Shown: in pieces, positions 1 to 32,693 of the stretch | Numbering within the stretch: position 1 is the first letter of the stretch | Layout of the letters: each line of letters opens with the position of its first letter | Assembly (NCBI GenBank): GCA_017482945.1 | Contig: JAFUMF010000010.1 | Coordinates: 1 to 32,693 of the forward strand | DNA: 32,693 bases | Source: Lachnospiraceae bacterium | GTDB taxonomy: Bacteria > Bacillota > Clostridia > Lachnospirales > Lachnospiraceae | Direction of reading: 5' to 3' | Notes under the pieces: model-generated | The model's input: only the letters and a program-made list of their open reading frames with translations | What the model was told of the DNA's origin: nothing | Database searches by the model: none | Translations under genes and position numbers: made by a program

Positions 1-14
1 AAAGGAGCAATACC

Positions 15-875
15 ATGTTACAAGATCTTGATTTTGGACACTTAGACAATCAGTACCACAAAGAGAACCCAAACGACAACGACATTGTTGTCTGTGTACA
101 GGGCAAAGGTATGTTGGTGCATCGCGAAAGCAATGACGAGCTTTCTCTTCCGACCTGGGGTCAGGTGAAGGAGTGGAGCAAGGACTGGAACCACTGGCAC
201 GAGGACTGTGTTCAGTATATTTTCACACTTCAGGATGTTCACTACTTCCTTTGGATGGGGGAAGCCGGAGATATGACCGATACGTATTATACCTATGAGC
301 CGGCAATGTCTCTCCGTCAGAGAACATCCAAAAACATTTGCTTTGCCATGATGACTGCATGGCATCTGTTCAACTGGTACCGTGTGAACCGTTATTGTGG
401 TAACTGTGCACATCCGACGGTGCATGATGAAAAAGAGCGTATGATGCGCTGCCCGAACTGCGGCAACATGATCTTCCCTCGAATTGCTCCGGCTGCGATC
501 ATTGGTCTGACCAATGGAGACAAGCTGATGCTCAGTACTTACGCAAACCGCAATTATAAGCGTTATGGCCTGTTAGCTGGATTTATTGAGATTGGTGAGA
601 CTGCGGAAGAAGCCGTTGCCCGCGAGGTTATGGAAGAAGTTGGCCTGAAAGTAAAAAATATCCGCTACTACAAGAGTCAGCCGTGGGGCATCGCCGGTAA
701 CCTTTCCATTGGTTATTTCTGCGATCTGGACGGCGATGATCAGGTTCATCTGGACGAAGAGGAGCTGGCGACTGCGGAGTGGTTCGAGCGTAGTGCCCTT
801 CCGGCTGAAGATGATGGAATCAGTTTGACAAGAGAAATGATCCGTATTTTCGGCGAAGGCAAAGAGCCGAAATAG
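15..875 (+). CDS. nudC: NADH pyrophosphatase (NudC-type Nudix hydrolase)
   Basis: This cytoplasmic Nudix hydrolase is expected to split NAD(H) into NMN(H) and AMP; bacterial NudC proteins can also remove NAD caps from RNA. The 286-residue product carries a zinc ribbon with C128-x2-C131 and C146-x2-C149. A complete Nudix box follows: G189, E195, R203-E204, E207-E208 and G210. The NudC-specific SQPW motif is at residues 221-224, but the residues after it (GIAGNLS) differ from the usual PFP-x-S, so substrate preference may differ. The family is usually about 260 residues; the extra length is N-terminal. The start is fixed by AAAGGAG seven bases upstream of ATG 15. It converges on the peptidase-like gene and ends at a shared terminator. 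The family call is firm; the exact substrate is inferred. Confidence 0.93.
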   Translation: MLQDLDFGHLDNQYHKENPNDNDIVVCVQGKGMLVHRESNDELSLPTWGQVKEWSKDWNHWHEDCVQYIFTLQDVHYFLWMGEAGDMTDTYYTYEPAMSLRQRTSKNICFAMMTAWHLFNWYRVNRYCGNCAHPTVHDEKERMMRCPNCGNMIFPRIAPAAIIGLTNGDKLMLSTYANRNYKRYGLLAGFIEIGETAEEAVAREVMEEVGLKVKNIRYYKSQPWGIAGNLSIGYFCDLDGDDQVHLDEEELATAEWFERSALPAEDDGISLTREMIRIFGEGKEPK

Positions 876-897
876 GCGCTGGCAAAAAGCCGAAATA
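858..897 (+). repeat. Imperfect 23-bp tandem duplication across the nudC stop codon
   Basis: A 17-base unit at 858-874, GGCAAAGAGCCGAAATA, recurs at 881-897 with one mismatch, giving a period of 23 bp. The first copy encodes the last residues of NudC and holds its TAG stop; the second is untranslated. It looks like a local duplication and has no evident function. Confidence 0.7.
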
Positions 898-946
898 CAC
901 ACCGGCAAAAGGCAGTATGCCGCGCTGCCGTTATCAACAAAATATC

Positions 947-986
947 AAGAGCTGTGTTTCCGCACGTTGGAAACACAGCTCTTTTT
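947..986. terminator. Bidirectional rho-independent terminator
   Basis: Perfect 15-bp arms at 947-961 and 969-983 enclose a 7-base loop. Ts follow on the plus strand to 986. The minus-strand copy also ends in a short T-containing run. It sits between convergent genes and should terminate both nudC and the minus-strand patB/peptidase pair. Confidence 0.92.
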
Positions 987-1001
987 AAATTATATATGAA
1001 A

Positions 1002-2384
1002 TCACTCTTCGCGCAGTGTCCAGCGATAGGATACTGCATCATTTCCGGTATCGGCTTCCACAGCTATCTCTTCCTGTACATGAAAATGGGAATCGAAGCT
1101 ATCCGCATGCGGAGCAAAATGGGTTCCGGTCCGCATGATTTCCCAATCTTCTGTGATATCCAGGCCGGATATTTCTTTTACCTTCTCTATGAACTCCTCA
1201 TTGCCGAGGGGCTCCCCAGCGCGGTCCATTTCCAGAAGTGCCAACACCACATCGTCAATGGATTTCTGTCCGGCGGTCGCTTTGCGGATTTTTGCGTCCA
1301 CATTGGCAAGGAAAAACACACCTCGTCCGTATGCCAGTTTCTGAGCACGACGATCCTGCCAGCAGACAGCGGCCGCCTCCAGATTTTCCATGTAACGGGT
1401 CGGGTTGGTGTAATAGGAATCGGTCCATCCCTGAATTTCTTTTAACGCCTGTTCTTTTGTAATCAGTCCGGCCCGCAAAGGAAGTACAACGGAATAATAC
1501 TCAGCGGCTCCCTCCGAATACCATGTGGTCACACCATATGGTTCATCGTTTAAATGCGGCCAGTTATGAACCATTTCATGGGCCAGAATGGTCTTTTTCG
1601 CTTCCACGCTGACCGGCTGATGGTCATTCCATCCCCAGATGTAGGACCGTTTCTGCGCCGTTCCCCCACTGTTTTTGTACGGGTCCTTTCGCAGGAAAAT
1701 CCGGTAAACAGATTCCGCATCATGGAAAAATGGAGCCATGACTGCATAAAGCTTTTTTGTATATTCCGCAATCGCGGCAGTATCGAAATACGGATCTCCA
1801 AACCAGTAAAAGCCGAAGTCTCCCTCTGCAATACTGTGCACATGGCCAAATGCAAAGTAACTTCTGCGAATAGTCTCAAGCTCACATACCTTCGTAAAAT
1901 CACCTTCTCCGAAGGCATTCACACCGTAACAATCTTCCGGCATTTCCGAGCAGTCCCAGCAAATCGAAATCTCTCCGAAATAATCCTGAAACAGCGGAAT
2001 CAGCACCATACCAGAGGCATTGGCGCCTCCAGTTTCCGTTTTAAAGTCGAAGTATGGACCGCATCTATGTTCCGGTTTGTACTCACGTGGGTAAATGGTA
2101 TATCGTACGCACACATTCCCCTCCGGTGCACGCTCCACATAATATACTTTATACTCGTATGGATATTCATCCAGCACAGAGGTCCTGTAAGGAACCGTTC
2201 CCACGCTGTCAAACACTTCAAACTGTTCCGGATCACATCCAGGAACGGAATAGCCCAGCATCTGCACGCGGCACAGTTCATTGTCTGCCCTGCACTCCAA
2301 CTTGTCAAATTCCATCGTCACATCCAGCTGAGTGATGAACATGTCCTTCTCATAAGGCTTCAATGTAATTTTACAATGCTTCAT
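1002..2384 (-). CDS. Zinc metallopeptidase-like protein (M1/M61-type gluzincin fold)
   Basis: This 460-residue protein has the gluzincin active-site signature H269-E-x-x-H273, with a downstream glutamate E291 in YSEGAAEYY as third zinc ligand. The spacing of 17 residues between H273 and E291 is one short of the classical M1 spacing, so it is an M1/M61-like relative rather than a standard aminopeptidase. The N-terminal 230 residues look like a beta-rich domain. No signal peptide or membrane segment is visible, so it is probably cytoplasmic. The frame extends upstream into patB, but ATG 2384 is preferred: AAGGGG lies eight bases upstream and this start leaves an 80-base spacer after patB. It is probably co-transcribed with patB. 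The substrate is unknown. Confidence 0.75.
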   Translation of the reverse strand: MKHCKITLKPYEKDMFITQLDVTMEFDKLECRADNELCRVQMLGYSVPGCDPEQFEVFDSVGTVPYRTSVLDEYPYEYKVYYVERAPEGNVCVRYTIYPREYKPEHRCGPYFDFKTETGGANASGMVLIPLFQDYFGEISICWDCSEMPEDCYGVNAFGEGDFTKVCELETIRRSYFAFGHVHSIAEGDFGFYWFGDPYFDTAAIAEYTKKLYAVMAPFFHDAESVYRIFLRKDPYKNSGGTAQKRSYIWGWNDHQPVSVEAKKTILAHEMVHNWPHLNDEPYGVTTWYSEGAAEYYSVVLPLRAGLITKEQALKEIQGWTDSYYTNPTRYMENLEAAAVCWQDRRAQKLAYGRGVFFLANVDAKIRKATAGQKSIDDVVLALLEMDRAGEPLGNEEFIEKVKEISGLDITEDWEIMRTGTHFAPHADSFDSHFHVQEEIAVEADTGNDAVSYRWTLREE

Positions 2385-2464
2385 ATCTACATCCCCTTGT
2401 AACATATCTCCTATACTGCATTTTTTCGCATTACCTTGCCAGATTTCCTTCTTGCGAACTGGCT

Positions 2465-3646
2465 TTATTTCCAGCTTCCTGCCAATGCGCGTCTGACCTG
2501 ATCGAGTGTCCTTTCCAATTCCGACCTCGGCACGGCTATGGAATAACGTACACAAGTCTTCTTTCCAAAATATTCCGTACCCTCATCGCCGACGAACATG
2601 CCTTCGTCACACAGCAAATGCTCCAGTTCTGTCCACTGGTCTTCGTATGCACTGTAATCCACCCAGACCACGAAGGTTCCCTGCGGTCTGGTCACCAGCG
2701 CATCCGGCAATTCTTCTTTCATAAAACGGTCGATCAGCAGATAATTCTCCCAGATATACTCCCGGAGTGCCAGGACCCATTCTTTTCCTTCTTCGGTGTA
2801 GGCTTCCACAAGCCCTGAATAGACCATCGGATCCACACTGCCGAAATGATCTGCGTCCCGCTGTCTGATGTATCGTTCACGCAGTGAGTCATTTTCAATC
2901 AGCACATTGGCGTGATTCACGCCGGTCAGGCTGAATACCTTTCCCATGGAGGTGCAGCTGATCGCCAGAGCGTCCGGACCAGCCACTTTCGTATAAGGAA
3001 TGACTTCATGTTCCTCAAACACGATCTCGGCGAAAATTTCGTCGGAGAATACTGCCACATCATATTTCTTCGACAACTCTGCAATTCGCTCCAGTTCATC
3101 TTTTGTGAAGATATGTCCCGTTGGATTGTTTGGGTTACATAATACCAGAAGTTTGTTTTCGGGTCTGGAAAATGCCAGTTCCAACTCCTCCCATGGAATC
3201 GCATAGCGGCCATGCTCTTCATGCAAAGCCAATGAAACGGTCCCGCGCTGCAGCCGTCTTGCCGCCTGATTGTAGCGGTTGTAATTGGGAGACAGTACCA
3301 TGATATTCTCCCCTGGCTCGGTAAACAGGCGGATGGACGTTGCCAGAGAAAAAATGGTGCCATGGGTCGGAACGATCCAGGAGTCGTCGATTTCGTAATT
3401 CCGCAGATGTTTCATCCACCATTTTACTGCATTTCGATACTCACTTCCCGCCAGCGTGAACCCGAACACACCTTTTTTTGCTATCTTTTCCACACCTCGA
3501 CAAAATGCCGGACATGTGGCAAATTCAAATTCTGCTCCGGCATATCCGACCATTCCCTGTTCCAAGACAAAATCCGGTGTAAAGCGATCCTTCAGCCAAA
3601 TCACCGGGCCGGTGCGGTCTGATTTTTTATCAAATAATTGATTCAT
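2465..3646 (-). CDS. patB: PatB/MalY-family aminotransferase-like C-S lyase
   Basis: This is a fold-type I PLP enzyme of 393 residues, the normal length for the MalY/PatB cystathionine beta-lyase family. Visible PLP landmarks are NPNNPTG at 171-177, D202-E203 in VFSDEIF, and the Schiff-base lysine K236 in TSMGKVFSLTG. Family members cleave C-S bonds of cystathionine or cysteine conjugates to give pyruvate, ammonia and a thiol. GAGG lies seven bases upstream of ATG 3646. The peptidase-like gene follows after 80 bases on the same strand. The family is confident; a true aminotransferase or a cysteine-conjugate lyase are the main alternatives. The symbol names the family, not proven orthology. 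Confidence 0.85.
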   Translation of the reverse strand: MNQLFDKKSDRTGPVIWLKDRFTPDFVLEQGMVGYAGAEFEFATCPAFCRGVEKIAKKGVFGFTLAGSEYRNAVKWWMKHLRNYEIDDSWIVPTHGTIFSLATSIRLFTEPGENIMVLSPNYNRYNQAARRLQRGTVSLALHEEHGRYAIPWEELELAFSRPENKLLVLCNPNNPTGHIFTKDELERIAELSKKYDVAVFSDEIFAEIVFEEHEVIPYTKVAGPDALAISCTSMGKVFSLTGVNHANVLIENDSLRERYIRQRDADHFGSVDPMVYSGLVEAYTEEGKEWVLALREYIWENYLLIDRFMKEELPDALVTRPQGTFVVWVDYSAYEDQWTELEHLLCDEGMFVGDEGTEYFGKKTCVRYSIAVPRSELERTLDQVRRALAGSWK

Positions 3647-3724
3647 ATATGTTCCTCATTCGTTGTTTTTTAATTATTTGTACCTTTTTATTTTTCTAAT
3701 TTGCTTACTATCCTTCCATTCATA

Positions 3725-4048
3725 CTACAATGTAATTTTCACAAATGGAAATTCCGTAGTTAATTCTGGATTCATCTCCATCATATGCAAGATTCGGCTT
3801 GCCGCACCAGATGGATGATTCCTTCCGGCTTCCCACGCCTCTACGGTTTTTAAAGATACTCCCATATAACTTGCAAACAACTTCTGTGACAGACCGGTTC
3901 TTTTTCGAATTGTCTGAACTTCTTTTGCGCTATACTCCTTTACTGGAATAATCGTTACGATCCGTCGATTTAATTTTTTTTCGCTACTCTGAGCATCTTC
4001 AACAGCCTCCTGAAGACCAGCCATAATACTTTCATATATGTTTGTCAT
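3725..4048 (-). CDS. HigA/XRE-family antitoxin
   Basis: This 107-residue DNA-binding protein has a helix-turn-helix at about residues 40-95 (VQTIRKRTGLSQKLFASYMG, then VSLKTVEAWEAGRNHPSG), typical of HigA-type antitoxins encoded after their toxin. The N-terminal 35 residues would bind toxin. ATG 4048 is preferred to the adjacent TTG because GAAAGGAG stands about six bases upstream of it. It begins 13 bases after the toxin stop. It probably represses its own promoter by binding the palindrome at 4308-4330. It appears complete although its toxin is shortened. Confidence 0.85.
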   Translation of the reverse strand: MTNIYESIMAGLQEAVEDAQSSEKKLNRRIVTIIPVKEYSAKEVQTIRKRTGLSQKLFASYMGVSLKTVEAWEAGRNHPSGAASRILHMMEMNPELTTEFPFVKITL

Positions 4049-4061
4049 CAAAAACTCCTTT

Positions 4062-4283
4062 CTATCTTATAGACTCTTTTCCAATAATTCGTGCACTGCT
4101 GCTTTTACCTTTTTGTTCAAATGCAAATCTTAACTTTCTTAATTTCCCTGTTCCTCTGATTACAGGACCCGATTTCGGATTTTTCATTATTTCATATTCC
4201 AACCGACGTAAATCTTCGTCTTGAAAGCCTAAATCCTGCCAATTCTTCACAAACTCATTTGTCTGAATGAATGTTCTTGTCAT
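4062..4283 (-). CDS. RelE/HigB-type toxin, C-terminally truncated
   Basis: This 73-residue frame opens like a RelE/HigB mRNA interferase (TRTFIQTNEFVKNW, then RGTGKLRKLRFAFEQKGKSSSARII). It stops right after the ARII strand, in GKESIR. Members of this family usually run to about 105-115 residues. The missing part normally carries the last beta strands and helix with the conserved IYLL-x-x-Y-x-K-x-E region, so catalytic function is doubtful. ATG 4283 is chosen because AAGGAT lies eight bases upstream; the in-frame ATG at 4301 lacks a ribosome site. It could be a decayed toxin, an in-frame deletion product, or a small repressor partner. Confidence 0.7.
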   Translation of the reverse strand: MTRTFIQTNEFVKNWQDLGFQDEDLRRLEYEIMKNPKSGPVIRGTGKLRKLRFAFEQKGKSSSARIIGKESIR

Positions 4284-4305
4284 ATCTTTCATCCTTATCA
4301 TGTAT

Positions 4306-4335
4306 AGAATACCCTATTTAATAGGGTATTGTCAA
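4306..4335 (-). promoter_or_regulatory. Toxin-antitoxin promoter with embedded operator palindrome
   Basis: On the minus strand TTGACA (4330-4335) and TATTCT (4306-4311) are separated by 18 bases. A perfect palindrome with 11-base arms (AATACCCTATT, one-base centre) covers 4308-4330, filling the spacer and overlapping both hexamers. This is the arrangement expected for autorepression by the HigA-type antitoxin. Confidence 0.8.
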
Positions 4336-4516
4336 TGGTTGCTTTCTATATGTATATGACATCATTCTTACTTTTATGACAATTATTTACAAAATATATA
4401 CTTAAGTCCAATTATAAAACTTTTTATAATTAAAATAGGGCCATACACCTTCTCAAGTGCATGGCCCTGCATATTGCATGTTTTTCTCAATCCCATTTTC
4501 ACATCTCCAGTACAAA
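4336..4516. other. AT-rich gene-free stretch with two hairpins
   Basis: Together with the flanking promoter and terminator, this forms a gene-free interval of about 340 bases between toxin and peptide gene. It holds an AT hairpin (arms 4410-4418 and 4423-4431) and a stronger hairpin (AGGGCCAT 4437-4444 with ATGGCCCT 4461-4468, extended by CAC/GTG). The latter, read on the minus strand, is followed by ATTTTAATT and may be a second, weaker terminator for the polysaccharide operon. No convincing reading frame or antisense promoter was seen. Confidence 0.5.
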
Positions 4517-4569
4517 AAAATAACCGCCCCAGCCTCGCAAACTGAAGTCCGAGAAACTAAGCGGTTATT
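4512..4569 (-). terminator. Rho-independent terminator of the polysaccharide operon
   Basis: Arms AATAACCGC (4519-4527) and GCGGTTATT (4561-4569) pair over nine bases, with an inner CTCG/CGAG stem (4534-4537 with 4550-4553). Read on the minus strand the hairpin is followed by an uninterrupted run of Ts. It lies about 55 bases beyond the stop of the 28-residue peptide, the last gene of the operon. Confidence 0.75.
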
Positions 4570-4624
4570 TTATCGTTATAAGAGTTTTAAGGACCAACCG
4601 TCTATCGGCAGTACTTGTTTCAGC

Positions 4625-4711
4625 TTATCCCCAAAAGAACCATATCAGACAAGCCAACATCAATACGGCAGCAAATGTGCCGAAAATAAAGTTTTTGATT
4701 TTTTCAAACAT
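4625..4711 (-). CDS. 28-residue single-span membrane peptide
   Basis: A short frame begins at ATG 4711, with AGGAG six bases upstream, 16 bases after the stop of the giant glycosyltransferase. It encodes 28 residues: a basic start MFEKIKNFIFG followed by a hydrophobic stretch (about residues 7-27, including AAVLMLACLIWFFW), then stop. The strong ribosome site, tight spacing and position just before the terminator argue that it is translated as the last gene of the operon. No family was recognised. It could be a small subunit or anchor for the export or glycosyltransferase machinery. A membrane-toxin peptide is a less likely alternative. Confidence 0.6.
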   Translation of the reverse strand: MFEKIKNFIFGTFAAVLMLACLIWFFWG

Positions 4712-4727
4712 ACGCTCTCCTGTTTCT

Positions 4728-7700
4728 TTACGATTTTCTAAAATCCTCCTCAATCACTTCCCACGCAGCATCCACGCTGAAGTAATCGCGAATAAACTTC
4801 TGTGTCTCCAGGCACATTGCTTTGCATTCGGCCGGATCATTGTAAAGCTCCACAACCTTCGCTGCAAAGTCCGCCGGCTCATCGGCGATCTTCATGACTC
4901 TCTCGGCCTGGGTAATGCCCTCGGCACCGATGGATGTGGTCACAATTGCAGAACCGTTGTAGATGGCTTCGACCACTTTGCCTTTCACACCTGCGCCGTA
5001 GCGGAGCGGAACGATGACAATGCGGCTTGTGGCATAAAGTTCAGCCAGTTCTTCCTCAGAAACAAAGCCTTTTACGATGATTCCATTGCCCGGCTCTTCC
5101 AGCGCTTTGATTTCCTCTGTCACCTTGGAGCCAACGATATAGAACGGAACCTCTATCTTCTCACGGATCAGCGGGAAGATTTCCTTTGCAAACCATAACA
5201 CCGCGTCAGCATTCGGCGGATGGGCAAAGCCACCGACGAATAACAGGCCTTCTCTCTTCGAAAAGTCCATGTCGATGTTCTCCAAGAATTTCTCGTAAAC
5301 ATACGCTGTAATCGCTTTCACATTGATTTCCGGTTTGATTGCATGGATAGCCTCTTCCTCCACGTAAGACGGATAGTATGCCACTTCCGCTTTTTCCATG
5401 AGGGTGAACTCGATGGACTTCCAGTAATCAGAATCTCTCTTCTTCTGGATGTCGCCGGTCAGCTCATATTCGCGATACTCTCTTAAGAAATGCAGGTCAT
5501 GGCCGTAGTAAATGATCTTGATGTCCGTGTTTTTCTTAATAAAGTCAATGTACTTGGTCGCTATATGCGGACGGTTCAAGTACACGAAATCGATCTCGTC
5601 CTTATTCTTCATGATCCAGTCCCAGATACCTGCCTGATATTCCGGACCATAAAGGATCTCCACGCCCATCTGCTGGAGCGTTGTGGAGTACGGTTCTTCA
5701 TGAAGGAAGTTGTCACCTAAAAACTTCACAACATAGCCCTTCTGGATGAACATCTTCAGATATTGGTATGTGGTCTTGGAACCGGCATCTTTATCGAAGG
5801 TCGGTACATAATGATCGACAACTAAAATTACCGGTTTTCTCTGGCTGCGCTCGCGGGCGCGGAACGGGTTCGGATTGCCGGTATTGACAGACTGTTTCTT
5901 GAACTCCTCCGCCCATTTTTCTTTTAACTTCTTGCTGTTTTCCACCTGATATCGCTTCAGGCCGGTACCATTGACATCGGTACCATTGGAAACACCTTCG
6001 AAGTGAATGACTTTTGATAATGGCTGATAGACCACGCGGTATCCTGCAGCGCGCACCTGGAATGCCAGGTCAGAGTCTTCGCAATATGCAGGTGCAAAAT
6101 GATCATCAAAACCGCCAAGCTGCTTCCATAAATCCGTGGACAGCAAAATCGCCGCACCGGAAATGTAGTCAACGTCTTTCACATAGTTGTATTCCGCCTT
6201 GTCCGGATCGTCCAGGCGGCCATAGTTCCAACCAGAACCGTCGCTCCAGATAATTCCGCCTGCCTCCTGCAGTCTTCCGTCCGGGTAAACCAGCTTGGAT
6301 CCCACCATACCGATGGTCGGGTCGGACTCGATCAGGTTCACGAGTGAAGAAAGCCAGCCCGGTGTCACCTGAGTGTCATTGTTTAAGAACATGACATATT
6401 TTCCACGGGCAGATTTCGCTGCGTTGTTGCAGTTTCTGAGGAATCCCTGGTTTGTCTGGTTGCGGCAGATCACAAGATTCTCGGCGTAAAGATTCAGCTC
6501 TTTGGTCGCATCGGAGGAAACATCGTCTGCGATAATCACTTCGTAAGTCACATCCTGTGTGTGCTGCAAAATCGATACCAGACACGCATAGGTGTAGTGG
6601 ATCTGGTTGTACACCGGAATCACGATGGAAACAGTCGGATTCTCATAATGCGGGAATTTCAGTTTTCCATGCTCCATGTAACCTTCGCCGATTTTGAAAT
6701 CACCACGGATCAAATTGCGTCCCTCGGCTGTGAAATACAGTTTTCCGTATTTCGCCGGACGAAGGATCGTATTTTTCACATATGTGAGCACTTTTCTCTT
6801 TCTTGTGCCCTTTGGCAGGATCTTGTTGACTACCTTATGGCACTTTCTCAGCACTTTCCAAATGATGGACTCGTGCTTTGCAAGATACTGCAGAGTCTTT
6901 GCGATCTCCGCATTCTCGCGGCGCAGGTCAGCAATAATCACATCCAGGTTTGCCACATGGTTGTTGGTCAGACGCTGGACTTCCTGCTGCTTTACAATGG
7001 TCACGTCTTTTTCGGCAATCTCTGCTTTCAGATTCTCGCACCATTCTTTTACGATCTTCAGCTCGTTTTCACGGTCTAACAGGAATTCGATGGTTTTCGC
7101 TTCCTGCTCGTACTGTTTCATGTACTGGAAATTTCCTTCTCCATGGACATAGGCCTGGAATGCCTCTTCCATGGTCATAAAGATTTCCTGTTTCTCTTTA
7201 TCGATTTCGAAATATTCGAAAATCGCCTCCTGGCCACAGTCTAAGATGTTTTCGTATCTGCGGTAAAAATAGAGGAGGTTTCTAAAGTGTAAGAACTTCG
7301 CCGGGATCGGGAAGTTAAACACCCACTCATAATCGATTCCGTAAATGGTTCCATCGGACACCATCAGGTTTTCAAACAGGCCGTCCACGTTGGATACCGG
7401 GACAATGCGGTCTTCCATCTCCGGCACCTCGCCGAATACCGCCTTGAACTCATCGCACGGGACAAAGGTTTCTAATGATTTGGCTGGATTTACAAAATCC
7501 TCCGGGAATACCACTGCCATGCATTCACAGAGCGCCTCATACGGCACTTCGCCCATCTGGATCTGCTCGCCCAGCACATCGCCGATGGTCTTTCCCGTCA
7601 GGTATTCAAATCTCACGGTCTTTCCGGCATGCAAAAACTCCGGTTTCAGGAATTTGATCGCCGGGTTTAAGTCCTTAATCTTGTTATATTTTTCTTCAAA

Positions 7701-7841
7701 AGAACGGATGTGATCTTTTCCGGCTTCGCTCAGAGCCGTTTTTTCCACAGCGAGTACACCGTTCTCTCGAACGATGACCGTCTTAAGCTGGAACTGTTCC
7801 GCTCTTGTTCGGTTGTATTTTACATACTCAATCTGTCTCAT
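4728..7841 (-). CDS. Kinase-like / coiled-coil / GT2 / GT4 multidomain glycosyltransferase
   Basis: This 1037-residue cytoplasmic protein has four regions. Residues 1-240 look like a kinase fold: a VEK lysine K34, hinge-like EYLTGKT at 79-85, catalytic-loop-like NVDGLFEN with D153 and N158, and a DFG-like D170 in GIDYEW. Residues 245-325 are charged and helical, a probable coiled coil. Residues 400-650 are a GT2 domain (VSIVIPVYN, D439-D440, NND at 487-489, CEDSDLAF at 587-594). Residues 668-1037 are a GT4-like GT-B domain ending in GFVSEEELAELY and KVVEAIYNGSAIVTT. ATG 7841 overlaps the methyltransferase stop (ATGA) and has AAAGGG upstream. It should extend or cap the polysaccharide. Acceptor and sugars cannot be read from sequence. 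Confidence 0.85.
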   Translation of the reverse strand: MRQIEYVKYNRTRAEQFQLKTVIVRENGVLAVEKTALSEAGKDHIRSFEEKYNKIKDLNPAIKFLKPEFLHAGKTVRFEYLTGKTIGDVLGEQIQMGEVPYEALCECMAVVFPEDFVNPAKSLETFVPCDEFKAVFGEVPEMEDRIVPVSNVDGLFENLMVSDGTIYGIDYEWVFNFPIPAKFLHFRNLLYFYRRYENILDCGQEAIFEYFEIDKEKQEIFMTMEEAFQAYVHGEGNFQYMKQYEQEAKTIEFLLDRENELKIVKEWCENLKAEIAEKDVTIVKQQEVQRLTNNHVANLDVIIADLRRENAEIAKTLQYLAKHESIIWKVLRKCHKVVNKILPKGTRKRKVLTYVKNTILRPAKYGKLYFTAEGRNLIRGDFKIGEGYMEHGKLKFPHYENPTVSIVIPVYNQIHYTYACLVSILQHTQDVTYEVIIADDVSSDATKELNLYAENLVICRNQTNQGFLRNCNNAAKSARGKYVMFLNNDTQVTPGWLSSLVNLIESDPTIGMVGSKLVYPDGRLQEAGGIIWSDGSGWNYGRLDDPDKAEYNYVKDVDYISGAAILLSTDLWKQLGGFDDHFAPAYCEDSDLAFQVRAAGYRVVYQPLSKVIHFEGVSNGTDVNGTGLKRYQVENSKKLKEKWAEEFKKQSVNTGNPNPFRARERSQRKPVILVVDHYVPTFDKDAGSKTTYQYLKMFIQKGYVVKFLGDNFLHEEPYSTTLQQMGVEILYGPEYQAGIWDWIMKNKDEIDFVYLNRPHIATKYIDFIKKNTDIKIIYYGHDLHFLREYREYELTGDIQKKRDSDYWKSIEFTLMEKAEVAYYPSYVEEEAIHAIKPEINVKAITAYVYEKFLENIDMDFSKREGLLFVGGFAHPPNADAVLWFAKEIFPLIREKIEVPFYIVGSKVTEEIKALEEPGNGIIVKGFVSEEELAELYATSRIVIVPLRYGAGVKGKVVEAIYNGSAIVTTSIGAEGITQAERVMKIADEPADFAAKVVELYNDPAECKAMCLETQKFIRDYFSVDAAWEVIEEDFRKS

Positions 7842-8794
7842 TCGTTCCCTTTCTCCCATACTCCAAGGAAGGAGTTGTTAAACTTCGTAAATTCGCCGTT
7901 CTGGCACGCCTTCGCCATGGCCTCTTCCTCGCTGCCGAACCAGAAGCCCGGCCCATCCAGACGTGCAGAGATGTTGGTCACATCACCGGTCTGCGGAAGG
8001 TAATGGTCGGAGTACACAGCCACCGGATAACGGTAGTCCGGCACCGGGTAGTACATGGTGAATTGGCCGCCGAGGGATCTCTTCAAATCCTCAAATAAGC
8101 CCCTAAATTCCACCTCAAGGAATGCAGTCTCAAACTTCTCCGCCCCCATCCAATAGCGAACGCCAGTCTCATTCTCCACTGCCGCAAGCATGGTTCCGCC
8201 CGGTTTCAGGAAATTGGCTGCCGCCCGTAAAATTTCGGTTGCATCTTCTTTCTTGCACTGGCTTAAATGGCCGCCTAAAACCACATAATCAAACGGCTGG
8301 AACATAATTTCCTTCATTGATTTCGCTGCCTTTTCTGTGCCTGAACCGCCATTTCCTACCTTCGGCTTATATTCTTTATAATTTTCTTCATTTCTTACGA
8401 TCGCTGAAACTGCGCCGGCGTTCGGATTCTCCGCCTTCATTTTTTCTACCAGCGCCTTCGCCTCGCGGACATCTGCCAGAATGTCACCTCTCACGAACCG
8501 CACATTGCCGCGTTCTCCATGGCGGATCCGGTTGACCTCTAAATTCTCATCTCTCGGATCCAGGACCACGACCTCGCCGGCCTGTTCTGCAATTATTCCG
8601 GTGAAAGAGCCATAATCAGAACCGATCTGAAGTACTCTTGCATCCGGCTCGAATTCCACCCACTCGAAGAGATTTTCTCTTAACGGTGAAAACGCATAAA
8701 GGCACTGCGGGCTATTTTCGCCCGCAAGTGCCGCATTTATATCATTATTATACTTTTTCAGTAAATCCAGAATATCGTAACTAAAATCGTTCAT
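7838..8794 (-). CDS. Class I SAM-dependent methyltransferase
   Basis: The 318-residue protein has a Rossmann SAM-binding core: motif I VLQIGSDYGSFTG at 54-66, an acidic ribose-binding D79 in VVLDP, then FDYVVLGG and NFLKPGGTMLAAVENETG downstream. A poorly conserved insert rich in K, E and G (about 112-165) separates the halves. No membrane segment is seen. It lies between the Wzt-type ATPase and the kinase-like glycosyltransferase, overlapping the latter by four bases, so the two are probably translationally coupled. Context suggests methylation of a sugar or phosphate on the growing polysaccharide, possibly a chain-end cap. GGGAG lies about seven bases upstream of ATG 8794. Confidence 0.82.
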   Translation of the reverse strand: MNDFSYDILDLLKKYNNDINAALAGENSPQCLYAFSPLRENLFEWVEFEPDARVLQIGSDYGSFTGIIAEQAGEVVVLDPRDENLEVNRIRHGERGNVRFVRGDILADVREAKALVEKMKAENPNAGAVSAIVRNEENYKEYKPKVGNGGSGTEKAAKSMKEIMFQPFDYVVLGGHLSQCKKEDATEILRAAANFLKPGGTMLAAVENETGVRYWMGAEKFETAFLEVEFRGLFEDLKRSLGGQFTMYYPVPDYRYPVAVYSDHYLPQTGDVTNISARLDGPGFWFGSEEEAMAKACQNGEFTKFNNSFLGVWEKGNE

Positions 8795-8883
8795 CTATTT
8801 TCTCCCGAACTTTTCTTCGCCATTCTTACCAAACCAGTCTGAGCAAGCCACTCTTACGGCTCGGCGACTGTGGCGGTACACGT

Positions 8884-10212
8884 TTACGCCTTCGTCAGAG
8901 CCGTCTCGACTTCCGACTCCATGTCATAAACGCCAACGGTATTTTTATTGGAAATCACTGTAATATTCGCCACATTATACAGTCTATGATAAACCACATG
9001 CTCCTCACCCTCAAAGCCGGTGCAGCTCATGGACAAGAGGTACTCGCCACCCTGCAGTGTCATCTTCTGGGTAAAGGAAACATCGTACACATCGCCCGGT
9101 CCCACCGGTTTGACATCCGCACCTTCGTACATCGTGTTGGTACCGGAAAGATCCATTCCTTTCTTATCTCTGATCGTGTACGTAAAGATCGGATTCTGGA
9201 GCGGCGCGTTGAAACGAATGCGCTCCTTGATCGTGAACATCTCACCTTTGATCAGGAGATTGGTCAGATTTCCGCGGGCATCAAAGAGACCCAGATCAAA
9301 AATTTCCGCTCTTCCGTCGCCATATTCCGTACGGTCCGTGTTGATGGTGATCTTCTCTTTCATCAGACCGGTATGGGACATGGCCGCTTCCTTGCTGGAC
9401 ATGGCCTTCTTTTCTGCACCATCAATCTCCATGCCGCCGGAAAAATCATTCTCCAGCTCCTCACGGAGAGAGTCCATCTGGTTAGCGAGAATCTTCTTAT
9501 ATAAATCCACCATGCGGCCCGGCTCACCCTCGGCGATGAACTCGCCCTTATTGAGGAGCACGACCTTGTCACAGTATTTGATAATACTTCCCATATCGTG
9601 GGTAACCATCAGAATCGTCGTGCCGTTCTGGCGGATCTCCTCCATACGGCGGTAACACTTCGCCTGAAAGAACACGTCTCCGACAGAAAGGGCCTCATCA
9701 ACGATCAAAATCTCCGGCTCTACGTTGATCGCCAGCGCAAACGCCAGACGCACGAACATACCACTGGAGTATGTCTTCACCGGCTGATGCACGAAATCAC
9801 CGATGTCCGCGAAATCCAGGATGTCCTGAAGCTTCTCGTCCATCTCCTTCTTCGTAAAGCCCATCATGGTACCGTTCATGTAAATATTTTCAATTCCGGT
9901 GTAGTCCATGTTGAAGCCGGCACCAAGCTCTAACAGCGCGGAAATCTTTCCGTCCACAGTCACTTCGCCGGTGGTCGGTGTCAGAACACCGGTAATGATT
10001 TTAAGGATCGTAGATTTACCGGAGCCGTTGGTTCCGATGATTCCCACAGTCTGTCCCTTTTCCACCTGAAAAGACAGGCCGTTGAGAGCGTAGAAATCCT
10101 TGTGGTAACTCTTATGCTTCGGATTCAGAGACTCCTTCAACCGGTCGATCGGCTTATCATACAATCTATATACTTTTGTTACGTCTTTTACTTCAATCGC
10201 ATTAACGGACAT
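8884..10212 (-). CDS. wzt: Polysaccharide ABC exporter ATPase with Wzt C-terminal domain
   Basis: This is the ATP-binding subunit of a Wzm/Wzt (TagGH-like) exporter. Residues 1-245 hold the ATPase: Walker A GTNGSGKST 60-68, signature YSSGM 148-152, Walker B ILIVDEAL 168-174 and switch H205. Residues about 290-435 match the Wzt C-terminal beta-sandwich type (GDGRAEIFDLGLFD through GGEYLLSMSCTGF), which in O8/O9a systems recognises the modified end of the glycan. At 442 residues it has the long form. AGGAGG precedes ATG 10212. It pairs with the permease upstream and is followed by the methyltransferase. The symbol is by family. Confidence 0.92.
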   Translation of the reverse strand: MSVNAIEVKDVTKVYRLYDKPIDRLKESLNPKHKSYHKDFYALNGLSFQVEKGQTVGIIGTNGSGKSTILKIITGVLTPTTGEVTVDGKISALLELGAGFNMDYTGIENIYMNGTMMGFTKKEMDEKLQDILDFADIGDFVHQPVKTYSSGMFVRLAFALAINVEPEILIVDEALSVGDVFFQAKCYRRMEEIRQNGTTILMVTHDMGSIIKYCDKVVLLNKGEFIAEGEPGRMVDLYKKILANQMDSLREELENDFSGGMEIDGAEKKAMSSKEAAMSHTGLMKEKITINTDRTEYGDGRAEIFDLGLFDARGNLTNLLIKGEMFTIKERIRFNAPLQNPIFTYTIRDKKGMDLSGTNTMYEGADVKPVGPGDVYDVSFTQKMTLQGGEYLLSMSCTGFEGEEHVVYHRLYNVANITVISNKNTVGVYDMESEVETALTKA

Positions 10213-10258
10213 TAGTCCCTCCTACAAATTGTCATCTGCCAAGACAGAAGACTCGTTC

Positions 10259-10278
10259 CCCGGACTTCCCCATCCGGG
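10259..10278 (-). other. Intergenic hairpin between permease and ATPase genes
   Basis: CCCGGA (10259-10264) and TCCGGG (10273-10278) can pair around an 8-base loop in the 83-base gap between the exporter genes. No T run follows, so it is not a terminator; it may stabilise or process the mRNA. Confidence 0.4.
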
Positions 10279-10295
10279 CCGCCGGCCGATGCCGA

Positions 10296-11114
10296 CTATA
10301 ATACATCAGAAAAATGCGGGCGCAGGCGTTTGAATACTTTCAGTCCCACCAGCATTATCACAATGGTCACGCCCCAGAAATAAACAGTCAAAGTCGGGCG
10401 CATCCAGAACCAGTCACCAGTTAACATGCTGTCACGATAACCGGCCGCAATATAATAAAACGGATTCAGCTTCAAAATAAACGGAGCCATGGTCAGTCCA
10501 CGGTCCACGAACAGGTTCTCACTGTACATGATCGGAGTCAGCCACATGCCAAACTGCAGACAGATGCTTACGATCTGCGCCATGTCCTTAAAGAACACCT
10601 GAATCGCACTGGTCAAATACGAAATTGCCAGAGCGAGCATGGACGCCGCAAACGCATAGTAAATAATCTGCAGCCAGGAAACCTGCGGCATCTCACCGCT
10701 GATCAGAAACACGACAAACATAATTACCACAAAGAACGCATGCACAAACAGGCAGGAGATCAGCTTGATAATCGGCAGCATTTCTACCTTGAACACGACC
10801 TTCTTCACCAGATAATTATACTCCTGCAGACACCCCGTGCCACAGTTTAACGCCTCTGAAAAGAAAAACCATGGTGCAATTCCAGGCACCAGCCACTGCA
10901 CATAAGAAGCATTCGGCACCGGCGGCGCACTCTTAAATCCATATGGACCAAAAATGATCCAGTAAATCAAAACGGTAACGATCGGCTGGACAAACATCCA
11001 GACAATACCGAAATAAGAGCCCACGAACCGCTTCCTGAAATCAGCCTTCGCCAGATCCCAGACAAGCCGCCGCTTTGCAAACAGCTCTTTTATAAGAGAA
11101 ATCACATAATTCAC
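10296..11114 (-). CDS. wzm: Polysaccharide ABC exporter permease (Wzm/TagG type)
   Basis: This 272-residue integral membrane protein has about six hydrophobic spans and the ABC-2 permease features of polysaccharide exporters, including the N-terminal DLAKADFRKRFVGSYFG segment before the first span. With the adjacent Wzt-type ATPase it should move lipid-linked polysaccharide across the membrane. Translation begins at GTG 11112-11114, with GAGGG about nine bases upstream; no better ATG is available. It starts 15 bases after rmlC, so the two are co-transcribed. Confidence 0.9.
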   Translation of the reverse strand: MNYVISLIKELFAKRRLVWDLAKADFRKRFVGSYFGIVWMFVQPIVTVLIYWIIFGPYGFKSAPPVPNASYVQWLVPGIAPWFFFSEALNCGTGCLQEYNYLVKKVVFKVEMLPIIKLISCLFVHAFFVVIMFVVFLISGEMPQVSWLQIIYYAFAASMLALAISYLTSAIQVFFKDMAQIVSICLQFGMWLTPIMYSENLFVDRGLTMAPFILKLNPFYYIAAGYRDSMLTGDWFWMRPTLTVYFWGVTIVIMLVGLKVFKRLRPHFSDVL

Positions 11115-11129
11115 GCGATAAAACCCTCA

Positions 11130-11705
11130 CTATTTCTCGAATTTAAAAATCTCGTCAAACTTGCCCCACTTGGTATCCTTCTCAGAAAGCAGAACTTCCA
11201 TATCCTCAGTAATCGGCCATTTCACGCCAATGGTCTCATCATTCCAAAGCAGACCACCCTCATCACCCGGATGATAGAAGTCCGTACACTTATAAGCAAA
11301 CTCCGCCTCGTCAGAAAGCACTAAAAATCCATGGGCAAATCCCTCCGGAATATAAAACTGCTTCTTATTCTCCGCAGTCAGCTCCACACCATACCACTTA
11401 CCATAAGTCTCAGAATTTGTTCTAAGATCCACAGCCACATCAAACACTGCACCACGGATCGCACGAACTAACTTACCCTGCGGAAACTGCTTCTGAAAAT
11501 GCAGACCACGAAGCACGCCCTTCACAGACATAGACTGATTATCCTGCACAAACACCATATCCAGTCCGGCTTCCTTAAAATCATTCTGATTATAAGTCTC
11601 CACAAAATAACCACGCGCATCCTTAAACACAGTCGGCTCAATCACAAAAAGACCTTCAATAACTTTTCCATCCACCTCACACGGTGTAACCGTAATCTTA
11701 CCCAT
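11130..11705 (-). CDS. rmlC: dTDP-4-dehydrorhamnose 3,5-epimerase
   Basis: RmlC epimerises C3 and C5 of dTDP-4-keto-6-deoxyglucose, the third step to dTDP-L-rhamnose. The 191-residue length is standard. Family marks are RGYFVETYN at 31-39, GLHFQ with the catalytic base H69, K79, VAVDLR at 91-95, and FAHGFLVL at 123-130 followed by Y138 and the DFYHPGDEGG segment. GAGGT lies seven bases upstream of ATG 11705. It is first behind the promoter at 11805-11833. rmlA, rmlB and rmlD are absent here and must lie elsewhere if the pathway is complete. Confidence 0.96.
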   Translation of the reverse strand: MGKITVTPCEVDGKVIEGLFVIEPTVFKDARGYFVETYNQNDFKEAGLDMVFVQDNQSMSVKGVLRGLHFQKQFPQGKLVRAIRGAVFDVAVDLRTNSETYGKWYGVELTAENKKQFYIPEGFAHGFLVLSDEAEFAYKCTDFYHPGDEGGLLWNDETIGVKWPITEDMEVLLSEKDTKWGKFDEIFKFEK

Positions 11706-11804
11706 ACTAATTACCTCACTTCCACAATATTTATTCTAAACCGTATTTTATCATCAGTTCTCTGCGTACTTCCGCCAATTTGACTCAACAAAAAATCACT
11801 CTAA

Positions 11805-11833
11805 ATCATACCATCATAATCTCAAACTGACAA
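11805..11833 (-). promoter_or_regulatory. Sigma-A-type promoter for the rmlC-exporter operon
   Basis: On the minus strand TTGTCA (11828-11833) and TATGAT (11805-11810) are separated by exactly 17 bases. The -35 lies inside the last codons of the DUF2142 gene. Transcription would start near 11798, leaving an untranslated leader of about 90 bases before rmlC. Confidence 0.7.
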
Positions 11834-13448
11834 TACTAAACACCCGCAAAAGCACATAACAGTTGAGCGCACACATATAAAATACTAACGTTTCATCACT
11901 GCCACCCGTGCGCACGACCCTGTCGCTCTTCAAACACATAAACACAAACGGAATCACCGGAAGCAGGTATCTTCCCTGCACCCCTTCAACCACCTGTGAA
12001 CTCAAAGGCGTCCAGGCGATCAACATCGCCGTCATCAATCCAAGAAGACATCCAACTGCCAGAAAGCAAACCCAGGCCTTCTGCCAGCCCTTCATATAAA
12101 GTGGCTCCCCTGCATTCCGAAGACTCAGCAGCACTAAGCAGACCGCCATAGCCCCCACAACCCAAAACGGCACCGAAAGAACCGGATCCAAGTTTCCAAG
12201 CATACTGCCAAACAACTGCAGCGTCCATTCATCCCCCAAATGCACCAGTGAATCATACATCACCCGCGCAAAATTCAAAGGATTATGCAAAATCCAGGAA
12301 AAGCTATACGCCGGCTCCGCCGCCCACTCCACATAGGTATCCGTAGAAACCGCATAATTCGTAATCGTCGCCCGATTCACCAGAATCATCGCAGCCCCAA
12401 ACGCCACCAGCACAGCCGCAGCCGAAACCGTCCACTTCTTCCAATCCCCAAACTTCTTCACCGGAATCAAAAGTGCAAATCCCATCATCACCGCATAGAC
12501 CATCTTACACGGTCCAAACGCCGCCGCGAGCACCGCAAGCAGCACGATATCTTTTATCTCCACCATCGGCTTCGCATACGCCAGATGCAGACAATAGCTT
12601 CCAAAAAAGAAACAGGTCGCCATCAAAAATGCGTCATAGGAATAAGATGCCGCCAGATGAAGCGCCATCGGAAGCACCGACACCCCAAAGAGCACCATCT
12701 TCCCAAACGGCAGCACCTTCACTGCCCCATACACCATTCCGGCATAAAACAGCAGATTAAAGAATCGTCCCAAGAACGCCAGCACAATACAGTTTACACC
12801 AAGCAACCTGCCAAGAGTGATTCCAATGGCCGGTGCCAGATAAGAAACCGGAGTCGTATGATTCTGTCCATTGACCGAGGAGACCATGACCTTCTGCTCA
12901 TCCTCGACGAAAATCGGAAACGCCCGGTCATAAATCTTCTGCCAGGTATCCTCTGTAAGCGTCCGGCCAAGGGATGTTCTCACCTCGTCCCCGCTCACTT
13001 GTTCCACATTCTGTAAGAACTCGTCCTCTTTTCTCATAAGAACGAACCCATACTCATCCGTCCGCTCCATCCCCATCATCTGGTTGGAGATCGCGTAGGC
13101 ACTTGCAAAATGTGCGATCTCATCCGGAGCCGAAAGCGGCGGCAGCACGACCATGTACATTCCGCCCAGCACCAGAACAGCCAAAAAAGCACAAACCTCT
13201 ACCCGCACCCGCTTCCACCAGGAACTGTTCCATCGAACCTTTCCCTCGCTGCACGGCCACAAAAACAACGCGCCGAACACCGCCAGGAAAGCAGCCGCGG
13301 CCACCAAAAGCCCTATATACAGATCACAAAGCCAGAAATCCCCGGACGCCGCTACGCCTCTTCGGGTTTCCAGAAAATGCCATCCACCAAGGACAGCCAC
13401 CAACAGGACCATAATCCACGGCCCTGAAATCTTTAATTTCTGTTTCAT
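11814..13448 (-). CDS. DUF2142 polytopic membrane protein (putative GT-C glycosyltransferase)
   Basis: This 544-residue protein has about a dozen hydrophobic spans. After the second span a conserved loop reads PPLSAPDEIAHFASAYAIS (about 106-124), the hallmark of DUF2142 proteins. These are distantly GT-C-like, with an acidic loop motif suited to using polyprenyl-phosphate sugars outside the membrane. It overlaps the DUF2304 gene by four bases, and a DPM1-like transferase precedes that. The grouping suggests external side-chain glycosylation. A polysaccharide polymerase role is possible. The family is confident, the function inferred. Confidence 0.82.
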   Translation of the reverse strand: MKQKLKISGPWIMVLLVAVLGGWHFLETRRGVAASGDFWLCDLYIGLLVAAAAFLAVFGALFLWPCSEGKVRWNSSWWKRVRVEVCAFLAVLVLGGMYMVVLPPLSAPDEIAHFASAYAISNQMMGMERTDEYGFVLMRKEDEFLQNVEQVSGDEVRTSLGRTLTEDTWQKIYDRAFPIFVEDEQKVMVSSVNGQNHTTPVSYLAPAIGITLGRLLGVNCIVLAFLGRFFNLLFYAGMVYGAVKVLPFGKMVLFGVSVLPMALHLAASYSYDAFLMATCFFFGSYCLHLAYAKPMVEIKDIVLLAVLAAAFGPCKMVYAVMMGFALLIPVKKFGDWKKWTVSAAAVLVAFGAAMILVNRATITNYAVSTDTYVEWAAEPAYSFSWILHNPLNFARVMYDSLVHLGDEWTLQLFGSMLGNLDPVLSVPFWVVGAMAVCLVLLSLRNAGEPLYMKGWQKAWVCFLAVGCLLGLMTAMLIAWTPLSSQVVEGVQGRYLLPVIPFVFMCLKSDRVVRTGGSDETLVFYMCALNCYVLLRVFSIVSLRL

Positions 13449-13825
13449 GAATTGGTTTCTTCCTTCATTTCTTCTACCGGATCATTTTTTTCATTCCGGA
13501 TATTTTCGTCAATGGCAATCCGCGCCACCAAATCCTTCATCTTCGCTTCCAGCTGGGAAATCTTCGTGGACATCTGGAACATCCGCACAATCAGAACGAA
13601 AATAATAAACAGGAAAATAAAATTCGCCGGAGCCTGGGTTCCAACCAGCTCTGACATCTTAAACACGATCTGCGGAAAGACACTAAAAAGAATCAGCATG
13701 AACGAAAATCCGATCCAGAACAGAGAATCCTCGATCATCATTTTCTCTTTCCGGATTTTTCGCATGATCAAAAGTGTTGTACCCACTGAAGCAAGAATCA
13801 ACACACTTCGAAGTAACAATGACAT
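13445..13825 (-). CDS. DUF2304 small membrane protein
   Basis: The 126-residue protein has three hydrophobic spans (about 4-20, 33-52 and 66-83), then a charged, probably coiled-coil tail from about 88 (STKISQLEAKMKDL). This is the layout of DUF2304 proteins that accompany DPM1-like transferases in polysaccharide loci. It sits between such a transferase (10-base gap) and DUF2142 (4-base overlap). It may anchor the transferase or help flip the lipid-linked sugar, by analogy with GtrA. AGGAGG stands seven bases before ATG 13825. Confidence 0.8.
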   Translation of the reverse strand: MSLLLRSVLILASVGTTLLIMRKIRKEKMMIEDSLFWIGFSFMLILFSVFPQIVFKMSELVGTQAPANFIFLFIIFVLIVRMFQMSTKISQLEAKMKDLVARIAIDENIRNEKNDPVEEMKEETNS

Positions 13826-13835
13826 AATCTTCCTC

Positions 13836-14531
13836 CTAAGAACGGTCCCGTTTTCGGAAATTCTGGATCAGCAAAATCGATACCAGCATCTGGGTCATGT
13901 ATTTTGCCGCACGAACCGGGGTCAGATAACTGGTTCCACTGATTCGCTCGTCCATGATGACCGGGACCTCGGCCACCTTTGCCCCCTGCTTCACCAGGTA
14001 GGACACCGTGTCCGGCTCCGGACCGTAGTTCAGTCCCTGGGCAAATTCGCGGATCATCTTGCGGCTGAACATTCTCATGCCGGACGTCGGGTCTTTTATG
14101 TCCGCCCCTGTCGTGATCCGGATCGCGAACTGGAGAAGGTTACTTCCGAGCATTCTCATGGTCATCGGCTTCTTCTCGTTGATGAATCGGGAGCCGATCA
14201 CAATATCGTAGCCCTCGTCCATTTTCTTTTTCATGTCACCGACAAAGTCCGGTCTGTGCTGGCCATCGCCGTCCAGCTGGATCGCACACTCGTATCCTTT
14301 CGCATAAGCATAGCGGATTCCCGCCTGGAATGCGCCCGCCAGGCCCAGATTCACCGGCAGATCCAGGAAATTATACCCGCGTCTTCTGCAGATCTCGCCG
14401 GTCTTGTCCTTAGATCCGTCGTTGATCACCACATAATCATACTGCGGAAAGTTCTGAATCAGATGGTCCACGACTCTCTCAATATTCTCTTCTTCATTAT
14501 ACGCAGGGATCATAATCAAAACATTCGACAT
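13836..14531 (-). CDS. DPM1/GtrB-like family 2 glycosyltransferase
   Basis: The 231-residue GT-A enzyme has IPAYNEEENI at 8-17, NDGSKDKT at 37-44, and the DxD-bearing DGDGQH at 87-92, followed by GSRF at 113-116. These are typical of transferases that load a sugar onto polyprenyl phosphate. It lacks the C-terminal membrane spans of GtrB; the neighbouring DUF2304 protein may supply the anchor. AAGGAT lies about nine bases before ATG 14531. The sugar it uses is unknown. Confidence 0.88.
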   Translation of the reverse strand: MSNVLIMIPAYNEEENIERVVDHLIQNFPQYDYVVINDGSKDKTGEICRRRGYNFLDLPVNLGLAGAFQAGIRYAYAKGYECAIQLDGDGQHRPDFVGDMKKKMDEGYDIVIGSRFINEKKPMTMRMLGSNLLQFAIRITTGADIKDPTSGMRMFSRKMIREFAQGLNYGPEPDTVSYLVKQGAKVAEVPVIMDERISGTSYLTPVRAAKYMTQMLVSILLIQNFRKRDRS

Positions 14532-14538
14532 GTCCGGC

Positions 14539-15468
14539 TTATCCTTTCCAGTAATTCTTGTTCATGGTACACTGCAGGATCACAAAATACGGCAGTTTTT
14601 TGTATTTCTTCCCCAGCAGATATCCCATATACTTGCAGCCGCTGATGTACACAAGCTTCGGTACCAGGTGTATTTTTCCATGATTCACCAGATAACTTGC
14701 CGTGTTCTTCACAAGCTTCACACCCTCGCCCTCCGAACGGATGCCTTCGAACACCTCCGGATGGTCCTTCTGAGACACTGCCAGGTCAAAGTTCCTGCAA
14801 AACTGCTGAACTCCCGTGTAATTGTGGGAATGGATCACCCGCGCGTCAGCCGCGTAGGCAACACCATAGCCATTCTGGATCAGCTTTGCAGCAAAAATCA
14901 TATCTTCATTAAAAATTGTTTTCTTCGTAAATCCACCAAGCTCCACATAAAGCGCTCTCTTATAAGCCGCACAGACATTGGAGCAGAAGTAGGTCTTAAT
15001 TCCAAGTTCCGGAAGATCAGCTGCCACCTTTACCCGGCTCTCCGCCGGATAGTTGAAGCTTCTTGTGTACCGCTCGATGATATTGCAGTCTTTTTCCGGG
15101 AGCTGTCTCGCGTACGCCGCTCCGATATAGTCCTCCGCCATCAGCGCGTCAGTCAGCGTTTCGATCAGCTTCCGGTCCACCGGCATGGCATCATGAGTCA
15201 TCAGCACGCAGATATCCGCATCCGACTCCATGATTCCCGCATGTCTTGTGGCACCATGGTCAAATTCTTCCTTCGTCACATGGAACACGGAAAGATTCTC
15301 AGGCAGACTGTTTTCCGCAAGTGCCTCCGCCCAGTCCTCCCAGAGGTCTTTTTCTGTATTCATTATGATAAAACGGTTCACCGGTCTGGTCTGCTTTGAC
15401 AGGCGTCTTAACATCTCCAGAAATCTCGCCCCTGGCCGGTAAACAGGGATGATCACATCTACCTTCAT
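14539..15468 (-). CDS. Rhamnosyltransferase-like family 2 glycosyltransferase
   Basis: A 309-residue cytoplasmic GT-A enzyme. It opens VDVIIPVYRPG. It carries EEFDHGATRH at 67-76, a segment characteristic of bacterial rhamnosyltransferases, and a metal-binding THD at 91-93. The acceptor region includes FCSNVCAAYKR and FNEDMIFAAKLIQNGY, the usual ED motif. Together with rmlC it supports rhamnose in the polymer. GGAG lies seven bases before ATG 15468. The activity is a family-level inference; linkage cannot be read. Confidence 0.82.
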   Translation of the reverse strand: MKVDVIIPVYRPGARFLEMLRRLSKQTRPVNRFIIMNTEKDLWEDWAEALAENSLPENLSVFHVTKEEFDHGATRHAGIMESDADICVLMTHDAMPVDRKLIETLTDALMAEDYIGAAYARQLPEKDCNIIERYTRSFNYPAESRVKVAADLPELGIKTYFCSNVCAAYKRALYVELGGFTKKTIFNEDMIFAAKLIQNGYGVAYAADARVIHSHNYTGVQQFCRNFDLAVSQKDHPEVFEGIRSEGEGVKLVKNTASYLVNHGKIHLVPKLVYISGCKYMGYLLGKKYKKLPYFVILQCTMNKNYWKG

Positions 15469-15559
15469 TTCACCACTCCTACTTTCTTCATTTCGTAAAT
15501 CATTTCCGACACTCTACAGTCACTAAACTGCATTTTTCCGGTTCATTGGTCAGAATCTG

Positions 15560-16396
15560 CTATGACTCATAATTCTCGTATGCCTTCTTATAATAACGCA
15601 TCAGGATCTTTACCATCCACTCCGGCCACATTTTCTGGAACATGGCGATTTCATCCTGACTTCGTCTATTGTCTTCGATGCACTGTTTCGTAGTGGCACC
15701 GTCGTGGACTCTGTATGCAATAAGCGGTGTCTCGGCGCAGATAAAGCGGCCCGGCTTCATCGCCAGCTCATACAGATTCTCCCAGTCCAACGCAAATTCC
15801 ATATCCGATGCGAACATGTCATCGCCGATAAAATCATGGTTGTAAGTACAGCTTGGACAGCAGATGGAGTTTCCAAACATCAGCACACTCTTTTTCACCC
15901 AGGTCTGATCCGCTATTTTGCGAAGTCGGAGCGGAAGACGAAGAATTTTCTTCACGAACCGTACCAAATCCCCTGTGACCATTTTCGTTCCGCCCGGATA
16001 CACAGTTCCGTCCGAAAGAATTCCTTCCTCTGTCCGAAGCACCACATAATCCGAACAAAAAACAGTCATGTCCGGGTAAGTTTCGTAGGCTTTTAACAGT
16101 TCTTCTGTATAGTTGGGATGGTATTTATCGTCCTGATGGGCGATGGTCACGAGGCTGTGGTCCTTTCCGGCCAGTCTCCAGCCAAAGAGCCAGTCTTCTT
16201 TCAGGCTGCTCTCGCCATCGCGGACGAACACCGGGATTCTGTACTTTTCCGCAAGCTTATCAATGTACTCCGAAGGTGTGGATGTGACCAGATAAATGTC
16301 AGATTTCACCTTCTGTCTCCTGAGCGACCGGATGCAAAACTCCAGATATGGACTTTTCTTATATGCACAGATCACAAACGCATGGGTCCTGCTCAA
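15560..16396 (-). CDS. Family 2-like glycosyltransferase with TTG start
   Basis: This 278-residue GT-A-like protein begins HAFVICAYKKSPYLEFCIRS, has the metal-site AHQDDKYHPNY at 86-96, and a late SDMEFALDWENLYEL region. The start is TTG 16396, overlapping the previous stop as TTGA, with GAGGG about seven bases upstream. Translational coupling to the flippase-like gene is therefore likely and expression may be low. The 91-base gap downstream holds nothing recognisable. Donor and acceptor are unknown. Confidence 0.78.
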   Translation of the reverse strand: MSRTHAFVICAYKKSPYLEFCIRSLRRQKVKSDIYLVTSTPSEYIDKLAEKYRIPVFVRDGESSLKEDWLFGWRLAGKDHSLVTIAHQDDKYHPNYTEELLKAYETYPDMTVFCSDYVVLRTEEGILSDGTVYPGGTKMVTGDLVRFVKKILRLPLRLRKIADQTWVKKSVLMFGNSICCPSCTYNHDFIGDDMFASDMEFALDWENLYELAMKPGRFICAETPLIAYRVHDGATTKQCIEDNRRSQDEIAMFQKMWPEWMVKILMRYYKKAYENYES

Positions 16397-17673
16397 TGGT
16401 TGTCCCTCACTTTCCTAACAACTCCAACAAACACAAACATTCCAAACAGCACCATCAGGGCTGCCATCAAAATCACATACGCCAGCGCACCGCCGAAAAT
16501 TCCGCCAGAGCGGACAAGCGGAGTGGACAGAAGCACCGCCATGATGCCTACGATCCCGTAAACTCCGAAGATATATTTCTGCATCTTCATGATCACCAAC
16601 GCATAGTAGAACAGGCTCATGAACGCATTGAGCGCTCCGCCCAGAATAATCAGCACGAATGCCGGGCGACACTCCGCCAGTGCGTAGCTGATATTGGAAT
16701 AAAGAAGACTTAAGACCGGAATGCCAAGGAACCATGCACATCCCAGGGCCAAAACTGTCAGTGCTGCGATCACACCCGCCAGTTTTCCGATGGTCTTCAT
16801 AAATCGTTTCGTATCTCCCATCTCCCAGACAAGAGACATCTTTGTAAGATACGGGCGGATGACAAATCCCGCCACCAGGTTGATCACACTGGTCGGCATG
16901 AAAATTGCTCCATAGACCGCCATATCTTTGTCCGCCATACACGCCTCAATGGCATATTTCGATGCGGAGAAAATATAGAAATCAAGCACCACTGAGAAAA
17001 ACAGCAGTGTGTTGTCTTTGAAAAGCTTGAATTTCCGGCCCGGTTTCGATTTCCAGTCGATGTTCGGAAGTTCCCGGATCACCAGCACATCGAAGACCAA
17101 AAAGCCTACGATCTGCGCCGCTACCGCAAGACCACTGGCTACTACCAGCATCTTTGTCGCTGCAAGTACACTCAGGAACACACCAACCGAAAGAATGGTA
17201 CGGAACGCATTGGATTTTCCCGTCAGATACAATCTTCCGCTTCGCTGGAACTCCGCCTCGTACGTATCCGCAAGCGCATCAATGACCTTATACGCCACCA
17301 TCAAAACGACAGTTGCCGCCTTGTCAAAGGAATAATCATTGACCGCCACAAATCCCAGACCCACAAGAAGCGCTGCCCCACAGGTGAACAGTCTGAGCCC
17401 CAGATATTCTCCGAAGGAATACTGGTTTCCTGTGTCCGTGATCTGGAATGGACGGATTCCAAAGTATGCCATCGTGAACATGTGCTGGCCGAGGGTCGTG
17501 AATGCGAAGGTAAAAATACCGCCCGCGTCCTCACCTGCGATCTGCACCACAGCGATGGTCAGGATCATGGACGCGAAGGCATATAGGAAACTTCCCACCA
17601 TGTTCCAGACAATATTCCGTTTTTCCAGATTTTGATCATCCCTCCCGATGATCAGGCTCGCTACTTGATTCAT
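16393..17673 (-). CDS. Flippase-like polysaccharide membrane protein
   Basis: The 426-residue protein has about twelve hydrophobic spans in the pattern of Wzx/PST exporters of the MOP superfamily. A cytoplasmic start LEKRNIVWNMVGSFLYA is followed by paired helices to the C-terminus. It is divergent and lacks a diagnostic short motif. It should move lipid-linked oligosaccharides or a lipid-linked sugar across the membrane. It is the second flippase-type protein of the locus. GGAAG lies six bases before ATG 17673. The following glycosyltransferase overlaps its stop. Confidence 0.78.
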   Translation of the reverse strand: MNQVASLIIGRDDQNLEKRNIVWNMVGSFLYAFASMILTIAVVQIAGEDAGGIFTFAFTTLGQHMFTMAYFGIRPFQITDTGNQYSFGEYLGLRLFTCGAALLVGLGFVAVNDYSFDKAATVVLMVAYKVIDALADTYEAEFQRSGRLYLTGKSNAFRTILSVGVFLSVLAATKMLVVASGLAVAAQIVGFLVFDVLVIRELPNIDWKSKPGRKFKLFKDNTLLFFSVVLDFYIFSASKYAIEACMADKDMAVYGAIFMPTSVINLVAGFVIRPYLTKMSLVWEMGDTKRFMKTIGKLAGVIAALTVLALGCAWFLGIPVLSLLYSNISYALAECRPAFVLIILGGALNAFMSLFYYALVIMKMQKYIFGVYGIVGIMAVLLSTPLVRSGGIFGGALAYVILMAALMVLFGMFVFVGVVRKVRDNH

Positions 17674-17762
17674 GAACTACTTCCAATCTTACTTTCTTCT
17701 TCGCTCCCCGCTGGCATCCAGATCATCGCCCATCACTGCCGCCACGGGGAACCGCAGATTTC

Positions 17763-18869
17763 TTACAGGTGACCGAATTCCTTCTTCACACACTGGAATG
17801 CAGACTCGATTACCTTATCCATGTCATAATATTTGTACTCAGCCAGACGGCCGCCGAAGATCACGTTCTCCTCGCCTGCTGCCAGCTCGGCATATTTCTT
17901 ATATAATTCCTGGTTTCTCTCATCGTTCACCGGATAGTACGGCTCCATGCCCTCTGTCCACTCCGCCGGATACTCCTTAGAAATGACAGTCTTCGGCTGT
18001 GTACCGAACTCAAAATGCTTGTGCTCGATGATACGTGTGTACGGAGTCTCGCGGTCTGTATAGTTGATCACCGCATTTCCCTGGAAGTTATCGGTATCGA
18101 GAACTTCATTCTCAAAACGCACGGTACGATACTGGAGCTTTCCGAACTGATAATCAAAATAGCTGTCGATGGTTCCTGTATAAACCACCTTCTCAGCCAA
18201 TGCGTCATATTCTTCCTTATTCTCAAGATAGTCCGTATTTAAGCGCACTTCACAGCCCTCAAACAACTTATCCACGATCTTATTATAACCACCGATCGGA
18301 ATACCCTGATAAAGATCATTGAAATAGTTGTTATCATAAGTATAACGAACCGGCAGACGCTTAATAATAAATGCCGGAAGTTCCTTACAATCTCTTCCCC
18401 ACTGTTTCTCCGTATAGCCTTTCACCAGCTTCTGATAAATATGAGTACCTACAAGGCTGATCGCCTGCTCCTCCAGGTTCTTTGGCTCACCCTTAATGAT
18501 CTTTCTCTGCTCATTAATAATCGCCTTTGCCTCATCCGGAGTAGAAATCTTCCACATCTTACTGAAGGTATTCATATTAAACGGCATGTTATACATCTCA
18601 CCCTTATAATTGGCCACCGGACTATTTGTATAACGGTTAAACTCCACCAGATCATTTACAAAATTCCAGACTTCCTTATTGCTGGTATGGAAAATATGCG
18701 CACCATACTTATGCACATGAATTCCCTCAACCTCTTCACAGGCAATATTACCGCCAAGATGATCCCTTTTCTCCAGAACCAGGCACTTTTTGCCCTCTTT
18801 CTTCGCAAAAAAAGCAAACACACCAGCAAACAAACCGCTTCCCACAAGCAGATAATCGTACTGTTTCAT
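17763..18869 (-). CDS. glf: UDP-galactopyranose mutase
   Basis: Glf interconverts UDP-galactopyranose and UDP-galactofuranose using reduced FAD. The 368-residue length is standard. The FAD-binding start is YLLVGSGLFAG (GSGLFAG 10-16), followed by LEKRDHLGGN at 32-41 and the substrate-side HKYGAHIFHTS at 53-63. The active-site segment GYTEKQWGRDCKELP comes later. It implies galactofuranose in the polymer. AGGAGG precedes ATG 18869 at normal spacing. It follows the DegT gene closely. Confidence 0.96.
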   Translation of the reverse strand: MKQYDYLLVGSGLFAGVFAFFAKKEGKKCLVLEKRDHLGGNIACEEVEGIHVHKYGAHIFHTSNKEVWNFVNDLVEFNRYTNSPVANYKGEMYNMPFNMNTFSKMWKISTPDEAKAIINEQRKIIKGEPKNLEEQAISLVGTHIYQKLVKGYTEKQWGRDCKELPAFIIKRLPVRYTYDNNYFNDLYQGIPIGGYNKIVDKLFEGCEVRLNTDYLENKEEYDALAEKVVYTGTIDSYFDYQFGKLQYRTVRFENEVLDTDNFQGNAVINYTDRETPYTRIIEHKHFEFGTQPKTVISKEYPAEWTEGMEPYYPVNDERNQELYKKYAELAAGEENVIFGGRLAEYKYYDMDKVIESAFQCVKKEFGHL

Positions 18870-18914
18870 CGTTGTCTTCCTCCTTTTTCCATATCGACCT
18901 TCATCTTCTATTTC

Positions 18915-20033
18915 TTACTTTTTCAAATTTAAGATAATATCACAAATCTCATCCACTGTCTCAAGCGGAAGTTCCGCAAACAACGGAAGCGTCAACACTT
19001 CCCTGGAAATCTTCGCCGCTACCGGAGTATCCGTCTCACTAAACTCCCCGCGGTAACATTCATAGCTATTCACACAAGGATAAAAATACTTCCTCGCATG
19101 AATATTATGCTCCGCAAGCGCCGCAAAAATCTCATCGCGTCCCGCCCGGTATCCATCAAACACCACAGGCATATACGCATAATTGGATTTCACCCGCGGA
19201 TTCTCCTCACAAAGCTTAATTCCCGGAACACCAGAAAGTCGTTCGCGGTAACGCTCCACCAGCGCCTTCCGCTTCGCAATCTCCCCATCCAAATGACGCA
19301 GATTGCAAAGTCCCATGGCAGCCTGGAATTCATTCATCTTACCGTTGGAGCCCACATACTCCACGCTCTCATATCCTGTAATACCAAAATTCTTAAGCTG
19401 ATACAGCAAATCTTTTAACTCAGGATCCTTGAAGGACACGATTCCGCCCTCGATACTATGGAACACCTTCGTCGCATGAAGGCTGAACATGGAAATATCA
19501 CCGAAATTTGCAATTCCCTGTCCATCATAGGTCTCTCCAAAGGTATGGGCCGCATCATAAATTACCTTCAGATTATGCCGGTCTGCGATCTCCTGAATCT
19601 TTTCCACATCACAGATATTTCCGTAAACATGGACCGGTGCGATCGCGCAGGTCTTATCCGTGATCAGACTCTCGATTTTCTCCACATCCATGGTATAATC
19701 CCGGTCATTGATATCACAAAATACCGGTGTCAGACCATTTCTCACGATTGCATGGGTCGTGGACGCGAAGGTAAACGGTGTCGTGATCACTTCTCCCTCA
19801 AGCTTCAACGCCTGAATTCCCAGCTCCAGCGCCAGATGACCATTGACAAACAGCTCCAGGTTCTCGGCCTTCAAGTACTGCTTTAACTGCGCCTTAAATT
19901 CCTCATGGTACTGACCCATGTTCGTCAGCCACGCACTGTCCCAGATCGGCTTCAGCATTTCTACATATTCTTCTAACGGCGGCAGTGACGAACGAGTCAC
20001 CAGAACCGGCTTTTCATGTCTTTTTATTTCCAT
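18915..20033 (-). CDS. DegT/DnrJ/EryC1/StrS sugar aminotransferase
   Basis: This 372-residue PLP enzyme transfers an amino group to a nucleotide-linked keto-sugar. It shows SAWLTNMGQYHEEF near the start, TTPFTFASTTHAIV at 84-97, D160-A-A-H163 for cofactor binding, and the Schiff-base lysine K189 in HATKVFHSIEGG. The pattern is closest in my reading to VioA-type enzymes making 4-amino-4,6-dideoxyhexoses from the rhamnose-pathway keto sugar; that sub-assignment is tentative. The next gene is an ATP-grasp ligase, which could acylate the new amine. AGGAGG precedes ATG 20033. Confidence 0.9.
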   Translation of the reverse strand: MEIKRHEKPVLVTRSSLPPLEEYVEMLKPIWDSAWLTNMGQYHEEFKAQLKQYLKAENLELFVNGHLALELGIQALKLEGEVITTPFTFASTTHAIVRNGLTPVFCDINDRDYTMDVEKIESLITDKTCAIAPVHVYGNICDVEKIQEIADRHNLKVIYDAAHTFGETYDGQGIANFGDISMFSLHATKVFHSIEGGIVSFKDPELKDLLYQLKNFGITGYESVEYVGSNGKMNEFQAAMGLCNLRHLDGEIAKRKALVERYRERLSGVPGIKLCEENPRVKSNYAYMPVVFDGYRAGRDEIFAALAEHNIHARKYFYPCVNSYECYRGEFSETDTPVAAKISREVLTLPLFAELPLETVDEICDIILNLKK

Positions 20034-20111
20034 AATTGTTCCTCCTGACTCACAGTCTCACGTGCTTCTGTAAGTCCCATCGGAGCATTCACCCCAATGT
20101 CGGCAAATTTG

Positions 20112-21131
20112 TCAGTCCATCACAAATTCTGCATACCGTCTCGCAATATGCTGGTCCGCGATCTCACCTTCCGGCTCCAGTGCGATCCCTTTAAAGCAGT
20201 TCAGATGGTTCCGCACCATGTCATATCCTGCTACAGCAGAAAACGCCAGTCCTCCGGCAAATCTCGGATTGCACTCCAGAAATCTCCAGACACCCGGACC
20301 GTTTTTCTCCTCCGGTGTCTGTTCCTCAACGAATTCAAAATTCACACAGCCGCAGATATCAAGCGCCTTTGCAATATCCCGGCACTGCTGTTCCAAATGA
20401 ACATTCTTAAACACATAGACCGATGTTCCCGCACCGTTCGGAGTACGAAGAAGTTCTCGCCTCGGCATGCACACGGTCTCTCCGGTCTTCGGATTTCTCA
20501 CCACATCGACCGTAATGATCGGACCGGAAATCTTTGGCTGGACCAGATAATGGCCTGCGCCGTCCTTACAGAGTTCCGCCACCAGCTCCATTTCCTTCGC
20601 CGTATTTGCCATGCGAAGTCCCTGGCTGCTGCGGCCGTCCACCGGTTTGATCACCAGCGGATACTCCAGCTGCTCGTAGCCGGCAGCAGACTCCGCCGCT
20701 GCCTCCTCCATGATTTCCGAAAGCAGTCGTCCCGGAATGGTCCTACAAATATTCTTCGGTGCCAGATATTCCTCTAGCACTTTCTTATTTCTGCAAATAT
20801 CAAGCATCTTCCGTTCAGACATGCAAATCACTGCGCCGGTCTCCTCCGCCGCAGTCGTCCAACCTCTGAACAGATCAATTTCCACATCCGTAAGCGGCAT
20901 CACAAAAGCCACTTCCTCCTCGCGGCAGACCATCTTCACGAATTCCTCATAAGCCGGTCTGTCTGTCGCATACGGTGCTTTATAAAATACGTCCACGATC
21001 TTCGAGTTCACCACCCACTCGGCCTGATAAATATCACAGCCGACCACGCGGTATCCGTCCTTTTTCAGCGACTCAATCACTGTCACCGCCGAAAAAGACC
21101 CGATCGCAGTCACAAGAATCGTCTCTCTCAT
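20112..21131 (-). CDS. ATP-grasp carboxylate-amine ligase-like protein
   Basis: This 339-residue protein resembles one CarB half: an N-terminal pre-ATP-grasp domain (ILVTAIGSFSAVTVIESLKK), the nucleotide lysine K162 in YPLVIKPVDGRSSQGL, and the metal-binding FLECNPRFAGG with E286 and N288. Such enzymes activate a carboxylate as acyl phosphate and join it to an amine. Beside the DegT aminotransferase it may attach an amino acid or other acid to the amino sugar; that is inference from context. It ends 78 bases before the DegT start. GGAGG lies eleven bases upstream of ATG 21131, a rather long spacing. Confidence 0.82.
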   Translation of the reverse strand: MRETILVTAIGSFSAVTVIESLKKDGYRVVGCDIYQAEWVVNSKIVDVFYKAPYATDRPAYEEFVKMVCREEEVAFVMPLTDVEIDLFRGWTTAAEETGAVICMSERKMLDICRNKKVLEEYLAPKNICRTIPGRLLSEIMEEAAAESAAGYEQLEYPLVIKPVDGRSSQGLRMANTAKEMELVAELCKDGAGHYLVQPKISGPIITVDVVRNPKTGETVCMPRRELLRTPNGAGTSVYVFKNVHLEQQCRDIAKALDICGCVNFEFVEEQTPEEKNGPGVWRFLECNPRFAGGLAFSAVAGYDMVRNHLNCFKGIALEPEGEIADQHIARRYAEFVMD

Positions 21132-21134
21132 CGA

Positions 21135-22598
21135 CTATCTCGCCTCCTTACGTGGCATACGGCTCATCACCATATCCCAAAAATAACGAAAACTCTCTAA
21201 TTTAAACATTCCAGCCAGCGCCACATAAACGCAAACGCCGATGAAAATCTGCACCACCAACCGTACAAGCAACGGCAAAAATACCAGCCACTTTCCGGCC
21301 GCCATAACGGCCATGCACATCACAGCAGATAAAAGTGCCGGCGGCATGACATCCCGCCACTGGTCCAGAATGCTATATCCAAGCAGTTTCTTGTTCGGTG
21401 CCGCATTGACGAAGGTGCACAGGAAATCCTGGAACGCCTTGATGGACACCATAATATAGACATTGAACTGCATTCCAATGAGCAGTGCGATCACACTAAG
21501 TCCTTTTTTCACCACTTCCAGCTTCAGGAAAATATCGCTGCGTCCCACCGCATTGATAGCCTGAAGGTTCGTGATGTGGATCGGCCAGAAGCAGTATGTG
21601 ATGCATGTGATCCGAAGGAACGGCACGCACACCAGCCACTGCTCCCCAAGGAGCACCAGAACCAGCGTATCTGCCACCGCAAATAACCCCAAAAGCATCG
21701 GGAGCACCACAAAAGAGCTCATCTGGATCGCCCGGCGGACCATCTCGCGCACTTCCTTCATATTGTCCTGCTTCGCGGAAAACGCCGGAAGCAGCACTGC
21801 CTGGATCGCCGCGCCAAGGTTTGTGGCGATCAGCTTCGGGAACTGCTCTCCGCGGTTATAGCTTCCAAGCAGTTCTTCATTATAAATCTTTCCTATTAAT
21901 AAACCATAGAGGTTATTAAACACCGTATCAAGCAGGGACGCGCACAAAAGCTTCCAGCCAAAGGCGAACAATGTTTTCAGCTTTTCCAGACTGAACAGCT
22001 TTGCCGGTTTCCATGAAACGGTAAAGAACAGCACAGTCATCAGCGCAAAATAGTAAATGATCTGCTGGCCTACCATGGCCCAAACGCCAAAGCCCGCCAT
22101 CGCCATTCCGATGCTGACCGCGCCGGATATCAGCGATGCCGCCAATGTGGAAAGGAACAGTCCCTTAAACTCCAGATTTCTGGATACATAAGCAGTCTGG
22201 ACCGAAATCACCGCGCCTGGAAACAGCACGATAGCCAGGACCCGCACAATTTCTTTTAATTCCGGTATTTCATAAAATGACGCAATATACGGAGCTGCCA
22301 GATAAAGGACCGCGTAGAGCACCACCGAAAGCGCCAGTTCAAAATAGCATACCGATGAAAAATCAGACGCGTCCGCATTCTTTTTCTGCACCAGCGCAGT
22401 GCTGAAACCACTCTGGACAAAGACGTTGGCGATCGTGATGAAGATCATGATGATTCCGACGACGCCGTACTCCGCAGGTGTCAGGAGTCTCGCAAGAAGG
22501 ATGGCAACGACAAACTGTACCGCCTGGGCACCGCCGTTCTCCAAAAGCTTCCAGAAGAGGCCCTTCACCACTTTATTTTTCATTTCTGTTTCTGTCAC
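21135..22598 (-). CDS. Wzx/WzxC-type oligosaccharide flippase
   Basis: The 487-residue membrane protein belongs to the MOP superfamily. The start VVKGLFWKLLENGGAQAVQF followed by LLARLLTPAEYGVVG is diagnostic for WzxC-like polysaccharide flippases, and about 14 hydrophobic spans follow. It should flip undecaprenyl-linked oligosaccharide. GTG 22598 is chosen because AGGAG lies six bases upstream; the ATG at 22583 has no site at proper spacing. It begins 13 bases after the first glycosyltransferase of the operon and its stop is 3 bases from the ATP-grasp start. Confidence 0.92.
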   Translation of the reverse strand: MTETEMKNKVVKGLFWKLLENGGAQAVQFVVAILLARLLTPAEYGVVGIIMIFITIANVFVQSGFSTALVQKKNADASDFSSVCYFELALSVVLYAVLYLAAPYIASFYEIPELKEIVRVLAIVLFPGAVISVQTAYVSRNLEFKGLFLSTLAASLISGAVSIGMAMAGFGVWAMVGQQIIYYFALMTVLFFTVSWKPAKLFSLEKLKTLFAFGWKLLCASLLDTVFNNLYGLLIGKIYNEELLGSYNRGEQFPKLIATNLGAAIQAVLLPAFSAKQDNMKEVREMVRRAIQMSSFVVLPMLLGLFAVADTLVLVLLGEQWLVCVPFLRITCITYCFWPIHITNLQAINAVGRSDIFLKLEVVKKGLSVIALLIGMQFNVYIMVSIKAFQDFLCTFVNAAPNKKLLGYSILDQWRDVMPPALLSAVMCMAVMAAGKWLVFLPLLVRLVVQIFIGVCVYVALAGMFKLESFRYFWDMVMSRMPRKEAR

Positions 22599-22611
22599 AA
22601 AATTCTCCTAA

Positions 22612-23607
22612 TTATTTCTTCCGGCTGTGATAAAAATCCTGAAGCCAGCGATAGAATCCCGGCATCATGGTCTCGAACCGGATGAAAAATCTGGTCCTCA
22701 GATTCAGTTCCCGGTAAAATTTCCGGTTCTTCTTATCTAAGACCACATCATAATGTTTGGTATTGACCTGTGTCAGGAAATAGAGCCGTCTCCAGGCGCG
22801 CACCACTGTCTCGTGGAACTTCTTTCCGGAAAACTCGTCGTATCCCTGATACATCTTTTTCATCACCCGCGCATAATCCTGCTGCTTTTTCTCATAATTC
22901 CCCTGCTTCATGAGCGTCGTCCAGGACGCAGCACCGCCAAGACGGTACACCGCCATTGGTTCGTCCATATAATACCCATAGCCCATATTGGCCGCCAGAA
23001 GCTGGAGCGGAATATCCGCGATCGGCGCATTCACATAAAACTCCGGAAGTTCCTTCACCATCTCGGTCCGAAACATCAAAGAAGCCGTCGCGTAACCGGA
23101 TGTCTTATCGATGATCTCCTCCGGTGTCACGATCCGGTCCTTTTTATAGGGACGCATCATGCTCTCAGTCACTGCGCTTCCCTGTACCTCCACCTTCGCA
23201 CTGTGAAATGTAAGGGAACAGTCCGGATGTGCCTCCATATAATCCACCTGACGCTGGAGCTTTTCGTCACAGATCCAGTAATCATCGCCCTCGCACATGG
23301 CAATATACTTGCCCTTTGCACGCGGGAAATTCCAAGTTCCGCTGATGTTGGTGAGGCCCTTGGAATACTGGTTCTCTGTCTGCAGGATCGGTTTTATGAT
23401 TTCCGGATATTTTGCGGTATATTCTCTTATGATCTCGGCAGTCTTGTCCGTAGACGCATCATCGTGGATCAGTACTTCATATTTAAAATTTGTCTTCTGG
23501 TTTACGAATCCCTCCAGCGCATCCCGAACAAAGGATTCCTGGTTGAACGTAATGCAGCAGATGCTGACCATGATTTCCTGGTTTACAGAGCGTTCCATTG
23601 CTTCCAT
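22612..23607 (-). CDS. Family 2 glycosyltransferase, first gene of the polysaccharide operon
   Basis: A 331-residue GT-A enzyme with VSICCITFNQ at 14-23, HDDASTDKT at 48-56, and the metal-binding EGDDYW at 106-111. The ISGTWNFPRAKGKYIAMCEG segment is typical of a group of capsule and O-antigen transferases. It has a short basic C-terminus and no membrane span. GAGGT lies five bases upstream of ATG 23607. It is first behind the promoter at 23642-23670, about 28 bases from the predicted transcription start. Sugar specificity is unknown. Confidence 0.88.
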   Translation of the reverse strand: MEAMERSVNQEIMVSICCITFNQESFVRDALEGFVNQKTNFKYEVLIHDDASTDKTAEIIREYTAKYPEIIKPILQTENQYSKGLTNISGTWNFPRAKGKYIAMCEGDDYWICDEKLQRQVDYMEAHPDCSLTFHSAKVEVQGSAVTESMMRPYKKDRIVTPEEIIDKTSGYATASLMFRTEMVKELPEFYVNAPIADIPLQLLAANMGYGYYMDEPMAVYRLGGAASWTTLMKQGNYEKKQQDYARVMKKMYQGYDEFSGKKFHETVVRAWRRLYFLTQVNTKHYDVVLDKKNRKFYRELNLRTRFFIRFETMMPGFYRWLQDFYHSRKK

Positions 23608-23641
23608 TCTCTACCTCTTTTTCCATCGTTTCATACCTGTC

Positions 23642-23670
23642 ATTTTACACTATCCGCCAGAAAATGTAAA
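23642..23670 (-). promoter_or_regulatory. Sigma-A-type promoter of the polysaccharide operon
   Basis: On the minus strand TTTACA (23665-23670) and TAAAAT (23642-23647) are separated by exactly 17 bases. Transcription would begin near 23635. It lies in the 142-base divergent region shared with the L,D-transpeptidase gene. Confidence 0.72.
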
Positions 23671-23697
23671 TCAGATATAGTATTTTCCCCTATTTCA

Positions 23698-23706
23698 TGG
23701 TAAACT
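23698..23706 (+). promoter_or_regulatory. Possible extended -10 promoter of the L,D-transpeptidase gene
   Basis: TGGTAAACT at 23698-23706 fits an extended -10 element about 45 bases upstream of ATG 23750. No good -35 is seen 17 bases upstream. An alternative is TTTCAT at 23693-23698 with TACTAT at 23716-23721. Confidence 0.3.
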
Positions 23707-23749
23707 ATAGAGACGTACTATATTAATTTTCATTAAGGAGGAAAGCCAT

Positions 23750-25315
23750 ATGCGCAGACTGAAAAAAGCCGGTCTGACTCTGCTTATCGCCAGCACGATT
23801 CTCAGCAATACCGTATTTAGCGTTTTTGCTGATGAGGCACCAATGGGCCCGGCATCCGTGGGTTCCTATCCAGAGCAGACGGCAGAACTCACTCAAGTAG
23901 TACCTGTGGGACCTGAGGCCCCACCAACTGAAACTGTAGTCATAGCAGATCCGGGCGCAGTTGTACAGCCGGAAGCATCTCCGGAGTCAACACCGGCAGT
24001 CGTTGTGGACGTTCCTGCAGAGACAGTCGTTGAAGCTCCTGCCGAGACGGTTGTTGAAGCTCCTGCCGAAACACCAGCCGTACCAGCTGACAGCGGCCCG
24101 TTAAGTGTACCGCACCGCACTCCGCGCCTTCAGACCACAGTCCTTCTCGGCGATGTCCAGCAGTGGTCCGAACCGCACGTGAACGATACACCGGTAACCA
24201 TCGGTGACCGCCCGTTCCAGTCCATCTCCACATTCCTCGAGGGAATCCACGGCGACTTATTATACCGTACCTATACGACTTCCTATGGCTGGACCAAATG
24301 GGCAATGAACGGCCAACAGACAACGGTTCCGGCAAACTGGGCACCGATCGAAGCGATCCAGTTCCGCTTTGCAGGTCCTGTTGCTGACCAGTATGATATT
24401 TATTACACCGCTTCCATTAGCGATGGCAGCTACACAAGCTGGGCAATGAATGGAACGACCTGCGGAACCATGAACCAGGGCAATTACATGACCGGTTTCC
24501 GCCTGATGTTCTATGAAAAAGGAACAGCTCCGGCAATGGATCTTTCCAGACCTGTGTTCGCTCCGCATTTTGATGGAATCCAGTACATAGACGGCGTGAT
24601 GCGCTATATCCACGCAGACGGCTCCAACTTTACCGGTTGGGGATGGGTCGGCGAAGACCGTTACTACTTCGTAGACTCCTACCCGGTGACAGGATGGCAT
24701 TACATCGACGGTTATAAATATTATTTCGGCGAAGATGGAAAATTATGGTCCGATGTGGAATCTCTGATCGGTTCCGCCGGTCCGTTCCACTTAAAGATTA
24801 ACAAAGAAATGAACTGTCTGACCGTATATGCACAGGACGGTGCGAACGGCTATATTATCCCGGTAAAATCATTCCTGGTTTCCACCGGCGATGACACTCC
24901 GCTCGGCACCTTCAGCACACCGGCGAAATACCGCTGGCGCCTGATGATCAACGATGTCTGGACCCAGTATGCAACAAGACTCGGTGCAGGACTTCCGATC
25001 CTGATGCACTCCATCATCTACGATGCTCCGGATCCATATACCGTTTGGGCAAGTACCTATAACAATCTCGGTATCGCCCGTTCCGCCGGATGTATTCGTC
25101 TGACTACTGCCGACAGTAAATGGATCTACGACCACTGCCCGATCGGCACCGTCGTGACAGTTTACAACGATCCGGTCGCAGGACCATTTGAGCGTCCGAC
25201 GATCGCTGCTGAAATCCCGTTCGAGCAGAGATGGGATCCGACGGATCCAAGCCTGACTCCGGAAGGAATCGCAGCTTCCGCCCAGAGCATTCTGGCGGCA
25301 CATGGCATTCAGTAA
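23750..25315 (+). CDS. Secreted L,D-transpeptidase with wall-binding repeats
   Basis: The 521-residue exported enzyme should form 3-3 or lipoprotein-type peptidoglycan cross-links. It has a signal peptide with likely cleavage after VFA (residue 27) and a Val/Pro/Ala/Glu-rich linker (about 45-115) with 8-residue ETVVEAPA repeats. Two ChW-like repeats follow (GWTKWAMNG at 180-188, SWAMNG at 230-235), then choline-binding-like aromatic repeats at about 277-333 (YIDGVMRYIHADG, GWHYIDGYKYYFGEDGK). The YkuD catalytic domain at 345-472 has H420 and S445-A-G-C448-I-R. About 50 residues follow it, which is unusual. AAGGAGG precedes ATG 23750. It diverges from the polysaccharide operon. Confidence 0.92.
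   Translation: MRRLKKAGLTLLIASTILSNTVFSVFADEAPMGPASVGSYPEQTAELTQVVPVGPEAPPTETVVIADPGAVVQPEASPESTPAVVVDVPAETVVEAPAETVVEAPAETPAVPADSGPLSVPHRTPRLQTTVLLGDVQQWSEPHVNDTPVTIGDRPFQSISTFLEGIHGDLLYRTYTTSYGWTKWAMNGQQTTVPANWAPIEAIQFRFAGPVADQYDIYYTASISDGSYTSWAMNGTTCGTMNQGNYMTGFRLMFYEKGTAPAMDLSRPVFAPHFDGIQYIDGVMRYIHADGSNFTGWGWVGEDRYYFVDSYPVTGWHYIDGYKYYFGEDGKLWSDVESLIGSAGPFHLKINKEMNCLTVYAQDGANGYIIPVKSFLVSTGDDTPLGTFSTPAKYRWRLMINDVWTQYATRLGAGLPILMHSIIYDAPDPYTVWASTYNNLGIARSAGCIRLTTADSKWIYDHCPIGTVVTVYNDPVAGPFERPTIAAEIPFEQRWDPTDPSLTPEGIAASAQSILAAHGIQ
24020..24076 (+). repeat. 24-bp coding tandem repeat (ETVVEAPA)
   Basis: Two near-identical 24-bp units, 24020-24043 and 24044-24067, encode ETVVEAPA, with a partial third copy encoding ETPA. 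They form part of the wall-spanning linker of the L,D-transpeptidase and could vary in copy number between strains. Confidence 0.75.
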
Positions 25316-25346
25316 TATGCGATACATGAAACTATTTCATCAAATG

Positions 25347-25385
25347 AAAAAGCTGTGGGTTCAATAAAAAACCCACAGCTTTTTT
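25347..25385. terminator. Bidirectional rho-independent terminator
   Basis: Perfect 15-bp arms at 25347-25361 and 25370-25384 surround an 8-base loop, with T runs on both strands. It lies 31 bases after the L,D-transpeptidase stop and 65 bases beyond the stop of the opposing MBL-fold gene, so it should serve both. The rest of the gap to 25450 shows nothing else. Confidence 0.92.
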
Positions 25386-25450
25386 AGTAAAAATATTTGT
25401 AAATAAATCATTTGCTTATTACACTTCGGAATGGGAGGCTACAAATACTT

Positions 25451-26320
25451 TTATTTACATTCGTCTTTAATATTGCCTTCCATAAAGGAAATCATAGATT
25501 TTCCGCAGATAGCGAATATCTTTGTCCCTCCATTTTTAGACAATGGATTGGGAAGTTCAACATATTCTGCAGTTCCATTCAACACTGACTCCATACACTT
25601 AACCGCATTAGTTAGTACATGCAAAGGAAGTTTGCAACCAAAACTTCTAAAATCATGATGTGAATTATACATATGATCATAAAGATTAGAGAGCTTTTCA
25701 ATTTCTTTCAATGCTTCCATCATAGATTTTACAGATTCTCTCGGTGTATCCTTCCAAGCAGAATTTACTAACAGGTTACAATTACATGCATCTCCTGCGA
25801 GAAGTGTCCTCGTCTTATCATCAATTAACACCATTTCACCTGGCGTATGCCCCGGGCAATGATAAGCTGTCACCTTTCTGCCACCCAGATCAAACACTTG
25901 CCGATCTTTCAGTGGTAAAAGTTTCGGTACTTTTTCCCATTCATGCATATCTATATCCGGGTCATAATCATAAAACTTTTTTTCTCGATTACGAATAATC
26001 TCTGTGTAATTTTTACGATATTCCAGCGTAGGTGCTTTCGCACAAATCTCTTTGTCAAGCATCCACCAATCGTCCGGATGAAGCCAGATTTCATCAAAAA
26101 GATCTGCTCCGCCAATGTGATCTGGATGAGCATGTGTCAGTACCACCTCGTAAGGTTTGTCTGTAATCCGTTTAATTGTATCTCTCAGATCACCAATTCC
26201 ACATCCAGTATCAACTACTAATGCCTTATCATCGCCCACGATAACAAATATATTATCACAGTCAAACTCATCTATTTCATAAATTCCGTCCTGAATTTCA
26301 TAAAACGGCATTTTAATCAT
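25451..26320 (-). CDS. Metallo-beta-lactamase-fold hydrolase
   Basis: The 289-residue MBL-fold enzyme has the metal-binding H63-x-H65-x-D67-H68 (THAHPDHIGG), H158 in CPGHTPGE, D177 in LLAGDA and a late NSHHD (H221/H222), so a two-metal site looks intact. It resembles glyoxalase-II/lactonase-like cytosolic hydrolases. No signal peptide is present. It is the last gene of the sugar-importer operon, 26 bases after the permease. It could hydrolyse a lactone or ester of the imported compound; substrate unknown. AGGTGGAG lies eight bases before ATG 26320. Confidence 0.85.
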   Translation of the reverse strand: MIKMPFYEIQDGIYEIDEFDCDNIFVIVGDDKALVVDTGCGIGDLRDTIKRITDKPYEVVLTHAHPDHIGGADLFDEIWLHPDDWWMLDKEICAKAPTLEYRKNYTEIIRNREKKFYDYDPDIDMHEWEKVPKLLPLKDRQVFDLGGRKVTAYHCPGHTPGEMVLIDDKTRTLLAGDACNCNLLVNSAWKDTPRESVKSMMEALKEIEKLSNLYDHMYNSHHDFRSFGCKLPLHVLTNAVKCMESVLNGTAEYVELPNPLSKNGGTKIFAICGKSMISFMEGNIKDECK

Positions 26321-26346
26321 ACGCGCAACTCCACCTTCCTGATATC

Positions 26347-27342
26347 TTAGTTTTCTTTTTTCGCTTCTTCAGATGCTTTTCTTAAATTACGCGCCTGATT
26401 TCTCTTATTCAGCTGATATACATCGAAGCCAATTGCTGCCAGCATGATGATTCCTTTTGCAACATACTGATAGTAAATACCGAGTCCTGCTAACTGCATA
26501 CCATTAGCAAGGATAGCAATAATAATAATTCCCGCGAATACACCTGAAAGTTTACCTTCTCCACCACGAATAGAGACACCACCAAGTAAGGAACCCGTCA
26601 AAACAGTAAATTCTGTTCCAGGACCCATTGTAGCATGCGAAGAACCAAGTCTTGCAATAAGAACCAATGCAGACAGACCAACCATAACACCGCAAATTGC
26701 AGAAAGCATAAGATTTACTTTTTTGACATTAATACCTGCAAGTCGTGCTGCCTCTGGATTTCCACCAAGTGCATAAACATATCGTCCAAAATATGTACGA
26801 TTCAATACGAAACTCATTACAAACAGAAGAACGAACATGATAATAACCGGGAACGAAAATGATCCGACATAACCTTGTCCAAGATATTTAAACTCATCCG
26901 GAAATCCACTGATTGTCAAGGAATTGGAAATAATATAGGAAAGTCCCTGATATACAGTCTGAGTACCAATAGCAACATAAAAACGGCTAATTCCTAATTT
27001 AATAGAAAGAATACAGTTCAATACATTGCAGAATACTGCAAGTGCAATCGTAATCAGACATGCCGGAACTACCGGAACACCCATCTTTGCAATCATCTTT
27101 GCACAAATAACACCACATAGAGCCATCTGATAACCGATAGAAATATCAACCTGACCAGACATGAGGATTAGGGATACACCTGTCGCGGCAATGACGATGT
27201 ATGCATTTTGCATAAGAATGTTCATTAAGTTATTATATGTAAGGAAATTCGGCGTTGTAATCGTAAAAATAGCCATAACGACCAGTAAGATAAACCACGC
27301 CATATTCTGTCGTACAAAGCTTGTTACTTTACTCTTATCCAT
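26347..27342 (-). CDS. Sugar ABC importer permease (RbsC/YtfT type)
   Basis: This 331-residue inner-membrane protein has about nine hydrophobic spans. The conserved C-terminal half includes ARLGSSHATMGPGTEFTVLT and GGVSIRGGEGKLSGVFAG, the signature of CUT2-class permeases for ribose, galactose and similar small sugars. It partners the tandem ATPase and lipoprotein encoded just upstream. ATG 27342 is chosen because GGAAGGAG lies seven bases upstream; a longer frame from 27363 would overlap the ATPase stop and lacks a site. Only one permease gene is present, so the channel is probably a homodimer. Confidence 0.93.
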   Translation of the reverse strand: MDKSKVTSFVRQNMAWFILLVVMAIFTITTPNFLTYNNLMNILMQNAYIVIAATGVSLILMSGQVDISIGYQMALCGVICAKMIAKMGVPVVPACLITIALAVFCNVLNCILSIKLGISRFYVAIGTQTVYQGLSYIISNSLTISGFPDEFKYLGQGYVGSFSFPVIIMFVLLFVMSFVLNRTYFGRYVYALGGNPEAARLAGINVKKVNLMLSAICGVMVGLSALVLIARLGSSHATMGPGTEFTVLTGSLLGGVSIRGGEGKLSGVFAGIIIIAILANGMQLAGLGIYYQYVAKGIIMLAAIGFDVYQLNKRNQARNLRKASEEAKKEN

Positions 27343-27359
27343 GTTTTCTCTCCTTCCTA

Positions 27360-28841
27360 TCAAGCCAATCCAGAAGCCAGTGCCAATACATCATTCTGAT
27401 TAAATTTGTCTTTCCCTACTTCTCCTTGTATCCGACCTTCATAGAGAACGATGATTCGGTCACTCATACCAAATAATTCTTCCATTTCTGATGAAATCAT
27501 AATAATGGAAATCCCCTGCTCCACAAGTTCATTCATCAGCGCATAAATTTCCTGCTTGGCACCAACATCAATTCCTCGTGTTGGTTCATCAAAAATAATT
27601 ATTTCTGTATGAGCTGCTAATGTTTTAGCTACAACGACTTTCTGCTGATTACCACCTGACAGGTTTCTCACATACTGGTCAAGCGACGGTGTCTTAATTC
27701 TCAAACGACTTGTATACTCCTCGGCTATCTCCGTAGCCTTCTTTTGATCTACAACCATTCCTTTTGAGATTTTCGGAAGTGTCATTACCGGAATATTCCA
27801 GCGAATTGAGAAATTTAAAAATGCGCCTTCTTGCTTTCGATCTTCCGGAATCAGTCCAATTCCTAAGTCTATAGCCTCTCTTGGCGAACGATATGTCGCT
27901 TTTTTACCATGAATATAAATCTCTCCGGATTCAATCGGTGCAGCACCATAAATAACCTTTGCAAGTTCAGTACGTCCCGCTCCTACAAGTCCCGCAAATC
28001 CAAGGATTTCTCCTTTTCTTAATTGGAACGAAACATCGCTGTCACCATTTCCATATACATTTTTCAGTTCAAGAACCACTTCACCCGGAACTACATTTCT
28101 CTTTGGAAAATCTTCCGAAAGTTCACGACCCACCATTAAATTGATTAATTCTCGGCGACTACTCTCTTTGGTACTCTTTGTCGCAATATACTTTCCATCA
28201 CGCATAATGGTAACTCGGTCAGAAATTCTGAACACCTCATCCATACGGTGAGAAATATAAATAATAGTAATTCCACGCTTCCTTAATTTATCTACTATTT
28301 GCAGCATATTCTCAACTTCTGCAACCGCCAGCACCGCACTTGGCTCATCCATGATAAGAACTTTAACATTCTTAGCCATAGCTTTCGATATCTCTACCAG
28401 CTGCTGCTGAGCAGTTGACAGTCGGTTAACTTGCAAATGAGTATCAAGATTCACGCCTAAATCTTGCAAAATTTCTGCACTTCTCCTATGCATTTCCTTG
28501 AAATCAGCTACATACTTTCCACCAACTTGATCTCCAAGGAAAATATTCTCTGCAATACTAAGACCTGGAACCAGATTAAATTCCTGATAGATTACACCAA
28601 TTCCGTGGGCTTTGGAAATAGATGGAGTCATATTCGTATATTCTTTTCCATCTATCAGAATCTTACCACCATCACAATTAATCGCTCCGGCAATAACTTT
28701 AATCATTGTAGATTTTCCCGCACCGTTTTCACCCATAATTGCGTGAACTTCACCAGCATCAAATGAAACCGATACATCATCGAGGGCCACAACGCCAGGG
28801 TATACTTTTGTCACATTCTGTAACTCCAGAACTTTTCCCAT
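27360..28841 (-). CDS. Sugar ABC importer tandem ATPase (RbsA/MglA type)
   Basis: The 493-residue protein contains two fused ATPase domains, as in CUT2 importers. The first half has Walker A GENGAGKST at 37-45, signature LSTAQQQL and Walker B LIMDEPSAVL. The DEPSAVLAVAE segment departs slightly from the usual DEPTAAL. The second half has the normal degenerate GLVGAGRTEL, then LSGGNQQKV and IIFDEPTRGIDVG. Start ATG 28841 has AAGGTGA upstream; the frame extends to 28886 without support. It lies 17 bases before the permease start. Confidence 0.95.
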   Translation of the reverse strand: MGKVLELQNVTKVYPGVVALDDVSVSFDAGEVHAIMGENGAGKSTMIKVIAGAINCDGGKILIDGKEYTNMTPSISKAHGIGVIYQEFNLVPGLSIAENIFLGDQVGGKYVADFKEMHRRSAEILQDLGVNLDTHLQVNRLSTAQQQLVEISKAMAKNVKVLIMDEPSAVLAVAEVENMLQIVDKLRKRGITIIYISHRMDEVFRISDRVTIMRDGKYIATKSTKESSRRELINLMVGRELSEDFPKRNVVPGEVVLELKNVYGNGDSDVSFQLRKGEILGFAGLVGAGRTELAKVIYGAAPIESGEIYIHGKKATYRSPREAIDLGIGLIPEDRKQEGAFLNFSIRWNIPVMTLPKISKGMVVDQKKATEIAEEYTSRLRIKTPSLDQYVRNLSGGNQQKVVVAKTLAAHTEIIIFDEPTRGIDVGAKQEIYALMNELVEQGISIIMISSEMEELFGMSDRIIVLYEGRIQGEVGKDKFNQNDVLALASGLA

Positions 28842-28861
28842 AGATTCACCTTCTTTGAAAG

Positions 28862-28894
28862 AATGGGGAATGACAGGTTCTGCCACTCCCCATT
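28862..28894 (-). promoter_or_regulatory. Intercistronic hairpin between lipoprotein and ATPase genes
   Basis: AATGGGGA and TCCCCATT arms (28862-28869, 28887-28894) pair over eight bases. After one mismatch, inner TGGCA/TGTCA adds five more pairs including one G-U. No T run follows. It lies just after the binding-protein stop, the usual place for an mRNA element that keeps the binding protein in excess over the membrane subunits. Confidence 0.65.
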
Positions 28895-28918
28895 GGTTTT
28901 ACATTGTCACTATTCGAA

Positions 28919-30049
28919 TTACAGCTCGCCAGATGCAACCTTTGCCATGATATCTTCTACATTTTCAATAGTAACCGGCATAACACCCTGGTAATATAAA
29001 CCTGTTTCCGGATCCGGAAGTGCTTCACGAGTTGCTAAACGGAACTGAACATATGCATTATTTGTTGTCTCTAACATGGACAGACCACGAATACAGCTCT
29101 CATTAGTTGCAGACTTCATGATACTTTCAGCACCTGCCTCTAACCAGTCAACACAGAAGATACCGATTTCTTCCGGATTGATAGATGGACTACGCTGAAG
29201 AACTTCGTCAATTGCCATACCAAAGCTTGTAGAGTGGCAAATAATTACTTTAACGTTTGGATGGTTTGCTACCATCATGTCAGCGTATTCCTGGCATTTC
29301 GGCTGAAGATTTGTTTCGCCTGCCAGATTATATTCTTCTACAATTTTTGCTTTGCTGCTGAGGTTTTCGATTTCAAGTAATGCTCTCTGTCTTGCCTCGA
29401 ACTTTGTAGAAGACGGGTTAGAGTAAATACAAACTTCAATGCTTCCATCTTCTGCGTCCGGATAGTTTGCTTCGATCCATTCTGCTGCCATTTCTGTTGC
29501 TACATATCCGTACTGATACTGGTCAACACCGCAAGCTACGTCAGCTGCGCCTGTTGCATATCCCACATCACCATCACCATGGATTACATAGATGCCTGCA
29601 TCTTTTGCTTTCTTAAGTACATCAGCAGTACCTTCCACGTCCACAGCCCACAGGAAAAGTACATTGACACCCATGGTGATCATATTCTCAATCTGTTCAA
29701 CCTGAGTAATTGCACTGCTGTCTGCACCCTGAATAATATATTTAATTCCACGTGCATCTGCTAATTTCTCAAAGTTTTCCTGGAAAGTAATCATATATTC
29801 GTCAGCCATTGTTGTAAGGCTACAGCCGATATATAACTCATCATCCGGCACTACCTCTAATTTTTCAGCCAGTGTTTTAGCTGCCACCTCTGGAGCCTGC
29901 TCTGTAGAAACTGTTGTTTCCTCGACTTTTGCGGCTTCAGTTGCAGCTGCAGTTGTCTCTGAAGTGCTGGCGCCACAACCAGTCAGCGCTGTTAACGCCA
30001 TAGCTGCTGCCATGATACATGCGGTTAATCGTTTCATTCCTTTCTTCAT
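28919..30049 (-). CDS. Sugar-binding lipoprotein of the ABC importer
   Basis: This 376-residue type I periplasmic-binding-like lipoprotein captures the importer's substrate at the outer membrane face. It has a basic signal peptide and a lipobox LTGC at 22-25 (lipidated C25), then a Ser/Thr/Ala/Glu-rich tether to about 60. The two-lobed domain follows, with YIGCSLTTMADEYMITFQENF and GADSSAITQVEQIENMITMGVNVLFLWAVD typical of ribose-binding relatives. ATG 30049 is preferred to the upstream in-frame GTG because GGAGG lies eight bases upstream. It is first in the operon. The ligand cannot be predicted. Confidence 0.92.
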   Translation of the reverse strand: MKKGMKRLTACIMAAAMALTALTGCGASTSETTAAATEAAKVEETTVSTEQAPEVAAKTLAEKLEVVPDDELYIGCSLTTMADEYMITFQENFEKLADARGIKYIIQGADSSAITQVEQIENMITMGVNVLFLWAVDVEGTADVLKKAKDAGIYVIHGDGDVGYATGAADVACGVDQYQYGYVATEMAAEWIEANYPDAEDGSIEVCIYSNPSSTKFEARQRALLEIENLSSKAKIVEEYNLAGETNLQPKCQEYADMMVANHPNVKVIICHSTSFGMAIDEVLQRSPSINPEEIGIFCVDWLEAGAESIMKSATNESCIRGLSMLETTNNAYVQFRLATREALPDPETGLYYQGVMPVTIENVEDIMAKVASGEL

Positions 30050-30078
30050 AATCACGACCTCCTTTATTTGATAATTTA

Positions 30079-30141
30079 ATTATACATACTATTTTTTTAC
30101 AAAAATAGTGGAATATTTTTACAAAAGGTGTCTATTTTTAC
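30079..30141 (-). promoter_or_regulatory. Importer promoter with three phased direct repeats
   Basis: On the minus strand a consensus -10 TATAAT is at 30079-30084. The -35 position 17 bases upstream (30102-30107, TATTTT) is poor. Copies of GTAAAAATA occur at 30133-30141 and 30114-30122, and a looser GTAAAAAAATA at 30090-30100, with periods of 19 and 22 bases. Same-face direct repeats beside a weak -35 suggest a transcription activator site. Confidence 0.6.
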
Positions 30142-30153
30142 GTACCTACACAA

Positions 30154-30186
30154 AAAATAGAGTGACTATTGTCACAATAGCCACTC
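30154..30186 (-). terminator. Rho-independent terminator overlapping the pseudo-ATPase stop
   Basis: Thirteen-base arms at 30160-30172 and 30174-30186 with one mismatch form a hairpin, followed on the minus strand by TATTTTTT. The stop codon of the pseudo-ATPase gene (30172-30174) lies inside the hairpin. It separates that operon from the importer promoter. Confidence 0.82.
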
Positions 30187-31638
30187 TGTATTTACTTGAG
30201 GATAGTCTTTCCGTTTAATTGCCTTCAAAAAATGATTCCGCTCTGTGTGAATAATTAAATCGCATAACAATTCTTCTTCGTAAAAGCTTCCTTCACTAAC
30301 GATCAAAAGCACGCCTTGAGCAGCAAGATTTTTTAGGTATTCCCTTACTCCATCTTCCTCTTTAAGATTCAAGCGATATGTCGGATCCTCTAAAATAATG
30401 ATTTGTGGTTTCTGCAGAAGCCATCGATAAATGGATAAAATCTTCTTCTCCATGCAATTCAATTTCCATACGGGCGTTCCAAGTTCAAGTCCGAGATTTT
30501 CGCAGAATACTCCTTCCATATAGTCGTCTATCCGTTTCACTGTGAGACCTAAGCCTCTTGTTGCTCTTTTTCTATTGGGAATCGTTATATTTCTACCTAT
30601 GCTTACATTTTCCAGTAACAAAAAAGCACTGTCCCTCGGAATATATACAGCTTTTCCCACTTCCAGCAATTCCTCTAATAAATAAGCACGCCCTTCTTCC
30701 TCTAGATAAAGTGTCGCATCATTTACTCTTTCATAATCGGCCAGATACTCTTTCAGATTTTTTTCTTTGTCCCAAAAGCTATCATAAATGCCGATGATGC
30801 CGCCACAACTTACCTTCATTTTCTGATTTCCACGAACAAAACTAATTTCTGATTCTAATCGCTCTTTTGGAGGCTCAATCGCTTTTTCTTTGCGCTTTGC
30901 AACACCAAGCCATGCTTTCGCAACGGTCTCATACAAAATTCCCTGAGAAAAGTACACCTTATCCTGAGAATAATAAGTTTTAATATTTCGTCCGTTTTTT
31001 ATCAGAACAATTTTTCTTGCACCATCTAGCAACTCTCCTGGTCGATCTGCCAAGATCAGAGATGCTACACCATCTTCTCGCAGCTCATGAATCAGTTCAC
31101 GTATCCGTTTCTTTTCTGCTGAGTTGTATTCATTTTCCACATCGTCAATTAATAAAAGCCGCACACCATTCACAAGTGCCTTGGCAAGGCATACTTGAAA
31201 TCTCTCAAACGGATCCAACTGCCAGACTTTCGTCTCTGGCTCATAGAATAAACCAACTTTTCTTAAAACTTCACGAGCTTCCAGCATAACTACTTTTCTA
31301 TTATACGGTAAAAATAAAGGCTGCTTTTTTCTTCCCCGAACTGCAAAAAGATTCTCTCCTATTGATAATTCATCTACTAGTTGAGCGTTTGCATCGATAT
31401 GAAAGATTCCGTGTGTAACACCAAATCCTTCTTGAAACTCTTGGATGAGCTGTTCCTTCAGAAACAGTCGCCCTGAGCTAATTTTTCTATGACCAGCAAT
31501 AATTTGCCAAATCTCTTCCAATTCCCCACGGTGATTAGACAAAAGAAATATTATTTCCCCTTCAAAAACAGTAAGACTGACATCTTTCAAACGCTCATCC
31601 GTCGAAACGTGGCTCATCTGCAAAAACTCCTGAACCAT
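30172..31638 (-). CDS. Degenerate tandem ABC protein (RbsA/MglA-like pseudo-ATPase)
   Basis: This 488-residue protein keeps the two-domain layout of sugar-importer ATPases but has lost the nucleotide motifs. Walker A is replaced by FLLSNHRGELEEIW (31-44) in the first half and by GGIIGIYDSFWDKEKNL (279-295) in the second. Signatures read WQLDPFERFQV (139-149) and WKLNCMEKKIL (391-401), with no SGG. Walker B regions read LLLIDDVENEY and IIILEDPTYRLN, and the first H-loop histidine is aspartate (LILADR). Structural landmarks such as VYIPRDSAFLLLENVSIGRNITI (331-353) still match the family. The frame is open throughout, so this looks selected, not decayed. ATG 31638 has GGAGG seven bases upstream. 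It follows the histidine kinase by 19 bases. Confidence 0.82.
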   Translation of the reverse strand: MVQEFLQMSHVSTDERLKDVSLTVFEGEIIFLLSNHRGELEEIWQIIAGHRKISSGRLFLKEQLIQEFQEGFGVTHGIFHIDANAQLVDELSIGENLFAVRGRKKQPLFLPYNRKVVMLEAREVLRKVGLFYEPETKVWQLDPFERFQVCLAKALVNGVRLLLIDDVENEYNSAEKKRIRELIHELREDGVASLILADRPGELLDGARKIVLIKNGRNIKTYYSQDKVYFSQGILYETVAKAWLGVAKRKEKAIEPPKERLESEISFVRGNQKMKVSCGGIIGIYDSFWDKEKNLKEYLADYERVNDATLYLEEEGRAYLLEELLEVGKAVYIPRDSAFLLLENVSIGRNITIPNRKRATRGLGLTVKRIDDYMEGVFCENLGLELGTPVWKLNCMEKKILSIYRWLLQKPQIIILEDPTYRLNLKEEDGVREYLKNLAAQGVLLIVSEGSFYEEELLCDLIIHTERNHFLKAIKRKDYPQVNTEWLL

Positions 31639-31657
31639 CAGCATCCCTCCATCGAAA

Positions 31658-32693
31658 TTACATTCTCCTTTGCACTTCTCTAAGTTCTCGACCCGGAATA
31701 CAAATCTCCACATCCGTTCCCTGACCTATAATAGAACTGATTCGAAGACCATATTCTTCACCAAAATATAGCTTCAATCGATTATTAACATTAGAGAGCG
31801 CGATTCCCTTCCGATAACTTACGGTTTCATCTGCTTTGATGCCTAAATTCTGCAGACGCTGATTCATGCTTAAAACCTGCTCTTCTTGCATGCCAACGCC
31901 ATCATCAGAAATAACTATATAAATCTTTGACCTCGTCTGAAGTATCCTTATAGTAACCGTGCCACTTCCCTTTTTCTGTTCTAATCCATGAAAAATTGCA
32001 TTTTCCACTACCGGCTGCAGGGTCATCTTTGGAATTACCTTGTCGAAGCTATCATCTTCTTCATTATAAATAATTTCCAATGAAAAACGATTCTCAAACC
32101 GATACTGCTGAATAAAAAAATAATCTCGAATATTATTGATTTCATCCCTGATTGTTACAATATCTTCCCGATTACTGATACAGTAGCGAAAGAACCTGGC
32201 TAACTTCTCTGTCATCAACGCAATTTCCGTCTGATTATTTAACAGCGCCTGACTACGGATTGCTTCCAACGTATTATACAGAAAGTGGGGATTAATCTGG
32301 CTTTGTAAAGCTGAATATTCTATCTGTTTTTCAATTAATTGGAGAGAATACTGAGACTGCATCAGCTCTTGCATTTTGTCAAAAAGCAGACCAATGACTT
32401 GCCCCTTCCGCGCCGATACCGAGACCGTGTTTTCACGCACCGCGGGCATCCCCATTTGCGCGAGCCCCACAGCACCCAGATCACACTTGTTGAAGACGTA
32501 CAGAGTGGGCTTTCCTGCAGCCCCCAGCTCTTCCAGAAGACGCTCGGTCACTTCCAGCTGCGCCAGATGCTCGGGATCGGAAACGTCCAGAACGATCATC
32601 AACGCGTCGGCATAGGAGGCTTCGTCCAAGGTCGAGCGAAACGCCTTGATGAGATGGTGTGGCAATTTGCGAATAAAGCCTACCGTGTCGGTC
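31658..32693 (-). CDS. LytS/YesM-type histidine kinase core, N-terminus replaced by HflX sequence (partial)
   Basis: From about 32398 down to 31658 the frame encodes the cytoplasmic half of a two-component kinase: linker IGLLFDKMQELM, a dimerisation helix, the phospho-acceptor H in INPHFLYNTLEAI, N-box VVENAIFHGLE, and ATP-lid DDGVGM, ending in GIALSNVNNRL and TDVEICIPG. The expected N-terminal membrane spans and sensor domain are missing. The frame instead continues without a stop into HflX-like sequence and runs off the window edge. Apparent starts (TTG 32665) lie inside the HflX part and have no meaning for the kinase. The real protein probably had a normal sensor. No response-regulator gene is seen here; it may lie beyond the junction. 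Confidence 0.8.
   Translation of the reverse strand, partial: TDTVGFIRKLPHHLIKAFRSTLDEASYADALMIVLDVSDPEHLAQLEVTERLLEELGAAGKPTLYVFNKCDLGAVGLAQMGMPAVRENTVSVSARKGQVIGLLFDKMQELMQSQYSLQLIEKQIEYSALQSQINPHFLYNTLEAIRSQALLNNQTEIALMTEKLARFFRYCISNREDIVTIRDEINNIRDYFFIQQYRFENRFSLEIIYNEEDDSFDKVIPKMTLQPVVENAIFHGLEQKKGSGTVTIRILQTRSKIYIVISDDGVGMQEEQVLSMNQRLQNLGIKADETVSYRKGIALSNVNNRLKLYFGEEYGLRISSIIGQGTDVEICIPGRELREVQRRM
32399..32693 (-). pseudogene. hflX: Fragment of GTPase HflX fused in frame to the kinase
   Basis: Read on the minus strand from the edge, the sequence gives the HflX G3 region DTVGFIRKLPHHLIKAF, then RSTLDEASYADALMIVLDVS, the G4 motif NKCD and the G5 motif SARKG. It stops being HflX-like right after G5. 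HflX is a ribosome-associated GTPase unrelated to histidine kinases. By hand count the 240 bases from 32401 are about 61% GC, against about 39% in the 240 bases before. This marks a junction between two unrelated sequences near 32390-32402. Confidence 0.85.

What the first reader, a model, noticed from the sequence alone, without database searches (positions are those of the whole stretch)
4728..10212. Split WbdD-like capping and chain-length module next to a Wzt with C-terminal domain
Seen: minus-strand order is Wzt with a C-terminal domain, a SAM methyltransferase, then (4-base overlap) a protein whose first 240 residues carry kinase-like landmarks (K34, D153, N158, D170), followed by a probable coiled coil and GT2 and GT4 domains. 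Established: in E. coli O8/O9a, WbdD combines methyltransferase, kinase and coiled coil, caps the glycan end and sets its length, and the cap is read by the Wzt C-terminal domain. Inference: this Gram-positive locus has the same modules in the same order, split into two genes and fused to the polymerising transferases. I know of no description of this arrangement in Clostridia.
Basis: partly seen in the sequence, partly recalled or inferred. Interest (0 to 1): 0.78.

Follow-up and report, generated by a model that had tools for sequence, protein, structure and literature searches.

The report
Glycan-end capping enzyme pair in Lachnospiraceae
Two overlapping genes next to a sugar-chain exporter encode a methyltransferase-family protein and a large protein that joins a predicted kinase, a predicted coiled-coil ruler and two sugar-adding domains; together they likely stop a surface sugar chain at a set length by putting a (methyl)phosphate cap on its end, which the exporter would then recognise, and relatives of the kinase occur in about half of the genomes sampled from the same bacterial family.

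Summary
The window carries Wzm, Wzt with a C-terminal domain, a methyltransferase (MT) and, after a 4-base overlap, a 1037-residue protein: predicted APH-fold kinase, long helix, GT2, GT4. The K/D/N/D landmarks are invariant in 77 aligned sequences. The closest characterised relative is not WbdD but the Klebsiella O7 terminator ORF6 (2024), which fuses MT, kinase, coiled coil and two GTs and adds methylphosphate to the chain end; I link the two by sequence through Pseudomonas and Citrobacter proteins. The module is common: a strong kinase match is in 104 of 200 genomes of the window's family. In 80 close loci MT and kinase are one polypeptide in 45 and two genes in 34; long-form Wzt is in the locus in 78, directly upstream in 75. 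Three distant loci have a short Wzt instead. A Wzt C-terminal subfamily tracks the kinase (95 of 100 against 1 of 36; line drawn after seeing the scores). Cap chemistry is inferred, not shown; the SAM loop of this MT is altered. My searches of one open-access library showed no report of this terminator class in Gram-positives. New variant of a known kind.

The parts
4728..7841 (-). giant protein: kinase, coiled coil, GT2, GT4 (1037 aa from ATG 7841; 1043 aa from ATG 7859)
7122..7841 (-). predicted APH-fold kinase domain (K40, D159, N164, D176 in 7859 numbering)
6825..7091 (-). long helix, probable coiled-coil ruler (helix 257-339 seen in the modelled stretch 1-340; end at about 345 estimated)
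5994..6629 (-). GT2 glycosyltransferase domain
   Evidence: Pfam PF00535, PF13641
4815..5249 (-). GT4 glycosyltransferase domain
   Evidence: Pfam PF13692, PF00534
7838..8794 (-). class I methyltransferase, stand-alone partner of the kinase
8884..10212 (-). Wzt, ABC exporter ATPase with C-terminal carbohydrate-binding-type domain (Wzt_C at 8920-9333)
10296..11114 (-). Wzm, ABC exporter permease
   Evidence: PF01061 E 1.4e-9
11130..11705 (-). RmlC, dTDP-4-dehydrorhamnose 3,5-epimerase (rhamnose supply)
   Evidence: PF00908 E 6.7e-74

Best explanation
The methyltransferase at 7838-8794 and the kinase at the start of the giant protein likely form one chain-terminating enzyme that phosphorylates the non-reducing end of a lipid-linked glycan and would then methylate that phosphate. 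In the inferred cycle the GT2 and GT4 modules of the same polypeptide extend the chain at the membrane, the long helix holds the terminator at a distance from them and so sets the chain length, and the cap ends growth and is the ticket that the C-terminal domain of Wzt reads before Wzm/Wzt exports the chain. It works like WbdD but belongs with the O7 (ORF6) type of terminator, here cut into two genes and with a GT2-GT4 pair as polymerase. Shown: gene order, domains, conserved residues, predicted folds, homology, co-occurrence. Inferred: every enzymatic step, the cap's identity, the ruler function, cap reading by this Wzt, rhamnose in the glycan.
Against: No activity, cap or glycan structure was measured in any of these bacteria by anything seen here. 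The window's MT lacks the second Gly of the SAM loop (G93 is D60; D is the majority letter in its group) and two more of the six O7 SAM-site residues (Y28, Y158), so methylation is the weakest step. No conserved helix-C Glu was seen (E56 is E in 9 of 28). The Gram-negative kinases differ too: the Lys is H or R there, and the Citrobacter kinase region alone gave no row in the locus scan and only E 2.6e-4 in a two-sequence search. Foldseek TM-scores for the kinase are modest (0.40 / 0.49). Three distant loci have MT-kinase beside a short Wzt: L144 (its genome G076 had no Wzt_C row), L164, L167. Eleven of 107 kinase-bearing contigs in the 200-genome sample have no Wzt_C within 12 kb; five of these contigs are 3 to 16 kb long. 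Three of the 40 more distant loci fetched have no Wzt_C in the stretch (L111, L113, L124). The link to O7 ORF6 goes through a Pseudomonas protein, as the ORF6 sequence itself was not in reach. Co-inheritance of an operon would give the same co-occurrence without cap reading.
Confidence: 0.74

Rival explanations
1. The kinase phosphorylates the chain end but the final cap is not methylphosphate: the methyltransferase has another role (sugar O-methylation or making a cyclic phosphate), giving a cap such as the 2,3-cyclophospho-rhamnose of the C. difficile SLCT-11 S-layer glycan.
For: That glycan, in a clostridium and exported by an ABC transporter, ends in 2,3-cyclophosphoryl-rhamnose (PMC6254364, abstract and passages). 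The window MT departs from the O7 SAM-site residues.
Against: 79 of 80 close loci have the MT with the kinase, and the O7 pair, to which it is related, makes methylphosphate (PMC11231755). The C. difficile main text holds neither 'kinase' nor 'methyltransferase', and that locus was not compared here.
Confidence: 0.13
2. The kinase domain is a catalytically dead or regulatory scaffold, and termination is by simple O-methylation as in E. coli O8 WbdD or Geobacillus WsaE.
For: WsaE is a Gram-positive MT-GT-GT protein that makes a 2-O-methyl cap for a Wzm/Wzt system, with no kinase mentioned in the passages seen (PMC2943079).
Against: K40, D159, N164 and D176 are invariant in 77 sequences and nearly so in 54 diverse ones, which a dead domain would not be expected to keep.
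Confidence: 0.06
3. The pair decorates an internal or initiating sugar or a small metabolite of the glycan pathway and does not end the chain; Wzt co-occurrence is operon inheritance only.
For: Small-molecule kinases (APH, LicA, macrolide kinases) are the nearest folds. Three loci have exporters without the C-terminal domain.
Against: A Wzt_C subfamily tracks the kinase: 95 of 100 strong Wzt_C genes have it within 12 kb, 1 of 36 weaker ones does, and the related O7 protein is a proven terminator.
Confidence: 0.07

Closest known systems
K. pneumoniae O7 ORF6 (methyltransferase-kinase terminator fused to two rhamnosyltransferases; PMC11231755)
   Same: Order MT, AmiN-like kinase, coiled coil, two GT modules; next to wzm/wzt and dTDP-rhamnose genes; AmiN and CgnL among the fold matches; aligned D-N-D of the kinase through a Pseudomonas relative.
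   Different: Here MT is a separate gene; GT2 plus GT4 instead of two GT2; no room for an Ig-like CBM between kinase and helix in the model; Gram-positive host; three of six SAM-site residues differ and E112 is the similar D.
E. coli O9a WbdD (PMC3482155)
   Same: MT, kinase, coiled coil in this order; partner of a Wzt with C-terminal domain.
   Different: WbdD's kinase is described as resembling eukaryotic protein kinases (Src, ROCK); no sequence or fold row naming WbdD in the listed rows; its polymerase is a separate protein (WbdA).
Geobacillus stearothermophilus WsaE (PMC2943079)
   Same: Gram-positive, Wzm/Wzt exporter, N-terminal MT fused to two rhamnosyltransferases, cap at the non-reducing end.
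   Different: No kinase mentioned in the passages seen; cap is 2-O-methyl; [quoted passage not shown]
C. difficile SLCT-11 S-layer glycan (PMC6254364)
   Different: Cyclic phosphate; no capping enzyme is named in the passages read; S-layer protein as acceptor.
Aquifex aeolicus Wzm/Wzt (PMC9445017)
   Same: Wzt C-terminal domain related in sequence to the window's (6o14, which the paper names as its apo domain, E 4e-4); binds the capped end.
   Different: Cap is 3-O-methyl mannose or rhamnose.

Membership tests
O7 (ORF6) type methyltransferase-kinase terminator | N-terminal class I MT homologous to the ORF6 MT | tested here: met
   Pseudomonas/Citrobacter relatives against 15 fused MTs of the window's family: prob 100, E 6e-59; a profile from the window's group (A2) finds the MTs of L092-L131. 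ORF6 sequence itself not available, so the Pseudomonas protein stands in for it.
O7 (ORF6) type methyltransferase-kinase terminator | APH/AmiN-like kinase with catalytic Asp (D441) | tested here: met
O7 (ORF6) type methyltransferase-kinase terminator | Six SAM-site residues Y28, Y66, G91, G93, E112, Y158 | tested here: inconclusive
   Window keeps Y66 and G91, has D for E112 and for G93, lacks Y28 and Y158.
O7 (ORF6) type methyltransferase-kinase terminator | Coiled coil after the kinase | tested here: met
   One helix over 257-339 in the model with a heptad pattern; oligomeric state not modelled.
O7 (ORF6) type methyltransferase-kinase terminator | MT and kinase in one polypeptide | tested here: not met
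   Two genes in the window; one polypeptide in 45 of 80 close loci. The claim made here is kinship and likeness of working, not identity of gene layout.
O7 (ORF6) type methyltransferase-kinase terminator | ATP- and SAM-dependent methylphosphate on the chain end | not testable with these tools
   Needs enzyme assay and NMR.
WbdD (O9a type) | Kinase domain related to WbdD's | tested here: inconclusive
   WbdD is in none of the listed rows (several lists are capped); no direct comparison with a WbdD sequence was made.
WbdD (O9a type) | MT, kinase and coiled coil in one polypeptide | tested here: not met
   Split in the window.
Wzt with C-terminal domain (PF14524) | ABC ATPase followed by Wzt_C | tested here: met
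   E 4.8e-40, 137.3 bits against cut-off 30.4.
APH-like kinase fold | APH-type fold with Lys, Asp-x4-Asn, Asp motif | tested here: met
WsaE (2-O-methyl cap) type | MT fused to two GTs without a kinase | tested here: not met
   A predicted kinase domain is present and the MT is a separate gene.

The most novel reading that the evidence does not exclude
Probability: 0.5. Interest if true: 0.75.

Novelty: new variant of a known kind. Interest (0 to 1): 0.63.

Why it matters
If true, capped, length-controlled, ABC-exported glycans are a standard surface feature of a dominant gut family, in bacteria that have no LPS, to which the paradigm was tied. The relatives that carry a name in the listings are called 'class I SAM-dependent methyltransferase', 'glycosyltransferase' or hypothetical, so the kinase is invisible in annotation. 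It gives a specific, testable end-group for glycans that immune cells and phages meet, and a possible way to read cap type from the Wzt domain.

Tried and rejected
Membership in WbdD was sought by sequence and profile searches of the PDB and by fold; WbdD appeared in no listed row, which does not exclude a distant relation (searches list 60 of 193 and of 116; the fold lists show 50). JAK1 rows at E 0.014-0.016 for the kinase profile match the N-lobe only and were not taken as kinship.

The kinase gene as a local oddity was rejected. Outside the family it is rare: 7 matching genomes outside the family in a class sample of 291 and 3 in a phylum sample of 299 that overlaps it, at E <= 1e-8.

The 130-bit line between strong and weak Wzt_C was drawn after seeing the list (gap between 133.2 and 121 bits). 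Of the 5 strong ones without a kinase within 12 kb, 2 lie at contig ends and 3 have a kinase on another contig of the same genome. The Fisher p value of 2e-30 ignores kinship. Kinase counts use E <= 4e-15 (104 genomes); nine further genomes with weaker rows only (9e-6 to 1e-3) were left out as probably other kinases.

Genes beside or near weak Wzt_C (12 loci fetched; 10 proteins from 8 of them tested): an MT in L132, L137 (FkbM type), L142 and L143; no MT in the proteins tested from L133, L134, L138, L140 (not every neighbour was tested; L134 has a weak MT row). None of the 12 had a kinase row.

Rfam: no match in the window. Papers: nine searches, judged by their listings and by the passages read, showed no methyltransferase-kinase terminator in Gram-positives; the library is open-access only and supplements were not seen. 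Recalled only, from no call: a rhamnose-mannose polysaccharide of Enterocloster bolteae (not used), and that 2r5o is the O9a Wzt domain.

Limits of samples: one search found 94 relatives and kept the best 80, with two peptide patterns that favour close kin; one search listed 120 of 357 and 120 of 5403 matches. Rows dropped: L021, L024, L026, L034 from A2/A3 (contig ends or probable frameshifts; L021 and L034 are counted as fused); L040 from A2 (no MT on the contig); A4 used 12 of the 80 close loci plus 41 domains from L092-L131; the Gram-negative set used 20 of 120 listed records plus two; the tree used 86 rows.
Full report
The observation. On the minus strand the window has Wzm (10296-11114), Wzt (8884-10212) with a Pfam Wzt_C domain (E 4.8e-40), a class I methyltransferase (7838-8794), and a giant protein whose ATG overlaps the MT stop by four bases (ATGA, 7841-7838). 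RmlC lies upstream of Wzm (11130-11705). The giant has GT2 and GT4 domains; its first 400 residues match no family model above cut-off.

What it belongs to. Kelly et al. 2024 (PMC11231755; sections 8 and 10 whole, 11 and 13 first part) showed that K. pneumoniae O7 ORF6 has an N-terminal MT, an unannotated kinase domain closest to AmiN, a coiled coil and two rhamnosyltransferase modules, and that it adds methylphosphate to position 3 of the terminal rhamnose; D441A stopped the kinase. They list orthologs in alpha- and gammaproteobacteria and cyanobacteria, and homologs in a Methanoculleus cluster; Gram-positive, Firmicutes and Clostridi do not occur in the main text. A tblastn search of plasmids with a fused MT-kinase from the window's family (L092) gave two hits, both Gram-negative and both behind an ABC permease and ATPase. 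The Pseudomonas asturiensis one (1457 aa) has all six published SAM-site residues of ORF6 at the same numbers, a catalytic Asp at 443, and DHDD and NND motifs in two GT2 modules: I take it as an ORF6 relative (inference). Profile comparison of its family (22 sequences; 20 and 17 after filtering) with the profiles from the window's family gave prob 98.3, E 2.2e-14 for the kinase and prob 100, E 6e-59 for the MT. In 28 sequences compared, the kinase D, N, D, E and R are shared by 27 or 28, but the Lys is H or R in the two Gram-negative ones, and the Citrobacter kinase region is only weakly recognised.

How common. A scan of named genomes for the kinase found 94 relatives, of which the best 80 were kept, most of them named Lachnospiraceae, Clostridium or related genera, a few only 'bacterium'. 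Of 80, 79 have the MT, 78 a Wzt with C-terminal domain, 75 with that Wzt within 300 bases upstream of the MT; L015 and L040, without Wzt, begin at contig ends. MT and kinase are fused in 45 and split in 34. On a tree of 86 kinases (quick method, many forks weak) the split/fused state changes 15 times, at least 4 forced by well supported branches. In 200 genomes of the window's family (199 genera, own genome included; unnamed, taken as Lachnospiraceae from the named nearest relatives) a single-sequence search found the kinase in 98 and the profile in 113 at E <= 1e-3, of which 104 are strong. Of 40 of these loci fetched, 37 have Wzt_C in the stretch, 30 within 300 bases of the MT. Other architectures occur: MT-kinase without GTs (L092), kinase with a short tail and no GT row (L097, L098), and all-in-one proteins such as L102 (MT, kinase, GT2 and two GT4-type domains, 1890 aa).

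Coupling to Wzt. Wzt_C is over the cut-off in 118 of the same 200 genomes. Both are present in 99, kinase only in 5, Wzt_C only in 19, neither in 77. Wzt_C genes fall in two groups by score, divided after inspection at 130 bits: of 100 above, 95 have the kinase within 12 kb; of 36 between 30.4 and 130 bits, 1 has. Of 12 loci of the second group fetched, none has a kinase row, and 4 of 8 tested have an MT beside or near Wzt (L132, L137, L142, L143). This is what a cap-reading domain matched to cap chemistry predicts, but also what operon inheritance predicts. Against: L144 (genome without a Wzt_C row), L164 and L167 carry MT-kinase beside a short Wzt.

Mechanism. I infer: GT2 and GT4 polymerise a (probably rhamnose-containing) chain on a lipid carrier; the helix keeps the terminator away until the chain is long enough; kinase then MT cap the end; the Wzt domain, related to the cap-binding A. 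aeolicus domain (6o14, E 4e-4) and to 2r5o (recalled as the O9a domain, E 0.0046), admits the capped chain. The genome has an initiating phosphoglycosyltransferase and an LCP-type ligase about 0.5 kb apart on another contig and a strong RmlD match, fitting a wall-linked rhamnose polymer. The weak point is the MT: its SAM loop reads G-S-D-Y-G instead of G-A-G-C-G, so the cap may be phosphate alone or another derivative.

Known background in Gram-positives. Geobacillus WsaE joins an MT to two rhamnosyltransferases and makes a 2-O-methyl cap for a Wzm/Wzt system (PMC2943079, passages). The C. difficile SLCT-11 S-layer glycan ends in 2,3-cyclophospho-rhamnose and its authors compared this with O9a (PMC6254364, abstract and passages). 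Phosphate-capped, ABC-exported glycans in clostridia therefore have chemical precedent; the passages read name no capping enzyme.

Verdict. Real, related to a proven terminator, widespread in one family and, as far as my searches of an open-access library show, undescribed there; not a new kind of system.

Noticed in passing
window 11814-14531: DUF2142 membrane protein, DUF2304 protein and a GT2 in a row, perhaps a module that adds side-chain sugars outside the membrane; DUF2142 rows recur in about a third of the 80 relatives.
   Followed up: partly
window 21135-22598: A Polysacc_synt_3 (Wzx-type flippase) gene in the same cluster as the Wzm/Wzt exporter, so two export routes may coexist or serve side chains.
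   Followed up: no
window 17763-18869: UDP-galactopyranose mutase, so galactofuranose may be part of the glycan.
   Followed up: no
window 16393-17673: 426-residue ORF in the cluster without any Pfam match at E <= 0.01.
   Followed up: no
L104:4905-11075: Two tandem MT-kinase genes of very different sequence in one locus; in the copy at 9207-11075 the catalytic Asp position appears to be Q.
   Followed up: partly
L152:1228-14859: Conjugative Citrobacter braakii plasmid with rml genes, ABC exporter with Wzt_C, MT-kinase-like gene and GTs in a row; its kinase has E where others have the metal-binding D.
   Followed up: partly
L092:7137-9239 (residues about 560-690): A further conserved stretch with a GxGFxEE and RIDP pattern follows the kinase in the 700-residue MT-kinase proteins, and a similar stretch is in the Pseudomonas protein; possibly the Ig-like CBM reported for O7 ORF6.
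   Followed up: no
L144, L164, L167: MT-kinase genes beside a short Wzt without C-terminal domain.
   Followed up: partly
window 6825-7091: In the predicted coiled coil E293, R296, L297, N300, H301, N304 and L305 are at 90% or more in 77 sequences, unusual for a mere spacer.
   Followed up: partly
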